From Parvicella tangerina (lineage in GTDB: Bacteria > Bacteroidota > Bacteroidia > Flavobacteriales_D > Parvicellaceae), in assembly GCF_907165195.1 (NCBI RefSeq), contig NZ_OU015584.1, positions 1,426,001 through 1,490,000 of the forward strand: a stretch of DNA of 64,000 nt, in the 5' to 3' direction. Made by a program: the position numbers and the translations under genes. Shown in pieces: positions 1-64,000 of the stretch. Numbering within the stretch: position 1 is the stretch's first letter; each line of letters starts with the position of its first letter. Below the pieces are notes generated by a model. It saw nothing but the letters and a program-made list of their open reading frames with translations, had not been told where the DNA came from and ran no database searches.

Positions 1-3000
1 GAGTCACTCATTGGTCTTGAAGGGATCAAAGAAATTTCGTCCAAATCAAAGGAAAATATTAGTTCCATTACCATTGAGACCGAAGAAAAAGTCGACATTA
101 ATGTGCTCGCTCAAGAGGTGAAGAATGCAGTGGATGGAATTAACTCCTTTCCTGCTGGCGCTGAACGCCCCATTGTTGTTGCTCAAAAAGTAAGAGGGAT
201 GGGAAATATGGGAAGTATTGTCTCCTTCTTATCCATCACGAGTGATAACGCCAGTATTGAAGATCTTAAAGTAAAGACAGATGAGATAGAAAAAGAGATC
301 CTGGCTTTAGATGCAATCTCCCAAGTGGAAGTGCTAGGATTTCCGCCTCAGATCATTTCCGTGGAAATTCGTGAGCATGATCTGCTCAAGTATAACTTAA
401 CCTTTTCTCAAGTTTCTCAGAAAATCAAGAGTCAGAACCTAGATGTTACAGCTGGAACGATTAAGACGAACTCAGAGGAGTTGTATATTCGATTGACCAA
501 CAAAACAACAGATGCAGAAATGCTAAAAAATGTTGTAGTAGGAGCAGATATTGACGGACAATTGATCCGACTTATGGATGTGGCAGATGTGAAGTTTGAA
601 TTTTCAGATATAGCATTGAAAAGCTTTGTTAACGGAAAGCAAAACGCCACCATAATTATCAAGAAATTGAAGTCTGAACATCTTGGGAAAATCTCGAGTT
701 CGTTAGATGATTATATAGAAGACTTCAACAAGAAGAATGATAACTACCAAATGAAGGTACTCTTCAGTTTCAATGATTTACTTGGACAACGAATTCAAAT
801 GCTAACCTCAAATCTTTTTTATGGATTGATATTAGTGCTCGTAATTTTAGGTATTTTCCTTAGTTTGAGATTATCCCTCTGGGTGGCGTTTGGAATTCCT
901 TTCTCCATGCTTGGGATGTTTTGGTTAGGAGGTCTATACGGTATTTCTGTCAATATGATTTCCTTATTTGGAATGATCCTGGTGGTTGGGATTTTGGTGG
1001 ATGATGGAATTGTTATTGCCGAAAGTATCTATTCTCACTATGAACGAGGTAAATCACCAGTTCAGGCGGCTTTAGATGGTACTATGGATGTATTGTCTTC
1101 GGTATTCACATCTGTGCTAACTACAATCGTTGCTTTTGGATTCCTCTTATTTGTAGGTGGTGAAATGGCGATGATGGAGGAAATGGCCTTTAGCGTAGTC
1201 GCCTGTTTGGCATTTTCACTGATTGAAGTATTTTTAATTTTACCGTCACACTTAGCGAGTAAAGCAATCTTGGCACCTACGGATGTTACTTGGTACCAAA
1301 ACATAAGAAACAGAATTGAGCGTGCAATTGAGAGAATCCGAAACGGTTATCATGCGTTAATTCTTAAGGTTATTAATAGATATCGATGGTTTGTTTGGGG
1401 GCCCATGGTTTTCATTTTTATCGTAATCGGACTATTGAGTACTGGAGTAATCAAAACAGCTTTTTTCCCAAGTGTACCGTTTAATGATATTCAAGTGGAT
1501 GTGGCTTACAAGCCTGGAGAGCGTGAAATGCGTACCGAGGCAACAATGACTTATCTGCAGGATATGGTGTTTGCTTATGCCGATTCTCTGGAGAAAGAGT
1601 TTGGTGAAGAAATTATTACGAATATCACAACTACCATCGGGAATGCGCAAAGAGTAGGGGAGACGGGGAGTCATGCAGGTTCATTAAGAATATCTGTAAA
1701 GGAGCAAGATCACATGTCTGTGGTGGATTTATCCAACGCAATAAATGATATGATCCCGAAAGATACATTAGCAACTTTCGAAAAATTCGCAGTCGGTGGA
1801 GATGGACCATTTGGTTATGATTTATCCTTGTCTGTTCAAAGTTCTGATCGCGAGGAAATCGGGGAAGCAGCTCAATGGCTAAAAGAGAAAATTAAAAGCT
1901 ATCCAGAAGTAAAAGATGTAGTTGATAATGCTGGAGCAGGAAACCGCGAACTTCAACTCGAACTTTATGATAAGGCGTATGCGCTTGGATTAGATGAAGC
2001 TCAAATCATCAATCAAATCAGACAGGGATTTTTTGGAGAGGAAGTACAACGTGTGATCATTGGGCAGGATGAAGTAAAGATATGGGCAAGATATCCGCTG
2101 GATGAAAGAGATGATTTTGGCGACTTGGATAACATGAAGATCAAAACTGCATTTGGACAAGAATTCCCGCTCTATACCCTGGCAGATTATTCAGTGACAA
2201 GGGGAAGTGTTACCATTAATCACATTAATGGTGATCAGGAAGTTAGAGTTTACGGTAGTTTGTACGATAGTGAACTTTCTTCTACATTAAATGCAAAACT
2301 TGCCAGAGAGGTGTTTCCTGAACTTAAAAAGAAATTTCCTAACTCTCAAGTAATCGTCAAAGGGCAGGCAGAGAAAGCAGCTGATTCAGGTAAGCGATTA
2401 GGAATTGCTTTTGGTTTAGGAGTTTTACTCATTTTGATCATCCTTTCACTCAATTTTGCATCGTTTTATCAAGCGAGATTGATCCTGATGGTTATTCCTA
2501 TTGGTATTTTCTCTGCGCTTCTTGGTCATGGCATTGTAGGAATACCTTTCTCTATGTTTAGCTTCTGGGGAGTAATTGCTCTTGTTGGAATCCTGGTGAA
2601 CGATGCCGTTGTGATGTTGGATCAATATAATAAAGGATTAAAAGAAGGTTTGAGTACCAAAGAGGCAGTAGCTCAAGCAGGTAAATTCAGGTTCAGACCT
2701 GTTATCCTAACTTCGTTAACTACTGTAGCTGGATTATATCCGTTAATCCTTGAGAAAAGCTTTCAAGCTCAATTTTTAATTCCAATGGCAGTTTCTGTAG
2801 CTTATGGGGTGCTATTTGGAACGTTATTCTTACTGGCGTTCTTCCCTCCGTTAATACTTTATTTCAACGATATGCGAAGAGCCAGATTTTGGCTGTGGAG
2901 GGGGGGAGAACATCCTCCAACTCGTATTGAGGTTGAACCCGTTTACAAAATCGCTAAAAGAAATGAAGAAGTTGATGGAGAAGAAACCGTTTCCTTCTTT

Positions 3001-3054
3001 AAGGTTGAAGAGCAAACAGCCACGAAGGCAGAAGATGATTTGCTTGATATTTAA
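1..3054 (+). CDS. RND efflux transporter, AcrB/HAE1 family (5' partial)
   Basis: The reading frame is open from base 1, so the start lies upstream and about 1,017 codons are visible. This is the inner-membrane pump of a tripartite efflux system that uses the proton gradient to export drugs, metals or lipids. Both membrane halves are recognisable. The first half has the TM4-type stretch GILVDDGIVIAES, and the second has the equivalent GILVNDAVVMLDQ near the C terminus. Large periplasmic porter segments lie between them, and the soluble tail is acidic. A TolC-like gene starts 10 bases after the stop, so the two are probably co-transcribed. A periplasmic adaptor gene would be expected just upstream, outside the window. 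The substrate cannot be told from sequence. Confidence 0.9.
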   Translation, partial: ESLIGLEGIKEISSKSKENISSITIETEEKVDINVLAQEVKNAVDGINSFPAGAERPIVVAQKVRGMGNMGSIVSFLSITSDNASIEDLKVKTDEIEKEILALDAISQVEVLGFPPQIISVEIREHDLLKYNLTFSQVSQKIKSQNLDVTAGTIKTNSEELYIRLTNKTTDAEMLKNVVVGADIDGQLIRLMDVADVKFEFSDIALKSFVNGKQNATIIIKKLKSEHLGKISSSLDDYIEDFNKKNDNYQMKVLFSFNDLLGQRIQMLTSNLFYGLILVLVILGIFLSLRLSLWVAFGIPFSMLGMFWLGGLYGISVNMISLFGMILVVGILVDDGIVIAESIYSHYERGKSPVQAALDGTMDVLSSVFTSVLTTIVAFGFLLFVGGEMAMMEEMAFSVVACLAFSLIEVFLILPSHLASKAILAPTDVTWYQNIRNRIERAIERIRNGYHALILKVINRYRWFVWGPMVFIFIVIGLLSTGVIKTAFFPSVPFNDIQVDVAYKPGEREMRTEATMTYLQDMVFAYADSLEKEFGEEIITNITTTIGNAQRVGETGSHAGSLRISVKEQDHMSVVDLSNAINDMIPKDTLATFEKFAVGGDGPFGYDLSLSVQSSDREEIGEAAQWLKEKIKSYPEVKDVVDNAGAGNRELQLELYDKAYALGLDEAQIINQIRQGFFGEEVQRVIIGQDEVKIWARYPLDERDDFGDLDNMKIKTAFGQEFPLYTLADYSVTRGSVTINHINGDQEVRVYGSLYDSELSSTLNAKLAREVFPELKKKFPNSQVIVKGQAEKAADSGKRLGIAFGLGVLLILIILSLNFASFYQARLILMVIPIGIFSALLGHGIVGIPFSMFSFWGVIALVGILVNDAVVMLDQYNKGLKEGLSTKEAVAQAGKFRFRPVILTSLTTVAGLYPLILEKSFQAQFLIPMAVSVAYGVLFGTLFLLAFFPPLILYFNDMRRARFWLWRGGEHPPTRIEVEPVYKIAKRNEEVDGEETVSFFKVEEQTATKAEDDLLDI

Positions 3055-3064
3055 AAGTTACAAG

Positions 3065-4372
3065 ATGAATAGATGTATTCTCGGTATATTATTTTTAGTA
3101 GGAAATATTTTTGTTATACCTGCTCAGGAAGACCTTTCCTTGTCCCAGGCGTTAGAAGTGGCGCTGAGTCAGAATTATGACATTCGGTTGGTCAATAAAA
3201 GTGTGGAGGTCAACAAGGTGCAGAATACTTGGGGTGAAGCAGGACGTTATCCTACTGTTACTTTTAGCATGACGCAAGGAAATAGTATTTCGGATCAAAG
3301 TAATAATCCCACGTCCTTTATTCAAGAACTACTAATGCAGAATAGCATTCAAGGAGGAGTAAATATGAATTGGGTGCTCTTCAACGGGTTTCGTGTAAAT
3401 GCGAATAAACAAAAGCTAGAGAGACTTGAGCAGCAAAGTGAGGGAAATGCTGCATTGGTTGTTCAAAATACAATTCAGGGAGTAATTCTAGCTTATTATC
3501 AGGCGAAGTTGCAAAGTGAAAAGATGGTGCTTCTCAAGGATGTTCTTGACCTTTCAAGAGAGAAGTGGGAGTATGCTCAGTTAAAACAAGATTTTGGTGT
3601 TGCATTGACGGTAGATCTTTTACAGTATGAGTCTGCTTACTATACGGATAGTACGAATTTGCTTTTACAGGAACTAGCCTATAAAAATGCTATCCGGAAC
3701 TTGAATATGCTTATGGGGGTAGAAGAAACAAGAAGTTGGAAACTCATCGATAAATTGGAGGTAGAGTATCCAACTTATGATTACAACGACCTGAAAAATA
3801 AAATGTTAAGCAACAATCAGACCATCAAGAATGAATACATAAACCTGGAAGTTCTAAAGCAGGATATTAGATTAGCAAAGTCAACGATGTACCCTGTAGT
3901 GGCTTTTAATGCTGGTGCACAGGCGAGTTCAAGTTCTTTTAAAATCGCAGATTATCCAAGGGCAAGTGGCGCAACGTTGAATTACTTTGCCAATTTCACC
4001 TTGAACTTTACCCTGTATGATGGCGGAAAGGTGAGAAGAGGAATTGAAATGCTGGAAATTCAGAATGAAGTGAATGAGATTCAACTGGAGCAGCTTCAAA
4101 ACACATTAAGTTCTGAGTTGTTGTCGCAATATGATTTTTACCTGACAAGGTTAGAAGTGTTTGATCTTTCGAAAGAAGCCTTTAAAGTGGCTAGGAAGAA
4201 TTTCGACATTGCAAAGCTCAAAGAGAATTCAGGTCTCATTAATTCATTCGTTTTAAGAGATATCGAAATGGCCTATTTGAGAGCTGGACTGGCCATGATT
4301 GAAGCTGGATATAATCTGATCGAGTCGCAAACCAATATTTCGAGACTGACAGGAGGATTGGTAAGCCAATAA
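3065..4372 (+). CDS. TolC-like outer membrane efflux protein
   Basis: This 435-residue outer-membrane channel is the likely exit duct for the RND pump encoded 10 bases upstream. The ATG at 3065 is preferred over in-frame starts inside the pump gene. It gives a clean signal peptide (MNRCILGILFLVGNIFVIPAQ), followed by the family opening LSLSQALEVALSQNYDIRL. Two repeats of long amphipathic helices follow, as in TolC, with the strand-like segment NWVLFNGFRV in the first half and its counterpart FTLYDGGKVRRG in the second. Length matches the usual 420-480 residues. Family assignment is firm; substrate is unknown. Confidence 0.88.
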   Translation: MNRCILGILFLVGNIFVIPAQEDLSLSQALEVALSQNYDIRLVNKSVEVNKVQNTWGEAGRYPTVTFSMTQGNSISDQSNNPTSFIQELLMQNSIQGGVNMNWVLFNGFRVNANKQKLERLEQQSEGNAALVVQNTIQGVILAYYQAKLQSEKMVLLKDVLDLSREKWEYAQLKQDFGVALTVDLLQYESAYYTDSTNLLLQELAYKNAIRNLNMLMGVEETRSWKLIDKLEVEYPTYDYNDLKNKMLSNNQTIKNEYINLEVLKQDIRLAKSTMYPVVAFNAGAQASSSSFKIADYPRASGATLNYFANFTLNFTLYDGGKVRRGIEMLEIQNEVNEIQLEQLQNTLSSELLSQYDFYLTRLEVFDLSKEAFKVARKNFDIAKLKENSGLINSFVLRDIEMAYLRAGLAMIEAGYNLIESQTNISRLTGGLVSQ

Positions 4373-4515
4373 CTTTATCCTAGAAATAACTCCGATTACC
4401 TCCTTTATTGAACTGTTGATAAATTTTAGTTTAAAAAAAGCTGGAATTTTGAAACATCTCAGACTTTTTTGGCGTTCAGTAAATTGAAAACTATCCATAA
4501 ATAGCTAAGAAATAG

Positions 4516-5382
4516 ATGAGACAACTAAAAATTGCAAAGCAGGTAACGAATCGTGAGACGGCTTCGCTAGACAAATATCTGCAAGAAATAGGAAGAGTAG
4601 ATTTGATAACCGCTCAAGAGGAGGTTGAATTAGCTCAAAGAATCAAACAAGGAGACATGCAAGCGTTAGATCGGTTAGTAAAAGCTAACCTCAGGTTTGT
4701 AGTGTCTGTTTCTAAACAATATCAGAATCAAGGACTTACTTTACCTGATTTGATCAATGAAGGAAATCTCGGGCTAATCAAGGCAGCACAGCGTTTTGAT
4801 GAAACAAGAGGGTTTAAATTTATCTCTTATGCAGTCTGGTGGATTCGTCAGTCTATTCTGCAGGCGCTTGCTGAACAGTCAAGGATTGTGAGACTTCCGC
4901 TAAACAAAATTGGTTCCATTAATAAGATCAATAAAACTTTTTCTGCTTTAGAACAGAAATATGGTCGTCCACCTACTGTTGAAGAAATTGCAGAAGAACT
5001 TGATGTAACCATAAAAGAGGTAAAGCAGTCAATCGCAAATGGAGGAAAGCACGTGAGTATGGATGCTCCTCTCGGAGATGAAGAGGGAAGTAGTTCGATG
5101 TACGATGTGCTTATTAATGATGATAATCCAAGACCTGACAAGGAATTGATGATGGAGTCACTTAGAAAGGAAATTGAGCGATCATTGAGTACCTTGACCA
5201 TGAGAGAGGCAGATGTGTTAAGATTATACTTCGGTTTGGGAAGTAATCATCAACATACGTTGGAAGAGATTGGTGAAAAGTTCGATCTTACGAGAGAAAG
5301 AGTTAGACAGATCAAGGAAAAAGCAGTGAGGAGATTAAAACATACTTCTCGCAGTAAATTGCTGAAATCTTACCTCGGATAA
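4516..5382 (+). CDS. rpoD: Primary sigma factor, RpoD/SigA family
   Basis: This 288-residue housekeeping sigma factor directs RNA polymerase to Bacteroidota promoters (-33 TTTG, -7 TAnnTTTG). It begins [19 protein letters not shown], typical of the phylum, and lacks region 1.1. Region 1.2 is at about 17-50. Region 2 is at about 55-125, including the core-binding segment [18 protein letters not shown] and the melting segment [15 protein letters not shown]. Region 3 is at about 130-185. Region 4 is at about 220-285, with the helix-turn-helix [21 protein letters not shown]. The gene stands alone, followed by a strong terminator. I saw no clear TAnnTTTG box in its 143-base upstream gap. Confidence 0.97.
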
Positions 5383-5408
5383 TTTGTTGCTAAATATTGA
5401 ATTATAGG

Positions 5409-5445
5409 AATCCTGACCTCACCTGAGCGTCAGGATTTTTTTGTT
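5409..5445 (+). terminator. Rho-independent terminator of rpoD
   Basis: A perfect 9-bp outer stem (AATCCTGAC with GTCAGGATT) encloses a CTC/GAG inner stem and is followed by a run of T. The core is nearly the same as the hairpin after recA at 36369. Confidence 0.85.
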
Positions 5446-5473
5446 CCTTTGTATCTGACTTAAAACATTATTT

Positions 5474-6124
5474 ATGGCTCATTTAATAGCACCTTCTTTA
5501 TTGGCGAGTGATTTCGCTAACCTGCAGCGTGAGTGCGAAATGCTCAATGATAGTGAAGCAGATTGGTTTCACCTGGATGTAATGGACGGGATGTTCGTTC
5601 CAAATATAAGTTTCGGTATTCCAGTTATTGATTTCATTAATAAACATGCAAAGAAGACGCTGGATGTACATTTAATGATTGAGCAACCAGATAGATATAT
5701 TAAGCAATTTAAGTCTGTAGGAGCTGATATCCTGACAGTTCACTATGAAGCTTGTACGCATTTGCATCGCACTCTGCAAGCGATTGAACAAGAAGGAATG
5801 GAAAGGGGAGTAGCCTTAAACCCTCACACAAGTGTTGAGTTGCTCGAGCCGGTACTAGAGCATATTGACCTGGTTTTGATCATGTCTGTTAACCCAGGAT
5901 TTGGAGGCCAAAAGTTTATTGAAGGAACTTATCGAAAAGTGGAAAGACTGAGAACAATGATTGATTCAAGAGGATTAGAGACGAAAATCGAAATTGACGG
6001 TGGTGTTACTGCATCAAATGCCAGAAAATTGATCGATGCTGGGGCTAATGCATTGGTTGCTGGTAGTTTTGTTTTTAAATCTGATGACCCCAAGAGAACA
6101 ATAAGTGAGTTAAAGAATTGCTAG
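5474..6124 (+). CDS. rpe: Ribulose-phosphate 3-epimerase
   Basis: This 216-residue cytosolic TIM-barrel enzyme interconverts ribulose 5-phosphate and xylulose 5-phosphate in the pentose phosphate pathway. Family motifs are all present: IAPSLLASDFANL at the N terminus, FHLDVMDG and DVHLMIEQP with metal-binding His/Asp residues, MSVNPGFGGQKF, and EIDGGV with the catalytic Asp. The phosphate-binding end ANALVAGSFVF is also intact. Length is normal. It lies between the rpoD terminator, 29 bases upstream, and a hairpin shared with the convergent gldJ transcript. Confidence 0.96.
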   Translation: MAHLIAPSLLASDFANLQRECEMLNDSEADWFHLDVMDGMFVPNISFGIPVIDFINKHAKKTLDVHLMIEQPDRYIKQFKSVGADILTVHYEACTHLHRTLQAIEQEGMERGVALNPHTSVELLEPVLEHIDLVLIMSVNPGFGGQKFIEGTYRKVERLRTMIDSRGLETKIEIDGGVTASNARKLIDAGANALVAGSFVFKSDDPKRTISELKNC

Positions 6125-6157
6125 AGGTTATAACCTTTAAGAATTTAGTGGAAATAA

Positions 6158-6187
6158 AAAAGGAGTGCATTTGCACTCCTTTTGATT
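6158..6187. terminator. Bidirectional terminator between rpe and gldJ
   Basis: A 12-bp perfect inverted repeat (AAAAGGAGTGCA with TGCACTCCTTTT) lies between two convergent genes. The A- and T-rich flanks give a U-tract on both strands. Confidence 0.8.
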
Positions 6188-6202
6188 TTATGACAACTTT
6201 AT

Positions 6203-8152
6203 TTAGTTTCTTTTAGATCCTAGCCCAGTAGGAGATCCAACTCTATCCATTGCGCATCTAAATCCAAGATAAGCAGTAGAAAGATCTTCATCTAGGAACC
6301 TTCTTGTTCCTGGATTCATGAAGTAAGCTCGGTCTCTCCATGAAGCTCCTTTGTAAACTCTGGTCTTGTCAGTGATCAACGTAGTAGGCTGCGTACTTGT
6401 AGAAGGTTCTAAACCTGCTTGATACATAGCCCAGTCTTCATTCAGCTTACCAGGACCAAACTGAGTGGAAGGATCATTGTAATCCGCACCAGGGTAGTAG
6501 ATAGAAGATTTTAAATCACCATCCAAATAGTCTATGTTATCCGCAACCTTGTAGTTACGTCTGTTAATGTTCTCTTCAGCTGTAACTTCTCTTTCCTGCA
6601 CATTACCCGGAGTGTTGATTTCAAATTCAGAAAGTCCCACTCTTAACATCGGAATGATCTCTACTTCGTAATCTCCCCATTCCATCCAGTCAGGACCGAA
6701 GCTAACCGAGTCAAGGTCTCTATTTTGAACTCTGGAGTTAAAGTCTTCAAAAAGGTCATCAAAAATAGTTTTGATCTTAATAGAGGCTTCAATTTCTTGC
6801 TTTCTGTCAAGCATTTTCTGAGCATCAGCAAAGATGTATTCAATCTCCTTGATCAAGAACATTTCGATAGAATCCATTCTGTTCTTCTGAACATAACCAT
6901 ACGTTTTGTTCGGAGTAGTCTCAAACCTAGCTTGTTTGAACTCTTCTAAATACTGCTTCATTCCAGCCAGGTCGTAGATCGTTTCCTCATACTTATTAGC
7001 GAATGAACCATCACTTTTCAGAGTCTTGGTAGTAAACACATTTCCTCTAAACGGTCTGAATTCATCAAAGTCTTCTGAAGACTGTGGACGATAAACATCC
7101 ATCACCCATTCTGAAACGTTTCCAGCCATATTGTATAAACCGTAGTCGTTTGGCCAGTAAGAGTAAACCGGAGCGGTAACATCAGCGTTATCATTCAAAT
7201 GACCGGATACACCCATGTAATCACCTGCGCCTCTAACAAAGTTAGCCATCATATCTCCCTGCCACTTATCATCTGCGTTTCGTACCCAGTGACCGTTCCA
7301 AGGATAAATTCTTCTTTCTACAATACGCTCATCAACCGTGTTTCCGATAAGACCATAAGCGGCAAACTCCCATTCTGCTTCAGTTGGTAAACGGTATCTT
7401 GGAAGAAGGATTCCATCCTCCATTCTTACGATCCTTGTCGCCATATCCTTCGACTTGAATTTTCCTGTGGTAGGATCAAATCCACCCATGGAAGGGTCTA
7501 AATCAGGCATCTGACCAGCTGGGTTAGTACTTGCATCATATTGACCAGTTAAGTATGAATCAGTAGTAAAAGGCTCATTTTGCTGCATAGGGTTCATAAT
7601 CAAAATTCCCTCACGAATCAAAATGTACTCGTTTACACGGTCCGTTCTCCACTGACAAAAATCATTAGCCTGAACCCAGCTCACACCAACCACAGGATAA
7701 TCCCTGTAGGATGGGTGTCTTAAGTAGTAATCTACATAAGGTTCGTTATACGCTAATTTCTCCCTCCACACTAAGGTGTCTGGAAGCGCTTTCTTATAGA
7801 TCTGGGTATAATCAGGAGAGAATGTCCTGTCAATCCAGTATAGGTACTCGCACCAATGGTGATTAGTTACCTCAGTTTCATCTAAATAGAAAGAAGAAAC
7901 AGTTACTCTTCTAGGAGTATTGTGATGTTCATACATCACATCTTGCTCTACTTGTCCCATTGTAAATGTCCCACCTTCAATAAGGATAAGACCAGGACCT
8001 GTTTCCTGTTCTTCGTATGGTTTTTTCTCAAAACCACCATTCATCGGATTGTTGTAATCCCACCCAGTTACCCTTGATTTCTCGTACGTACAAGAAGCAA
8101 GAAGGATGGTCGATAATCCAACAACAACTACATTTTTACCGGTCATCTTCAT
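6203..8152 (-). CDS. gldJ: Gliding/T9SS lipoprotein, GldJ family
   Basis: This 649-residue lipoprotein has a signal peptide ending in the lipobox LLASC (Cys21). It carries a formylglycine-generating-enzyme/sulfatase-modifying fold. That fold starts near residue 52 (GPGLILIEGGTFTMG) and ends at YLGFRCAMDRVG. The middle holds TNHHWCEYLYWIDR, YPVVGVSWVQANDFCQW, RLPTEAEWEFAA and YGLYNMAGNVSEWVMDVY. The N-terminal segment SRVTGWDYNNPMNGGF plus PDTLVWREKLAYNEPYVD favours GldJ over its relative GldK. GldJ is needed for gliding and for stability of the T9SS motor-associated proteins. It looks longer than classical GldJ because of an inserted charged, helical region at about 380-560. It follows a PorP/SprF gene by 62 bases. 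Confidence 0.85.
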   Translation of the reverse strand: MKMTGKNVVVVGLSTILLASCTYEKSRVTGWDYNNPMNGGFEKKPYEEQETGPGLILIEGGTFTMGQVEQDVMYEHHNTPRRVTVSSFYLDETEVTNHHWCEYLYWIDRTFSPDYTQIYKKALPDTLVWREKLAYNEPYVDYYLRHPSYRDYPVVGVSWVQANDFCQWRTDRVNEYILIREGILIMNPMQQNEPFTTDSYLTGQYDASTNPAGQMPDLDPSMGGFDPTTGKFKSKDMATRIVRMEDGILLPRYRLPTEAEWEFAAYGLIGNTVDERIVERRIYPWNGHWVRNADDKWQGDMMANFVRGAGDYMGVSGHLNDNADVTAPVYSYWPNDYGLYNMAGNVSEWVMDVYRPQSSEDFDEFRPFRGNVFTTKTLKSDGSFANKYEETIYDLAGMKQYLEEFKQARFETTPNKTYGYVQKNRMDSIEMFLIKEIEYIFADAQKMLDRKQEIEASIKIKTIFDDLFEDFNSRVQNRDLDSVSFGPDWMEWGDYEVEIIPMLRVGLSEFEINTPGNVQEREVTAEENINRRNYKVADNIDYLDGDLKSSIYYPGADYNDPSTQFGPGKLNEDWAMYQAGLEPSTSTQPTTLITDKTRVYKGASWRDRAYFMNPGTRRFLDEDLSTAYLGFRCAMDRVGSPTGLGSKRN

Positions 8153-8214
8153 AATAAGATTTTTGCCTTATAACTTGTTTTATAAAAATTAGTTACAAAT
8201 TTCATGAATTATTT

Positions 8215-9201
8215 TTAGAAAGAAGGACAACTAATTGTTCTAAATGTTCTTCTTTTTGGTCTACATTTAAAGTTGATGCCCAAGGTTACTTCGTGAGCAC
8301 CGCCTGTTGCCGTAGTTAATTTTGAAACCGTAACGTCATAACTATAACCTATTTTTATCACATCTGTTTGAATTCCTAAAAGCACAATGAAGGAATCCTT
8401 ATTTCTATACCATACTCCACCAACTAATGCACTTTTCTTGACATAAAGCCCCATGTTCAACTGCTGGAAAGTTCCTTGCATTCTATACATGATATTCGGA
8501 GAAATGATTACATCGTTTTCAGTGTATTTGGATGCTCCACCAGCCATTGGGATTACAGCACCTGCATGACCAGTTATCTTCATAGGAAGAGGAGATCTTC
8601 CTGTGATTACTGATTCTTCTGGTTCAGTAAGGTGATGCGCTGACACACCAAAAAAGAACTTATCACTAAATCCTAAAAAGCCGGCCGAGAAATCAATACC
8701 ACTTACATTACCATCTCCGTTAGGTTGATCAGCTGACTGATAGACAAAACCTCTTCTTGGATCTACCATATCACCAAATTGAAGTTTACTCCAATCTAAT
8801 GACTTCTGGAAAAAGGTTGCCTCTGCACCCAAACGGATAGAGAATTTCCTAGAAACTTTGATTTGGTAAGAATATATAGCACTGAAACGGTTAGTTTTTA
8901 ATGTATTTGCAGCATTGTCACTGGAAAACATAAAGCCGAGCCCTCCAGATAGCGACTCAATATGCTGATCATAAGAAGCTACAGAAGTAATGTATGTACC
9001 TGATATCCCAGGCCATTGATTTCTATGAATTAAGTTTACTCTTGGACATCTCATCGTACCAGCCATAGCCGGATTCAAGTAGAGAGGATTCGCATAGAAT
9101 TGTGAAAACTCGGGGTCCTGAGCCTTACACTGATTCCCTTCAGCACTCAACAGCAATCCTCCTATTAGGGAGAATAGGTATGCAAACTGTCTAATTCTCA
9201 T
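8215..9201 (-). CDS. Type IX secretion system membrane protein, PorP/SprF family
   Basis: This 328-residue protein has a signal peptide and the family's diagnostic opening DPEFSQFYANPLYLNPAMAGT. It continues into a predicted outer-membrane beta-barrel of about 280 residues. PorP/SprF proteins work with the T9SS, and paralogues are often paired with specific secreted adhesins. Its position just upstream of gldJ and divergent from porU suggests a role in the core machinery, but which paralogue it is cannot be told from sequence. The ATG start sits 14 bases downstream of a minus-strand TACATTTG box. Confidence 0.87.
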   Translation of the reverse strand: MRIRQFAYLFSLIGGLLLSAEGNQCKAQDPEFSQFYANPLYLNPAMAGTMRCPRVNLIHRNQWPGISGTYITSVASYDQHIESLSGGLGFMFSSDNAANTLKTNRFSAIYSYQIKVSRKFSIRLGAEATFFQKSLDWSKLQFGDMVDPRRGFVYQSADQPNGDGNVSGIDFSAGFLGFSDKFFFGVSAHHLTEPEESVITGRSPLPMKITGHAGAVIPMAGGASKYTENDVIISPNIMYRMQGTFQQLNMGLYVKKSALVGGVWYRNKDSFIVLLGIQTDVIKIGYSYDVTVSKLTTATGGAHEVTLGINFKCRPKRRTFRTISCPSF

Positions 9202-9215
9202 AGTTAGGTAATATA

Positions 9216-9223
9216 CAAATGTA
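9216..9223 (-). promoter_or_regulatory. -7 box for the porP/sprF-gldJ transcript
   Basis: The minus strand reads TACATTTG, an exact match to the Bacteroidota -7 consensus TAnnTTTG, 14 bases before the start codon. No clear -33 TTG was seen at the usual spacing. Confidence 0.55.
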
Positions 9224-9263
9224 GAAAATAATAGACACTGTAAAAAATATTATTTCAAAAAGA

Positions 9264-9295
9264 TTGTAAACATTTAGCTATGGACAATAATTTTG
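9264..9295 (+). promoter_or_regulatory. porU promoter (TTG-N21-TAATTTTG)
   Basis: TTG at 9264-9266 and TAATTTTG at 9288-9295 are spaced by 21 bases and match the Bacteroidota -33/-7 pattern. The predicted transcript starts about 35 bases before the preferred porU ATG at 9337. Confidence 0.6.
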
Positions 9296-9336
9296 TATCC
9301 AAACGGTTTATAGTCTGTCTGGAATTGAAATTGATA

Positions 9337-12300
9337 ATGAATAAAACATACCGTCCGTTAATTTTAATGGTCTTTGCGCTGCTGGGAGCTTTTCCGCTTA
9401 TATCCACAGCACAGGAGAGCGAGATCGTAGAGAAGGAAATAACGTATGCTAAAGTTGATGTTGAAACTGGAGAAGGGGCTAAAGAAATCGGTTTTTCCCC
9501 AATTTCTGGTTTTTGGGACCCCACGATTGGATTGCCCAAGTTGACGTTGAGTTTTCCTACTAAGTATAACGACTTCTCATTTGAGGTTGTTGATGTAGAA
9601 TGGACAGGTCTCAGTCCTGAAGAAGAACGTCTTGTCAATATCTCAAACAATGTTGACCCAGAAGATTATCAGGAGAGTACTGTTACTAGCATGAATGGGC
9701 AGAGGTATGGAGTGATTGTCTTAGTCCCGTTGGTTTGGGATGATGTCAATGGAAAATGGCAAAAGATGAGCCGAGTTAAAGTAGAGGTTTCCTCTAGTTC
9801 ATCTCAAATATTAAGAGCGAAAAGTTTTACGTCTTCATCTGTTCTGTCAAGTGGTTCAGGTAGTTGGTATAGAATTGGAGTTGACAAGGATGGTCTTTAT
9901 AAAATCGACTATACTTATCTCCAAGATATTGGTGTTGATGTTAGTTCCTTAAGATCTGATTATATCAATATTTACGGGAATGCTCAAGGCATGCTGAGTA
10001 TTGATAACAGCGCTCCTAGAGTTGACGATATTACAGTCAACAACATTCTGATGGTTGATGGTGGTGATGGATTGTTTGATCCTGGTGATTATATGGTGTT
10101 TTATGGAAAAGGGCCTCACACGACCTATTTGGAAGGGGGTAAAATGAGGCATCGCTCGAACAATTTTACGGATACCGCTTATTATTTCTTGAACATTAAC
10201 GCTGGAGGAACGCCAGCTCGAATAGGACAAGTCGCTCAGAGTACGCTTAGTGCTACGCATACAACTTCTAAATTCAATGATTTTATTTTTTTGGAGGAAG
10301 ATGAAAGAAACTTGGCAAAGTCTGGTCAGGAATGGATGGGAGATCTCTTTGATGTGCAATTGAGCAATACTTACTCGTTTAATGTCGCCAACCTCTCTGT
10401 AACTGATTCTTTGGATTTAGGCGTGAGAATCGGAATTAGTACTCCTACTTCTGTGAATGACGCAAAATTTACAGCTTCTTACAATGGAAAATCGATGACC
10501 GTGCAGCCTTCTATCGGTTCAGGACAGGGAAGTACGAGTCCTAAGGCAAGATTACAATACAATTCAATGAAGCAATCTCAGACCTCTGGGGCAATCGATG
10601 TAAGCTTAAATTTTGATAAGGACGGAATGCCATCATCGAGAGGATATTTGGATTACATTGAGATCAATGCTGTTCGGAATCTCGTGATGGAGGGAAGTCA
10701 GATGGAATTCTATTATTTACCTTCTGTGGGAGCTGGAAATGTAACTGCTTACAATTTATCTAACGCAAGTAATGTAGCTTACCTCTGGGAAATAACAGAA
10801 CCTACTCATCCTGCTATGATTAACTTCACACCAGGGAGTACCATTTCTTTTAAAATGAACTCAGATTCGCTGAGAAGGTTCATCGCTTTCACAGATAATC
10901 AGTATTTTACCCCAACTTATGTGGGTGAGGTGAACCATCAAAATTTGCATGGTTTGTCGGCAGTAGATATGTTGATCATAACAGCACCAGAGTTTATGAG
11001 TGCTGCTCAAAGGTTGGCTGCCCATCATCAGGATGAAGGTTTAACCAGCCATATTGTGACACAGCAGCAAATTTTTAATGAGTTTTCTTCTGGAATGCGT
11101 GATCCAGTGGCAATAAGGCATTTCTTGAAAATGTTTTACGACAGAGCTGCTGGAGATCCCAACCTGACTCCAAAGTTCTGTACCATTATTGGAGACTGCA
11201 GTTACGATTACAGAAACCGGCTAAGCAGTAATAGTGACTTTGTAATAACCTATGAATCGGAAGAATCTATGTCATCTGCCACTCACGCAACGGATGATTT
11301 TTATGTGATTCTTGACGACTCAGAAATGATGAGAGGCACAGATTTAATGGATATGGCCGTAGGAAGGATACCCGTTAGAACGTTGGGTGAGGCAAATGAT
11401 GTTGTGGATAAGATCATTGCCTACTCTACGATAAATAGCGCAGCCACAGATTGTAACAACTGTGCGGATAATGGAGAAGGGATTTTTGGAGATTGGCGAA
11501 ACATCGTAGTTATGGTGAGTGATGATGCTGATAATAACGCCTATTTCAATGATGTCGAAAATATGTACGGGATCTTGTCAGGTACACATCCAGACCTTAA
11601 TATTGAGAAAATACATACAGATGCCTATCAGGAAACGGTTACTCCTGGAGGTGAACGAAATCCAGACGCTACGGAAGCTATACGAACTAAAGTAGAAAGA
11701 GGAGCACTCTTGGTGAATTATATTGGGCATGGAGGTGAATTGGGATGGGCGCATGAGGAGATTTTAAATGTACCAACCATTCGGGGATGGACAAACTCTC
11801 CGAGACTACCCGTATTTATGACTGCAACGTGCGAGTTTAGTCGCTATGATGACCACGACCGAGTGTCGGCTGGAGAATATGTTGTGCTCAATCGAGATGG
11901 AGGAGGGATAGGCCTTTTTACCACTACAAGACTAGTCTTTACCACTTCAAATAGACAATTGGCAAGGGTCTTTTATGATACGGTAGCGGATAAAGTCAAC
12001 GGAGCTCCTCAATATATTGGTGATATTTATAAAGGAAGTAAGAATAAATTTGCTCTTAACTATGGTAGTTCTGAAGCGAGAAAGTTTACTTATCTGGGAG
12101 ATCCCGCTGTAAAGTTTGCATTACCGCAACATTTTGTTGTGCTCGATTCAATCAATGGAATAGCATTGTCTAATTTCAACGACACCTTAAAAGCACTAAG
12201 TAAGGTAGTGATTGTTGGGCATGTTGAAGATGATCAGGGGAACACGCTTACTAATTTTGATGGATTTGTTTACCCCAAGGTCTACGATAAGATCTCTGAG

Positions 12301-13206
12301 TTGACTACATTGGGGAATAGCTCTGGATCGTACCCAGCAGATTTTGAGATGTGGAAAAACGTGATCTATAAAGGGAAGGCAAGTGTTAATAATGGCTATT
12401 ACAGATCTTCCTTCATTATTCCACAGGATATTTCTTATACCTACGGAACAGGTCGCTTCAGTTTGTACGCAGAAGATGGTGAAGAAGATGGTAATGGTTT
12501 TGATGAAACGGCTATGATTGGAGGGATTAATGCAAATGCTCCAGCAGATAATGAAGGTCCAAGCATAGCGCTGTTTTTGAATAATGAGAACTTTGTGGAT
12601 GGAGGAATTACGGATGCAACTCCAGTACTTCTGGCTAAAGTGTTTGACGAAAATGGTGTCAACATGGTTGGAAATGGCATCGGACACAATATTGAGTTTT
12701 GGATTGACGATGCCTCTGAGTCGGTCATCTTAAATGATTATTATGAAGCTGATGTGGATACTTATCAAAGTGGTCAGGTGCGGTTTCAGTTGAACGAATT
12801 AGATCCAGGAGAGCATACGGTTAGGTTTAAGATTTGGGATGTATATAATAATAGTTCAGAAGAGACGATCTCCTTTACTGTCGTAGAAGAAGCGGAGGTG
12901 GCAATTGAGCATTTATTGAATTACCCCAACCCGTTCACTACAAGTACTGAATTTAGCTTTGAACACAATCAGGTATGCGATTATCTCGATGTTCAGATTC
13001 AGGTATTTACGATTTCTGGTAAACTGGTTAAATCGATAGAAGAACGCGTCATTGCTGATGGCTTCAGGGTAAGTGGTATTCATTGGGATGGTAGAGATGA
13101 ATTTGGCGACAAAATTGGAATTGGTACTTACATATACAAAGTTACTGTGCAAAATGAAGCAGGAGCTCAGGAAGAGAAATATGAGAAACTCTTTGTTTTG
13201 AACTAA
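9337..13206 (+). CDS. porU: T9SS C-terminal signal peptidase PorU
   Basis: This 1,289-residue cell-surface cysteine protease of the gingipain family removes C-terminal sorting domains from T9SS cargo and attaches the cargo to the surface. The start at 9337 gives the signal peptide MNKTYRPLILMVFALLGAF; an in-frame ATG at 9280 would add 19 residues and bury it. The catalytic pair is visible as His798 in NYIGHGGELGW and Cys832 in TATCEFSRYDD. The C terminus is a FlgD-like/T9SS sorting domain, beginning YPNPFTTSTEFSF and ending in GIGTYIYKVTV. It is followed 75 bases on by porV, its known partner in the attachment complex, so the two probably work and are expressed together. Confidence 0.95.
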   Translation: MNKTYRPLILMVFALLGAFPLISTAQESEIVEKEITYAKVDVETGEGAKEIGFSPISGFWDPTIGLPKLTLSFPTKYNDFSFEVVDVEWTGLSPEEERLVNISNNVDPEDYQESTVTSMNGQRYGVIVLVPLVWDDVNGKWQKMSRVKVEVSSSSSQILRAKSFTSSSVLSSGSGSWYRIGVDKDGLYKIDYTYLQDIGVDVSSLRSDYINIYGNAQGMLSIDNSAPRVDDITVNNILMVDGGDGLFDPGDYMVFYGKGPHTTYLEGGKMRHRSNNFTDTAYYFLNINAGGTPARIGQVAQSTLSATHTTSKFNDFIFLEEDERNLAKSGQEWMGDLFDVQLSNTYSFNVANLSVTDSLDLGVRIGISTPTSVNDAKFTASYNGKSMTVQPSIGSGQGSTSPKARLQYNSMKQSQTSGAIDVSLNFDKDGMPSSRGYLDYIEINAVRNLVMEGSQMEFYYLPSVGAGNVTAYNLSNASNVAYLWEITEPTHPAMINFTPGSTISFKMNSDSLRRFIAFTDNQYFTPTYVGEVNHQNLHGLSAVDMLIITAPEFMSAAQRLAAHHQDEGLTSHIVTQQQIFNEFSSGMRDPVAIRHFLKMFYDRAAGDPNLTPKFCTIIGDCSYDYRNRLSSNSDFVITYESEESMSSATHATDDFYVILDDSEMMRGTDLMDMAVGRIPVRTLGEANDVVDKIIAYSTINSAATDCNNCADNGEGIFGDWRNIVVMVSDDADNNAYFNDVENMYGILSGTHPDLNIEKIHTDAYQETVTPGGERNPDATEAIRTKVERGALLVNYIGHGGELGWAHEEILNVPTIRGWTNSPRLPVFMTATCEFSRYDDHDRVSAGEYVVLNRDGGGIGLFTTTRLVFTTSNRQLARVFYDTVADKVNGAPQYIGDIYKGSKNKFALNYGSSEARKFTYLGDPAVKFALPQHFVVLDSINGIALSNFNDTLKALSKVVIVGHVEDDQGNTLTNFDGFVYPKVYDKISELTTLGNSSGSYPADFEMWKNVIYKGKASVNNGYYRSSFIIPQDISYTYGTGRFSLYAEDGEEDGNGFDETAMIGGINANAPADNEGPSIALFLNNENFVDGGITDATPVLLAKVFDENGVNMVGNGIGHNIEFWIDDASESVILNDYYEADVDTYQSGQVRFQLNELDPGEHTVRFKIWDVYNNSSEETISFTVVEEAEVAIEHLLNYPNPFTTSTEFSFEHNQVCDYLDVQIQVFTISGKLVKSIEERVIADGFRVSGIHWDGRDEFGDKIGIGTYIYKVTVQNEAGAQEEKYEKLFVLN

Positions 13207-13245
13207 GTTTTTTCCAATCGTTACAATAAAAGTCTCACCTTTACG

Positions 13246-13253
13246 TATATTTG
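13246..13253 (+). promoter_or_regulatory. -7 box upstream of porV
   Basis: TATATTTG matches TAnnTTTG and lies 28 bases before the porV ATG. It suggests porV can be transcribed separately from porU. The -33 element is weak. Confidence 0.5.
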
Positions 13254-13281
13254 TAGACTTGTATTATTCAATAGAAGAAGA

Positions 13282-14574
13282 ATGAATTTTAAAAAGAGCA
13301 TAAAAACAGGACTATTGGCATTTTCTGCAGTAGGACTTACGTCTGTCTCGTTTGGACAGATTTCTACAGGAAATCTGACAGGTGAATCAGGACAACAAAT
13401 CAATACAATTACTACCGCTGTCCCTTTTTTGCTGATCGCGCCTGACTCAAGATCATCTGCTATGGGAGATGCTGGAGTAGCGTTGTCACCTGATGCAAAC
13501 GCTACGCATTGGAATGCGGCAAAGTTGTCTTTCATCGATGATAAAGATGATTTCGGAGTTTCAGTTTCATATTCTCCATGGCTTCGTCAGTTGGTGAATG
13601 ATATTAACCTAGCCTATTTATCAGGCTATAAGAAAATTGATAGAAATTCAGCAATAGGTGTTTCAATGCGTTACTTTTCACTAGGTAACATCACTTTTAC
13701 CGATATCACCGGGAATACAATTCGGGATTTCAAGCCTAATGAATTTGCTTTTGACGTAGCTTACAGCAGAAAACTTAGTGAAAAATTCGGTACTGCCGTA
13801 GCTTTGAGGTATATCAATTCTAATTTAACAGGAGGTATATCCACCACTGGAGGACAGACACAGGCTGGTAGATCTGTTGCTGCGGACGTGTCATTATTTT
13901 ATGAAGGGGATGAGTTTGAAATGGGGGAAATTCCAGCTAACCTGAACTTTGGGTTAAATGTGTCGAATATCGGTGCAAAAATGGCCTACACGGACAATGC
14001 TGACAAAGATTTTATTCCCACGAACTTGAGAATAGGTGGAGCGTTGAATATGGACATTGATGAATACAATAAATTGACGTTTGCAGTAGATGCGAATAAG
14101 TTGTTGGTGCCAACTCAGCCTATTTATCAACTGGAAGGTGGTCAGGTAGTAACAGATGGAGATGGGAACCCAATTATATTCAGTGGGAAAGATCCTAATG
14201 TAGGTACTGCAGCAGGAATGTTTCAATCCTTTATTGATGCTCCAGGAGTTGTGATCTATGAAGGTGATTCAACAAGTGCTAGTGTTCAGTCAGGATCGAA
14301 ATTTAAGGAAGAGTTAAACGAGATTAACCTCTCTGTTGGAGCGGAATATTGGTACAGTGATATTTTTGCCGTTCGAGCAGGGTATTTTCATGAGCACTGG
14401 TCTAAAGGTAATAGAAGGTTTATTTCATTGGGTGCAGGCGTTAAGTATCAGGCATTGCAGCTAGACCTAAGCTATTTATTGTCACTAACTCAAAACAGTC
14501 CGATTGCTAACACGGTAAGGTTTACGCTCAAGTTTGCATTTGGTAAAACATCCGAGTCAGCTGGAGAAGGATAG
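13282..14574 (+). CDS. porV: T9SS outer membrane protein PorV
   Basis: This 430-residue FadL-like outer-membrane barrel carries T9SS cargo from the SprA translocon to PorU. The N terminus is a signal peptide ending near SVSFGQ. It is followed by the strongly conserved PorV segment AVPFLLIAPDSRSSAMGDAG and then VALSPDANATHWNAAKLSF. Barrel-like alternating strands continue to the C-terminal FTLKFAFGK. The gene order porU-porV with gldJ alongside matches flavobacterial T9SS loci. A terminator follows 23 bases after the stop. Confidence 0.95.
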   Translation: MNFKKSIKTGLLAFSAVGLTSVSFGQISTGNLTGESGQQINTITTAVPFLLIAPDSRSSAMGDAGVALSPDANATHWNAAKLSFIDDKDDFGVSVSYSPWLRQLVNDINLAYLSGYKKIDRNSAIGVSMRYFSLGNITFTDITGNTIRDFKPNEFAFDVAYSRKLSEKFGTAVALRYINSNLTGGISTTGGQTQAGRSVAADVSLFYEGDEFEMGEIPANLNFGLNVSNIGAKMAYTDNADKDFIPTNLRIGGALNMDIDEYNKLTFAVDANKLLVPTQPIYQLEGGQVVTDGDGNPIIFSGKDPNVGTAAGMFQSFIDAPGVVIYEGDSTSASVQSGSKFKEELNEINLSVGAEYWYSDIFAVRAGYFHEHWSKGNRRFISLGAGVKYQALQLDLSYLLSLTQNSPIANTVRFTLKFAFGKTSESAGEG

Positions 14575-14597
14575 GGACTGAAAAAATACTTTCAATA

Positions 14598-14630
14598 AAT
14601 GCTGTTCTTGGTGAACGGCATTTTTTTTGC
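14598..14630 (+). terminator. Rho-independent terminator of porU-porV
   Basis: A 10-bp stem (AATGCTGTTC with GAACGGCATT, one G-U pair) and a 5-base loop are followed by eight T. The next gene's -7 box begins 2 bases after the T-run. Confidence 0.85.
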
Positions 14631-14631
14631 T

Positions 14632-14639
14632 TATCTTTG
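14632..14639 (+). promoter_or_regulatory. -7 box TATCTTTG
   Basis: An exact TAnnTTTG match 15 bases before the ATG at 14655. A TTG at 14608-14610, inside the preceding terminator hairpin, could serve as the -33 element (21-base spacing), so terminator and promoter overlap. Confidence 0.6.
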
Positions 14640-14654
14640 TCTAAAAATTTGATT

Positions 14655-15488
14655 ATGAGAGTTGTAGTATTAACATTAGTTGCTTTTTCGTTAGTGTTCT
14701 CTACTTCTTGTAGAAAGAGAAAGGAGAACAGGTCAACAACCACAAGTCAAGATCAAGCAGCTGCTGAGGCTGGTTTCGATGACGTGTTCAAAGTTACTGA
14801 ATCAGCTATAAAAGATAATGATTTAGAAAAGTCTGGGAACGCCTTTGCTTCTATTTATGGAAATTGTGCAACGGTATCTATTAATCCACCACTTCCTGAC
14901 ACTACTTTCCCGAAAACCATTACCATAGACTTTGGTTCTACTAATTGTGAAGATTCCTATGGGGTGAATAGACGAGGTCAAATTATCGCTGTTATAACTG
15001 GAAAGTACAGGGATGCAGGTACCTCAATTACCATTACTCCCCAGGATTATTATCTGAATGATAATAAGATAGAAGGAACCAAAACCGTTCAGAATATTGG
15101 TCCAAACTCAGATGGAAACACAGAGTTCACCGTTGAGATTTCTAATGCTACGGTTACTTATCCTGACGGTGATTTTACTACTTATGAAAGCTCAAGAGTG
15201 AGAGAGTGGGTAGTAGGTGAGTCAACTGATGGGTTATTAGGTATTTTAGATGATGAGTACGATATTACTGGTACTGCCTCAGGCACTGATAGAACAGGTA
15301 GAGATTATGAAATGACCATAACAAGTCCTTTGCGTGTTGCTGTATTGTGTAGATGGGTGAAACAAGGAACTGTCGAAATTCAGCCCGAAGATCTTTACCT
15401 AAGAACAGTAGATTTTGGAAATGGAGATTGTGATGCAACAGTTAATGTTGAAATCAATGGAAATAATTACACGTTCATCATGAACTAA
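14655..15488 (+). CDS. Lipoprotein of unknown function
   Basis: This 277-residue predicted lipoprotein has the signal peptide MRVVVLTLVAFSLVFSTSC with lipobox Cys19, followed by basic RKRKEN. The ATG at 14655 is chosen because upstream in-frame starts overlap the -7 box. The mature part is rich in Thr, Asn and Asp, with short beta-type segments such as ITIDFGSTNCED, TEFTVEISNATVTYPDG and VDFGNGDCDATVNVEING. This suggests a secreted all-beta protein. Three regularly spaced Asp/Asn-Cys motifs may form disulfides. I do not recognise a family. It stands alone between a terminator and the convergent miaE. Confidence 0.7.
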   Translation: MRVVVLTLVAFSLVFSTSCRKRKENRSTTTSQDQAAAEAGFDDVFKVTESAIKDNDLEKSGNAFASIYGNCATVSINPPLPDTTFPKTITIDFGSTNCEDSYGVNRRGQIIAVITGKYRDAGTSITITPQDYYLNDNKIEGTKTVQNIGPNSDGNTEFTVEISNATVTYPDGDFTTYESSRVREWVVGESTDGLLGILDDEYDITGTASGTDRTGRDYEMTITSPLRVAVLCRWVKQGTVEIQPEDLYLRTVDFGNGDCDATVNVEINGNNYTFIMN

Positions 15489-15511
15489 AAAGAAAGGAAG
15501 TTGATGCTTTT

Positions 15512-15549
15512 AACCGTATGCGATTAACCGTGTACGGTTTCTTTTTTTC
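15512..15549 (+). terminator. Terminator overlapping the miaE 3' end
   Basis: AACCGTA at 15512 pairs with TACGGTT at 15533, followed by a T-rich run. A second AACCGT at 15526 could pair instead with ACGGTT. The hairpin serves the rightward lipoprotein gene, but its right half is also miaE coding sequence. Confidence 0.6.
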
Positions 15550-16105
15550 CATACTTTTGAATAATTTGATCTTCGTGATCTAGCCATTCTTTCCAACGCT
15601 TGTCTACGTTAACATCGATGCCGTATTGTTTGGCAAATTTTAAAAACGTTGTGTAGTGATTGGCCTCACTTTCCATTAACTCCCTATAGAACTTTGCTAA
15701 TTCAGGGTCATCAATGTTTTCGGAAAGGGTTTTGAAGCGTTCACAACTTCTAGCCTCAACCATAGCAGCAAATAGCAATCGTTCCGTAAGCGCCTGTGTT
15801 CTGCTTCCATCCTTTTTCATGAATTTATACAGGTCATTTACGTAGCAGTCCTTTTCTTCGATCAATAACTGCATTCCTCGTTCTCGAATGATCTTAACCA
15901 CCATTTCAAAATGCTGCATTTCCTCAATAGCAATTGCAGCCATTGTGTCCACTAAGTCAGGAAGGTGTGAATTGTAAGTCAGTAATGCAATGGCATTTGA
16001 AGCTGCTTTTTTCTCACACCATGCGTGATCTGACAAAACCATTTCCAGATTACTCTCTATTAAATCAACCCATCTTGGATCTGTTCTTAATTTTAATCCC
16101 AGCAT
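15524..16105 (-). CDS. miaE: tRNA-(ms2io6A)-hydroxylase MiaE
   Basis: This 193-residue non-haem diiron monooxygenase of the ferritin-like fold hydroxylates the isopentenyl side chain of ms2i6A37 in tRNA. The iron-ligand pattern is visible: HAWCEKKAASNA, EEMQHFEMV (ExxxH), MVEARSCERF and MESEANHYTTF. The length is normal. It begins MLGLKLRTDPRWVDLIESN, as in the family. Its start is 22 bases from a minus-strand TATCTTTG box and it is transcribed divergently from the exonuclease gene. Confidence 0.93.
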   Translation of the reverse strand: MLGLKLRTDPRWVDLIESNLEMVLSDHAWCEKKAASNAIALLTYNSHLPDLVDTMAAIAIEEMQHFEMVVKIIRERGMQLLIEEKDCYVNDLYKFMKKDGSRTQALTERLLFAAMVEARSCERFKTLSENIDDPELAKFYRELMESEANHYTTFLKFAKQYGIDVNVDKRWKEWLDHEDQIIQKYGKKETVHG

Positions 16106-16127
16106 TGCTAAAAGTGTTTACTGAAAA

Positions 16128-16135
16128 CAAAGATA
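16128..16135 (-). promoter_or_regulatory. miaE -7 box
   Basis: The minus strand reads TATCTTTG, an exact TAnnTTTG match, 22 bases before the miaE ATG. Confidence 0.6.
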
Positions 16136-16163
16136 GGCGTAATTATTTTATGTTGTTTACGTG

Positions 16164-16171
16164 TATATTTG
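16164..16171 (+). promoter_or_regulatory. -7 box almost adjoining a GTG start
   Basis: TATATTTG ends only 6 bases before the GTG at 16178. Transcription from this box should begin at or next to the start codon, giving a leaderless or near-leaderless mRNA. Confidence 0.55.
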
Positions 16172-16177
16172 TAAGCT

Positions 16178-17500
16178 GTGGAATTTGCAATAGTCGATAT
16201 AGAAACCACTGGTAGCCAACTCGGGCCAGATTGTATTACTGAGATTGGAGTGGTGATTACTGACGGAGTTAAAGAACTTCATCGGTATGAAACATTGATT
16301 AACCCTCAGGCAAGAATACCACGATTCATAACTCATCTCACAGGTATAACTGAAGAAATGGTTGAAGATGCACCCGTTTTTGAAGAAGTAGCTGAAGATA
16401 TTTATGAATTGCTTAATGAGCGGATTTTCGTTGCGCATAACGTTAACTTCGACTACAAGATTGTTAAAAGTCACATGGAACGCGCTGGTTTCAGTATTCC
16501 ATCAAAACGCTTGTGTACCGTTCGTCTGAGTAGAAAGATTATCCCAGGGTATCCGTCCTATAGTCTCGGTAAACTTACAGCCAGTTTAGGTTTTAAACAC
16601 TCTAATGCTCACCGGGCAATGGGAGATGCTGAGGTGACAGCAGAACTGTTTCACCTGTTATTTGACAAGAATACTGGGCAAATTGAACAAGCGCTTAAGT
16701 CAAACTCTAAAGAGGCTACTTTACCTGCAAATCTGCCCAAGGAAAATTATCAAAAGCTTCCTGATGAACCTGGTGTTTATTATTTTCATGATGCGAAGGG
16801 TAAGGTCATTTATATTGGGAAAGCCAAAAATCTCAAGAAGCGTGTCACATCACATTTTACTGGAAAAAACAATATTAAGAAAAGAGGTTTTTTGGAAAAT
16901 ATTTTTGACGTTTCTTTTGAATTGACTGGTAATGAAGTGATAGCAAGTTTGCTAGAGGATGCAGAAATCAAGCATTATTGGCCAGCCTATAACCGTGCAC
17001 AGAAGTCGCAAATTCAAAAATTTGGTGTCTTTCGATATGAAGACCAGGGAGGGAATATTAGGTTAGCGATCAACAAGATCAATGGTAATTATAAAGGAAT
17101 CATGCAATTTCCAACGATGTCAAAAGCAAGAAATTGGTTGTTGGATAAAATAGAAGATTACGAGTTGAGCCCATCTTTATGTGGTATGCGTCATTATGAA
17201 AATGATCAAGTAAGCGTTGATAAACACCATAAAAACATCAATAAGCTGCTCAGAGAATACCTCGCACTTGAAGAAACAATCGTTTGGAAAGGGAGAGGTA
17301 GAGATAGTAACGAGGAAGCCTTTGTTTTGATGGAAAATGGCGTCTATAAAGGCTACGGATTTGTTGATTTATCTCACTCTGTAACTTCAGTTACAGATCT
17401 CAAAACCTTTATAAAACCTAAGCATGAGACATTAATGGTGAAGAAGATCCTGGCATCAAGAAAAATAAATAAGTTAAAGCGTGTTGAAATACCTCAGTAG
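16178..17500 (+). CDS. DEDD exonuclease / GIY-YIG nuclease fusion
   Basis: This 440-residue two-nuclease protein has a DnaQ-like 3'-5' exonuclease domain at about 1-165: FAIVDIETTG with acidic metal ligands, VAHNVNFDYKIV, and AHRAMGDAEVTAELF. It is followed by a GIY-YIG domain like that of UvrC/Cho at about 195-275: EPGVYYFHDAKGKVIYIGKAKNL, then the Arg in KKRVTSHF and a Glu downstream. The last 165 residues are a less familiar accessory region. Similar fusions are known in bacteria and are thought to act in DNA repair. A GTG is the only plausible start, since the first residues of the exonuclease fold follow at once. Confidence 0.85.
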   Translation: MEFAIVDIETTGSQLGPDCITEIGVVITDGVKELHRYETLINPQARIPRFITHLTGITEEMVEDAPVFEEVAEDIYELLNERIFVAHNVNFDYKIVKSHMERAGFSIPSKRLCTVRLSRKIIPGYPSYSLGKLTASLGFKHSNAHRAMGDAEVTAELFHLLFDKNTGQIEQALKSNSKEATLPANLPKENYQKLPDEPGVYYFHDAKGKVIYIGKAKNLKKRVTSHFTGKNNIKKRGFLENIFDVSFELTGNEVIASLLEDAEIKHYWPAYNRAQKSQIQKFGVFRYEDQGGNIRLAINKINGNYKGIMQFPTMSKARNWLLDKIEDYELSPSLCGMRHYENDQVSVDKHHKNINKLLREYLALEETIVWKGRGRDSNEEAFVLMENGVYKGYGFVDLSHSVTSVTDLKTFIKPKHETLMVKKILASRKINKLKRVEIPQ

Positions 17501-17511
17501 CGTTAATTTTG
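17484..17511 (+). promoter_or_regulatory. Promoter TTG-N17-TAATTTTG
   Basis: TTG at 17484 and TAATTTTG at 17504-17511 lie across the end of the nuclease gene, 24 bases before the ATG at 17535, giving the rhodanese gene its own promoter. Confidence 0.55.
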
Positions 17512-17534
17512 TTACTAATCTAAAAGGAATAAAA

Positions 17535-17936
17535 ATGAAAAATTTTGTTATCGTTTTGTTAGCGCTTTCCACTGTGTTTGTAGCTTGTAACAATACCGAT
17601 TCGGGAGAGGCAGCTTCCACAGAAGAAGTGATGAATAAACAGCAGCGTGTTTCTAAGGCTACGTTCAAAGCTTTTTTAGATGAACATGGTGATGAAGTCC
17701 AGCTTGTTGATGTTCGAACTCCAGAAGAGTATGGTGCTGGTACAATTGATGGGGCGAAAAACATGGATTTTTATGGTCCTAATTTTGCCTCAGAGCTCGA
17801 GTCTCTGGATAAAGATAAGCCAGTAATGATCTTTTGTAAGTCAGGTGGGAGAAGCGGTCAAACTCTGGAAATGATGAAAGAAATGGGGTTCTCTACTGTT
17901 CTTGAGTTAGAAGGAGGATATAGCGGATGGGAGTAA
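17535..17936 (+). CDS. Rhodanese-domain lipoprotein
   Basis: This 133-residue lipoprotein has the signal peptide MKNFVIVLLALSTVFVAC (Cys18), so it is predicted to be membrane-anchored in the periplasm. A single rhodanese domain spans about 38-133. It contains LVDVRTPEEYGAGTIDGAKN, the active-site loop MIFCKSGGRSGQT with Cys101, and LEGGYSGW. Such domains carry sulfur as a persulfide or handle thiols, but the substrate is unknown. The ATG at 17535 sits just after the promoter box. It is followed after 120 bases by a separately promoted TonB receptor gene. Confidence 0.88.
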   Translation: MKNFVIVLLALSTVFVACNNTDSGEAASTEEVMNKQQRVSKATFKAFLDEHGDEVQLVDVRTPEEYGAGTIDGAKNMDFYGPNFASELESLDKDKPVMIFCKSGGRSGQTLEMMKEMGFSTVLELEGGYSGWE

Positions 17937-18028
17937 ACCGTTCTTACCGTTACTTCATTAATTTCTGCCATTCATACATTTCTCTGTCCCTTATCAGTTC
18001 AATTATCTGAGTTTTCCGTTGGAAATGT

Positions 18029-18036
18029 TATTTTTG
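18029..18036 (+). promoter_or_regulatory. -7 box TATTTTTG
   Basis: Matches TAnnTTTG and lies 20 bases before the GTG start of the TonB-dependent receptor gene. No good -33 element was found. Confidence 0.45.
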
Positions 18037-18056
18037 TGGTTTAAAACCAAGAAACT

Positions 18057-20390
18057 GTGAGGAACTTTTTAATTGTTGTAATGGTATTTCTTTCGGCTAT
18101 AGCTGTAGCTCAGAAAGGAACTATTCGAGGGACGATTTTCGATAAATCAAGTGGTGAACCCGTTATTTTTACGAATGTTTATGTGGAGGAGCTTGAGACA
18201 GGAGCATCATCCGATGTCAATGGGGTTTATCAAATTGGTCCAATCCCAGCAGGAACCTATACATTGGTCGTCTCAAATGTAGAGTATGAGACGTATAAAA
18301 CGACCGTTGAACTTGAAAAAGGAAAGATCAAAATAGAGAATATCTATTTATCTCAGGGACAGGAATTAAATCAGTTGGATGTGAGTGCTGAAAAGCAGAA
18401 TGCTCGTAATAATGTAAATCCATCAACTATTAAGGCTACGAAAAAGGAGATTTCTGCCGTTGTTTCCACGGGAGGTGAGCCTGACTTGGCAACTTATTTC
18501 CAGACAGTTCCAGGTGTTGTTACTACTGGGGATCAGGGTGGACAGATGTATATTCGCGGGGGGTCTCCTGTACAGAATAAAGTACTTTTAGATGGAATGA
18601 TTATTTATAATCCATTTCACTCTATTGGTTTCTTCTCCGTGTTTGATACAGAATTAATCAAGAATGCAGACATCTATACTGGTGGTTTTGGTTCTGAATA
18701 CGGAGGGAGAATTTCCTCTGTTATGGACGTGTCAACAATTGACGGAAATAAAAAACGATTAGCAGGAAAAGTTTCGGTTAACCCTTTTGGTGCAAAATTA
18801 ACACTTGAGGGTCCTTTGAAGAAGTTGAAGGAAGATGACCTGAATTCAGGAACAATATCGTATGTGTTCTCGGCAAAAACATCATACTTGGAGCAAACAT
18901 CAAAGCTTCTTTATTCCTACGTGGATACGGCAGGGTTGCCATTCAACTACACGGATGTTTTCGGTAAGATTACGTTCAGTAATCCAAATGGGAGTAAATT
19001 CAATGTATTCGGTTACAACTTCAGGGATAAAGTTAAATGGCAGGCACTTTCTAACCTCAACTGGAACTCTTATGGTTTAGGCTCTAACTTTGTTCTGTTG
19101 CCAACTGGTTCTCCAGTTCAGATTGCTGGTAAATTGGGGTATTCAAACTATCAGATTGCCATGTCTGAGTATGATGCGCTTACTGGCGAATCAGATACCA
19201 CGCGAACGAGTGGTGTGAATAACTTTAACTTAGGCTTTGACTTTAAGTACTTCATTAGGGAGGACGTGATTAAGTACGGAATTGAAGTTAGTGGTTTTGC
19301 AACAAATTTCTCTTACATTAACTCTGTGGGGAGAACAATTGAGCAAGATGCTAACACAACTGAAATTGGCGCTTATTTTGATTATAAAATCAATCGAGGT
19401 CTACTTGTGATTAATCCTGGGTTTAGAGCGCAGTATTATGCTTCTTTGGGTAATTTCAGTCCTGAACCAAGGTTGGGAATAAAGTATAATGTTAACGAGA
19501 ACTTTAGGATCAAAGCAGCTGGTGGCGTTTATTCTCAAAACTTGATTGCAGCGAACTCAGATCGGGATGTGGTGAATCTCTTCTATGGGTTTATCGCAGG
19601 TCCTGATAATTTGCAGGATCAAATCATTACACCAAACGGAGAAAAAGACAGAAAGCACTCTCTTCAAAAGGCAACTCATGCAATTGCTGGTTTTGAGCAC
19701 GACTTGGGGAAGCATGTTTCGATCAATGTTGAAGGGTATTATAAGTGGTTCAATCAGTTAACGAATATCAATAGAAACAAGATCTACAGTGATAATTCAG
19801 ATAATTTAGATAAACCTGATGTGCTGAAAAAGGACTTTATCATTGAAACGGGTTCCGCAAAGGGAGTTGATGCCGTTTTGAAGTATAGCACGGATCGCCT
19901 TTACATTTGGTTTGTTTACTCTTTGGGGAAAGTAGATCGTTGGAATGGCGTGGATACTACCTATGCTCCAATTTTTGACAGAAGACATAACATCAACTTT
20001 GTGGGGACTTATTTCTTAGATAAGGATCACAAATGGGAAGTGGATTTAAGATGGAATTTTGGTTCAGGTTTGCCCTTCACGCAAACAGGAGGTTACTATC
20101 ATAATATTGACTTTACGAGTGGAATTGGGACAGATGTAACTACTTCTAACACGAATGAGCTCGGGTTAATCTTTTCAGACCTAAATTCAGGAAGACTTCC
20201 TACTTACCACCGTTTAGACTTCTCGATAAAAAGGACCATTGAGATTAATGACCACTCCAAAATGGAGATTAATGCTAGTGTGACTAATGCGTACAGCAGA
20301 AAGAACATTTTTTATGTGGACCGGGTTACTTCTGAAAAGGTTTACCAATTGCCCATTCTTCCTAGTTTAGGTTTCAACTGGAGATTCTAG
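18057..20390 (+). CDS. TonB-dependent outer membrane receptor with carboxypeptidase-regulatory domain
   Basis: This 777-residue active transporter of the outer membrane begins at a GTG that gives the signal peptide MRNFLIVVMVFLSAIAVAQ. A carboxypeptidase-regulatory-like domain follows at about 20-105 (GTIRGTIFDKSSGEPVIFTNV). The plug is at about 120-230, with TGDQGGQMYIRGGSPVQNKVLLDGM split across the usual plug motif and then GGFGSEYGGRISSVMDV. The rest is a 22-strand-type barrel ending in PSLGFNWRF with a terminal aromatic. No SusD partner is adjacent, so it is not a typical polysaccharide locus. The substrate is unknown. Confidence 0.9.
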   Translation: MRNFLIVVMVFLSAIAVAQKGTIRGTIFDKSSGEPVIFTNVYVEELETGASSDVNGVYQIGPIPAGTYTLVVSNVEYETYKTTVELEKGKIKIENIYLSQGQELNQLDVSAEKQNARNNVNPSTIKATKKEISAVVSTGGEPDLATYFQTVPGVVTTGDQGGQMYIRGGSPVQNKVLLDGMIIYNPFHSIGFFSVFDTELIKNADIYTGGFGSEYGGRISSVMDVSTIDGNKKRLAGKVSVNPFGAKLTLEGPLKKLKEDDLNSGTISYVFSAKTSYLEQTSKLLYSYVDTAGLPFNYTDVFGKITFSNPNGSKFNVFGYNFRDKVKWQALSNLNWNSYGLGSNFVLLPTGSPVQIAGKLGYSNYQIAMSEYDALTGESDTTRTSGVNNFNLGFDFKYFIREDVIKYGIEVSGFATNFSYINSVGRTIEQDANTTEIGAYFDYKINRGLLVINPGFRAQYYASLGNFSPEPRLGIKYNVNENFRIKAAGGVYSQNLIAANSDRDVVNLFYGFIAGPDNLQDQIITPNGEKDRKHSLQKATHAIAGFEHDLGKHVSINVEGYYKWFNQLTNINRNKIYSDNSDNLDKPDVLKKDFIIETGSAKGVDAVLKYSTDRLYIWFVYSLGKVDRWNGVDTTYAPIFDRRHNINFVGTYFLDKDHKWEVDLRWNFGSGLPFTQTGGYYHNIDFTSGIGTDVTTSNTNELGLIFSDLNSGRLPTYHRLDFSIKRTIEINDHSKMEINASVTNAYSRKNIFYVDRVTSEKVYQLPILPSLGFNWRF

Positions 20391-20396
20391 CTTTAT

Positions 20397-20909
20397 ATGT
20401 TTAGCGTTCGCAAGGCGTTATACGAAGATTATTATGCCATTCTATCATTGGCCGATGAACAACTTGGTAAAGGTTATCTTCAAGGAATATTGAAATTGGA
20501 CACTCAGCATGTTGTATGGGTGGCTGAAAGACAATCACCTGATCAATTAGTTGGCTTTATCTTCCTCGCGCTAGGAAAGTCAAAGACCATGATCAAGTCT
20601 ATAGCTGTTAAGAAATCTTTTCAGTCCAAGGGTGTAGGAAGGTTGTTGTTTAATGTGGCTATGAAAGAACTGGCTTCTAGTACCGATGAGTTTGAGGTTT
20701 TAGCATGGGAAAGGTCTGATACTGGCGAGGTGCCACTGGCTAGACTATTGAAAAAGTTTGGTTTTGTTCAAACAAGTCGTAAGAACAGTCAATGGCGTCA
20801 AGATAGTATAGGGAGAGGCTATGCGTGTCCATCTTGTGGGAATCCCTGTGAGTGCAATGCAGTTGTGTTTAGTATCCCCAGTTCTTACTTCTCAGAGAGT
20901 AACGATTAA
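20397..20909 (+). CDS. GNAT-family acetyltransferase with Cys-rich tail
   Basis: This 170-residue predicted N-acetyltransferase follows the TonB receptor stop by 6 bases. The acetyl-CoA loop is KKSFQSKGVGRLLFNVAM, and LKKFGFVQTSR is the final conserved strand-helix. The last 30 residues hold CPSCGNPCECNAVVF. These four close cysteines look like a metal-binding knuckle that is not part of the GNAT fold. Its last 41 bases overlap the end of the leftward DUF5686 gene. The acceptor substrate is unknown. Confidence 0.8.
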   Translation: MFSVRKALYEDYYAILSLADEQLGKGYLQGILKLDTQHVVWVAERQSPDQLVGFIFLALGKSKTMIKSIAVKKSFQSKGVGRLLFNVAMKELASSTDEFEVLAWERSDTGEVPLARLLKKFGFVQTSRKNSQWRQDSIGRGYACPSCGNPCECNAVVFSIPSSYFSESND

Positions 20910-23370
20910 CAGCAAACTTAATTCTCGGGGTGATGTTAGAATAGTTGGAGGTAGCTTCTACAAAATAGACACCTATTCGCATTCTTGATCGCTGAACTTT
21001 AAAGACCTTCTCCAGTCCAATAAAACCTTCTAGGTATCTGTAGTTACTCTCCTTAATATAAAGTGCACTTGTTCCAGCAACAGCGTGAATGCCCAGTTTT
21101 TTTACAAACGGAATATAGTTAATAATAGCACCATTAAAGTGATGGGCAAAATGAACTCGAAGGTATTGGTCTCTCACGGTTAAGGTAGTGTCCTGAATTT
21201 GCATAGAAGCCATTAAGGAAGCAAAGAACCATTTATCACCTCTTGGAAATATGACCTGATCTACGTAGCGAAGATCATTTGTATTGATGAATTTTCCAGC
21301 TCTAATTCGGTAGCTCGATGTCCCTAGTGTTCCTAGTTTGAAACTTTGATTGACATCAGCAGAGATGTAAGAAAAGTCAATGTCGCTGCCAAAAAGTTTA
21401 GGAATTCCCCTTTCAAAGTAAAAGCTGAATGTAGGCCATTTACTTCCTAGAACCACTTTCCGGTTAGGCTCTGTCATATACTTTTGAAAAGGCGTATAGT
21501 TGAGTCCCAAAACAAATATAGAAGTTTGATAATTTTCAAATGTCAACGGAACATTTTGTCCCTCAAACCAGTCATCGGCCTCCGGATTGAATTTATACTT
21601 GTCAATGGCGTGTCTATCAATATATCTGAACTGTAGATTCGCATAAAAGCCATTAAACAGTTCTCTGCTGGTAAAAGCGTTGAATCTGTTTTCTTCAATC
21701 CAGTTAGAACGCAGAAACAGGTTGCTTAAGGCATCATTTTCTACGATAGTATTGAATAGTTTACCCGTCCAAATGCCAGCGTACCCTGCATGCATGGGAT
21801 CATACCTACCTCTTAAACTGAAGTCATATTTGATGTCACCATTTCTTAATCCAATATCAACTCCAGGGCTGACAGAAATGTATTTTTCATTTTCCCACTT
21901 TTTAAACAAAGTGAAGTCTGGCCCAACTCGTAATCCACCTATCTCAAAAGGGTCGAGTAGTCCTGCAAGTGATGAAAAGTACATATACCTTTTTTTCTTG
22001 CGGTTGGAAAACTCAATGCCGTCCCATAATACATCTAGAAGGGTTATTCTATTGAACACGGAATCAACAGAGTCAAGGTAGCGATCACTATTTTGATAGG
22101 CATAAATACTGTCCTTTATGCGCTGAAAGTTTTGTTCTTCAATGGTAAGCGGTGCTGGTCGAATTTTCTCCCAATAACTAGTGTCTTGGTCATAGGCTTC
22201 TTGCGTAGTAACCGCAACTTCATTTTTAAAATATCTTTTTTCAAAGGTGGGGTTGATAACATAATCAGTATACGTGACAACTGTATTTCCTTCAAAATCA
22301 GACCTATTGGTCTTTGAGGTGTACGTAAATTCCTGGCGTTTTAAAGTGTGAATGGAATCTTCAAGAAATTGGTAGGTTTGCTTGATGTTAAAGTCGTTGT
22401 AAAGGATAAGTCCGCCTTTGTCTAGTGAAAGGTCAACTTGAGTGATGTTAAAGGATTTATCCATGATCCATATAAAACCTTCCCACGAAGCATTTCCAGA
22501 TTTTCTAGGGGTTACTTTTATTTTGTAGATCTTTCGTGTTCCTTCAAATGTGGTTTCTACCAATTTGAATTTATAAGTGAGCACACTTGAGAAGTGTAGC
22601 GGACTTACGACTGGCAGAACGTTTAGGTTTTCCAGAGACATTAAGTTATCGTAGAAATTAAACACAGCCTCACTGGTGTTGAGAAAAAAGAGTCCGTAAC
22701 TGCTACCATACTTTTTATAACCCTCTCGAATCTCTTTAATTTTATTGGGTTGCTGAAAATGTCTTACTAAGTTAATTTCAACCATGTTCATATTGGGTTG
22801 TTTCAACTTATTAGCCGCTTGCTCTTTCTTTTCGGCAGTAGCAAATACATCTTCGTCTTGACTGTTTTCAGCCGCTTCCAACTCTTTTTCAGCCTCTTTT
22901 TGTCGTTTCTTTTTCTCTTTTTCAGAAATGACCTCTTTTGCTTTGATGTAAACTTTGCATGAGGAGCTGTTAAACTGATTGTTCCATCGGTCTTTTTGAC
23001 TGATCGCACTTGCGATGATGCCGTAGGCGGGGTCTCTTTTTTTTGAGTTGACGATAACTTCTTCCAGTTCATTCTCATCGGTGACGAGCCAAACATTTTT
23101 GTTCACTTCATTAGTGCCTTCAATGATTACTTTAATCTCCTCTGTTTCATAACCTATACTGGAAAAAACAATGTCATAGACGCCTGGGTCCGTAAAGCGT
23201 AAAAAATATTTTCCATCAGCATCGGTGGTGGTTCCTGAGCCTTGATTCTTTACATAGATATTCACAAAAGGAATCCCTGCATTGGTCTCGTCCTGGACAA
23301 AACCGCTCAGGCTTTGCGCAATTGTTGAGCCAAGCAAAAGTATGGAGATGACTGATAGTAGGTACTTCAC
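20869..23370 (-). CDS. DUF5686 family outer membrane protein with carboxypeptidase-regulatory domain
   Basis: This 833-residue protein has the signal peptide MKYLLSVISILLLGSTIAQ. A carboxypeptidase-regulatory-like beta-sandwich follows at about 19-105 (LSGFVQDETNAGIPFVNIYV). A charged, Lys/Glu-rich coiled-coil-like stretch lies at about 150-195. The DUF5686 region fills the rest and looks like a large outer-membrane barrel, with many aromatic-ended strands and a C-terminal FAVNRYSLRSKNW. The family is common in Bacteroidota and has no assigned function that I know. The end overlaps the convergent acetyltransferase gene by 41 bases. Confidence 0.85.
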   Translation of the reverse strand: MKYLLSVISILLLGSTIAQSLSGFVQDETNAGIPFVNIYVKNQGSGTTTDADGKYFLRFTDPGVYDIVFSSIGYETEEIKVIIEGTNEVNKNVWLVTDENELEEVIVNSKKRDPAYGIIASAISQKDRWNNQFNSSSCKVYIKAKEVISEKEKKKRQKEAEKELEAAENSQDEDVFATAEKKEQAANKLKQPNMNMVEINLVRHFQQPNKIKEIREGYKKYGSSYGLFFLNTSEAVFNFYDNLMSLENLNVLPVVSPLHFSSVLTYKFKLVETTFEGTRKIYKIKVTPRKSGNASWEGFIWIMDKSFNITQVDLSLDKGGLILYNDFNIKQTYQFLEDSIHTLKRQEFTYTSKTNRSDFEGNTVVTYTDYVINPTFEKRYFKNEVAVTTQEAYDQDTSYWEKIRPAPLTIEEQNFQRIKDSIYAYQNSDRYLDSVDSVFNRITLLDVLWDGIEFSNRKKKRYMYFSSLAGLLDPFEIGGLRVGPDFTLFKKWENEKYISVSPGVDIGLRNGDIKYDFSLRGRYDPMHAGYAGIWTGKLFNTIVENDALSNLFLRSNWIEENRFNAFTSRELFNGFYANLQFRYIDRHAIDKYKFNPEADDWFEGQNVPLTFENYQTSIFVLGLNYTPFQKYMTEPNRKVVLGSKWPTFSFYFERGIPKLFGSDIDFSYISADVNQSFKLGTLGTSSYRIRAGKFINTNDLRYVDQVIFPRGDKWFFASLMASMQIQDTTLTVRDQYLRVHFAHHFNGAIINYIPFVKKLGIHAVAGTSALYIKESNYRYLEGFIGLEKVFKVQRSRMRIGVYFVEATSNYSNITPRIKFAVNRYSLRSKNWGY

Positions 23371-23420
23371 AGGAGCTAAAGATATCTAAATATTAACTAT
23401 AATTAGCCCGAAATATTTGG

Positions 23421-24008
23421 TTACAGTTTTAAATATTCTACCAACTCCTTGTCTAATGTTGCTCCTCGATCCTCCAGATACCATTTTTGCAATTGTACCT
23501 GAAACTCTTCCGTTGAGACTTGTGGGTTGTTTTTGTTGTTCATAACCATTTTCTGTGCAGGTCTTGGTCTAGGTCCCCAATGACTAGCGTACTCCATATC
23601 GGAATTCATGGCTACAAAAATTGGAATTGAGCGACTTCCGTTGGTCAAGAAGTGATCCATGATTTCAGGATGCTCGTCACGGAGCGCTATCCTGAGGTCA
23701 ACCTCTTTTATGGCTTCCGCTAGGTTGGCAATCATCGGAACAATGTTTCCAGCATCGCCACACCAAGCTTCAGTGATCAATAACCAGTTTTTTCGAGAAC
23801 TATTTGCCGCTGTGGACTTTAGTTCGTCTGAAGGAAAAAGGGTTTTTAATCCTCTTTTTGTGCGGGCCAGAGAGAGTTTGGTATAGTGCAGATAGGCTTC
23901 ATTTTGATTTGCGCCAGTAGTTTTTCCTTTGGCGAACAAATCTAGTGAAAGTTGATAGTAAGATGGAAAATCAGGTAGTTCTTTAAATTTTTTTTTCGTT
24001 ATGATCAT
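23421..24008 (-). CDS. Thioredoxin-like protein with CGDA active site
   Basis: This 195-residue cytosolic-looking protein has no signal peptide. The thioredoxin fold is shown by NWLLITEAWCGDAGNIVPMI and by the later cis-Pro segment SRSIPIFVAM. The usual WCGPC is replaced by WCGDA, so only one cysteine remains. That rules out ordinary disulfide reduction and suggests a monothiol or non-redox role. Its ATG overlaps the stop of the upstream phosphatase gene in an ATGA arrangement, which implies translational coupling. The link between a cytosolic thioredoxin-like protein and secreted phosphatases is unexplained. Confidence 0.8.
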   Translation of the reverse strand: MIITKKKFKELPDFPSYYQLSLDLFAKGKTTGANQNEAYLHYTKLSLARTKRGLKTLFPSDELKSTAANSSRKNWLLITEAWCGDAGNIVPMIANLAEAIKEVDLRIALRDEHPEIMDHFLTNGSRSIPIFVAMNSDMEYASHWGPRPRPAQKMVMNNKNNPQVSTEEFQVQLQKWYLEDRGATLDKELVEYLKL

Positions 24009-25858
24009 TTTGTTGACTTTACAACTGTTTTCGCAACACGATTGTTATCATTATAGAAGACAAAACTATAAACTCCTTGAGATAGTGACGAAGTAAAAAC
24101 CTGCGTATAATTAACACCTACTTTCATTCCCGTGATCACATCTTCCATGACTTTTTTTCCAGACACGTCAAACGCCTCGAAATTAATGTCGGTTTCTTCA
24201 TTCAGGTAAATCTGAAAAGTGATGTCATTTTGAGTAGGGTTGGGGTAGGCACTCATGATGATAAATTCTTCATAAACAAGCTCTTCAAGACCGTTAGACA
24301 TGTGGATCGGTTGATCGGGTGCAAGAGGGGGGTTAGGAGTCGTCCTCGAAGAATAGCCATTAGATTGTTGTGCACATGTTTCTCCATCTAGCACCATATA
24401 ACCATCTGCAAAGTATTGACCGCTGTTAGGGTCTTCAATGTCATCCATATAATAGAAATCATACTGAAGTTTAGTTTTACTCACATCCATGATCCCATAT
24501 CCCTTTTCAGCAAGGTTAATATATTGCATGTGAGAGTTCATAGACTGGATCAAACCAGGACCTACATTGAAGGGAAAGCTAGTAGATGTTACACTAGTCA
24601 CCACAAATTCAACCCCTGCTGATCCGGTACAACTTCCTGCATCGTAATTATCATACGGAATATCGTTCACCCAAGAAGTATGAATGTCACCTGTTAATAC
24701 AATGAAGTTACGGACGTTGCTATCTGCAACAACGTTCATGAGTTGCTCTCTTTCGTAGTTATAGCCATCCCACTGGTCATAATTCACAGCTAAACCAAAC
24801 ACCTCTAAAGGAGCAAACATCACCTGATTACCAACAATATTCCATTGAGCTGTGGAGTTGGTAAGGTTATTAACAAGCCAATTATATTGAGTTGGACCTA
24901 ATATTGATCTGGTTGGGTCATCAGCTTCGGCAGCCCCCGCTTGTTCATCTCGTCCTTCAATACGCGTGTCAACCATAGGAAGATTGATTAGATCACCAAA
25001 CTGAAAATCCCTGTAAATACTAATTTCACCAGGTTGAGGTGTCCTTATTGGAAGCCATTCATGGTAAGCCTGACCAGAAGCACTTAATCGGTCAGTCCAT
25101 GCACCTTCAGTACCAGGGTCATGGTTTTCGGCCCCATCGTGATAAGCATCATTTGCCGATTCATGATCATCCCAAACAGTAATAAATGGATAGTTTTGGT
25201 GCAGTTTTCTTAGGTCCTGATCTAGTTTGTAGTGAGAGTGACGTAGTCGGTAGTCAGATAATGTAATGATCTCGTTTGCTGGAACGACTTCTTCCCGACC
25301 AATAGAGTTACCACTTGTACCATATTCATAAAGGTAATCACCAAGGTGAAGTATGCAGTCAATATCATTTCGCTCCTTTAAATATCGGTATGGGGTAAAG
25401 TATCCCACTTCATAATTTGAGCATGAAACTACTCCAAACCTTAGGCTATCAACATCCCCAGCAGGTGCCGTGCGTGTTCGTCCTCTTAACGAGTAATGAT
25501 CTAGTGCATAGAAGTCATAGTAGTACCAATTGTTCTCAGACAAACCGGTTGCATCTACTTTAAAAGTCCAGTCTTTACTAGACTTAGCATAACCAGATCC
25601 GCTACTCACCACATTCATCATCGTAGTGTCTGTAGCAACTCTCCATTCTACGAGAACAGAGTCTGCCGATAAGGTGTCGTCTGTTATTCTTGTCCATAAA
25701 ATCACACGATCAGTCAACGGATCACCAGATGCTACTCCATGATAAAAAGGGTACAAATCTGTTATACCTTTTTCTCTTAAATAGTCTGATTGAGCGTTTC
25801 CTGCCCCATATAGTAAAAAGAATAAGATAAAGGAGAAGACGAAACTACGAGATCTCAT
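24005..25858 (-). CDS. Secreted PhoD-type alkaline phosphatase with T9SS sorting domain (copy A)
   Basis: This 617-residue protein has a signal peptide (through GAGNAQ) and an N-terminal PhoD domain (LYPFYHGVASGDPLTDRVILWTR). The metallophosphoesterase core has FGVVSCSNYEVGYF, LHLGDYLYEY, VWDDHESANDAYHDG and LTGDIHTSWVND, which carry the metal-binding Asp, Asn and His residues. The C-terminal 85 residues form a T9SS type A sorting domain (AYPNPTQNDITFQIY, then KKVMEDVI and GVYSFVFY). It is expected on or outside the cell surface, releasing phosphate from phosphodiesters or monoesters. It lies 2 bases downstream of a full-length paralogue and overlaps the next gene by 4 bases. Confidence 0.92.
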   Translation of the reverse strand: MRSRSFVFSFILFFLLYGAGNAQSDYLREKGITDLYPFYHGVASGDPLTDRVILWTRITDDTLSADSVLVEWRVATDTTMMNVVSSGSGYAKSSKDWTFKVDATGLSENNWYYYDFYALDHYSLRGRTRTAPAGDVDSLRFGVVSCSNYEVGYFTPYRYLKERNDIDCILHLGDYLYEYGTSGNSIGREEVVPANEIITLSDYRLRHSHYKLDQDLRKLHQNYPFITVWDDHESANDAYHDGAENHDPGTEGAWTDRLSASGQAYHEWLPIRTPQPGEISIYRDFQFGDLINLPMVDTRIEGRDEQAGAAEADDPTRSILGPTQYNWLVNNLTNSTAQWNIVGNQVMFAPLEVFGLAVNYDQWDGYNYEREQLMNVVADSNVRNFIVLTGDIHTSWVNDIPYDNYDAGSCTGSAGVEFVVTSVTSTSFPFNVGPGLIQSMNSHMQYINLAEKGYGIMDVSKTKLQYDFYYMDDIEDPNSGQYFADGYMVLDGETCAQQSNGYSSRTTPNPPLAPDQPIHMSNGLEELVYEEFIIMSAYPNPTQNDITFQIYLNEETDINFEAFDVSGKKVMEDVITGMKVGVNYTQVFTSSLSQGVYSFVFYNDNNRVAKTVVKSTK

Positions 25859-25860
25859 TT

Positions 25861-27705
25861 TTAGTATTTTATTATTGACTTCGTAACTTTATACTGACCT
25901 GTTGAAATGACAAAATGATAAGTCCCTTTTTCTAGGTTGTCGATATTCAGTTGAGCATAATTCACACCGACATGTACATTAGTCATTTTATCTTCAAAGA
26001 CCTTTTTACCCATCATATCATAAACTTGTATGATTACAGGTTGTTCTTTTTCAGCATACATCTGAAAAGTCACTTTTTCATTTGCTGGATTAGGATAAGC
26101 TCCAAGGACTACAAAAGCTGGTGCTTCGTGCTCTTCAACCGAGGCAGCTGGATCTTGAGGTTGAGGTGCAAAAAATGGTGCGGGGCCAGGACGTGATGAT
26201 GAACCTGATGCTTGATTAGCGCAATGTTCTCCATCATTTACATAGTAACCGTCCGCATAGAATTCATTCGTATTGACATCAGAGATGTCGTCCATATAGT
26301 AGAAGTCAAATTGTGTTCTATTCTTATTGACATCCAAAACACCATAACCTCTTTTATTAAGATTCACATACTGACAATGTGAGTTACTTGCTTGGATAAT
26401 ACTACCACCTACGCCAAGATCAAATCCAGGTGAAGTAACGCTGGTAACCACAAATTCTACGCCAACGGATCCCGTACAAGAAGAGGCGTCATAGCCGCTC
26501 CCTGGAAGATCATTTACCCAAGAGGTGTGAATATCACCTGTAAGCACGATAAAATTGTCAACGCTGTCTGCCACAAAATCAAACAACTTCTGTCTTTCAT
26601 AATTGTATCCATCCCATTGATCATAATTGACGGGAGTTCCGAAAGCTTCCAACGGAGCCATCATAACCTGATTACCTACAATATTCCATTGTTTAGATGA
26701 ATTCTCTAAATTATTGTGAAACCAGTCATATTGAGTAGCTCCAAGCATCGTTCGGGTAGAGTCATTCGCCTCAGCAGCTCCTCCCTGTTCATCACGGCCT
26801 TCGATTCTTGTATCTATCATAGGAAGGTTTAAAAGATCTCCAAATTCAAAAGAACGATAGATTTGGATATCTCCAGGCTGAGGTGATCTAATTGGTAGCC
26901 ATTCGTGATATGCTTGTCCAGAAGCGCCTAAACGATCCGTCCAAAGTCCTTCAGTAGCAGGGTCGTGATTCTCAGCACCATCATGGTAAGAGTCATTAGC
27001 AGATTCGTGATCATCCCATACGACAATGAAAGGATATTGTTGATGAAGTTTTCTCAAATCCTCATCCAGTTTATAATGAGAATGTCTGATTCTGTAATCC
27101 TCGAGAGTAATGATCTCATTGGTTGGCTCATATTCACGTCCCGATATATTATTAGAATAACCACCTACCTCATATTCGTAAATGTAATCTCCGAGATGCA
27201 GAATACAATCAATATCATTTCTATTCATGAGGTGACGATAGGCTCCAAAATAACCATGTTCATAGCTAGAGCATGATACCACTCCAAAACGGAGACTGTC
27301 AATATCACCAACTGGTGCCGTTTTCGTTCGGCCAATAATTGAGTGCTCACCTAGAGATTCGAAATCGTAATAATACCAAGAGCCTGGTTGTAATCCAGTT
27401 GCGTCAACTTTATATGTCCAGTCAGCACTTGCTTTCGCATATCCAGTTCCACTATTGACAATGTTGGTCATCAGTGTATCAGTTGCAATCCTCCAGTTCA
27501 CTTGAACAGAATCTGCGGTTAGTGTGTCATCAGTTACTCTGGTCCATAAGATAACGGCATCATCAAGTGGGTCTCCAGATGCTACGCCATGATAGAAAGG
27601 GTAGAGGTCAATAACTCCTTTTTCTCTTAGAACTTCATTGTTTACTTGAGCGATTGCGTTTGAGGTTAGGGTTATCGCCACAAGGAACGTAAAAATAGAT
27701 CTCAT
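25861..27705 (-). CDS. Secreted PhoD-type alkaline phosphatase with T9SS sorting domain (copy B)
   Basis: This 614-residue protein is alignable with copy A along its whole length and is the first gene of the trio. It has the same signal peptide, PhoD N-domain (HGVASGDPLDDAVILWTR), metal motifs (CILHLGDYIYEYE, VVWDDHESANDSYHDG, LTGDIHTSWVND) and a T9SS sorting domain (AYPNPANEKVTFQMY). The arrangement points to tandem duplication, with divergence mostly at the GYSNNISGRE loop and the pre-sorting linker. Phosphate control is plausible, but no Pho box could be recognised. A minus-strand TATCTTTG box lies about 130 bases upstream. Confidence 0.92.
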   Translation of the reverse strand: MRSIFTFLVAITLTSNAIAQVNNEVLREKGVIDLYPFYHGVASGDPLDDAVILWTRVTDDTLTADSVQVNWRIATDTLMTNIVNSGTGYAKASADWTYKVDATGLQPGSWYYYDFESLGEHSIIGRTKTAPVGDIDSLRFGVVSCSSYEHGYFGAYRHLMNRNDIDCILHLGDYIYEYEVGGYSNNISGREYEPTNEIITLEDYRIRHSHYKLDEDLRKLHQQYPFIVVWDDHESANDSYHDGAENHDPATEGLWTDRLGASGQAYHEWLPIRSPQPGDIQIYRSFEFGDLLNLPMIDTRIEGRDEQGGAAEANDSTRTMLGATQYDWFHNNLENSSKQWNIVGNQVMMAPLEAFGTPVNYDQWDGYNYERQKLFDFVADSVDNFIVLTGDIHTSWVNDLPGSGYDASSCTGSVGVEFVVTSVTSPGFDLGVGGSIIQASNSHCQYVNLNKRGYGVLDVNKNRTQFDFYYMDDISDVNTNEFYADGYYVNDGEHCANQASGSSSRPGPAPFFAPQPQDPAASVEEHEAPAFVVLGAYPNPANEKVTFQMYAEKEQPVIIQVYDMMGKKVFEDKMTNVHVGVNYAQLNIDNLEKGTYHFVISTGQYKVTKSIIKY

Positions 27706-27988
27706 TATTAGTTGTTTACTGTTGTTAATAGCTATAGGGTCAAACTGAGATATCCTAAAAGTAAAGGGAACAAGGAACCTAGAAGTCGCTACTCATCATA
27801 CCCTTACTGGTTATCAACGTTATGACATCTTGTCAAAGATAAGAAGATATCGTGTTCTTTTTAGCCGTTTCATAGAATTAACAATAAATTCATTTTTGAA
27901 TAAGAACCAGATTGACAGGGTGGATATCGTTCAACTGACTTCGAATGGAGTAGAGTAGTGATGATTGTATATCATCGGACTTTTAGAA
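27706..27988. other. Longest gene-free stretch (283 bases)
   Basis: This gap lies between the start of phosphatase copy B and the end of the Nramp-like gene. It holds one minus-strand -7 box and no open frame, tRNA-like fold or strong hairpin that I could see. Confidence 0.5.
27834..27841 (-). promoter_or_regulatory. Candidate -7 box for the PhoD operon
   Basis: The minus strand reads TATCTTTG, an exact TAnnTTTG match. It would give a leader of about 120 bases before phosphatase copy B, long for this window, so a regulated leader is possible. Confidence 0.4.
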
Positions 27989-29263
27989 CTAAGAAAAAAA
28001 TGGAGAGATCAGCAAGAATAGGTAATAAACACTAAAACCGCTCAAAAAGATAATTCCAGCTATACTGAGGACCTTCATTGTTAGCCCAGGACTTTTGTCA
28101 CCGATCTGATTTTTGGAAACCAACTTGAAATTAGCCCATGCAACAAAAGGTGCAATGATAAAGGACAATGTTTGTGCAAAATTTACAAGGAACTTAAATC
28201 CATCGGCATTATTTTCGAATAGAGCAATGACGATGAATGATCCAATAACCGTGATGGCTACACCTATTTGATATTTTCTTTCCGGTTTGTCATCTGAGTC
28301 ATTCTTTTGAAAGAGCAAAGTAGTTACTCTTGTTAAGGCACGTCCATAGCCATCAAATATGGCTATACACGTTCCAAACATGATAGAAAAAGCTGCGGAT
28401 GCAATGATCAAATAAGACCAGTCTCCAATTGCGGCTGTATACAAACTGATCACATCGTTGGCGAATCCTGCCATTCCTGGACTAAATTTTTGTCCTGTTC
28501 CAAACATGAGGAATGCCCCTAGTGTCACAAAACAAATAGACAGGAGGGCAGAGGCCCAGTAACCGATTCTAAAATCTAGCAGCGTTTCTTTTAATTTGGG
28601 TTGGTATCCTGTTTGTTTGATCCGTTCAACCGTCCAGAGACTATTCCATGCTGATAGGTCTACTGCTGTTGGCATCCAACCCATTAATGCGATCAGAAAA
28701 ACAATATTATCACCTTCTGGGAACCAGGATAATTCAAAAAGGCCAGTATCCCCTGATCTACCATGGATCAATGTCATGATAAAAGCAAAAAGTGTTGAAA
28801 CAACAAGGACAGTTCCGATGATTTTGATCAAACCATCCAGAACCTTATATTTTCCTGAAATGAGAATAGCTCCACAAACAGTAAAAATGATAGCCATAGC
28901 CGTGTAAGTGGAAGAGATGCCAAAAAGGTTTTGCATGAACCCTGTAGTTACTTTTCCAACAGCTGCACTCACAAAGAACATAGAACCGATGGTGATAATG
29001 AAATATCCCCAAATAAAAGGTTTTCCCAACTTTTTATAGCCATCAATGATACTCGTTCCTGTTGCATTAGCATATCGAGAACCGTATTCGAAAAAAGGGT
29101 ACTTCAGTACATTGGCAATGATCACGGCCCAAAGTAAGCTGTAGCCATAATTAGCTCCGGCTTGCGTGGATTGCACCAAGTGAGAAACACCAATTGCTGT
29201 GGATGCAAACAGAATCCCTGGTCCTAATGTTTTCCAAATGTTTCTTTCTTGTGCTGAAGCCAT
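27989..29263 (-). CDS. Nramp-family transporter with altered metal-site motifs
   Basis: This protein of about 424 residues has around eleven membrane helices and is clearly related to Nramp divalent metal transporters (LGPGILFA, QAGANYGYSLLWAVIIANVLKY). The two metal-site helices differ from the classical form. Where TM1 normally has DPGN, this protein aligns as G25-V-S-H28. Where TM6 normally has MPH, it has M197-P-T. The Met is kept but the Asp and Asn ligands are not. This clade may carry other ions, for example Mg2+ as in Nramp-related magnesium transporters, but that is inference. The ATG at 29263 is preferred over an upstream TTG. It is divergent from bshC. Confidence 0.75.
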   Translation of the reverse strand: MASAQERNIWKTLGPGILFASTAIGVSHLVQSTQAGANYGYSLLWAVIIANVLKYPFFEYGSRYANATGTSIIDGYKKLGKPFIWGYFIITIGSMFFVSAAVGKVTTGFMQNLFGISSTYTAMAIIFTVCGAILISGKYKVLDGLIKIIGTVLVVSTLFAFIMTLIHGRSGDTGLFELSWFPEGDNIVFLIALMGWMPTAVDLSAWNSLWTVERIKQTGYQPKLKETLLDFRIGYWASALLSICFVTLGAFLMFGTGQKFSPGMAGFANDVISLYTAAIGDWSYLIIASAAFSIMFGTCIAIFDGYGRALTRVTTLLFQKNDSDDKPERKYQIGVAITVIGSFIVIALFENNADGFKFLVNFAQTLSFIIAPFVAWANFKLVSKNQIGDKSPGLTMKVLSIAGIIFLSGFSVYYLFLLISPFFS

Positions 29264-29293
29264 AATAACGATGTACAATTCGTGAATTTAATA

Positions 29294-29301
29294 TAATTTT
29301 G
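29294..29301 (+). promoter_or_regulatory. -7 box close to the bshC start
   Basis: TAATTTTG ends 5 bases before the bshC ATG, so transcription should begin at or beside the start codon. Confidence 0.5.
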
Positions 29302-29306
29302 CGAAG

Positions 29307-30881
29307 ATGTCTAATTCTTCATGTGCGCATATTCCAAGAGTAGGTGGAACAAAACTTATTCAAGATTATATTTCTGGTTCGGAGAAATTGAAACCATTTA
29401 TTGAAGCATTTCCTGATCTGGATGAGCTTTTGGATAAAGCCAGTAGAAGAGTTTTTTCTGAGGAAGATCGAAAAACACTTTTTGATGCTGTAAGTAAACA
29501 GTATGAACAAGCAGGAATGATCACACCTTCAAATTGGTCTTCCATTAAACAGGAGAATGCTTTTACAATTACTACTGGTCATCAGCTCAGCCTTTTTGGA
29601 GGACCGAAGTATTTCATTTATAAAATAGTTTCAGTACTTAAGTTGGTGAAATCGTTGAATGAATCTCAACAAGAACTGAACTTTCTGCCCATATTCTGGA
29701 TGGCTTCAGAAGACCATGATTTTGATGAAGTGAATCAAGTGAAGATTTTTGATCACGTTCTAAGCAGTAATCAACAGAAGACAGGTCCAATGGGTAGAAT
29801 AGATCCTGATACCTTTGATTCCGTATTTGAAGAGTTAAAAGAAATTTTGGGTACTTCTCAAGAGGCCACAGAACTCATCCAACTTTTTACAGATGCGTTC
29901 GAGCAAAGGTCTTGGGCGTCTTTTACCAGGTATTGGGTGAATGAAATATTTAATGGAGAGGTCATCATTATTGATGGTGATGATCGGGAATTGAAAAAAA
30001 TGTTTGTTCCCGTAGTCCATAGTGAGCTTAACGAACAGATTACCGACAAGAAAGTGACATCAACAAATGAGCAGCTTGAAGAACTGGGATACCACATCCA
30101 GGTAAGCCATCGTGCTGTGAATTTGTTTTATATTGAAGACGGTATCCGTGAGCGAATAGGTTATCTAAATGGACAGCACAAAGTACATAATTTGTCAAGG
30201 TGTTTAAAGCGGCAAGATGTCATCAATCATCCTGAATCAATTAGTCCGAATGCATTATTGCGCCCAGTTTATCAGGAAACCATATTGCCTAATATTGCTT
30301 ATGTTGGAGGCCCTGGTGAGTTGGCGTACTGGTTTCAATTAAAAGCATTGTTCACAGAATTAAAAACATCTTTTCCGTTGCTTGTTTTAAGAGATAGCTT
30401 CTTGTTCGTTAAAGAAAAGGATGAACTTCTACTGGAAAAGTTAGGAATGGGGTTGAGTGATTTACAGCACCGAGATGAACAACTTCAAAAAGAGTACATC
30501 CTTAAAAATGGACTGAAGCAAATTGACTTTGCTAAAGAGCGAGAGGACCTTAATGAGATCATAAGTCAATTGAATACCAAGGTGAGTGAAATGCATCGCA
30601 ATTATCATCCAATGATTGAAGCAGAAAGAGCAAAAATTGAAAAGTTTATAAACAAACTTGAGGTCAGAGCCATGCGTGATGCAAAATTTAGAGAAGAGTT
30701 GAATATCAATAAGTTGCTAAAGCTGAGAGCGACTTACTTTCCTGGGGGAGGTCTGGTGGAGCGAACATCTTCATTCATGGAAGAGTATATATCTTTGGGA
30801 AAACAACTTTACATGGAACTTTTAATGGATGCTTCCAACCCTCTTGACAGCAGAATTAAAGTTATTACTGTTAACAAGTAA
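29307..30881 (+). CDS. bshC: Bacillithiol biosynthesis cysteine-adding enzyme BshC
   Basis: This 524-residue cytosolic enzyme adds cysteine to glucosaminyl-malate in the last step of bacillithiol synthesis. Family segments are clear: FTITTGHQLSLFGGPKYFIYKI, FLPIFWMASEDHDFDEVN, LRPVYQETILPNIAYVGGPGELAYW, and a long C-terminal coiled coil at about 395-470. Length is normal for the family. The other bacillithiol genes, bshA and bshB, are not in this window. Transcription probably starts almost at the ATG. Confidence 0.94.
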   Translation: MSNSSCAHIPRVGGTKLIQDYISGSEKLKPFIEAFPDLDELLDKASRRVFSEEDRKTLFDAVSKQYEQAGMITPSNWSSIKQENAFTITTGHQLSLFGGPKYFIYKIVSVLKLVKSLNESQQELNFLPIFWMASEDHDFDEVNQVKIFDHVLSSNQQKTGPMGRIDPDTFDSVFEELKEILGTSQEATELIQLFTDAFEQRSWASFTRYWVNEIFNGEVIIIDGDDRELKKMFVPVVHSELNEQITDKKVTSTNEQLEELGYHIQVSHRAVNLFYIEDGIRERIGYLNGQHKVHNLSRCLKRQDVINHPESISPNALLRPVYQETILPNIAYVGGPGELAYWFQLKALFTELKTSFPLLVLRDSFLFVKEKDELLLEKLGMGLSDLQHRDEQLQKEYILKNGLKQIDFAKEREDLNEIISQLNTKVSEMHRNYHPMIEAERAKIEKFINKLEVRAMRDAKFREELNINKLLKLRATYFPGGGLVERTSSFMEEYISLGKQLYMELLMDASNPLDSRIKVITVNK

Positions 30882-30942
30882 TCTGTTTTCTAAAATAACC
30901 GCTACGCTTTATTTGTAAAATTACGGTTGTAAACTGTATAAA

Positions 30943-32592
30943 ATGAAAAAGTTATCGCTAGGTGTGGCTGTTTTAATACTTCTGTTTTTTGCCGGGTGTG
31001 GAAGTAAAACAGACGAAGTTGAAAACAATGGTATGCTATTCCGATACAATGAGCCTGCAGGTTTGAAAACGTTGGATCCAGCAAAAGTTGTGCGTTTTGA
31101 AGATTTTATCGCTGTAGGAAACCTTTTTAACGGCTTGGTTACACTGGACAAAGATATGGTAGTCCAACCTGATTTAGCTGATTATTGGACCGTTTCTCAG
31201 GACGGAACAGAATACACGTTTTACTTGCGAAAAGGAGTTGTCTTTCACGATTCTAAGTACTTTAAGGAAGGAACTCGCGTGTTGGATGCGTATGACGTGG
31301 TATATTCTTATTTAAGAATCATGGACCCCGAGTTTGGCTCTCCGGGTAAGTATGTTTTTGCCAATGTTGATCGAGGCAAAAAATCAAATTATAAAGGAAT
31401 TGTTGCCGTAGATGATTTTACCGTAAAGATTTTCTTGAAGAGACCACAACCAAGCTTTCTTTATCAGTTATCTCTTCCTTACGGTTTTATTGTTCCTCAC
31501 GAAGTAGTAGATGCAGAAGGAGAAATGTTTGGTTTAAATCCTGTGGGTACAGGCCCTTTTAAATTAGTAAAATGGAAGCGAGATGTAAAACTGGTTCTTG
31601 GTAAGCATGAAAACTATTTTGAAGTGGATGATCAGGGTAATCCATTACCGTATTTAGATGCTGTTTCAGTATCTTTTATTGGAGATAAGCACTCAGAGTT
31701 GGTCCAATTCAAGAATGGAAATTTTGAAATGATCTCAGGGCTGAATGAAGGAGAAAAAGACGATATTCTCGACCTAAATGGAGAATTAGTTCCTGACCTT
31801 CAGGAAGAACATTACCTGATTAAAACTCCTTGGTTATACACAGAGTACCTTGGGATTTTGGTTGACAGTGATATCGATTTGGGAGAAAATCAAATTCTGA
31901 TGAACCGAAAGGTAAGGCAGGCAATTGGGTATGCGATTGATCGAAAAGGACTCATCAAATATATTCGAAATGGTGTGGGTGTTCCTGCTAGCACAGGCTT
32001 TGTTCCAGAGGGAATGCCCGATTACGCTTCTTATGCGATTGACGGATTTGAATATGATCTCGATAAAGCAAAGAAACTGTTGCTGGAGTCTGGATATGCA
32101 GATGTGAACAATAAACCAAAAATTACACTGAGAGCCACGGTAGACTATAAAGGAATGTGTGAATACCTGCAAAAGCAATTAGATGATCTTGGACTAGATG
32201 TACAGATCGACATTATAGAGGGTTCATACATGAATACGACCATTGCGCAATTTGAAACGAATTTCTATCGTAAAAGCTGGATAGCGGATTTTCCCGATGC
32301 GATCAACTATTTTCAGTTGTTTTATAGTAAGAACTTCTATCCGGAAAATGGACTGAATTATACCCATTTCTCCGATCCAACCTATGATGAATTTTATGAA
32401 AAGGCACTGGTAGAAGATAGTGTTGAGCTTCGCTATTCTTACTACAAACAAATGCATCAAATCTTACACGAACAGGCTCCCGTGATTCCTATTTATTATG
32501 GAGAGACACTGAGATTCTATAATAAGTCTGTGAGTGGGGTAGAGAGCAATGCACTAAACATGTTGGATTTGACTCGGGTTAAAGTCAAATAA
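30943..32592 (+). CDS. Peptide-type ABC transporter substrate-binding lipoprotein (orphan)
   Basis: This 549-residue protein is of solute-binding family 5 (oligopeptide, dipeptide or nickel type). The lipobox is FFAGC (Cys19). Family signatures include LKTLDPAKVVRFEDFIAVGNLFNGLV, YWTVSQDGTEYTFYLRKGVVFHD, FGLNPVGTGPFKLVKWKRD and VRQAIGYAIDRKGLI. The end AFTIE-free region PVIPIYYGE is also typical. No permease or ATPase gene is next to it, so its transporter, if any, is encoded elsewhere. It follows bshC by 61 bases with no terminator seen between them. Confidence 0.88.
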   Translation: MKKLSLGVAVLILLFFAGCGSKTDEVENNGMLFRYNEPAGLKTLDPAKVVRFEDFIAVGNLFNGLVTLDKDMVVQPDLADYWTVSQDGTEYTFYLRKGVVFHDSKYFKEGTRVLDAYDVVYSYLRIMDPEFGSPGKYVFANVDRGKKSNYKGIVAVDDFTVKIFLKRPQPSFLYQLSLPYGFIVPHEVVDAEGEMFGLNPVGTGPFKLVKWKRDVKLVLGKHENYFEVDDQGNPLPYLDAVSVSFIGDKHSELVQFKNGNFEMISGLNEGEKDDILDLNGELVPDLQEEHYLIKTPWLYTEYLGILVDSDIDLGENQILMNRKVRQAIGYAIDRKGLIKYIRNGVGVPASTGFVPEGMPDYASYAIDGFEYDLDKAKKLLLESGYADVNNKPKITLRATVDYKGMCEYLQKQLDDLGLDVQIDIIEGSYMNTTIAQFETNFYRKSWIADFPDAINYFQLFYSKNFYPENGLNYTHFSDPTYDEFYEKALVEDSVELRYSYYKQMHQILHEQAPVIPIYYGETLRFYNKSVSGVESNALNMLDLTRVKVK

Positions 32593-32594
32593 AA

Positions 32595-32617
32595 AAGGGA
32601 ACTCGTAGAGTTCCCTT
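32595..32617. terminator. Bidirectional terminator
   Basis: A 10-bp perfect stem (AAGGGAACTC with GAGTTCCCTT) has a 3-base loop. The U-tract is strong on the minus strand (for the histone-like gene) and weak on the plus strand. Confidence 0.75.
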
Positions 32618-32641
32618 ACATTCAATATCGTATTGATAACC

Positions 32642-32884
32642 TTAAGCAGCCTTCAGTGCTTTCTTCGCTTTTGCAGCTCGTTTAACAGCTTTTTTTACAG
32701 AAGACTTTTTACTCTTAACGACTTTCATCGCCTTCTTAACATCTTTCTTCTTCGCCTTTTTGTTTTTAGCAGCTTTAGCTAATTTTTTAGCCGCTTTTTT
32801 AGCTTTTTTTACAGCTTTCTTCTCTGCTTCTAAGGCTTTCATCGCCTTCTTAACTTCTTTTTTTAACTTTTTCTTTTTTGACAT
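32642..32884 (-). CDS. Lysine/alanine-rich histone H1-like protein
   Basis: This 80-residue, extremely basic protein has 37 lysines and 19 alanines and is arranged in repeats such as KKAVKKAKKAAKK and VKKAMK. Its make-up is like the C-terminal tail of eukaryotic H1 and bacterial Hc1/AlgP-type proteins, so it probably binds DNA without sequence preference. There is no globular part. Because the composition is so simple, similarity cannot separate a DNA-binding role from an RNA- or ribosome-binding one. A well-formed promoter and terminator bound it as a single-gene unit. Confidence 0.8.
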   Translation of the reverse strand: MSKKKKLKKEVKKAMKALEAEKKAVKKAKKAAKKLAKAAKNKKAKKKDVKKAMKVVKSKKSSVKKAVKRAAKAKKALKAA

Positions 32885-32914
32885 AATCGTTATTGTGTTA
32901 AATTAATGTTAAGA

Positions 32915-32943
32915 CAAAGTTAACCGAAATTTAATAAAAGCAA
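32915..32943 (-). promoter_or_regulatory. Promoter of the histone-like gene (TTG-N18-TAACTTTG)
   Basis: On the minus strand, TTG at 32943-32941 and TAACTTTG at 32922-32915 are spaced by 18 bases, matching the Bacteroidota consensus. The start codon is 30 bases beyond. Confidence 0.65.
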
Positions 32944-32985
32944 TGTTAAGTTTTTTAATCAATTGATAATGAAGTTATTGTGTGG

Positions 32986-33480
32986 TTAGTAAATTCTCTT
33001 ATTGACTAAGTCCACCATTTCAGTACTTGAGAATATGCCCATGTATTGCCAGGTGATGTTTAGCGGTTGTGAATAAAGGAGGATACCAGAATCAGGGAAA
33101 AGTACATAACTTGCCGAAAACTCGTCATCATCTCCTGCTTCGATAAACCAGGGCCAATCAGTCGCTTCCGTTCCATTATAGAGACTCAGATTATTAGAGT
33201 CTTCGCCATTGTAGAGGAGTTTTAAATACTTAGATCGATTACTTACCCTGATTAAATTAGGAATAGGCTGACTACCAAGATTGGTGATCTTTACCGTAAA
33301 TTTAACAGCATCACACGACTCTAATTGACGATTTGTATAGGTGTAGAAAGAGACCTCATTTTCAATCTTTACTGAGTCTCTTAAATAGTCTATGCTAACG
33401 GTGGATGCTTTTTCTGCCTTGTTTTGAGCGAGTAAAAATATAGTTGAGAAAATACTCAGTAATAGTAAAATGGGTTTCAT
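32986..33480 (-). CDS. Exported protein of unknown function
   Basis: This 164-residue protein has a signal peptide (MKPILLLLSIFSTIFLLAQ). The mature part looks like one beta-sandwich: VSFYTYTNRQLESCDAVKF, VKITNLGSQPIPNLIRVSN, LLYSQPLNITWQYMG. The phrase KITNLGSQPI is typical of immunoglobulin-like folds that hold a conserved turn. I do not recognise a family. It lies 50 bases downstream of the acetyltransferase gene and may share its transcript. Confidence 0.7.
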   Translation of the reverse strand: MKPILLLLSIFSTIFLLAQNKAEKASTVSIDYLRDSVKIENEVSFYTYTNRQLESCDAVKFTVKITNLGSQPIPNLIRVSNRSKYLKLLYNGEDSNNLSLYNGTEATDWPWFIEAGDDDEFSASYVLFPDSGILLYSQPLNITWQYMGIFSSTEMVDLVNKRIY

Positions 33481-33530
33481 AGGTCATTGGTTTGTACTTG
33501 AGTACAGGTTAAAAGACCTAGGGTTCACAT

Positions 33531-34079
33531 TTAGAAGTTATTTTCTCTCCATTTTTCTTCGGAGATAGAGTAGATATTTACCGGACTGCCGTGAAACTCA
33601 ATGTGGGTTTTCTCAATAGACATCCCATTCTTTTGAGCAACTCTAGCTGAGGCTATATTATCAATATGAATAATAGAAATTATTGAGGGAGAAAGGTTTT
33701 GGTTGAAGGCATACGACAAACACTTCTGAGAAGCTTCTGAAGCAAAACCCATTTTCCAGAATTTTGGAAGAATAGAATATCCTACCTCGAATCGTTTTTC
33801 GTTTTCAACCTCTTGGATGAGTATACCACATTGACCCACGAGTGCGCCAGAATTTTTATCCACGAGTACGTTCATTCCGCCAGTATCTTCACGGTAACGT
33901 TGTAAGCTCTTTTCAAACCACTTTTCGCACATCTGGGTAGGTGATAAATTAGTGTCCATTCCCAGAAATTTGGCAACATCCTTTTCAAAAAATAAAGGAA
34001 GCCAATCATCGAAGTCACCTTCCTCAAGCAGTCGAAAGCGCAATCGAGATGTTTCTTCTCCCGTGAGTAAATGTTTCAT
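33531..34079 (-). CDS. GNAT acetyltransferase, RimJ/RimL-like
   Basis: This 182-residue cytosolic protein of the GNAT superfamily resembles the branch that acetylates ribosomal protein N termini or small amines. It has ETSRLRFRLLEEGDFDDWLPLF at the start and LVGQCGILIQEV in the central sheet. The acetyl-CoA site is SILPKFWKMGFASEASQKCLSYAF, where the usual GxG turn is partly changed. NIASARVAQKNGM is at the C-terminal end. The substrate is unknown. It is flanked by small leftward genes with short gaps. Confidence 0.82.
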   Translation of the reverse strand: MKHLLTGEETSRLRFRLLEEGDFDDWLPLFFEKDVAKFLGMDTNLSPTQMCEKWFEKSLQRYREDTGGMNVLVDKNSGALVGQCGILIQEVENEKRFEVGYSILPKFWKMGFASEASQKCLSYAFNQNLSPSIISIIHIDNIASARVAQKNGMSIEKTHIEFHGSPVNIYSISEEKWRENNF

Positions 34080-34106
34080 ATTTTAAATGAAATTCTAGGA
34101 CAGGAC

Positions 34107-34610
34107 CTAAATAAATAACAAGAGTAAAGTTAAAACAACTCCAGCTAAAGTAAAATAAAGTCCTTTTTTTAGAATGTCTGTACCAGGCATATACATGAAG
34201 AATGCTGATATTACGAAGAAAAGTAAAGCAACTCCGAAGAATATATTTAAATAGAACAAAGGGTCTTTTGTTGAGGACTTATGAAGGTGAGTCATTTTAT
34301 CTAATAAGTAAGGCAGCTCCATTTTCTTTGCTTTGACCATACCAGAAGTAGGATCATAGTTGCCATGTTCGAAATACAGAACTCCATGATCATTTCGCTG
34401 AAAGGAGCCTAGTCTTAACTCAGGATTAATCTCCTCCTGTGTCAAACCTTTTTCTATCTCTTTTTCTTTCACGACTTCTGATTTTAGAAAATCAGTTGTT
34501 CTGAAAATTAAGAGGATTCCACTTAAGGCATATACAGCCATTATTCCAGCTAAGAAATACCCCAGATATCTATGGAGCACTCTCATTTTCATACTTGTTT
34601 TTTGTTTCAT
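34107..34610 (-). CDS. Small PepSY-type membrane protein
   Basis: This protein of about 167 residues has an N-terminal membrane helix (VLHRYLGYFLAGIMAVYALSGILLIF), a soluble periplasmic segment of about 70 residues, and two C-terminal helices (YLNIFFGVALLFFVISAFFMYMP, YFTLAGVVLTLLLLFI). The first helix, with its HRYLGY and YALSG motifs, matches the PepSY-associated transmembrane helix family, which often sits near iron or respiratory functions. The start could be any of three ATG codons in the first nine residues. Function is not established. Confidence 0.72.
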   Translation of the reverse strand: MKQKTSMKMRVLHRYLGYFLAGIMAVYALSGILLIFRTTDFLKSEVVKEKEIEKGLTQEEINPELRLGSFQRNDHGVLYFEHGNYDPTSGMVKAKKMELPYLLDKMTHLHKSSTKDPLFYLNIFFGVALLFFVISAFFMYMPGTDILKKGLYFTLAGVVLTLLLLFI

Positions 34611-34706
34611 TGATCCAAATTGATAGGATGCAATACTACATCAGATGAAAATTATACGCCAACTTTTGGTCGCAAATACCCTGATTGAGGTAGGAGTAAA
34701 TTTACC

Positions 34707-34738
34707 TTGAACTTCCCAACAATAATTCAGTAGTTTTG
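34707..34738 (+). promoter_or_regulatory. bcp promoter (TTG-N21-TAGTTTTG)
   Basis: TTG at 34707-34709 and TAGTTTTG at 34731-34738 have 21-base spacing. The bcp ATG is 31 bases beyond, after an A-rich leader. Confidence 0.6.
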
Positions 34739-34769
34739 TTATATTCTCGACACACAAAAAAATAAAAAT

Positions 34770-35231
34770 ATGAAGCGATTAAAGGCAGGAGATAAAGCTC
34801 CTTATTTCGAAGGAACAATTGAAGATGGTTCAACGGTAACTCTAGATGATTACAAGGGAAAGAAGTTAATCTTATTCATTTACCCAAAAGATAATACACC
34901 AGGTTGTACCGCTCAAAACTGCAACTTGGCAGAGAATTACGATGCACTTAAGAAAAAAGGGTTTGAATTACTTGGAATGAGTGCTGATTCTGAGAAGAAA
35001 CATCAAAACTTTATCGCCAAGTACAACCTTCCCTTTCATTTGATTGCAGATGTTGATCATAAGATTATTGAGGACTACGGTTCCTGGGGCTTGAAAAAGT
35101 TTATGGGAAAGGAGTATGATGGAATTCATAGAACCACCTTTATTATAGAGGACGGTGTGATCACGCATGCTATTGAAAAAGTAAAAACAAAGGATCATAC
35201 CAATCAGATTTTAGAATTGATAGGGGAGTAA
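34770..35231 (+). CDS. bcp: Thiol peroxidase, Bcp/PrxQ type
   Basis: This 153-residue cytosolic peroxiredoxin reduces hydrogen peroxide and organic peroxides with thioredoxin as donor. The peroxidatic Cys is in YPKDNTPGCTAQNCNL, and a second Cys five residues on (CTAQNC) forms the resolving pair typical of the alpha-helical-2-Cys PrxQ subgroup. RTTFIIEDG is the conserved catalytic Arg region. Length is standard. It lies upstream of recA in the same direction, but recA has its own -7 box, so co-transcription is not needed. Confidence 0.95.
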   Translation: MKRLKAGDKAPYFEGTIEDGSTVTLDDYKGKKLILFIYPKDNTPGCTAQNCNLAENYDALKKKGFELLGMSADSEKKHQNFIAKYNLPFHLIADVDHKIIEDYGSWGLKKFMGKEYDGIHRTTFIIEDGVITHAIEKVKTKDHTNQILELIGE

Positions 35232-35297
35232 TTGTTAACATTTGAAACATTTTGTAAAATAAAACAACAACGTAAAGAGTTTACGATGTAATCCCTA

Positions 35298-35305
35298 TAT
35301 CTTTG
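35298..35305 (+). promoter_or_regulatory. recA -7 box
   Basis: TATCTTTG, exact TAnnTTTG, 22 bases before the recA ATG. No convincing -33 TTG and no SOS-type operator was recognised. Confidence 0.55.
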
Positions 35306-35327
35306 CTGAAAACAAACACGAAACACG

Positions 35328-36320
35328 ATGGCAGAAGTAAACAAAGAAAAGCTAAAAGCTTTACAGTCAACACTTGACAGATTAGATAAGTCTTACGGTA
35401 AAGGTACGATCATGCGTTTAGGTGATCAAGCTGTGGAAGACGTAGATGTAATTCCTTCAGGGTCTATTACGCTGGATAGAGCGTTAGGAGTAGGAGGTTT
35501 TCCAAAGGGACGAATTGTAGAAATTTATGGACCAGAGTCCTCTGGTAAAACAACCTTGGCGATTCATGCGATTGCAGAAGCGCAAAAGAAAGGAGGAATT
35601 GCAGCGATTATTGATGCAGAACATGCTTTTGATCAATTTTATGCGAGAGCATTGGGTGTAGATACAGAGAACTTATTGATTTCTCAACCCGATAATGGTG
35701 AGCAAGCGCTCGAAATTGCGGATAACTTAATCCGGTCTGGAGCAATAGATATATTGGTCGTGGATTCCGTTGCGGCTTTAACACCCAAGGCTGAAATTGA
35801 AGGTGAAATGGGTGATAGTCAAATGGGATTGCAAGCCAGGTTAATGTCTAAAGCATTAAGGAAGTTAACAGCCTCTATTAATAAGGCGAACACGTGTTGT
35901 ATTTTTATCAATCAGTTGAGAGATAAGATCGGGGTGATGTTCGGTAACCCTGAAACAACAACCGGAGGTAATGCACTTAAGTTTTATTCTTCGATAAGAA
36001 TTGATATTAGAAGATCTTCAGCGATCAAAAATGCCGATTCAGTAATTGGTAACAGAACAAGAGTGAAGATTGTAAAGAATAAGGTCGCTCCGCCTTTTAG
36101 ACAAGCTGAATTCGATATCATGTATGGAGAGGGAATTTCTAAAGTTGGTGAGATTCTTGATCTTGGTGTCGAAAATGGGATCATTAATAAAAGTGGCTCA
36201 TGGTACAGCTACGGAGAAACGAAGTTAGGACAGGGTAGAGATGCAGTAAAAGACTTGTTGAAAGACAATCCTGAACTAACCGAAGAATTAGAAGCGGCTA
36301 TCGTGGAAGCAATGAAATAA
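35328..36320 (+). CDS. recA: Recombinase RecA
   Basis: This 330-residue DNA strand-exchange ATPase for homologous recombination and the SOS response has Walker [12 protein letters not shown], Walker [12 protein letters not shown], the L1/L2 DNA-binding region ([45 protein letters not shown]) and [13 protein letters not shown]. The C-terminal tail is short and acidic. All key residues look intact. A hairpin terminator with the same core as that of rpoD follows. Confidence 0.98.
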
Positions 36321-36368
36321 ACCGTTGCTTCATTTCTCAAATACCTTTTAGAGATAAATGGTTAAATT

Positions 36369-36406
36369 TGTCCTGACCTCACAAGAGTGTCAGGACATTT
36401 TTTTTT
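36369..36406 (+). terminator. Terminator of recA, twin of the rpoD terminator
   Basis: A 9-bp stem (TGTCCTGAC with GTCAGGACA) has a CTC/GAG inner stem and nine T. The TPR lipoprotein ATG begins 5 bases after the T-run. Confidence 0.85.
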
Positions 36407-36410
36407 GTTT

Positions 36411-37478
36411 ATGAAGAAGATTGGATTAATAGTAGGGCTAAGTATTGTATTATTCTCTTGTAAGGAGTCACCTCAACGGGAAGAACCGGCTGAAGTTGCG
36501 CCAGATGTGCAGGAAGAGGTTTCAAAAAGTTCGTTGGATGAGATCAATCAAGAGATTCTTGAGCATCCAGAGAGTCCCAATGGCTACTACAAGCGAGCAT
36601 TTTATTATAAAGAACAGTTTGACTACGAGAAAGCAATTCAGGACATTAATCGAGCGCTTAAACTCACCCCTGATGTTCCAGCTTTAACTTTTCTTAAAGC
36701 AGATATTTTGTTTAACCAAGCTTCCTACGCGCAGAATCCAGCTTTGTATGAACAAGCTGAGATCTATTTGTTAGAAACGTTGAAGTTAGACTCTACTCAT
36801 CTGGAAGCATTAGTTCTTGAAGGACGAATAAACATGGGTAAACCTAACTTTGAGAAGGCCATGGCTAACTTCGATGCGGCTCTTAGACAAGATAAATTTC
36901 ACGCTCCTGCCTATTTTTACAAAGGGATGGTATTTGAATTGATCGGACAAAAAGACAACGCAAGATCATCTTACCAAACCGCTATTGAAACTGACGGGAG
37001 TTACTATGATGCACTTCATCATATGGGAAACTTGCTAGCCTCAGAAATGGATGAAAAAGCCTTGACGTATTATAATGCTGCGCTTGATGCCGAGCCAGAT
37101 AGCTATGAAGTATTGAGAAATAAAGGTCTGTTTTTGATCAAGCTGGAAAAGTATGAAGAAGCAAGAGCCTCATTTAACCAAATTCTTTCCTTTGATCCGA
37201 ATAATGAAGAGTGCTATTTTAATATAGGCAATACTTACGTGGCGTCTTATCGAGATGATATGCCTCAACTGACGAAAGATACGATTGTACAAAATGCAAT
37301 CGATAATTTTAGCAAGGCCGCTGAATTAAACCCTCAGTACATTGACGCTTTGTATAACCTTGGTTGGATGCATCAGTTTAGAGGTGAAAAGAAGATCGCT
37401 ATTGATTATTACCAAAAAGTTCTGGAAATTGATGATTATCATCAGCCTACCTTAGATGCTTTAAGTGATATTGATTAA
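36411..37478 (+). CDS. TPR-repeat lipoprotein
   Basis: This 355-residue predicted lipoprotein has lipobox LFSC (Cys17). The ATG at 36411 gives the signal peptide MKKIGLIVGLSIVLFSC. Seven or so tetratricopeptide repeats run from about residue 50 to the end, including PNGYYKRAFYYKEQFDYEKAI, APAYFYKGMVFELIGQKDNA, YEVLRNKGLFLIKLEKYEEA and IDALYNLGWMHQFRGEKKIA. TPRs form a protein-binding solenoid. The partner is unknown. The gene begins 5 bases after the recA terminator, so its promoter must overlap that hairpin or it depends on read-through. The 3' end overlaps the convergent gene by 32 bases. Confidence 0.85.
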   Translation: MKKIGLIVGLSIVLFSCKESPQREEPAEVAPDVQEEVSKSSLDEINQEILEHPESPNGYYKRAFYYKEQFDYEKAIQDINRALKLTPDVPALTFLKADILFNQASYAQNPALYEQAEIYLLETLKLDSTHLEALVLEGRINMGKPNFEKAMANFDAALRQDKFHAPAYFYKGMVFELIGQKDNARSSYQTAIETDGSYYDALHHMGNLLASEMDEKALTYYNAALDAEPDSYEVLRNKGLFLIKLEKYEEARASFNQILSFDPNNEECYFNIGNTYVASYRDDMPQLTKDTIVQNAIDNFSKAAELNPQYIDALYNLGWMHQFRGEKKIAIDYYQKVLEIDDYHQPTLDALSDID

Positions 37479-37803
37479 TTTCACCCCGCAACCAAAACAG
37501 GAACCTACTTAGTTTCTTGTCAATTTTATTCGGACAAGTATATTTCCAATTTTCTCCGTTCATTAAATTGACCTTTATTATTGAAGGCTCAAGATTTTTG
37601 AACGCTGCGTGATAAGCATTGTAAAAGAACAACTTGTTATACCATAAATGATTTGGGTTGTAGTAATTGATGGATTTGACTTGATTGAAGTCAAATTGTC
37701 TGAACTCCCAATAATCAAGAGCTTTAACTTCAAAACTTTCACGATACACCTTGATGATTGGAAACTTAGCTTTGTTGAATATGATGGGATATTCTGAGCT
37801 CAT
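37447..37803 (-). CDS. Conserved-looking small protein, possible PH-like fold
   Basis: This 118-residue protein of unknown function begins at the ATG at 37803, 2 bases after the upstream stop; a TTG at 37809 would overlap that stop. It has an alternating strand pattern (PIIFNKAKFPIIKVY, FEVKALDYWEFRQFDFNQVKSINYY, SIIKVNLMNGENWKYTC) and one C-terminal helix, as in bacterial PH-like domains. This is only a fold impression. It is very likely co-transcribed with the membrane glycosyltransferase-like gene. Its last 32 bases overlap the TPR gene's end. Confidence 0.55.
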   Translation of the reverse strand: MSSEYPIIFNKAKFPIIKVYRESFEVKALDYWEFRQFDFNQVKSINYYNPNHLWYNKLFFYNAYHAAFKNLEPSIIKVNLMNGENWKYTCPNKIDKKLSRFLFWLRGEINQYHLKHLR

Positions 37804-37805
37804 AT

Positions 37806-39230
37806 TCAATGCACTTCGAAGATTACAAAGCTAATTTCTCCTGACTCCACAGTTCTTTTAAAGGAGGCTTTCATCTCATAATTTGGGTGCTCGATCAAAC
37901 TATTGAGATCCATGTTTCCTTCCGTAGGACTAAACCAGTTGTCCCAGATAATCAAACTGTTTACCTCAGGTTCTTGATATTGAAGATGCTGCATTTCCTG
38001 GTGCTTTTCAAGATCAAAATAGTCGATGTCTAAAGCTAGGCTTAGATAGGGATGAGAAAAATACACCACATGCTCTCTATAGTTTTCCAGCTCCGATTGA
38101 ATGAATGGAGCAACTTGTTCATCGATTAATTGATGATCCATGACACTAAACATCTCTTTGCCGTATTGAACACTGTTTTTTCCTGTGGTAAACGGAAACG
38201 CCAAAACCATGAAGACTATTCCAACAATAGCTACTTTCCTTAGGTTTTCGTTTTTGATCAAAGCAATACCGTATTCAATTCCAAATAGCGAAATAATGAT
38301 GACCTGAGGAACCACCACAATAAGTACTCTAGCCAACCCCATGGAGTTGAAGACGCCTAACCACCAGAAGACCGTGTGGGATAGGAACAGAGCGGTGAAA
38401 GTGCTTAAGATAAGTATGATACTATTGTTTTCTTCTTGAGTATATTGTCTCTTCAACGACTTCAAAACAAAAACTCCCAAACCAATTGTAAAAAGCAGGA
38501 ACAAAGGCTTTTCGATTACATATAGTAGTCTGAAGATAAAGTCAAAGATCCCTCCGTTACCGTATGGGCTATCAACATTAGCGTAGGGGATTTTGTGAAT
38601 TACCCATAAAATATCCTGGTAATACAGAGCTCCAATGATGGTATAGAGCAGTTGTCCGGTAAGCAATAATGGCAGCCATTTGTACATCTTACGCCATAAG
38701 AGAAATAGCCCAAATACTCCAATGATAATTAGTCCCTCAGAACGAACCATTGGTAAAAATGAGATGAGTATGATAGCAGGAAGAGCTTTATTTCGTTGAA
38801 ATAAAAAGATTCCCAGAATCATCATCAATCCAAATAAGTATTCCGTTAAACCGGAAAAAGCCATTTTAAAGAATAAAGGAGCCCCTAAAAACAATGGAAA
38901 TATTAACAGAGCATATTTCAGCTGGAGTTTCTTTGCAACATAAAAGGTAATTAGCGCAGTCAACGAAAAACAGATCACATTAAATAGGATCATCCCTTTA
39001 AAACCAAAATAGGCAAAAGGAGAGCTGAGTAATACAAAAACAGGTTTAGCCCAGTGATCGAGAAAGTTTTCTGGGTGTTCAAACGCATAGTGAGAGAAGA
39101 GGTAGTGCATAACACTGTCACCGTTATCACCTGTGGTGTTGATATAGAAACCAAGCAAAGATAATAGGAGTAACATCAGGCCTGTAAGATACAGTTCAGG
39201 ACGTTGGATACTATTAAAATTAGCTGACAA
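37806..39230 (-). CDS. Polytopic membrane protein, GT-C glycosyltransferase-like
   Basis: This 474-residue protein has about ten to eleven membrane helices and one C-terminal periplasmic region of about 110 residues. The first loop contains NTTGDNGDSVMHYLFSHYAFEHP. Acidic residues there match the active-site loop of GT-C enzymes that use lipid-linked sugars, and YEPT-type aromatic segments such as LSSPFAYFGFKGM follow. The substrate and product are unknown. The stop lies 2 bases from the next gene, which suggests a two-gene operon. Confidence 0.7.
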   Translation of the reverse strand: MSANFNSIQRPELYLTGLMLLLLSLLGFYINTTGDNGDSVMHYLFSHYAFEHPENFLDHWAKPVFVLLSSPFAYFGFKGMILFNVICFSLTALITFYVAKKLQLKYALLIFPLFLGAPLFFKMAFSGLTEYLFGLMMILGIFLFQRNKALPAIILISFLPMVRSEGLIIIGVFGLFLLWRKMYKWLPLLLTGQLLYTIIGALYYQDILWVIHKIPYANVDSPYGNGGIFDFIFRLLYVIEKPLFLLFTIGLGVFVLKSLKRQYTQEENNSIILILSTFTALFLSHTVFWWLGVFNSMGLARVLIVVVPQVIIISLFGIEYGIALIKNENLRKVAIVGIVFMVLAFPFTTGKNSVQYGKEMFSVMDHQLIDEQVAPFIQSELENYREHVVYFSHPYLSLALDIDYFDLEKHQEMQHLQYQEPEVNSLIIWDNWFSPTEGNMDLNSLIEHPNYEMKASFKRTVESGEISFVIFEVH

Positions 39231-39275
39231 GAGTATTCAAAGAAACAAAAGATAGGCTGAAGCCGAAAAGCTTTT

Positions 39276-41579
39276 TTATTTTTTAGCCTCCTTCATTGGG
39301 TTAGGAGCTTTTCCGTATCCAAAGTTTTCACGGAAGAGTTCAAAACGAGTTGGTTCAATCGTCCTCGGCCAGGAATTATCATTCACATCTGTGTCAGCGG
39401 TTTCCAGATTAGGATCTAGTTGAATAGAAACAATCTCTTTTTCAGAAACAAAAACCTTACTAATGTGGTCACTATCTTTTCTCCAGATTTCCGCAGGAAT
39501 ACGTTGAAGTTCTTTGGAACCATCTTTGAAAGTAAATTCAAGAATGATCGGCATTACAAGTCCACCTTCATTATCAAAGTGTACTTCATAATAGTTTCGG
39601 TCTGAATTCAAGATTTTCTTTTCTTGTGGCGTTAAACTAGCAAGAAACTCTTCATAGCTTTTTTTGTCTTTTTCCGTCACTTCATATTCGTTATACTTGT
39701 TGTAGAAATCAATGAGCGTTGGATCTTTTTCGATATAGGATTTGCCTACTTTCTTATTTGCGTTTTGCGTAACGTCTTTATCCCATAGTTCCTTTTCTTT
39801 TTGTTCTTTGAACTTGTTTTCAATCTCTGGGTTTTTTGAGCTTAACTTATAGTATTTTACATCTGATATCGCAATGTCAACATGGTCATTAGTGAAGAAC
39901 CATCCTCTCCAGAACCAATCTAAGTCCACCGCACTTGCATCTTCCATCGTGCGGAAGAAGTCTGCTGGAGTAGGGTGTTTAAACATCCAACGCTTAGCAT
40001 AAGTTTTAAAGGCGTAATCAAACAATTCTCTGCCCATTACAGTTTCTCTGAGAATATTCAGTGCTGTTGCAGGCTTTCCATAAGCATTAGGTCCAAACTG
40101 CCATAGAGATTCACTATTGGTCATTATTGGAGAAATGAAGTTTTTATCACCACCCATATAGTCAACAATTTGATGCGCTGGTCCTCTTCTGCTTGGGTAG
40201 TCTTTATCCCATTCTTTTTCCGTAAGAAACTGCAAGAATGTATTCAAACCTTCATCCATCCAAGTCCATTGACGTTCATCAGAATTCACGATCATCGGAA
40301 AATAATTGTGCCCCACTTCATGAATAATTACACTAATCATCCCATATTTTGTTCGTTCTGAATAAGTTCCGTCTTCATCTGGTCTCCCGCCATTAAAACA
40401 GATCATTGGGTATTCCATTCCGATACGATGCGTGTGCACGCTGATGGCAACAGGATATGGGTAATCAAAAGTGTGTTTGGAGTAGGTTCTTAACGTTTGT
40501 GCAACGGCTTTAGTACTGTATTGCTCCCAGAGAGGATTCCCTTCTTTAGGATAGAGTGACATGGCCAGAACATCTTTTGTCTCTTGCTTTACGGTCATTG
40601 CATCCCAAATGAATTTCTTGCTGGAAGCGAATGCAAAATCACGCACATTTTGCGCTTTGTAGATCCATGTTTTAGATCCGTTTGCTTTTGAGTTTTCATT
40701 CTTCTTGGCTTCCTTTTCTGTTATAATGAAGACGGGCTGAACTTCTTCTTTCTTAGCTTTTTCTAGACGTTGCAACTGCTCAGTTGTTAAGATCTCATGA
40801 GTGTTTTGTAGTTCTCCAGTTGCCGCAACAACATGATTTGAAGGAACGGTAAGGTGAACTTCGTAATCACCAAATGGCAGCGTAAATTCTCCAGCTCCTA
40901 AGAACTGTTTGTTCTGCCATCCTGTTTCGTCATTATATACGCACATTCTTGGATAAAACTGAGCAATCGTGTAAAGATAATTGTCTTCGTCTTCAAAATA
41001 CTCGTAACCCGAACGTCCTCCAATCTTCATTCTGTCGTTCACATTATACCACCAATCGATATTGAACGAAACAGATCCCCCAGGCTTCAGTTGTTCATTG
41101 AGATCAATGCGCATCATTGTTTTGTTGATGATGTGAGATAGACTGTTTCCATTTTCATCAGTCACCTTCTCAATATTGAATCCACCTTCGTAGTTTTCCA
41201 GATTGTCCATTTTCGTGAGCGTGTAAAACCCCATGTCCTCCATCGTTCCAGTTCTGATTTTATAGGAATCAGAACTGTTCGCTCTAACATTTTGATCCAG
41301 TTGTACCCATATATAGTCCAATGGATCGGGAGAAGCGTTGTGGTAAGTGATCGTTTCACTACCGGAGATTTTTTGTTTATCGTCATTCAACGTGATTTCC
41401 ATGAAATAGTCAGCACGGTTTTGATAATATTGATGTCCTGGAGCTCCACTTCCTGTTCGGTAAACATTTGGAGTAGCTAGTTCTTCGTGCAATTGCTTGA
41501 ACTTATTGTTGTTGTACGAATCTTGTCCGAAAGCAACGATTCCACAAAGTAGAAGGGTTAAACCAAATATTTTATTCAT
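39276..41579 (-). CDS. Exported M1-family zinc metallopeptidase
   Basis: This 767-residue enzyme begins at the ATG at 41579, which gives the signal peptide MNKIFGLTLLLCGIVAFGQ; an upstream in-frame ATG adds 18 residues. It has the M1 gluzincin signature HEVGH at 420-424 with the third zinc ligand Glu443 (DEG), and the exopeptidase-type motif GMEYPM. The N-terminal beta-saddle carries PGHQYYQNRADYFMEITLND. The C-terminal 170 residues are specific to Bacteroidota relatives. It is an aminopeptidase-like enzyme acting outside the cytoplasm. It overlaps the DUF6702 gene by 8 bases and is probably translated in coupling with it. Confidence 0.88.
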   Translation of the reverse strand: MNKIFGLTLLLCGIVAFGQDSYNNNKFKQLHEELATPNVYRTGSGAPGHQYYQNRADYFMEITLNDDKQKISGSETITYHNASPDPLDYIWVQLDQNVRANSSDSYKIRTGTMEDMGFYTLTKMDNLENYEGGFNIEKVTDENGNSLSHIINKTMMRIDLNEQLKPGGSVSFNIDWWYNVNDRMKIGGRSGYEYFEDEDNYLYTIAQFYPRMCVYNDETGWQNKQFLGAGEFTLPFGDYEVHLTVPSNHVVAATGELQNTHEILTTEQLQRLEKAKKEEVQPVFIITEKEAKKNENSKANGSKTWIYKAQNVRDFAFASSKKFIWDAMTVKQETKDVLAMSLYPKEGNPLWEQYSTKAVAQTLRTYSKHTFDYPYPVAISVHTHRIGMEYPMICFNGGRPDEDGTYSERTKYGMISVIIHEVGHNYFPMIVNSDERQWTWMDEGLNTFLQFLTEKEWDKDYPSRRGPAHQIVDYMGGDKNFISPIMTNSESLWQFGPNAYGKPATALNILRETVMGRELFDYAFKTYAKRWMFKHPTPADFFRTMEDASAVDLDWFWRGWFFTNDHVDIAISDVKYYKLSSKNPEIENKFKEQKEKELWDKDVTQNANKKVGKSYIEKDPTLIDFYNKYNEYEVTEKDKKSYEEFLASLTPQEKKILNSDRNYYEVHFDNEGGLVMPIILEFTFKDGSKELQRIPAEIWRKDSDHISKVFVSEKEIVSIQLDPNLETADTDVNDNSWPRTIEPTRFELFRENFGYGKAPNPMKEAKK

Positions 41580-42072
41580 TACAAGTAAATTTTTCTGTTG
41601 ATTGATTTTTCGTAAAAACAAAGCTCTTTTCACATTCTGCCGTTTTGAAATGCGTTACATTTTGCTGCATGGCAAAAAGTTCAGTGAGGACTTTGTTTTG
41701 ATATTTAAAAGTTCGGTTTGGAGCCTTGAATTGGAAATAAATCCAAAGGTCATCATTCACTTCAAGTTCATAACCAATGTATTCAAGGTTTACATACTTA
41801 TCATTTACCATGACTTCTATTTTAGAGGATATATACATGGATAATAATTGGTCATGCTGATATCTTTTAGCTTGATCGTCTAGATCAAAAGCCTTTGCAT
41901 ACTTCACGCGAATGGCTTTCTCTAGATCATGCGCAGTTACCTTCATTTCACATTCCATCATCTGTGTTTCTGGATTGTAATTTCCTCGAGTAACACTCAT
42001 AAAGTATTCATGCGCAAATGAATTGACTGAGATTGCAACAATAAAGACGATATTTAGAATGTATTTTCTCAT
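41572..42072 (-). CDS. DUF6702-family exported protein
   Basis: This protein of about 166 residues begins with MRKYILNIVFIVAISVNSFAH, a signal peptide; a longer in-frame start at 42099 adds nine residues. The mature N terminus EYFMSVTRGNYNPETQMMECEMKVTAHDLEKAIR matches the DUF6702 opening. The family has no established role but is often encoded beside M1-type peptidases in Bacteroidota, as here. The last 8 bases overlap the peptidase start (ATGAATAA). Confidence 0.75.
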   Translation of the reverse strand: MRKYILNIVFIVAISVNSFAHEYFMSVTRGNYNPETQMMECEMKVTAHDLEKAIRVKYAKAFDLDDQAKRYQHDQLLSMYISSKIEVMVNDKYVNLEYIGYELEVNDDLWIYFQFKAPNRTFKYQNKVLTELFAMQQNVTHFKTAECEKSFVFTKNQSTEKFTCNE

Positions 42073-42177
42073 CTCTTTGGGAATTGCGAATATACTCATA
42101 TCTTAGCAGAAACCGATCTCTTTTTGGTGCAACTGGTAATTAAGAGTAAAAAAAGCTTAAAAAATTACAGTCAATGG

Positions 42178-42208
42178 TTGGTCAAATTAAAATGAAATCG
42201 TACATTTG
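42178..42208 (+). promoter_or_regulatory. rpmE2 promoter (TTG-N20-TACATTTG)
   Basis: TTG at 42178-42180 and TACATTTG at 42201-42208 with ideal 20-base spacing, 29 bases before the ATG. It is one of the best matches in the window. Confidence 0.7.
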
Positions 42209-42237
42209 CAGCCCTAAATAATTTAAGACACGAGAAA

Positions 42238-42489
42238 ATGAGAAAAGATATACATCCAGATAACTATCGTTTAGTTGTATTTAAAGACATGTCTAATGAC
42301 TATGCTTTTTTGACTAAAAGTTGCGCCCCTTCTAAAGAGACGATCTCTTGGGAGGATGGAAATGAATATCCTTTAGTGAAGTTAGATATTTCTCACATGT
42401 CACATCCATTCTTCACTGGTAAGCAACAATTAGTAGATACCGCTGGTAGAATTGATAAGTTCAACAGTAGATACAAAAGAAATAAATAA
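42238..42489 (+). CDS. rpmE2: 50S ribosomal protein L31 type B
   Basis: This 83-residue protein of the 50S subunit has the type B form, lacking the zinc CxxC of type A and carrying the longer insertion. The sequence shows [29 protein letters not shown], the type [30 protein letters not shown] core, and a basic end. It has its own strong promoter and terminator. Confidence 0.95.
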
Positions 42490-42524
42490 TCGTAGGATTA
42501 ATTATTACATTACTTAAAGTAAAA

Positions 42525-42557
42525 AAACCTTGGCGTCTTCGTCAGGGTTTTTTTATT
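42525..42557 (+). terminator. Rho-independent terminator of rpmE2
   Basis: A 10-bp stem (AAACCTTGGC with GTCAGGGTTT, two G-U pairs) has a 6-base loop and a T-run. Confidence 0.8.
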
Positions 42558-42644
42558 TAGATTTGTATCAAACATGAGATTTGCGTACCCACATTAGAGC
42601 AGAAACAGAGTGGTTACCCAAAAATCAACATCAACTAAATCATT

Positions 42645-43808
42645 ATGTCAGTAGTTCTTTTTGATGGGTTAGGTCATTCCAGTTTACAGCCCCTTACGTC
42701 AACTCGTCCAGTGTCTTATTTAAGAGTGGGAATTCTTACGATCAAGGAAAAATGGGAGAAAGCCCTTAATCAGGAGGTAGGCGTGAGAACGAAGGATTAT
42801 CTCTCTCATAAGTTTAATGGGAATGATGAACAAAGCGATTTGGGAATTGCGGCAGGCTTGTTACCCAATGAAGATCTAATTGAGTACGTCAAGAACCTAA
42901 AAGACGGACAGTTGTTGATGAAGGATGGAGAGGTGTTGGCGTTGAGACCATTTCCTGCATCCACAGCCAATATGGAGAAAGCTCTCAAAGGAAGTACCCG
43001 ACTGGAGTATGACGAAGAAGTTTCAATAGTCAAGAGACCATGGGATATCTTTAGCTTAAATGGACAGGAACTACTTGCGGATTTTGCTGCACTTACAACT
43101 GATAGAGAATCGCAAGCTTTGCATCCTTCCAATACGTTGATTGGTGAAGAAGAGAATTTATTTATTGAGGAAGGAGCTGAAGTATATGCGTCTATTCTAA
43201 ATGTTGAAGAAGGGCCTGTTTATATCGGAAAGAATGCAAAAATTCTGGAAGGCTGTATGGTTAGAGGAGGTTTGGCTTTGTGTGATCACGCTGTACTTAA
43301 GATGGGCGCTAAGATTTATGGTCCCACGACTATTGGTCCTTATAGTAAAGTAGGTGGAGAAGTAGGGAATTCGGTAATTATCGGTTACAGTAACAAAGGA
43401 CATGATGGTTACCTTGGGAATAGTGTCTTGGGGGAATGGTGTAACTTAGGAGCTGATACCAATACTTCAAATTTAAAGAATAATTACTCTAACGTAAGAG
43501 CTTACTCCTATTTAGAAAAAGACTACGTAGAAACAGGTCTTCAATTTTGTGGACTGATCATGGGAGATCATTCAAAAAGTAGTATTAACAGCATGTTTAA
43601 CACTGGAACGGTTGTAGGAGTTTGTGCAAATATTTTTGATGGCGGATTCCCTCCCAAATTCATTCCTTCATTTTCATGGGGAGGTAAAGGAGGGTTTACC
43701 CAATTCAAAATGGAAAAAGCTTTCGAGGTGGCAGAGCGTGTTATGGCCAGAAGGAACATCGAATTTACGGAAGAGGATCGCAAGATTTTGGAGAAACTGG
43801 CGGGATAA
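42645..43808 (+). CDS. GlmU-like sugar nucleotidyltransferase/acyltransferase, Bacteroidota type
   Basis: This 387-residue protein is related to GlmU but differs from the classical bifunctional enzyme. The N-terminal half begins VVLFDGLGHSSLQPLTSTRPVSYLRVG, a diverged nucleotidyltransferase. The C-terminal half is a left-handed beta-helix of hexapeptide repeats (GPVYIGKNAKILEGCMVRG, IYGPTTIGPYSKVGGEVGNS), with the acyltransferase-type GEWCNLGADTNTSNLKNNY. It is thought to make UDP-GlcNAc or a related sugar, but that is by family annotation. It meets the leftward DUF1801 gene end to end, 1 base apart. Confidence 0.82.
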   Translation: MSVVLFDGLGHSSLQPLTSTRPVSYLRVGILTIKEKWEKALNQEVGVRTKDYLSHKFNGNDEQSDLGIAAGLLPNEDLIEYVKNLKDGQLLMKDGEVLALRPFPASTANMEKALKGSTRLEYDEEVSIVKRPWDIFSLNGQELLADFAALTTDRESQALHPSNTLIGEEENLFIEEGAEVYASILNVEEGPVYIGKNAKILEGCMVRGGLALCDHAVLKMGAKIYGPTTIGPYSKVGGEVGNSVIIGYSNKGHDGYLGNSVLGEWCNLGADTNTSNLKNNYSNVRAYSYLEKDYVETGLQFCGLIMGDHSKSSINSMFNTGTVVGVCANIFDGGFPPKFIPSFSWGGKGGFTQFKMEKAFEVAERVMARRNIEFTEEDRKILEKLAG

Positions 43809-43809
43809 A

Positions 43810-44202
43810 TTACGCTTTAGATTGCTTTAAAATTTCATCTCTTCGGAACCTCACCATTTTTTTTATCAGCGCTTTGGGTAATGGCTTGTCGTAAGGGAAC
43901 TGAACGGAACCTTTGCCCTGTTTATAATCGTTCAATTCTTCGGAGAACTGTTCCATTGTGGTGGGGAATGGGTAGAAGCCAACAAATTTTGCGTACCCTG
44001 CCATCATGATTTGTTGATCTCGCTTACCCCCTGGGACTAAGGTAAATGAAGGGATTTTGTAGTTCAAGATTTCCTTTGCTTCCGGAGCGGCTTCTAAAAT
44101 GATCTCACGTAATTCTTGTAGTGCTTTTTGAGCTTGATCTGGCTGGTTAGCGATGTATTCGTCAATCGTCTCGAAATTGGGCATGGGTCCTTTTTTAGCC
44201 AT
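43810..44202 (-). CDS. DUF1801 protein (YdhG-like)
   Basis: This 130-residue cytosolic protein is of the DUF1801 family. It shows FETIDEYIANQPDQAQKALQELREIILEAAPEAKEILNYKIPSF, then a beta half with FVGFYPFPTTMEQF and the C-terminal SVQFPYDKPLPKALIKKMVRFRRDEI. Some members are described as iron-chaperone-like, but the role is not settled. It is the third gene in a tight operon with rsgA and dtd. Confidence 0.85.
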   Translation of the reverse strand: MAKKGPMPNFETIDEYIANQPDQAQKALQELREIILEAAPEAKEILNYKIPSFTLVPGGKRDQQIMMAGYAKFVGFYPFPTTMEQFSEELNDYKQGKGSVQFPYDKPLPKALIKKMVRFRRDEILKQSKA

Positions 44203-44212
44203 AGGTCTTATA

Positions 44213-44665
44213 CTACTTTTCTTTACTGTCCATCAATATTGTCACTGGTCCGTCATTGATGAGTTGAACCTGCATCATAGCACCAAACTCGCCAGTTGAC
44301 ACCTTTTGATCGCCAATAGCCGTTTTCAATTCAGTTACAAACTTTTCGTACAATGGAATCGCTTGTTCAGGTGAAGCCGCTCGTGTGTAACTGGGTCTTG
44401 TCCTTTTTTTCGTTTTCGCGTGTAAGGTGAATTGTGATACTATCAGTGCTTCTCCTTCAATATCCTGTAGTGATAAATTCATCTTACCTTCCTCATCATC
44501 AAAAATACGAAGCTGTATAGTCTTTCGAACAAGGTAATCAATGTCCTCAGCATCATCTTCATGAGTTATTCCGAGTAGGATAAGCAGTCCCTTTTTAATA
44601 GAACTCACTTGATGTCCGTCAATGTTTACACTTGCTTCTGAAACACGTTGAATGACTATTCTCAT
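44213..44665 (-). CDS. dtd: D-aminoacyl-tRNA deacylase
   Basis: This 150-residue cytosolic proofreading enzyme hydrolyses D-amino acids (and glycine on tRNA-Ala) from tRNA. Signature motifs are ALIVSQFTLHA with the active-site Ser-Gln-Thr, and INDGPVTI, which corresponds to the NxGPVT motif near the C terminus. Length is exactly that of the family. The ATG lies 2 bases after the rsgA stop and 10 bases precede the DUF1801 gene, so the three form one operon. Confidence 0.96.
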   Translation of the reverse strand: MRIVIQRVSEASVNIDGHQVSSIKKGLLILLGITHEDDAEDIDYLVRKTIQLRIFDDEEGKMNLSLQDIEGEALIVSQFTLHAKTKKRTRPSYTRAASPEQAIPLYEKFVTELKTAIGDQKVSTGEFGAMMQVQLINDGPVTILMDSKEK

Positions 44666-44667
44666 AA

Positions 44668-45621
44668 CTAGTTGTAAATATTTGTTCTCCAGTGATTCTC
44701 GTCTTCTTCCAGCATCATCGCTAGATAATTATTATATCGCTCAGCAGCTATTTCGCCATCTTCAACCGCTTTCTTTACTGCACATTGTGGTTCATCGATA
44801 TGCTTACAGTTACTAAATTTACAGTTGGGCAGTAACTCCATCATTTCAACAAAATAGTGATTGAGCTCTTCCTTGTCAATATCAATAATTCCAAAACCTT
44901 TAATGCCCGGTGTGTCAATAATATCACCTCCAAATGAGAGTGGAAACATTTCAGCAAATGTTGTCGTGTGTTTTCCTTTGTAGTGAGAGGATGAAATATC
45001 TCCAACTTTTGTTTCAATTGAACCATCAATAGCGTTGATCAACGAAGATTTTCCTGCACCACTATGTCCTGATAACAGCGTAGTTTTATCTTTCAATAAC
45101 TCGCGAATCTCCTCGATACCTTTTCCATTGATTGCAGAAGAAACAACACATCTGTAGCCAATTAGAGAATAGACAGCGATGAGGTATTCCAGCTCTTCTT
45201 TTTCTTCTTCAGTGAGGAGATCATACTTGTTGAATACAAGAATTGTTTCGATTCCATAAGCTTCAGTAGACACAAGAAAACGATCAATAAAGCCAGTTGA
45301 AGTTCTTGGATTAGCGAGAGTAACCACTAATAGCGCATAGTCTATATTTGCTCCAATAATATGTGCTTGTTTAGATAGGTTAACTGATTTTCTAATTACA
45401 TAATTTTTGCGGTCTTCAATTTCGGTGATCACGAATTCGTTATTCTCTCCTTCTTTATACCTTACCCAATCGCCAACAGCAATTGGGTTGGTGGTCTTGA
45501 TCCCCTTTATCCGGAATTTACCTTTGATACGAGCATCAACGAGTTCACCATCTTCATTTCTTACGATGTACCAACTACCAGTACTTCGCATCACTTGTCC
45601 TCTGTGTAGGTCTGAACTCAC
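44668..45621 (-). CDS. rsgA: Ribosome small-subunit GTPase RsgA
   Basis: This 317-residue circularly permuted GTPase works in 30S maturation. An OB domain at about 1-70 holds RSTGSWYIVR and GDWVRYKEGE. The permuted G motifs follow: NKYDLL (G4), SAINGKG (G5), GHSGAGKSSLIN (G1), HTTTF (G2) and DTPGIKGFG (G3). The C-terminal zinc finger is CKFSNCKHIDEPQC. It starts with GTG. The nearest ATG, at codon 11, would remove part of the OB fold. The -7 box ends 4 bases upstream, so the mRNA may be leaderless. Confidence 0.95.
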   Translation of the reverse strand: MSSDLHRGQVMRSTGSWYIVRNEDGELVDARIKGKFRIKGIKTTNPIAVGDWVRYKEGENNEFVITEIEDRKNYVIRKSVNLSKQAHIIGANIDYALLVVTLANPRTSTGFIDRFLVSTEAYGIETILVFNKYDLLTEEEKEELEYLIAVYSLIGYRCVVSSAINGKGIEEIRELLKDKTTLLSGHSGAGKSSLINAIDGSIETKVGDISSSHYKGKHTTTFAEMFPLSFGGDIIDTPGIKGFGIIDIDKEELNHYFVEMMELLPNCKFSNCKHIDEPQCAVKKAVEDGEIAAERYNNYLAMMLEEDENHWRTNIYN

Positions 45622-45625
45622 TTAA

Positions 45626-45633
45626 CAAAGATA
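45626..45633 (-). promoter_or_regulatory. -7 box adjoining the rsgA GTG start
   Basis: The minus strand reads TATCTTTG and ends 4 bases before the GTG. This is an exact consensus box, so it probably drives the rsgA-dtd-DUF1801 operon without a leader. Confidence 0.55.
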
Positions 45634-45678
45634 GGCATCAAAGTTGTATCCTTTTTAAAATACTGCATTATATTGTAC

Positions 45679-46575
45679 ATGAAATCAATCCTATATGTGA
45701 TCTTTCTTGTTTTTTGTTCTGTTCAAGTTCTGGGACAAAACTATCACGATGTTCAGAAAATGGCGGTTACAGATCGACCCCCAATGGACAATTACAGGTA
45801 TGAATTTCCTTGGTTGAATAACTATGAACTCGAAAATGTTCTGATCAATAGGATTCGTACGCCTTTTGGTTTTGAACGCTATTTGCACAAGGAAGGGTCT
45901 TTTGCACATTGGTTACAACATTTGCCGCTTAAGCCTGGAAGTCCTAAAGTGTATTTGTATGACGGTTCTCCCAAATGGAACCAGGAGGCTCATTGCTATG
46001 TTGTAGATATTGAGACTGGAACGAAAGATCTGCAGCAATGTGCGGATGCACTGATGCGTCTTCGAGCCGAATATTTGTATAGTAACGGAAAACAAGATGA
46101 TATTCATTTTGAGTACACCAACGGTGCAGAAGTACGTTACAGTAAATGGAAGGAGGGGTATATGCCAGTTCCACAAAGCGGTGGCGTGGTAAAATGGGTG
46201 CCTTCTCAAAAGGCAGGATCAGGTTACAATAAATTCAAGGATTACCTTATACAGGTTTATAATTATGCAGGGACTCATTCCCTGGACAAGGAGTTAACGA
46301 AAGTTGAGTTTAGGGAAATGGAACCGGGTGACATCATCATAGAAGGAGGATTCCCAGGCCATGGAATTATTGTTGTGGATATGGCGCTAAATCGCAAAAC
46401 GGGAGAGAAGTTATTTCTACTGGCTCAGAGCTATATGCCTGCTCAGGATATCCAAATTCTGAGAAACCCGAATAACCTTAAACTCAGTCCCTGGTATAGC
46501 CTAAGTGATATAGACTATATACTGGATACACCAGAATGGGAGTTTGATACGGATGACCTGAGAAGGTGGAACTAA
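45679..46575 (+). CDS. DUF4846-family exported protein
   Basis: This 298-residue protein begins at the ATG at 45679 with the signal peptide MKSILYVIFLVFCSVQVLGQ; an in-frame TTG two codons upstream adds little. It carries TPFGFERYLHKEGSFAHWLQHLPLKPG and PKWNQEAHCYVVDIETG. The end has the segments QVYNYAGTHSLDKEL, MEPGDIIIEGGFPGHGIIVVDMA and FLLAQSYMPAQDIQIL. The Cys-His-containing layout with GHGIIVVD resembles an NlpC/P60-like hydrolase fold, but catalysis is unproven. Its stop overlaps the convergent DUF1569 gene by 4 bases. Confidence 0.82.
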   Translation: MKSILYVIFLVFCSVQVLGQNYHDVQKMAVTDRPPMDNYRYEFPWLNNYELENVLINRIRTPFGFERYLHKEGSFAHWLQHLPLKPGSPKVYLYDGSPKWNQEAHCYVVDIETGTKDLQQCADALMRLRAEYLYSNGKQDDIHFEYTNGAEVRYSKWKEGYMPVPQSGGVVKWVPSQKAGSGYNKFKDYLIQVYNYAGTHSLDKELTKVEFREMEPGDIIIEGGFPGHGIIVVDMALNRKTGEKLFLLAQSYMPAQDIQILRNPNNLKLSPWYSLSDIDYILDTPEWEFDTDDLRRWN

Positions 46576-47030
46576 GCTTTACTGATCTCTCTAATGATCT
46601 TTAAATGATGATAAGTGTGCGTGTACAAAAACTGCTTAGTCTTTTTCTTATTGAGATGTCCAAAGAGAGGATGCTCAAAAAATTGCTTGGGTTGAATCTG
46701 TTCAAATTTTTTAAGTCCTTCTCGGGCTTCTTTTAACTGGAGGATAAGTTCGTACTCACTTGTTTTATCGGTAACTACAGCCTTTGGTGCTTTAGCTTTT
46801 CCTCTTGGAAACCATCCCAGGGATAATAAGATGAAGCCCATAAAGTTAAACTTGGGTCGAAAATCACTGGGGTCGCTTTGGGGGGTAACCTTGCAAACGG
46901 CATTGATAACCTTTAACGAGTGATCTAATTGCCAGTCAATACTCTTTTGGGAGACAGAAATATCTGTTTTTTCATGCTCCTTGATGTACGATTCTAGTTC
47001 TGGAAGTAATGCATTTACACTTTTAGACAT
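46572..47030 (-). CDS. DUF1569/DinB-like protein
   Basis: This 152-residue protein is mostly helical and fits the DUF1569 branch of the DinB four-helix-bundle superfamily. It shows SQKSIDWQLDHSLKVINAV and FEHPLFGHLNKKKTKQFLYTHTYHHLKII. The His residues in DHSLKV and THTYHHLK occupy the usual metal-binding positions. Function is unknown, possibly a thiol transferase or hydrolase. It lies 5 bases downstream of the beta-barrel gene. Confidence 0.82.
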   Translation of the reverse strand: MSKSVNALLPELESYIKEHEKTDISVSQKSIDWQLDHSLKVINAVCKVTPQSDPSDFRPKFNFMGFILLSLGWFPRGKAKAPKAVVTDKTSEYELILQLKEAREGLKKFEQIQPKQFFEHPLFGHLNKKKTKQFLYTHTYHHLKIIREISKA

Positions 47031-47035
47031 GTAAT

Positions 47036-47806
47036 TTAAAACATTAACAGTTTTCGTCTGCCACAGTTCGCTTTTGCTAAATAGGCAAAATCTAGGTTCG
47101 CTTCAAACACGAGTTGAATAAGTAAGGGGTGTGATGCACTAGAAGTGGGAGCGGCTGAACCGCTAAGAGATGAGTAAGTAACATAGTGCTGACCAAAAGG
47201 GTAGCCTTCTCCAGTGGCATTTGCATTGTTGATTAGATCAGACATCATGTATGAAATCCTTAATCCACCAGTGATTCCAAAGTTATCAGTACCCATAAAG
47301 TAGGCTCCAAAACCTAATGAAACTCCGTATTGTAGTTTGTTGATGTCATCCATCCCAAAGCCTGCATCGTTTCCACTTAAAAAGAAAGAATCTCCGCGCT
47401 CTACAGACCGCACAGAAGAAAGAATTGGACCAACCTCAAAGTACTTCCCCTCACTATTATTGCGGTACATCAATAAGAAGTCGAAACTTTGATAATTAAT
47501 GGAAGAAGTGTAAGAGTTAGCACTTGCAGAACTGTCTAACATCATGCTGTACCCAAAGTTTTGATTCATTCCGCCTACCATAAAATCAAATGTGACTTCA
47601 TGGTTCATGTTAAAGTTAAGACCTATTTTTCCTCCAAAAGTTCCGCGAGCAGTAAACTCATGGTTGTATCGGCTATCGTCAAAAACTTTTTGGTTGAATA
47701 AGAACGTTGGTCCCCAGCCTCCTTTTACTCCGATGTCTACCCAGCCTTGAGACCAGTAAACGTTAATACTAGAAAATAGAATGAGTATGAGGACTAGTTT
47801 TTTCAT
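47036..47806 (-). CDS. Small outer membrane beta-barrel protein
   Basis: This 256-residue protein has the signal peptide MKKLVLILILFSSINVYWSQG, followed by a pattern of Gly-rich beta strands ending in aromatics (WVDIGVKGGWGPTFLFN, FGGKIGLNFNMNHEVTFDFMVGG, YGVSLGFGAYFMG, FGITGGLRISYMM). This fits the PorT/OmpA-like eight-strand barrel class, though it does not look like PorT itself. The role is unknown. It is the first gene of a two-gene operon with the DUF1569 protein. Confidence 0.75.
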   Translation of the reverse strand: MKKLVLILILFSSINVYWSQGWVDIGVKGGWGPTFLFNQKVFDDSRYNHEFTARGTFGGKIGLNFNMNHEVTFDFMVGGMNQNFGYSMMLDSSASANSYTSSINYQSFDFLLMYRNNSEGKYFEVGPILSSVRSVERGDSFFLSGNDAGFGMDDINKLQYGVSLGFGAYFMGTDNFGITGGLRISYMMSDLINNANATGEGYPFGQHYVTYSSLSGSAAPTSSASHPLLIQLVFEANLDFAYLAKANCGRRKLLMF

Positions 47807-47811
47807 TTTAG

Positions 47812-47819
47812 TATCTTTG
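47812..47819 (+). promoter_or_regulatory. -7 box for fabG
   Basis: TATCTTTG, exact consensus, 64 bases before the fabG ATG. It faces a minus-strand box only 10 bases away. Confidence 0.5.
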
Positions 47820-47829
47820 AGATGAGTTA

Positions 47830-47837
47830 CAAAATTA
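47830..47837 (-). promoter_or_regulatory. -7 box for the beta-barrel/DUF1569 operon
   Basis: The minus strand reads TAATTTTG, 23 bases before the ATG at 47806. It faces the fabG box, so the two predicted transcripts would overlap head to head. Confidence 0.5.
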
Positions 47838-47883
47838 AGGTAATCTCTGTATTAAATATTGGATAAACTAAAAAAATGGTAAA

Positions 47884-48630
47884 ATGACATTATTGAAGGG
47901 TAAAGTGGCTATTATTACGGGTGCAACTCGTGGGATTGGGAAGGGAATTGCACAAAAGTTTGCAGAGCAAGGAGCTGATATTGCATTCACTTATGTTTCG
48001 AGTTCCTCTGCAGCTGAAGAGGTAGAAAAGGAGTTAAGTGCACTTGGTGTCAAGGCAAAGGGATATCAGTCAAATGCTGGTGAAATGAAGAGTGCTGAAG
48101 ACTTGGTAGCGAGTGTTTTAGAAGATTTTGGCAACATCGATATCGTTGTCAATAACGCAGGGATAACCAAGGATGGACTTTTAATGAGAATGAGTGAAGA
48201 AAACTGGGATGACGTGATTAACATTAATATGAAGTCTGTTTTTAACATGACTAAAGCTGTTTTAAGAACTTTCTTAAAGAATAGAAATGGTGTGTTTGTC
48301 AACCTTAGCTCAGTAGTCGGAGTGCAAGGAAATGCTGGTCAAAGTAATTATGCAGCGTCTAAAGCAGGAATCATTGGTTTTACGAAGTCAGTTGCTCAGG
48401 AGTTAGGAAGCAGAAACATTAGAAGTAACGCAATAGCACCAGGGTTCATAGCTACCGAAATGACCGGTAAATTAGATGAAAAAGTTGTAGAAGGTTGGTT
48501 AGAGAATATTCCACTTAAAAGAGCTGGTACTCCAGAGGATGTAGCAAACACGGCATTATTTTTAGCTTCAGATTTGGGAGCTTACGTCAATGGACAGGTA
48601 TTAAGTGTTTGTGGGGGAATGATGACCTGA
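47884..48630 (+). CDS. fabG: 3-oxoacyl-[acyl-carrier-protein] reductase
   Basis: This 248-residue cytosolic short-chain dehydrogenase reduces 3-oxoacyl-ACP with NADPH in fatty-acid synthesis. The nucleotide-binding turn is TGATRGIGKGIA, NNAG follows, and the catalytic Ser-Tyr-Lys set is in NLSSVVGVQGNAGQSNYAASKAG. The C-terminal region VNGQVLSVCGGMMT matches FabG more than other dehydrogenases. No other fab genes are next to it, so a different SDR substrate is possible but less likely. Confidence 0.9.
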   Translation: MTLLKGKVAIITGATRGIGKGIAQKFAEQGADIAFTYVSSSSAAEEVEKELSALGVKAKGYQSNAGEMKSAEDLVASVLEDFGNIDIVVNNAGITKDGLLMRMSEENWDDVININMKSVFNMTKAVLRTFLKNRNGVFVNLSSVVGVQGNAGQSNYAASKAGIIGFTKSVAQELGSRNIRSNAIAPGFIATEMTGKLDEKVVEGWLENIPLKRAGTPEDVANTALFLASDLGAYVNGQVLSVCGGMMT

Positions 48631-48640
48631 TTGAAATAAT

Positions 48641-48660
48641 GAATGATCGGTTGATCGTTC
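48641..48660 (+). repeat. Hairpin after fabG without a T-run
   Basis: GAATGATC pairs with GATCGTTC (one G-U pair) around GGTT. No U-tract follows, so it may be a weak terminator or a 3'-end stabiliser. Confidence 0.4.
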
Positions 48661-48744
48661 ACCTGAGGAATAGAGATAGCTACTTACCGCAGTTTGGTCA
48701 TTGTGGACAAGGTTCAATGAGATGATCAGATGTAACTTTCAAAT

Positions 48745-50835
48745 TTGGAAATAACTTTTACATACCCTTCGTGGCTAGTGCTGATCTGCATTTTTGCAGG
48801 AGTTCTGTATAGTGCCTTATTCTATCGTAAAGACAAGGCGCTAAATGAGACCCCTCAGTGGCTAATTTATGTCATGGCATTGGCTCGGTTTATGATAATC
48901 TCCTTAATAGGGGTTCTTCTTTTAAAACCACTCGTAGAAAGTGAAGATCAAAAAGTAGAGAAGCCTATTGTGGTGATCGCTCAGGATAATTCAGAGAGTG
49001 TTTTATTCAATAAAGACAGTACGTTCTATCGAAATGAATTTCCAGAAAAACTACTTAGTTTAAAAGAGGCTTTGTCGATAGATTATCAGGTTGAAGTACT
49101 GTCTTATGGTGATCAGGTGAGTGATTCCTTATTTTTTGATTTCACCGATAAGCAAACTGATCTGTCCATGTTGATGGATGAGATCGAGGCAAAGTATTTT
49201 GGACGTAACCTTGGTGCTGTTATTCTGTCTGGAGATGGACTATACAATAAGGGATTGAATCCTCTTTACGCTAATCAGTTTGTTGAATCAACTACGTTCT
49301 ACACGGTCGCACTTGGAGACACCAATAAGAAAAAGGACCTGGCAATTGCCAATGTAGCTCATAATAAATTGGCCTACCTCGGTAATGATTTCCCTATTGA
49401 AGTAGTAGTTAATGCAGATTATTTAAAGGGGCAAGAACTGGAAGTGTCCATTTTAAAAAACGGAAAGGAGTTGGCGGTTCAACAAAAGCAGATCACCGCA
49501 GACAATGAGGTGATTACTTTACCTTTTAAGATCGAAGCGGATAAAGCTGGAAAGCAACTCTATACGGTAAAAGTAAAAGGACTAGGAGACGAATTTACAT
49601 TGCTCAATAATGAACAAGAGGTTTTTATTGAGGTGCTCGATAATAAGCAAGAGATTTTAATTGTTACAGCCGCTCCTCATCCAGATGTTGCTGCGATAAA
49701 GTATGCCATTGAAAAGAACATTAATTACAAGGTTACCGTTGAAAATATCTTAGATTATGCTGGAGGTATGGAGCAGTTCAATCTGGTCATTTTGCATCAG
49801 GTTCCAAGTCTGAATGGAGGTGAACAGAAATTAATGAAAGACATAAAGAAGGAAAAGATTCCAGTGCTTTATTTTGTTGGGGGACAATCTAATTATGCGG
49901 CTTTTAATCAGTTAAAAACAGGCTTATCACTTATCGGACCGAATGGAAGTACGGATGCAAAACCAACATTTAATCCTGGTTTTAGCAATTTTACGCTGGA
50001 AGATAACATCAAGGATATTTTACCAAACCTCCCACCCGTGCAAATACCTTTTGCAAATGACTATCAGGTAACGAATGCTGTAAATGTGATGCTTTACCAG
50101 AAAATCGGTAATACTACAACGAACTTTCCGCTGATTGGTTTTAACGCAGGAACTGACCAGAAAGTTGGATTTGTTTTAGGAGAAGGTATTTGGCGATGGA
50201 AATTTCAGGATTACATTAAAAACAACAATAACCTCGGTTTTGAGTCTTTAATTTCTAAGATCATTCAGTACTTAGCTGTAAAAGAAGATAAGAGTAAATT
50301 TCGTGTCTATGCGGAAAGTGAGTACCTTGAAAATGAGAAGGTCATTTTGAATGCAGAACTTTACAACGATATCTATGAACTGGTGAACGAAGCTGAAGTT
50401 AACCTGGTCATTACGGATGAGAAAGGAGAGGAATTTCCAACAAAAACATTCGCGAAAGCAGGTCAAAGCTACCGATTGGATGCAGGTGTATTCATGCCTG
50501 GAAAGTATGCATATAAAGCAAAAACCTCTTATAACGGAGAAAATTATGAGGTAGAAGGTGAATTTGTAGTCAAGGCACTGAAAGTGGAATACTTGAATAC
50601 AGTTGCGGATCATCAACTATTATACAGCCTTGCCGAGAAGACAGGCGGAAAAATGTACAGTAAGGATGATTTTGAACAAATTTTGAACGACATTGAAAAG
50701 AATAACAAGATAGCTTCTATCAGTTATGTCAATCAGACGTTGACGGATGTGATTAAGTGGGGCTGGATTTTAATCTTGTTGATTGCTTTGTTGTCTTTAG
50801 AGTGGTTTTTAAGAAAAAGATATGGTGCTTACTAA
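48745..50835 (+). CDS. Membrane-anchored VWA/BatA-like protein
   Basis: This 696-residue protein has two N-terminal membrane helices (SWLVLICIFAGVLYSALFY, WLIYVMALARFMIISLIGVLLL), a large periplasmic part, and one C-terminal helix (WGWILILLIALLSLEWFL). The part after the second helix (KPIVVIAQDNSESVL and AVILSGDGLYNKGLNPL) resembles a VWA domain with an altered metal site. A later section looks like a glutamine-amidotransferase-like segment (QEILIVTAAPHPDVAAIKYAI). An in-frame stop lies just upstream, and the first ATG is about 43 codons in, inside the second helix, so the TTG at 48745 is the likely start. It precedes rimK by 38 bases. Function is unknown. Confidence 0.75.
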   Translation: MEITFTYPSWLVLICIFAGVLYSALFYRKDKALNETPQWLIYVMALARFMIISLIGVLLLKPLVESEDQKVEKPIVVIAQDNSESVLFNKDSTFYRNEFPEKLLSLKEALSIDYQVEVLSYGDQVSDSLFFDFTDKQTDLSMLMDEIEAKYFGRNLGAVILSGDGLYNKGLNPLYANQFVESTTFYTVALGDTNKKKDLAIANVAHNKLAYLGNDFPIEVVVNADYLKGQELEVSILKNGKELAVQQKQITADNEVITLPFKIEADKAGKQLYTVKVKGLGDEFTLLNNEQEVFIEVLDNKQEILIVTAAPHPDVAAIKYAIEKNINYKVTVENILDYAGGMEQFNLVILHQVPSLNGGEQKLMKDIKKEKIPVLYFVGGQSNYAAFNQLKTGLSLIGPNGSTDAKPTFNPGFSNFTLEDNIKDILPNLPPVQIPFANDYQVTNAVNVMLYQKIGNTTTNFPLIGFNAGTDQKVGFVLGEGIWRWKFQDYIKNNNNLGFESLISKIIQYLAVKEDKSKFRVYAESEYLENEKVILNAELYNDIYELVNEAEVNLVITDEKGEEFPTKTFAKAGQSYRLDAGVFMPGKYAYKAKTSYNGENYEVEGEFVVKALKVEYLNTVADHQLLYSLAEKTGGKMYSKDDFEQILNDIEKNNKIASISYVNQTLTDVIKWGWILILLIALLSLEWFLRKRYGAY

Positions 50836-50873
50836 TGAGTTTTACACTAATTTAGTTGTGCTAGAATACCCTT

Positions 50874-51758
50874 ATGAAAATATATTTACTCACACGCAAT
50901 GCTGGCTTATACTCTTCAAGAAGAATATTAGAGGCTGGAAGATATAGAGGTCATGACATTCGTCCGATGGATTATCGGAATACGTCTTTGGTGTTGGAAA
51001 AAGGAAAAAGTCGCATCATTTATAATAATGGTACGCTTTCCTTGCCTGATGCAATCATCCCAAGAATAGGAGCCTCGCACACTTTTTACGGAGCTGCTGT
51101 AGTAAGACAGTTTCAAATGTTAAAAGTATTAACCGCTGTAGATTCTGATGCTTTGCTTCGATCAAGAGATAAATTCAAATGTCTACAATTGCTCAATATG
51201 CAAGGGATTAATATGCCAATCACAGGATTTGCAGGGTCAAATAATAATGCAGATGATTTGATTAAAGCAGTGGGAGATGCACCACTAGTTTTGAAATTGT
51301 TGGAGGGCACCCAAGGACTTGGTGTTCTTTTACAAGACACAAACAAAGGAGCAAAGTCTGTTTTGGAAGCATTCAATCAGGTGGCGGCAAAAATGATGGT
51401 TCAACAATTCATCAAAGAATCCACGGGTACTGATATTAGAGCAATTGTTGTTGGAGGAAAGGTGGTTGCGGCCATGAAAAGAATAGCTCCTCAAGGCGAG
51501 TTTAGAAGTAATATTCACCGTGGAGGAAGAGGGGAGAAGATAGAGCTTTCTTATCAGGAGGAGCAGGCTGCTGTGCAATCCGCAGAAACTTTAGGGTTAG
51601 GAGTAGCAGGTGTTGATATGTTGATCTCAGAAGAAGGTCCCAAAGTCATTGAAGTAAATTCTTCCCCTGGATTAGAAGGTGTAGAAGGATGCACGAAATT
51701 AGATATTGCAAAAGAAATTATAATCTACCTTGAGAATGAGCACAAGCGAAGTAAGTAA
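50874..51758 (+). CDS. rimK: RimK-type ATP-grasp ligase
   Basis: This 294-residue cytosolic ligase is of the RimK family, which adds glutamate to protein C termini (ribosomal S6 in E. coli) or joins amino acids to other acceptors. The N-terminal domain has MKIYLLTRNAGLYSSRRILEAG. The ATP-grasp core has DKFKCLQLLNMQGINMP, LVLKLLEGTQGLGVLL, DIRAIVVGGKVVAAMKRIAPQGEFRSN and GVDMLISEEGPKVIEVNSSPGLEG, including the Mg-binding Glu and Asn. The acceptor cannot be told from sequence. The next gene overlaps it by 23 bases. Confidence 0.92.
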   Translation: MKIYLLTRNAGLYSSRRILEAGRYRGHDIRPMDYRNTSLVLEKGKSRIIYNNGTLSLPDAIIPRIGASHTFYGAAVVRQFQMLKVLTAVDSDALLRSRDKFKCLQLLNMQGINMPITGFAGSNNNADDLIKAVGDAPLVLKLLEGTQGLGVLLQDTNKGAKSVLEAFNQVAAKMMVQQFIKESTGTDIRAIVVGGKVVAAMKRIAPQGEFRSNIHRGGRGEKIELSYQEEQAAVQSAETLGLGVAGVDMLISEEGPKVIEVNSSPGLEGVEGCTKLDIAKEIIIYLENEHKRSK

Positions 51759-52698
51759 CATTATGAACATAAACGGTACGGATATTCATCAGGGTAAACA
51801 TGCTACCGTAAAGATAAAGGTAGGGTCTCTTCCTTCTGGGACGAATATTAACCTGTTTGCACATGTTTATCGGAGTAAGAATCCAGGTCCTACCATGCTT
51901 GTGTTGGGTGGCGTGCATGGCGATGAGGTTAACGGTGTAGAGATTGTAAGAAGAGCTGTTAAGGTTGGATATTTTGATCACCTCAAGCATGGTAATGTAA
52001 TTGCCGTACCGCTGCTGAATATATACGGTTTTATTAATTTCTCGAGAGATCTTCCTGATGGAAAGGACGTGAACAGGAGTTTCCCCGGAAGTTCAAGAGG
52101 TTCATTGGCGTCTAAGGTAGCATACACACTTTCAAAGCACATCTTGCCTTTGGTTGATTTTGGATTAGATTTTCACACAGGAGGGAAGAGTATTCACAAT
52201 TACCCACAAGTTCGGGTGAGTAAGGATGATCGGGATGCTCATAAACTAGCTGAGCTGTTCGGAGCGCCATTTATTGTAAAGAGTAACCTGATCAACAAGT
52301 CGCTTAGAAAGGAATGTCACAAAAGAGGGATACCAATGTTAGTCTACGAAGGTGGAGAGTCGTTAAGATTGGATTCTTTCGCTATTCAAGAAGGATTGAA
52401 TGGTATTCAGCGAGTGATGAGTAGCATGGGAATGACAGAGAAAGAGCCGCTTGCACCCAAAGACCCAATTGTATTAGAAAAGAATAAATGGGTTAGAGCA
52501 GGACAAGCAGGAATCTTAATTTCCTATAAAAAAGCTGGCGATTATGTGAATAAAGGAGATTTACTTGGTTACTTAACGGATCCTTACGGAGTAAGAGAGT
52601 TAAAGGTGAAATCGCCCTATTCTGGTTATATTTATGGACACAACAATATGCCGGTAGTGCATAAAGGAGACGCAATTTATCATATAGGTTTTGAGTAA
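51736..52698 (+). CDS. Succinylglutamate desuccinylase/aspartoacylase family zinc deacylase
   Basis: This 320-residue protein starts at the ATG at 51736. It is a zinc carboxypeptidase-like deacylase of the AstE/AspA family. The metal site is GGVHGDEVNG (His61, Glu64) with the third ligand His147 in DFGLDFHTGG. The substrate-binding segment is DVNRSFPGSSRGS. The C-terminal beta domain (GILISYKKAGDYVNKGDLLGYLTDP) is also conserved. Such enzymes cleave N-acyl amino acids. Partnership with RimK ligases is seen in other bacteria. The start lies within rimK, and its end overlaps trmH by 8 bases. Confidence 0.88.
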   Translation: MSTSEVSNIMNINGTDIHQGKHATVKIKVGSLPSGTNINLFAHVYRSKNPGPTMLVLGGVHGDEVNGVEIVRRAVKVGYFDHLKHGNVIAVPLLNIYGFINFSRDLPDGKDVNRSFPGSSRGSLASKVAYTLSKHILPLVDFGLDFHTGGKSIHNYPQVRVSKDDRDAHKLAELFGAPFIVKSNLINKSLRKECHKRGIPMLVYEGGESLRLDSFAIQEGLNGIQRVMSSMGMTEKEPLAPKDPIVLEKNKWVRAGQAGILISYKKAGDYVNKGDLLGYLTDPYGVRELKVKSPYSGYIYGHNNMPVVHKGDAIYHIGFE

Positions 52699-53428
52699 GT
52701 ATAGAACAGGATCAAAGAGACACAAGGTACCTCAGTGGCGGAAACAAATCGCTTACGATGCGGAATTTCAGGCTTTTTTAGAAAAGTTTTTGACCAGTGA
52801 TAGAATGGAGGTCATGAAGCAGACGCTTGATAATCGTACGCGCCACCTAACTATTGCTATTGAAGATATTTACCATCCGCATAATGCTAGTGCCGTGGTT
52901 CGAACTTGTGATGCATTTGGAATTCAGGATTTACACATCATAGAAAACAGAAATAAATATAGAATGAATCCCAAAGTTGCTCTGGGAAGTGGTCAGTGGA
53001 TTGATATCATAAAACACAACGAAGCAGAGCATAACTCTGCTGCATGTGTTCGACACCTTAAAGAGAAGGGGTATAAAGTAATTGCAACAACTCCTCATAC
53101 GGAGGATATCAGTTTGTACGATCTTAAAGTTGATGATTCAGTAGCGCTTATATTCGGAAATGAAAAAGATGGAATTTCTGATGAGGTGCGAAATGAAGTG
53201 GATGGGTTTATGCGAATTCCGATGTATGGTTTTGCTGAAAGTTTTAATATCTCTGTCAGTGCGGCAATCTGTCTTTCTGTACTAACCGAAAAGCTGAGAA
53301 AAACGGACATACAGTGGCAATTGTCTGAAGAAGAGAAAAAGATCATTCTGTTTGAGTGGACAAAGCACAAGGTTGGTACAATTGATAAGTACTTGCACGA
53401 GTTCAAAAGATTGCAGAACGAAGCATGA
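52691..53428 (+). CDS. trmH: TrmH/SpoU-family RNA 2'-O-methyltransferase
   Basis: This 245-residue SPOUT methyltransferase is probably for Gm18 of tRNA. Motifs are TRHLTIAIEDIYHPHNASAVVRTCDAFG, ALIFGNEKDGIS (motif II) and FNISVSAAICLSVL (motif III) in the knotted site. The TTG start at 52691 overlaps the preceding stop. The first internal ATG, at about codon 38, would remove a helix that TrmH proteins have before this point, so TTG is preferred, with some doubt. The gene overlaps the next by 4 bases. Whether its target is tRNA, or something tied to this operon, is open. Confidence 0.88.
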   Translation: MSKYRTGSKRHKVPQWRKQIAYDAEFQAFLEKFLTSDRMEVMKQTLDNRTRHLTIAIEDIYHPHNASAVVRTCDAFGIQDLHIIENRNKYRMNPKVALGSGQWIDIIKHNEAEHNSAACVRHLKEKGYKVIATTPHTEDISLYDLKVDDSVALIFGNEKDGISDEVRNEVDGFMRIPMYGFAESFNISVSAAICLSVLTEKLRKTDIQWQLSEEEKKIILFEWTKHKVGTIDKYLHEFKRLQNEA

Positions 53429-54729
53429 AACGAGTACATTTAATCGTCCATACAACACATTATAGAAAGGGTAGTGAGCAGTTTGCTGTAATTGCGCAAA
53501 CAATGTTTAATGAGCTAAGTCAAGAGCATCCTGATGATGAGGTGATCTTAAAAGCAATTCTTGGTAAGAAAGAGTTAGTTGCGATATTTAATGAATTGTC
53601 TAGTCAAAACAAAAGGATCAGCAGCTATCACTTTATTGGTCATGCTGGAATGTATGGTCCGATGTTCGGGACTGTTGAATATCCTGAACAGTTCAGTCCT
53701 TATGAATTAGAAAAATTAGATATTCCTTTTGATGAAGATGGAGAAGCTTATTTCCATTGTTGTCGTTCAGCCAGATGGTTTGCACCTTTCTTTGCAAACC
53801 TTCACAAGGTAACAACCTATGGATATCATAACTACACGGCATTCACGAAATCAAAAAAGAAGTACCAACGCATAGGAAAAAACCAGCCTCCTATGTATGC
53901 TATTGGGTGTGCAGGAAAAAAGTCTCACGGATGGATTGGTTCGATCAAAAAGAACATTTTCGGAATAGGGTTGGAGCCCATGAGTAAGTTTGAGTTTTCT
54001 GATCAGGAGCAGGATCGTACCTACAACAAAGTGGCTCATCTTTATGATGCAGTTTTTCAAGATATTAAGGTTCGGGAGGATGAATGGAATTGGATTAGTT
54101 CTCACTTACCTGATAAATCAGGTTTGGAGGTATTAGATATCGGATGTGGGAATGGTGCACTCTTAAAAGAGTTGGCTCCGAAGATCAAAAGTGGGATTGG
54201 TCTTGATTTGTCTGTCGACTTACTTGAATTGGCGGAAAACAATAATTCAGATCATGACTACATCTCTTTTAAGCAAGTAAAAGGGCCTAATTTACCGCTG
54301 CCAGATAGCTCTGTTGATTTAATTATCTCAATGCTTTCTTTTCGGTATTTAGACTGGGATCCATTGATGGATGAGATCAAGCGGGTGCTTCGTCCTGGTG
54401 GTAGAATACTCATTGTAGATATGGTAGCAGTTCCAGCAACACCAATGCAGTACCCAAGGTTATTGTTGGATAAACTGAAACAGAAAAGGCAGTTAAAAAA
54501 GTACCCTGAATTTGCCAAGGCGCTAGCCGAACTCGTTGCTCACCCTGATTGGAAGAAAATGTTAAAGTACAACCCAATACGTGCAGAACATGAAATGAAG
54601 TGGTATCTGGAGAGTCGGTTTCCAGGACGGAAGATGGAAAAGATTAACATAGGGTTTAACTCATCAATTATTGCTTTTGATTCGGGTAATATTGAACATA
54701 TTCAAGATATTCATTTAACCTATCCCTAG
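53425..54729 (+). CDS. Caspase/CHAT-like domain fused to SAM methyltransferase
   Basis: This 434-residue fusion protein is not a familiar one. Residues 1-190 follow caspase-fold order: strand VHLIVH, helix, strand EVILKAI, helix, then SYHFIGHAGMYG with His73 and AYFHCCRSARW with Cys112/Cys113. These are placed like the His-Cys pair of caspases, CHAT and DUF4347 proteins. Residues 195-434 are a class I methyltransferase with motif I LDIGCGNGALL (237-247), then IGLDLSVDLLELAE, LPDSSVDLIISMLSFRYLDW and VLRPGGRILIVDM. Whether the first domain is a protease is inference. It starts inside the trmH stop (4-base overlap) and is 2 bases from the racemase, so it belongs to the operon. Confidence 0.72.
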   Translation: MKRVHLIVHTTHYRKGSEQFAVIAQTMFNELSQEHPDDEVILKAILGKKELVAIFNELSSQNKRISSYHFIGHAGMYGPMFGTVEYPEQFSPYELEKLDIPFDEDGEAYFHCCRSARWFAPFFANLHKVTTYGYHNYTAFTKSKKKYQRIGKNQPPMYAIGCAGKKSHGWIGSIKKNIFGIGLEPMSKFEFSDQEQDRTYNKVAHLYDAVFQDIKVREDEWNWISSHLPDKSGLEVLDIGCGNGALLKELAPKIKSGIGLDLSVDLLELAENNNSDHDYISFKQVKGPNLPLPDSSVDLIISMLSFRYLDWDPLMDEIKRVLRPGGRILIVDMVAVPATPMQYPRLLLDKLKQKRQLKKYPEFAKALAELVAHPDWKKMLKYNPIRAEHEMKWYLESRFPGRKMEKINIGFNSSIIAFDSGNIEHIQDIHLTYP

Positions 54730-54731
54730 TT

Positions 54732-55454
54732 ATGAAAATTGGAATTTGCGACTGGGGAATTGGAGGATTGGGTTTAGTAAAAGCCATGCAAGACAGAGAA
54801 GTTGCAGGAGATATCGTTTATTTTTCTGATGCAGGTTACACCCCTTACGGAAAAGTAGATGAAGCATTACTAAGAAAACGATGGAATCAGGTTAAGGGTT
54901 TCTTGAGAGGTCAAGGCGCAGAGCAGATCGTAGTTGCTTGTAATGCGTTGAGCACGGTTGTTGAAAATGAAAAAAAAGTAATCACCGTTGGAAATGCAGT
55001 CAAGTCTATTATAAAAGAATATAGTAGAAGTAGGCTGGCTATTCTAGGAGGGTTCAGAACTATTGAAAGTAAAATCTATGATTTTGGGTTTAAGGGACAT
55101 ACAGGTTGGGTTGCTCAACCTTTGTCCGCTTTAGTCGAGAGAGGAGTCCTTGAAGGACCAGAAGTTATAGAGGAAGTTCATCGAATCATAAATCAGATAG
55201 GGCAGGTGGAAGTCATTGTTCTCGCATGTACGCACTATCCAGCTTTAATGCCAGTACTAAAGGAACTTTATCCTGATACAAAGTTCATAGATCCGACAGA
55301 ACGACTATTATCTGATGTAACAGAACTTTCAATTCAACATGGCGAGTTGACTTGTTACACAACAGGAAATACTACTCAGATGATGGCAAGTACCCAAAAA
55401 GCATGGGGCATGGTATTGCATAAAGTAAGTCAAATAGAATTAACGCTCCAATGA
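54732..55454 (+). CDS. Divergent aspartate/glutamate racemase
   Basis: This 240-residue protein of the cofactor-independent Asp/Glu racemase family has both catalytic cysteines: Cys70 in VVACNALST and Cys166 in VLACTHYP. SDAGYTPYG matches the PYG substrate motif. The usual N-terminal DSGxGG is DWGIGGLG here, and it is 20-30 residues shorter than MurI. It may make D-glutamate for peptidoglycan, but the change and the company it keeps suggest another amino-acid substrate. It is the last gene of the operon and overlaps the convergent YdeI-CDGSH gene by 15 bases. Confidence 0.8.
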   Translation: MKIGICDWGIGGLGLVKAMQDREVAGDIVYFSDAGYTPYGKVDEALLRKRWNQVKGFLRGQGAEQIVVACNALSTVVENEKKVITVGNAVKSIIKEYSRSRLAILGGFRTIESKIYDFGFKGHTGWVAQPLSALVERGVLEGPEVIEEVHRIINQIGQVEVIVLACTHYPALMPVLKELYPDTKFIDPTERLLSDVTELSIQHGELTCYTTGNTTQMMASTQKAWGMVLHKVSQIELTLQ

Positions 55455-56090
55455 CTTATGAGACCCATCGCAATTGGGCATACGCTTGGATAAACCACAA
55501 ATGCAATCGTTCATACCTTTACCTTTCAATATGCGGTCTTCGTACTTCTTGATGCGATTTTCTCTTGTTTGTGCTTGCTTCGCTTGATTAAAGAAGATAA
55601 GGTAAGCCCGCTGCCTTCCTGGTGTTAATGAATTAAAAGCCAATTTGAACTGTTCACTATTTTCAAACTTATTATTGAGTTCTTCGGGAATTTCTTGATC
55701 ACTTGCTTGCGGAGGTGCTACCTTCAGTCCTGCTTTTTCTACCTCAATAGCTTCATAAATGTATGCTTTAATCAATTTACTGTCTAAGGCGTTGTCTTTA
55801 CCTGGTTTAAATTTCATCATCCGTACTGTTCTCGAATTTTTTCCGGGGGATTCCAGTAGGTTGTCCACATCTTGAAGGAATACGCCTTTTAAAAAGCTCA
55901 GCGCACAGTAGCTTTTAAAATTGGCGATGATCGCTATGTTTTTTCCCTGAAAAGAATAACAGGGTTGTTTCCATTTATATTCCTCCTGAAGCCCACAATC
56001 CAACAGGATGTCACGAAGTTGTTTCATTTCTGATTGCCATCGCGTAGCCGTTTCAATAAACTCGCTTACTTGAGTATTCATTTGGGTCAT
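55440..56090 (-). CDS. DUF1801/YdeI protein with C-terminal CDGSH iron-sulfur motif
   Basis: This cytosolic protein of about 216 residues has a DUF1801 domain in its N-terminal half (EYKWKQPCYSFQGKNIAIIANF) and a YdeI/OmpD-associated helical domain (IPEELNNKFENSEQFKLAFNSLTPGRQRAYLIFFNQAKQ) in its middle. The last 20 or so residues hold C-I-C-G-L-S-K-R-M-P-N-C-D-G-S-H, an exact CDGSH motif (CxCxxSxxxPxCDGSH) that binds a 2Fe-2S cluster. This suggests an electron-transfer or redox-sensing tail on an otherwise poorly understood protein. Several ATG starts exist; 56090 and 56081 are the most likely. Confidence 0.8.
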   Translation of the reverse strand: MTQMNTQVSEFIETATRWQSEMKQLRDILLDCGLQEEYKWKQPCYSFQGKNIAIIANFKSYCALSFLKGVFLQDVDNLLESPGKNSRTVRMMKFKPGKDNALDSKLIKAYIYEAIEVEKAGLKVAPPQASDQEIPEELNNKFENSEQFKLAFNSLTPGRQRAYLIFFNQAKQAQTRENRIKKYEDRILKGKGMNDCICGLSKRMPNCDGSHKSLER

Positions 56091-56172
56091 TTTTAGAACT
56101 ACTAATTTACTAATTGTTCTGAAGGAATTCATTTTCTAAGTAGCGCAACAAATTTCCTATTCAATCGTTACT

Positions 56173-56180
56173 TATATTTG
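56173..56180 (+). promoter_or_regulatory. porT -7 box
   Basis: TATATTTG, exact consensus, ends 8 bases before the porT ATG, so the leader would be only a few bases. Confidence 0.6.
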
Positions 56181-56188
56181 CACGCCTA

Positions 56189-56923
56189 ATGAGAAGAGTT
56201 GTTTTAGTCATATTGTTGTTGTCTGTGGTTGTTTCTGGGTTTTCTCAAAGGAAACGGAAGCCTTCAAGGGTTCCTATTGAGAACCTTCAGAATTTCGATA
56301 AGCAGCGTTTTCATTTCGGCTTCATACTCGGATACAATTCTGCGGACTTCTTCGTTGACATCAAACCGAATACTTTTCAGTCGGATTCGTTGATCAATCT
56401 ATTGGTTCAGAAGAAACCTGGGTTTAATTTGGGTATTGTTACTTCCTGGGACTGGTCGCCAATGTTCAAATTGCGTTTTCTTCCAACATTGTCTTTTCAG
56501 GAAAGAAGTATGGATTATAACTTCTACTCTGAGCCCGACACCAATACCTATTGGAAAAAATCAGTACAATCAACGTATTTAGATTTTCCGCTTCTCCTCA
56601 AGATGAGAACACAGCGTATCAACAATTTTGCAGCTTATGTTGTGGGAGGAGGTCGTTTCGGAATTGATATGCAGAGCAACAATAAAGTAGATAATGATAA
56701 TGCCTCTCCGAGTGACCAGGTGATCAAATTAACGCGACCTGACTATGGTATTGAAGTGGGAGGAGGATTTGATTTCTTCTTGCAATATTTTAAATTTGGT
56801 ATAGAACTCAAAATGGGAATGGGCTTGAAAAATATCTTGATTCAAGAGAATACTATATTCACAACACCAATTGAGTCGATCAGAAGTAAGGTGTGGACCG
56901 TCTCCTTAACTTTTGAGGGATAA
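56189..56923 (+). CDS. porT: T9SS outer membrane protein PorT
   Basis: This 244-residue eight-strand barrel is needed for the T9SS, though its exact step is unknown. A signal peptide (MRRVVLVILLLSVVVSGFSQ) and a basic, Pro-containing linker are followed by FHFGFILGYNSADFFVDIKP, LRFLPTLSFQERSMDYNFY, STYLDFPLLLKMRTQRINN and RPDYGIEVGGGFDFFLQYFKFGIELKMGMG, all characteristic of PorT. It ends WTVSLTFEG with the terminal aromatic/Gly. It is about 40 kb from porU-porV. A bidirectional hairpin follows. Confidence 0.88.
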   Translation: MRRVVLVILLLSVVVSGFSQRKRKPSRVPIENLQNFDKQRFHFGFILGYNSADFFVDIKPNTFQSDSLINLLVQKKPGFNLGIVTSWDWSPMFKLRFLPTLSFQERSMDYNFYSEPDTNTYWKKSVQSTYLDFPLLLKMRTQRINNFAAYVVGGGRFGIDMQSNNKVDNDNASPSDQVIKLTRPDYGIEVGGGFDFFLQYFKFGIELKMGMGLKNILIQENTIFTTPIESIRSKVWTVSLTFEG

Positions 56924-56927
56924 AAAA

Positions 56928-56960
56928 AACGCACCTGATTGCTCAGATGCGTTCAAATTT
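56928..56960. terminator. Bidirectional terminator between porT and the leftward exported gene
   Basis: An 11-bp stem (AACGCACCTGA with TCAGATGCGTT, one mismatch) has a 4-base loop, an A-run on the left and T-run on the right, serving both convergent genes. Confidence 0.75.
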
Positions 56961-56974
56961 TTTCTTGATTCTCA

Positions 56975-57412
56975 TTATTCATTAAGATCAAAGTCTGGCA
57001 GGGGAGCCTTCTTATATTTTTTCTTCTTTGGCTTGATCAAGTCTGTAAACATTAAGACAATCTTTTCATCCTTATCAGTTATTCTTGTTCTCGACATACC
57101 GTTGAATACGGTCCATGAAATATTATCCTTGTAGTCAAACTCCATGGTTTCCTTTGTATCATCTTCATAATAAACCATGATTTCATTGATTTCACCATTC
57201 TTGATCCTCACAGAACATAATATGCACTCCGTTGGTTCATCCTGCTTTCTGATTGTTAAAACAACATTGTCATGCATGCCATCTTCCGCTTCATAAGCAC
57301 CTCTGTTTTCAAAGACCAAACGATATTTATCATAACAACTCTCATCACCAGACTGAGCAAACATGCCAGAACCCAAAAGACCCAAGAATAAGAAAAAGTA
57401 GAGTTTCTTCAT
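56975..57412 (-). CDS. Exported protein of unknown function
   Basis: This 145-residue protein has the signal peptide MKKLYFFLFLGLLGSGMFAQ. The mature part has three Cys (GDESCYDKY, ECILCSV) and beta strands such as NVVLTIRKQDEPTE, VRIKNGEINEIMVYYED and FTDLIKPKKKKYKK. It is acidic at the front and basic near the end. I do not recognise a family. It faces porT across a shared terminator. Confidence 0.7.
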   Translation of the reverse strand: MKKLYFFLFLGLLGSGMFAQSGDESCYDKYRLVFENRGAYEAEDGMHDNVVLTIRKQDEPTECILCSVRIKNGEINEIMVYYEDDTKETMEFDYKDNISWTVFNGMSRTRITDKDEKIVLMFTDLIKPKKKKYKKAPLPDFDLNE

Positions 57413-57507
57413 TTTAAATAATTTTAGTTAACAAATATAAAAGTTTTAATGCCAATTCTGTGCCACAAAATTTGAATTGTTTTCACCGAACAATTGTGTT
57501 TTAAGAA

Positions 57508-57900
57508 TCAAGCCAACTTTACGCGGTATACATCTTGGTTGTTTCTTGGAATATTATGAACTGAAAAGGCTCCGGGTTGAGGAATCTCCTCGATCAGGTC
57601 AAATGTCTTACAGTCCTTACTTAAACCTTCAAAGTATAATGTAAAACGATACTCACCTGACCGATCCATTATGGTCCAGGTGGGATGCATGGAGATGTTT
57701 TCAGCATGAATTAATTTTCTTTTCTTTCCGCTGGGCTGTTCCACTAAAAATGTAGTACGCCAGATCCTGATTCCATCACCGGCATTCAAAGTATGCTTGC
57801 AATGAACGATTGTTTGACGTTCGAGTTCTTCAAGGGTTTTTCTCGATACCTTTTTTTTGCTTTTGGTGGTTGGTGTTGGTTGTGTTTGAACTTTCTCCAT
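57508..57900 (-). CDS. Conserved hypothetical protein
   Basis: This 130-residue cytosolic-looking protein begins with a Lys/Thr-rich, disordered N terminus and continues as a beta-rich domain (GIRIWRTTFLVEQPSGKKRKLIHAENISMHPTWTIM, YRFTLYFEGLSKDCKTFDLIEEIPQPGAF). The pattern of LYFEGL and FDLIEEIP suggests a small beta sandwich. Function and family are unknown to me. It is transcribed after the FKBP gene, beyond a terminator-like hairpin. Confidence 0.65.
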   Translation of the reverse strand: MEKVQTQPTPTTKSKKKVSRKTLEELERQTIVHCKHTLNAGDGIRIWRTTFLVEQPSGKKRKLIHAENISMHPTWTIMDRSGEYRFTLYFEGLSKDCKTFDLIEEIPQPGAFSVHNIPRNNQDVYRVKLA

Positions 57901-57963
57901 GTTGGTATTCGTTTAGCAATAATTTCAGGTTTATTATAGTAGGCAAAAAGTGTTAAACTAAAA

Positions 57964-57991
57964 AGCCCACCCGTCACTTGACAGATGGGCT
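57964..57991 (-). terminator. Terminator of the FKBP lipoprotein gene
   Basis: A 13-bp imperfect stem (two mismatches) has a 2-base loop and is followed on the minus strand by a run of T. Confidence 0.65.
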
Positions 57992-58010
57992 AATACTAAA
58001 GCAGTTGATT

Positions 58011-58718
58011 TTACTTTACAATTTCGATCAACTCAATGTCGAAAATCAATGTAGCAAAAGGCCCGATCTGTCCCCCAGCTCCTCGTTCACCATAGGCTAA
58101 ATCATAAGGAATATAAAGTCTCCACTTTGAACCTACAGGCATCAGCTGAAGGGCTTCTTGCCAACCCTTGATCACCTGGGTAACACCAAAAGTAGCTGGC
58201 TGACCTCTTTCAACAGAACTGTCAAAAACGGTCCCATCGATCAACGTGCCGTGATAATGAGTCTTAACTTTATCATTTGCAGTTGGAATAGCACCATTAC
58301 CTTCCGTGATGATTTCATATTGCATGCCGCTTGGAAGGGTGACAACACCTTCTTTTTTGGCATTATCAGCTAAGAATTCTTCTCCTTCTTTTTTGTTTTT
58401 ATTAGCTGCTTCCATGGCTTTCTTTTGCGTATAAGCCTGGATGATCTGCTCACCTTGTTCTTTAGATATGGATAGGTCATTCTCGTTAAGATAGTCCATC
58501 ATACCTTGTGCCAAAGCGTCCACATTAAGGTCACTCAACCCTTGATTAGACAGGTTTTCAGCAATGTTCAAACCGATGCTGTAACTCACCGTATCTACTT
58601 CTGTTTTTAGTGTCATTTCTGTTTTGTTTTTTGATTTTTTACTCTTTGAACCACTCAAAGTACTGCAAGATGTTGCGAGAACGATTATGGCTAAAATTAA
58701 AATGGGTGTGTTCTTCAT
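58011..58718 (-). CDS. FKBP-type peptidyl-prolyl isomerase lipoprotein
   Basis: This 235-residue lipoprotein has lipobox LATSC (Cys18) and the Mip/FkpA layout. A helical dimerisation domain at about 35-115 (YSIGLNIAENLSNQGLSDLNVDAL, AYTQKKAMEAANKNKKEGEEFL) precedes an FKBP domain from about 125. The catalytic-pocket residues are visible in VKTHYHGTLIDGTVFDSSVERGQPATFGV, VIKGWQEALQLMPVGSKWRLYIP and YGERGAGGQIGPFATLIFDIEL. It speeds folding of exported proteins in the periplasm. It is divergent from the DUF3467 gene. Confidence 0.92.
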   Translation of the reverse strand: MKNTPILILAIIVLATSCSTLSGSKSKKSKNKTEMTLKTEVDTVSYSIGLNIAENLSNQGLSDLNVDALAQGMMDYLNENDLSISKEQGEQIIQAYTQKKAMEAANKNKKEGEEFLADNAKKEGVVTLPSGMQYEIITEGNGAIPTANDKVKTHYHGTLIDGTVFDSSVERGQPATFGVTQVIKGWQEALQLMPVGSKWRLYIPYDLAYGERGAGGQIGPFATLIFDIELIEIVK

Positions 58719-58779
58719 AGTTGTTTTTTCCGATTTTTTATCTCAAAAGACTTGTTTTTCGTTTCCGTGAAACAAGGCG

Positions 58780-58787
58780 CAAAGGTA
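58780..58787 (-). promoter_or_regulatory. -7 box of the FKBP gene
   Basis: The minus strand reads TACCTTTG, an exact match, 61 bases before the ATG. The leader contains an inverted repeat (CTTGTTT...AAACAAG, 58751-58776). Confidence 0.5.
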
Positions 58788-58820
58788 GAAAAAATATAGT
58801 GCTGATGTGACCTAAATGCT

Positions 58821-58828
58821 TACTTTTG
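58821..58828 (+). promoter_or_regulatory. -7 box of the DUF3467 gene
   Basis: TACTTTTG, exact match, 23 bases before the ATG at 58852. With the FKBP box it forms a compact divergent promoter region. Confidence 0.5.
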
Positions 58829-58851
58829 TAACACACAAAAACAAGAAGAAC

Positions 58852-59172
58852 ATGAGCAACGAACCAAAAGAAGGTCAATTGAATATTGAGCTATCTGAAG
58901 AGGTAGCAGAGGGAACCTACTCTAATCTGGCGATCATTACCCACTCAACGTCAGAGTTTATTATTGATTTTATCCGAATCATGCCTGGAGTTCCAAAAGC
59001 AAAAGTGAAGAATAGAATTTTAATGACTCCTGAGCATGCCAAAAGACTGATGAGAGCCTTGGCCGATAATGTTTCAAAGTATGAAGCACAATTTGGGGTG
59101 ATTAGAGAGGCAGAAGGACCTCAAGGAGGTGGAATGCCCATGACTTTTGGTGGTCCCAAAACTGAAGCTTAA
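58852..59172 (+). CDS. DUF3467 protein
   Basis: This 106-residue cytosolic protein shows the full DUF3467 pattern: LNIELSEEVAEGTYSNLAIITHSTSEFIIDFIRIMPG, then AKVKNRILMTPEHAKRLMRALADNVSKYEAQFG. The tail is Gly/Pro/Met-rich. The family has no assigned function. The ATG at 58852 is preferred because an earlier in-frame start lies inside the -7 box. The putative porin gene begins 4 bases after its stop. Confidence 0.92.
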   Translation: MSNEPKEGQLNIELSEEVAEGTYSNLAIITHSTSEFIIDFIRIMPGVPKAKVKNRILMTPEHAKRLMRALADNVSKYEAQFGVIREAEGPQGGGMPMTFGGPKTEA

Positions 59173-59176
59173 ACGT

Positions 59177-60967
59177 TTGAAGCTTCCAGTACTGATCATT
59201 TTTGTTAGTCTGACAACCTTCCATTTTGGGCAAAAGCCTTTTTACTATATAGAGAATGGAAGCGTTAAGCAGATTGATACCGTTTCTCTTAATGGGGTAG
59301 AGGATTACGGACGGAATGATTTTGTGCTAAATCTGGGAAATCATGGTTCTCCAGAATTTAAACTTACGCCCAAGTTAGCTGACCTGATTAACAATGATTA
59401 TTCGTTGCTTACTTTCCAGCCCAAACATACTTTTCGGAGGTATAAACTTTACAAGCCTATCGTGGATGCAAAATACACGGTAGGAACGGCTCAAGAGCAA
59501 CATTTTTCCTTGTTGCATTCGCAAAATGTATCAGAAAGAGTCAACTATGCAATAGGTCTTAGAAAGATTAACTCAAACGGAATTTATCAGAATCAGGAAA
59601 CGAATTTCACAGATGTTTTCTTTAATAGCTATGGTACGGATTTGCTGAATAAGAAGTACAGCTATAATCTAGAATTCAATTACCTGAATCGTGCCTCCTC
59701 ACTCAATGGAGGATTAGCAAATGATTCGGCATTTACAAATGATACCATAGATCTTCAGAATAGAGAGTTGTTGGAGATTAATCTGCCTTTTGCTTATCAA
59801 GAGTTGAAAAAGTGGTACGGTAAAATCAATCAGGAGGTGAATTTATTTTCTCAACTAGATTCGAATGAGAATGGTAGCCTGATTTCGCTTTCTAATTACT
59901 TTGAATATGAACACAATTCGCGTTTGTACTATGACTCCTTGCTAAACTCAATTTTTTACGATAGGATACTAGATGATTCTACGATAACTAATGAAACCAT
60001 GAGTTTTCAGCAGTTGAGTGGATATCTGGGGATGAAATATAAGAATAAGAAAGAGAATGGTCAGTTAACCCTACTAAAGATTGGTTCTGAGGTTGCTCAG
60101 AATTGGTACAAGCAAGATGGAGTAGACACGACTCAATTGGATGTTCTATTGGATATTTCTGGAGCTTTTCAAACTTCAGACTATTCGTTAAATGGTCAAG
60201 CCGCTTACTTGTTGAATGATGCCTATGAAAATAACGATTATGAAGTTGACTTCAATGGATCATACACCGGACTTAGTAAACTGGGCTTTAACGCAAGAAT
60301 TTATCTGAGTAATCAACGGCCTCAACTTGATCTATTGCAATATTCAAGCAATCATGTAACCTGGAAAAATACCTTTGAAAAGTATCAGCTAACACACTTT
60401 ATGCTTGGAGCTGATTATGAAGGAAAATGGGACGCTTCTGTATCAGTTAATTATTTTGATGTGAAGAATCCGATTTACTTTGGCTACGACAAAACACCTT
60501 ATCAAGCGCCAGGCTTAGCACAGCTGATCAGAACCACCTTGTCAGCAAGAAACAAGAATAATAAACGATGGGATCTGGGCGGTGAAGTGCACTATCAATA
60601 TCAAGGAGGGTACAATGTATTCCGGTTACCTAACTTCCTTGCCAAAGTTAATGCAGCAATTAATTTTAAAGTTTTCAATAAGAAAATGGCTGCTGCCATC
60701 GGAACCGAGGTTGTATATTTCTCTAGTTATGAATCAAAACGTTTTGATCCCGTTACGGGGCAGTTCTACATTTTTTCAAACGAGAAACTAGGGAACTATC
60801 CTTATGCTAATGTATTTATTAAAAGTAGGGTACAACGAGCTACTTTTTTCTTGATGATGTCCCATCCCCATCAAGGACTTTTGGGATATGATTATTTTTA
60901 CGTGCCAGGATACCCAGCGAATGATCGGTTTTTCAGAGTAGGAGTTTCTTGGCTCTTCGTCAATTAA
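59177..60967 (+). CDS. Putative outer membrane porin
   Basis: This 596-residue protein has a likely TTG start at 59177 that gives the signal peptide MKLPVLIIFVSLTTFHFGQ. An earlier TTG at 59147 would overlap the DUF3467 gene. The mature protein fits the Bacteroidota putative-porin family. It has FRRYKLYKPIVDAKYTVGTAQEQHFSLLHSQNV near the front, long runs of amphipathic strands, and a C-terminal end PANDRFFRVGVSWLFVN with terminal aromatics typical of barrels. The pore substrate is unknown. It is probably translated from the DUF3467 transcript. Confidence 0.78.
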   Translation: MKLPVLIIFVSLTTFHFGQKPFYYIENGSVKQIDTVSLNGVEDYGRNDFVLNLGNHGSPEFKLTPKLADLINNDYSLLTFQPKHTFRRYKLYKPIVDAKYTVGTAQEQHFSLLHSQNVSERVNYAIGLRKINSNGIYQNQETNFTDVFFNSYGTDLLNKKYSYNLEFNYLNRASSLNGGLANDSAFTNDTIDLQNRELLEINLPFAYQELKKWYGKINQEVNLFSQLDSNENGSLISLSNYFEYEHNSRLYYDSLLNSIFYDRILDDSTITNETMSFQQLSGYLGMKYKNKKENGQLTLLKIGSEVAQNWYKQDGVDTTQLDVLLDISGAFQTSDYSLNGQAAYLLNDAYENNDYEVDFNGSYTGLSKLGFNARIYLSNQRPQLDLLQYSSNHVTWKNTFEKYQLTHFMLGADYEGKWDASVSVNYFDVKNPIYFGYDKTPYQAPGLAQLIRTTLSARNKNNKRWDLGGEVHYQYQGGYNVFRLPNFLAKVNAAINFKVFNKKMAAAIGTEVVYFSSYESKRFDPVTGQFYIFSNEKLGNYPYANVFIKSRVQRATFFLMMSHPHQGLLGYDYFYVPGYPANDRFFRVGVSWLFVN

Positions 60968-61005
60968 AACTTACCCCTTTTTCCTCGATTGCAACCGTTG
61001 GTCAA

Positions 61006-61013
61006 TATCTTTG
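61006..61013 (+). promoter_or_regulatory. -7 box of the subtilase gene
   Basis: TATCTTTG, exact consensus, 52 bases before the ATG at 61066. No -33 TTG at ideal spacing was seen. Confidence 0.5.
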
Positions 61014-61065
61014 AACAATTATTTGTAGAATATCGTTACCTTTAAACGTTAGAAAATGTAACAAC

Positions 61066-62670
61066 ATGAAGAAATCAATTTATTTAATAGGCGCATTGCT
61101 CTTTTCGGGAGTGTTGTTCGCTCAGAAAGGAAGACCAGATAATTGGTATTTGTTAGATCCCAACGAGGATAAAGTTTATGGAGCTGGGATAGAGCAGGCT
61201 TATAAAACGCTGGGAGATCGTAAAGGAGAAAAGGTAATTGTAGCTGTTATTGATTCAGGTGTAGAAGTAGATCACGAAGACCTTAAGGACGTTATTTGGG
61301 TAAATGAAGATGAAGTCCCTAATAATGGAAAAGATGACGATAACAATGGGTATGTAGATGATGTTCACGGATGGAGCTTTTTAGGAGGCCCTGAAGAAGA
61401 TATCAATTATGAAGCCCTGGAGTTAGCTAGAATTTATCAGGATCTTAAACCAAAATACAGTAAGCTTCAAGAGTTTGAAGTGCCTGCTGATAAAAAAGAT
61501 GAGTATAAGTATTGGTTACAGATTCAGGTGGAGTATGAAGAAGAAATGGCTTCTAACATGCAACAGTATCAAGTGATGGAGTTGCTCATTGGATATATTG
61601 ATCGAGTGGAGGAGCAAACAGGTCAGTCATTCTCTAAGCAATCCAATAAAGCTTATGATCCAGGAGATAATGAAATGGATGGAAGACTGCAGAAAAGAAT
61701 GAAGTTAATTCTGATGGCTGCAGACCCTGGTTCGCTAAGAGAGGAGTTGGAGCATGGAGCAGAAGCTTATGGTGGAATGGTTAAATATAGTATGTTGGAC
61801 GCAGATTCTCTAAGAAGAGCTGTAGTAGGTGACAATCCAGATGACATTACCGAGAAATTCTATGGATGCAATCGTTATGAAGGACCAGATGCCATGCACG
61901 GTTCACACGTAAGTGGAATTATCGCTGCAAATAGAGAGAACGATCTTGGAATCATTGGTGAGGCAAATAATGTGGAAATCATGGTGTTGAGAGCAGTTCC
62001 AAACGGAGATGAGAGAGATAAAGATGTTGCCAATGCGATTTATTATGCAGTAGATAATGGAGCGAAAGTGATTAACATGAGCTTCGGAAAGTATTATTCT
62101 CCGAATAAAGCTGCAGTTGATGCAGCCGTGAAATATGCACAAGAACACGATGTGTTGTTGGTACACGCTGCAGGAAATGACTCAAAAAATAAAGATGTTG
62201 AAGATTCATACCCAATGAGATATTTGGATGACGGAACTGAAGTGAACAACTGGATCGAAGTGGGGGCTAGTGCCTACAAAAAAGGAAAGAAGATCATCGC
62301 TAGCTTTTCCAACTATGGAAAAACAAAAGTTGATTTCTTCGCACCCGGTGTAGATATCTATTCAACGGTACCTGATCAAAAGTATGAAGATGCTTCAGGT
62401 ACAAGTATGGCTTGTCCTAGTGTAGCTGGTGTTGCAGCGATTATAAGAAGCTACTTTCCTGATTTGACAGCTGCTGAGGTTAGAGATGTTTTGATGGAGA
62501 CAGTGGTGCCTTATAAAAAGAAAGTGCTTTTGCCTGGAGGTATAGTTAAGGAAACTAAGAAAGGTCCAAAACGGAAGAAGAAAAAAGTGAAGATGGAAGA
62601 ACTGTGTATTACAGGTGGTTTTGTGAATTGCAATAACGCAGTTGTACACCTTCTCGAAAAAGAAAAATAA
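61066..62670 (+). CDS. Exported subtilisin-family serine protease (S8)
   Basis: This 534-residue protease has the signal peptide MKKSIYLIGALLFSGVLFAQ. The catalytic triad is Asp63 (VIDSGVEVDH), His278 (GSHVSG context, in DAMHGSHVSG) and Ser447 (SGTSMACPSVAG), with oxyanion Asn in HAAGND. The 215-residue distance from Asp to His is much longer than in subtilisin because of a helical, charged insertion at about 110-250. The C terminus is basic and lacks a T9SS sorting domain, so periplasmic or Sec-only export is likely. It is followed by a strong terminator. Confidence 0.9.
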   Translation: MKKSIYLIGALLFSGVLFAQKGRPDNWYLLDPNEDKVYGAGIEQAYKTLGDRKGEKVIVAVIDSGVEVDHEDLKDVIWVNEDEVPNNGKDDDNNGYVDDVHGWSFLGGPEEDINYEALELARIYQDLKPKYSKLQEFEVPADKKDEYKYWLQIQVEYEEEMASNMQQYQVMELLIGYIDRVEEQTGQSFSKQSNKAYDPGDNEMDGRLQKRMKLILMAADPGSLREELEHGAEAYGGMVKYSMLDADSLRRAVVGDNPDDITEKFYGCNRYEGPDAMHGSHVSGIIAANRENDLGIIGEANNVEIMVLRAVPNGDERDKDVANAIYYAVDNGAKVINMSFGKYYSPNKAAVDAAVKYAQEHDVLLVHAAGNDSKNKDVEDSYPMRYLDDGTEVNNWIEVGASAYKKGKKIIASFSNYGKTKVDFFAPGVDIYSTVPDQKYEDASGTSMACPSVAGVAAIIRSYFPDLTAAEVRDVLMETVVPYKKKVLLPGGIVKETKKGPKRKKKKVKMEELCITGGFVNCNNAVVHLLEKEK

Positions 62671-62690
62671 ATTAAGTGGATTGAATTCGC

Positions 62691-62727
62691 AAAAGCCAAT
62701 TGGAGTCATCTGATTGGCTTTTTTTAT
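62691..62727 (+). terminator. Rho-independent terminator of the subtilase gene
   Basis: A 10-bp perfect stem (AAAAGCCAAT with ATTGGCTTTT) and a 12-base loop are followed by a T-run. The next ATG is 11 bases after it. Confidence 0.85.
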
Positions 62728-62737
62728 AGTTAACACT

Positions 62738-63046
62738 ATGAAAACGATTTTGATTTGTTCATTATTTCTGTCGCTCTTAGGATGTGATTGCTACAGATCA
62801 TACAGTGGCGTAGTTTTAGATGGAGAATCAAATGAACCGATTCAAGGAGTCGAAATTTATAACACGTCAAAAAAGAGTCGTTTGGAGACAATAACTTCCG
62901 TGAATGGCACGTATTCTGGATCAATTGTAGGAGGCTTTATGAATAGCTGTACTAAAACGCATTACTTTCTCTTCTCGAAAGAAGGGTATCGAGATACCGT
63001 TTCTGCAGATTCAGGGAAGTTGATAATGGTCAAGGAAAGCAACTAA
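62738..63046 (+). CDS. Small lipoprotein with carboxypeptidase-regulatory-like fold
   Basis: This 102-residue lipoprotein has lipobox LLGC (Cys16) in MKTILICSLFLSLLGC, followed by CYRSYSGVVLDGESNEPIQGVEIYN and TSVNGTYSGSIVG. This is the beta-sandwich pattern of carboxypeptidase-regulatory-like domains, here occurring alone without a receptor. It also has a second pair of Cys (GCDC, and NSCTK). The start is chosen after the preceding terminator. Its role is unknown. Confidence 0.75.
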   Translation: MKTILICSLFLSLLGCDCYRSYSGVVLDGESNEPIQGVEIYNTSKKSRLETITSVNGTYSGSIVGGFMNSCTKTHYFLFSKEGYRDTVSADSGKLIMVKESN

Positions 63047-63185
63047 CCACACTTTCCGGAATAAATTATTTCCGTTGGATTAGACAGTTTAATAAATCAT
63101 CGGGTATGTTCATAAAAGAAAGAAACATCCTTTCCGAAAACTTCCTGTCTTTATTAATTTTATGCTTCCCAAATAAATCGACTGC

Positions 63186-64000
63186 ATGTATTTAATTTTC
63201 GATACCGAAACGACTGGACTACCTAGAGATTTTAACGCTCCAATTACCGATACGGATAACTGGCCAAGGTGTGTACAGATTGCCTGGCAGTTGCACGATG
63301 AAATGGGAAATCTGATAGAACAGAAAGACTTTTTGATCAAACCGGATGGCTACGATATTCCATTTCAATCTGAACAGATTCACGGTATTTCAACAAAACT
63401 TGCGGAAACAAAAGGTGTAGACGCGAAAGAGGTTTGGAAACAATTTGCAGAGGTATTAAGTAGGTCGAAGTTCGTAGTTGGACAAAACATCATGTTCGAT
63501 GTGAATGTGATGGGATGTGAGTTGTATCGTTATGGCGTAGATTCCTCGTTGACGGATTTACCGATATTAGATACCTGTACAGAAACTACGGCAGAATTGT
63601 GTCAAATACCTGGAGGTAGGGGAGGAAAGTTTAAACTGCCAACATTAACAGAGCTTCACGAACATTTGTTTGGAGTACCTTTTGCAGAAGCGCACAATGC
63701 AACGGCCGATGTGGAAGCTACAACCAGATGTTTCCTGGAGTTAATTCGTAAGCGTTCTTTTAAGGCGGAAGAACTGCAACAAGACGAGCAGTATTTTGAT
63801 CGATTTTTAGTTGAACATCCAGACCCAATTGGAACATGGGACATCAAGCACCTTAACTTAAAAGCAGAATCGGCTGCTTTAAAAGAGGACGATGGAGATG
63901 CCAGTATTTCCAGAAAAGATAAAAAGGAGAATCAGGAACGTCTCGAAGAAGTAAGGTTCTCTCACCTGCATAATCATACACAATTCTCTATTCTTCAATC
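63186..64000 (+). CDS. dnaE: DNA polymerase III alpha subunit with N-terminal exonuclease (3' partial)
   Basis: This gene has 271 complete codons before the window ends. It begins MYLIFDTETTGLPRDFNAPIT, the DnaQ-type exonuclease motif I with its DxE pair. Exo II follows as VVGQNIMFDVNVMG and Exo III as EAHNATADVEATTRCF. The charged linker at about 215-255 leads into FSHLHNHTQFSILQS, the start of the PHP domain of the DnaE polymerase. Bacteroidota carry proofreading on the same chain as the polymerase. No consensus -7 box was found, only a near match TAATTTTA. Confidence 0.9.
   Translation, partial: MYLIFDTETTGLPRDFNAPITDTDNWPRCVQIAWQLHDEMGNLIEQKDFLIKPDGYDIPFQSEQIHGISTKLAETKGVDAKEVWKQFAEVLSRSKFVVGQNIMFDVNVMGCELYRYGVDSSLTDLPILDTCTETTAELCQIPGGRGGKFKLPTLTELHEHLFGVPFAEAHNATADVEATTRCFLELIRKRSFKAEELQQDEQYFDRFLVEHPDPIGTWDIKHLNLKAESAALKEDDGDASISRKDKKENQERLEEVRFSHLHNHTQFSILQ

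Follow-up and report, generated by a model that had tools for sequence, protein, structure and literature searches.

The window, the whole stretch of 64,000 nucleotides analysed here, contains a fused gene at 53425..54729 (+), identified with Pfam and AlphaFold2. Its open reading frame starts with ATG and encodes 434 amino acids, in agreement with the initial annotation. Residues 1-190 (53425..53994, +) make up the N-terminal domain, which is of caspase fold and clan CD-like, and residues 195-425 (54007..54699, +) a class I SAM methyltransferase. The stop codon of the upstream TrmH-like gene (52691-53428) overlaps the ATG of the fused gene. Two bases 3' of the fused gene lies a partner gene (54732..55454, +) encoding a MurI-like two-cysteine racemase of 240 amino acids. 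The whole fused protein is modelled by AlphaFold2 with a pLDDT of 90.6 and a pTM of 0.81 (54 sequences in the alignment). It is undescribed, and is carried by bacteria of several phyla. The combination of a caspase fold with a methyltransferase is absent from the full-text listings and passages that made up the literature searched, and also from the portions of PMC3501461, PMC10946740 and PMC2922099 that were covered.

Methyltransferases filled the structure search made with the whole protein, and the N-terminal domain was therefore folded alone. Residues 1-200 are predicted with a pLDDT of 93.3 and a pTM of 0.89 (30 sequences in the alignment). The predicted elements follow one another as b1-a1-b2-a2-b3-(His73)-a3-b4-(Cys113)-a4-b5-b6, the same order as in caspases. 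Two of the modelled strands span residues 64-71 and 102-111; His73 comes directly after the first and Cys113 directly after the second. The model thus places His73 behind strand 3 and Cys113 behind strand 4, which is the position and order of the clan CD dyad.

The best Foldseek match of this domain is SAVED-CHAT (E = 1.8e-4), followed by CED-3 (1.0e-3), procaspase-3 (1.3e-3) and, further down, caspase-8 and others. Ranks 1 to 18 are all of caspase type, with E values below 0.001 in two rows only, and the non-caspase rows begin at rank 19 with azoreductases and later include Cdc45 and diacylglycerol kinase. The best 50 VIA-align rows have Z scores between 9.9 and 12.1, and 49 of them are clan CD proteins as judged by their titles, including MALT1 (10.8), caspase-6 (10.6), a GPI transamidase subunit (10.5) and legumain (10.3). 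The remaining row is Tce1, whose alignment covers the same domain. Among viral proteins, an uncharacterised protein of Solivirus is the one structural match below 0.001 (8.8e-5), and next in rank come viral caspases, intermixed with unrelated proteins. The caspase-type fold that had been proposed for the first 190 residues is thus borne out by AlphaFold2, Foldseek and VIA-align, and prediction and comparison with clan CD yielded no fold unrelated to caspases. Likeness of fold alone does not establish function.

The same domain has no match to Pfam or NCBIfam families up to E = 1 and none to PDB sequences up to E = 10 when residues 1-200 are used as the query. Its profile finds three PDB sequences with E values of 0.13-1.7, two of which are designed proteins. 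A Pfam scan of 30 family members gave no match to Peptidase C14 (PF00656) or CHAT (PF12770); the matches obtained were to five unrelated families, in one member each, with E values of 0.018-0.26. C14 and CHAT domains for profile comparison were taken from relatives (26 of 30 C14 loci and 19 of 23 CHAT loci, less three each with a cut flank, leaving 23 and 16 sequences). The hhalign probability of the N-terminal domain is 0.2% against C14 and 0.2% against CHAT, with a racemase control at 0.3%, while the C14 and CHAT profiles, compared with each other in this way, give 54%. The alignment to C14 superposes His73 and Cys113 on the C14 histidine and cysteine, without significance. The initial annotation had compared the domain with CHAT and caspase-like proteins, and membership of the CHAT or C14 families does not hold at the sequence level. 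When the profile was searched against sets of 297 and 395 genomes, with about ten first-look candidates scored per genome, the matches had E values below 1e-90, and all other genomes gave no match at 1e-5. Matches in these genomes are either very strong or absent, so that no intermediate relatives are seen. Because it has no sequence match to Pfam, NCBIfam or PDB families, the domain, with its predicted clan CD fold, is probably a separate family and looks like a new one within the clan.

A scan of genome contigs with two search patterns gave 62 related loci. Of the 63 proteins, including that of the window, the 58 with at least 380 amino acids were aligned and the five shorter rows were dropped. 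His73, the presumed catalytic histidine (codon 53641..53643, +), and Cys113, the presumed nucleophile (53761..53763, +), are identical in 58/58 homologues, as are R114, R117, W118 and F119. R14 is kept in all 57 rows that reach its position. It forms part of the invariant Arg14-x-Gly16 in the b1-a1 loop (TTxYRxG; 53464..53472, +), and may resemble the Arg of the caspase S1 pocket. The dyad had been suggested to consist of His73 and a cysteine pair. The histidine and Cys113 stand, with no loss in any of the 58 rows, but Cys112 (53758-53760, +) is kept in only 42 of them. Three of the dropped rows (L007, L037 and L055) also have both His73 and Cys113; in the other two (L066 and L067) the histidine is kept and the similarity stops before or at the cysteine.

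One of the two retrieval patterns contained His73, and its conservation was therefore rechecked on sets free of that pattern. Thirteen of the 58 rows lie outside the His-containing pattern, yet all carry the histidine. All 14 matches from pattern-free whole-genome searches keep both residues, some of these being the same genes as among the 58. The dyad is thus conserved in the pattern-free sets as well, which argues that the caspase-type similarity is not due to chance. The loops along the putative active edge, TTxYRxG, GH[SA]GMYG, CR[ST][AG]RWF, YT and KSHG, are nearly invariant, as would be expected of a working active site. The usual sequence motif of clan CD is H-G ... A-C. The family has H-[SA]-G in 58/58 rows, with A-C in 13/58 and C-C in 42/58.

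The C-terminal part is a full class I SAM methyltransferase, as the initial annotation had recognised. Residues 237-330 match Methyltransf_11 (PF08241) with an E value of 4.8e-20 and 72.4 bits (cut-off 21.2). The SAM-binding motif is intact, with G240, G242 and G244 (DIGCGNG) and the acidic D261 invariant. Among the NCBIfam matches listed for this part (25 of 51), none reaches its cut-off. The domain boundaries follow from Pfam, the alignment and the model. The alignment and model also delineate a helical insertion, residues 340-398 (54442..54618, +), amid the methyltransferase strands. The insertion carries the invariant residues W376, N383, P384, R386, H389, E390, W393 and R398, and is a probable substrate cap. 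The protein ends in Tyr-Pro (54721..54726, +). An aromatic residue followed by Pro forms the C-terminus in 55/55 rows not truncated by the end of a contig (51 YP and 4 FP). Residues 432-434 are poorly modelled, with pLDDT below 50, and this end may dock into the partner or an active site.

The racemase is the constant neighbour of the fused gene. Of the 54 loci whose contig extends past the end of the fused gene, 53 carry it downstream, on the strand of the fused gene; in the exception, L044, 66 bases are left on the contig. Eight of the 62 loci are outside this count. In six of them (L007, L037, L050, L052, L055 and L062) the fused gene reaches or nearly reaches the contig end. The other two, L066 and L067, have kilobases of downstream sequence without a convincing racemase: there is no match in L066, and in L067 the only match is one of 41 residues that begins inside the matched stretch. 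The estimated gap between the fused gene and the racemase is at most 30 bases in 40/53 loci, and is widest in L040 (about 240 bases) and in L034 and L059 (about 700 bases). Clustering of open reading frames shows the racemase to be the only family present in most neighbourhoods (48/63), the next most frequent families (up to 18 loci) tracking the acidobacterial neighbourhoods. Among 297 Acidobacteriota genomes, a racemase with at least 57% identity occurs in the same 10 genomes as the N-terminal domain, on the same contig and strand; one of these ten supplied the racemase used as query. Three further Acidobacteriota matches, with 31-35% identity and without the N-terminal domain, look like ordinary MurI.

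The catalytic cysteines Cys70 and Cys166 are present in 54/54 linked racemases (those of the 53 loci and of the window), and the CTH motif is kept. The linked proteins have D[W/Y]G (50 DWG and 4 DYG), whereas 12/12 MurI sequences have FDSG. At the first cysteine all 54 have CNA, CHS, CHA or CNS, and never CNT. The Ser of DSG and the Thr of CNT are presumably positions that hold the substrate in MurI. In a quick tree, which carries a long-branch warning that includes the window's row, the 54 linked racemases lie on one side and 12 canonical MurI proteins on the other, with an SH-aLRT value of 100. The racemase of the window scores 80.1 bits against TIGR00067 (79.4 in the genome search), below the cut-off of 146.65. 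A MurI above this cut-off is found in the window's genome and in 12 of 14 others, with one match each; the linked copy is below it in the window's genome and, as coordinates confirm, in G100 and G102. The complete Aquihabitans genome (G103) and the bin G108 each have a single TIGR00067 match, which lies below the cut-off. The linked racemase is separate from the peptidoglycan MurI in most hosts.

A cupin resembling cysteine dioxygenase (CDO) is located directly upstream of the fused gene in 13 of the 62 loci; the window is without it. In four actinobacterial loci (L039, L045, L046 and L048) the cupin frame continues stop-free into the caspase-fold and methyltransferase domains, giving three-domain frames of 643-687 amino acids as measured from the start of reading used by the script. 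Pfam finds CDO_I together with the methyltransferase in both of the joint frames scanned. PF05995 is matched above its gathering cut-off in the six scanned of the 13 linked cupins, with 27.4-45 bits against 23. Four histidines, an arginine and further residues are invariant in 13/13, and the three metal ligands known from cysteine dioxygenase are presumably among them. The cupin profile matches solved cysteine dioxygenases with E values down to 3.2e-23 (3eqe, a putative cysteine dioxygenase).

An unlinked CDO-like match occurs in 9/10 Acidobacteriota genomes that have the module and in 59/287 of the others (Fisher p = 9e-6); this p value ignores kinship, and the enrichment may reflect merely shared ancestry. 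The cupin was not found in 49/62 loci, among which L059 has almost no upstream DNA and L053 only a remnant, and a CDO-like match is absent from 5 of 11 module-bearing genomes, mostly drafts, including three relatives of the host. The cupin is therefore not essential. A single loss of an ancestral cupin is not supported, since its linkage requires five changes on the tree (55 of 58 rows labelled). The DUF58-like, META-like and SpoIIM-like neighbours that recur in Acidobacteriota, named by reading their sequences, were set aside as lineage synteny. In the nearest homologous locus, L006, the TrmH-like gene and part of the downstream gene set are shared with the window, and the window's upstream RimK and AstE/AspA-like genes do not reappear.

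The loci are found in Bacteroidota, Acidobacteriota, Actinomycetota, Myxococcota, Verrucomicrobiota and Pseudomonadota and in further bins; the phyla were taken from record titles, and nearly all of the genomes are metagenome-assembled. All untruncated copies show the same fusion, and the loci and genomes searched gave no complete protein in which the N-terminal domain stands without the methyltransferase. Two loci (L066 and L067) have only the first 107-113 residues, with the methyltransferase part nowhere in the locus, and are therefore considered broken or misassembled. The N-terminal domain occurs in 10 of 297 Acidobacteriota genomes. The module occurs in 4 of 99 relatives, the window's genome not counted, and in one of 395 sampled genomes of the host phylum, which is the window's own. 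This patchy distribution implies that loss or occasional transfer must be common.

In a tree of the fused protein the six phyla are grouped with five changes, the minimum. No relative of the fused protein was found in the viral contigs searched. PADLOC, with three proteins scanned in all, matched the fused protein only to mad2, over residues 222-333 in the methyltransferase part, and gave no match for the racemase and one cupin. A defence island is disfavoured by the PADLOC result for these three proteins, the phylum-structured tree and the lack of viral relatives. Together, the tree and the absence of viral relatives and of a defence match thus argue for an old, mostly vertically inherited metabolic function and not for a mobile weapon or defence system.

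On balance, it appears about equally probable that the locus is or is not a small metabolic module acting on an amino-acid or peptide substrate, in which the caspase fold works with the methyltransferase, the racemase and sometimes the cupin; this is the reading preferred here over that of a cell-death protease. All of these proteins would handle one substrate or its successive forms. The substrate would most likely be an amino acid that is acidic or contains sulfur, or else a short amide of such an amino acid, a guess made because of the invariant Arg, Lys and His near the site, the MurI ancestry of the racemase and the dioxygenase. Activated by His73, Cys113 would attack an amide or ester carbonyl, resulting in hydrolysis or acyl transfer. 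The methyltransferase would methylate the resulting product in a SAM-dependent reaction, and the racemase would invert the alpha-carbon by two-base chemistry using Cys70 and Cys166. In the loci with a cupin, thiol oxidation of the kind carried out by cysteine dioxygenase would be added. More tentatively, and at less than even probability, the caspase-fold enzyme may be no protease but a biosynthetic hydrolase or acyl-transferase, sharing its chain with the methyltransferase (and in Actinobacteria with the thiol dioxygenase as well) and assisted by a dedicated racemase, in an undescribed pathway that makes or degrades a D-configured, methylated and possibly sulfur-oxidised amino-acid compound. 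Against the metabolic reading stands that, among caspase folds that keep the dyad, proteases are commoner than biosynthetic enzymes.

The initial annotation had raised the idea of a regulated or self-processing protease. The clan CD domain would then cleave proteins, perhaps the fused protein itself between its two domains, and the methyltransferase and racemase would make or sense the trigger. The clan CD fold with its invariant dyad is consistent with this, as are the active proteases among the best structural matches and eight places in the window's genome that match Peptidase_C14. Parts of the inter-domain linker are also kept (E184 in 51 of 58 rows, Lys187 in 42, F189 in 51 and Pro191 in 55), and a cleavage site between the domains is therefore possible. 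However, none of the residues between 177 and 199 is invariant, and no candidate protein substrate recurs as a neighbour across phyla. The PADLOC match is confined to the methyltransferase part, and the family has no viral relatives among the contigs searched and an inheritance that follows the phyla, unlike most mobile defence genes. The racemase pairing, the optional cupin and the phylum-structured inheritance fit a metabolic module better than a protease, which we regard as unlikely.

A caspase-like scaffold without activity, in which the N-terminal domain merely binds the racemase or positions the substrate of the methyltransferase, would agree with the constant attachment of this domain to the methyltransferase and with the spacing of H-[SA]-G, which departs from the usual H-G of the clan. 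However, many active-edge residues besides His73 and Cys113 are invariant in the family. Pseudo-enzymes of the caspase type tend to lose the dyad, as do the Tyr/Ser pseudo-orthocaspases according to PMC6426788, and an inactive domain is thus improbable. An accessory supply of D-glutamate or a part in cell-wall metabolism, with the racemase as a second or sole glutamate racemase and the fused protein modifying a glutamate-containing muropeptide, would suit the clear likeness of the racemase to MurI (80 bits against TIGR00067) and the single, below-cut-off match in G103 and G108, but is slightly less probable still, given the MurI above the cut-off in 12 of 14 genomes, the below-cut-off linked copy in the window's genome, G100 and G102, and the replacement of the DSG serine and the CNT threonine in 54/54 linked racemases.

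Clan CD gains a probable new family that is recognised by neither Pfam nor NCBIfam. If the preferred metabolic reading is true, a caspase fold is used in metabolism, and the known roles of the fold of apoptotic proteases would be widened. Since the partner is constant and four loci carry a natural fusion to a thiol dioxygenase, two or three small proteins would suffice to test the function.

The N-terminal domain shares its predicted fold with clan CD peptidases such as caspases, the MALT1 paracaspase, legumain, the GPI transamidase subunit and CHAT, and in the model also the order of His before Cys and a dyad located where strands 3 and 4 end. It differs from them in lacking sequence-profile similarity to C14 or CHAT, in having H-[SA]-G in place of H-G, and in its constant C-terminal methyltransferase and racemase partner. 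SAVED-CHAT (8tl0) superposes with a Z score of 12.1 over 157 residues, with an rmsd of 3.8 and 12% identity; the SAVED domain is absent here. Tce1 (9qpe) has the same Z score over 148 residues, with an rmsd of 3.2 and 10% identity. Prokaryotic metacaspases and orthocaspases are likewise bacterial caspase-fold proteins with multidomain architectures; a survey covering 671 bacterial metacaspases names neither a methyltransferase nor a racemase in its main text (PMC3501461).

The methyltransferase domain resembles Methyltransf_11 and UbiE-type enzymes, which have Z scores of 16.2-17.9 in the best 50 structural rows, but has in addition the long conserved helical insertion and the aromatic-Pro end. 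With MurI the racemase has in common both catalytic cysteines and the CTH and PYG motifs; it differs in forming a separate clade below the TIGR00067 cut-off, in its D[W/Y]G motif and in having no Thr after the first Cys-Asn. The cupin differs from type I cysteine dioxygenase in that it adjoins, or is fused to, the protein that combines the caspase fold with the methyltransferase.

The gene encoding the caspase-fold domain joined to a class I SAM methyltransferase lies in a tightly packed arrangement in the window. A TrmH-like gene (window 52691-53428) is situated directly 5' of it and overlaps the fused gene (53425-54729) by 4 bases, and the fused gene is separated by a gap of 2 bases from the gene for the MurI-like racemase (54732-55454). 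A TrmH-like gene is also found 5' of the fused gene in L006, the nearest homologous locus. Further 5' in the window, a RimK-like glutamate ligase gene is followed by an AstE/AspA-type deacylase gene (50874-52698), a pair that is absent from L006.

In four other loci (L012, L032, L065 and L062, the last from a proteobacterial bin) a hydrophobic protein of 480-499 aa is encoded 5' of the fused gene. When one member was scanned against Pfam, no matches were found. By eye, the N-terminal start of the protein resembles a membrane glycosyltransferase.

A second gene for a cysteine-dioxygenase (CDO)-like cupin was found in the window's own genome, as a 528 aa frame on the (-) strand (L136 445-2031; G000:C1 about 2164525). 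As read from the sequence, the CDO-like cupin is accompanied in this frame by an apparent SAM methyltransferase that differs from that of the fused gene; no caspase-like domain was seen by eye. Its neighbour is an aminotransferase-like frame; the 3.4 kb of sequence inspected at this locus showed none resembling a racemase. In another genome, a partial cupin gene is situated 5' of the fused gene (L053, about 2250-2394). It retains both ends, resembling the L056 cupin gene, and lacks the central part, and is either a relic or an assembly fault.

In the complete chromosome of Aquihabitans sp. G128, the region of the linked racemase (L039) is the sole match to the MurI glutamate racemase profile TIGR00067 at an E cut-off of 0.001.

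Across the whole host genome, CHAT matches at one place and Peptidase_C14 at eight (E 1e-8 or better), the latter count being the highest among the 60 genomes searched.
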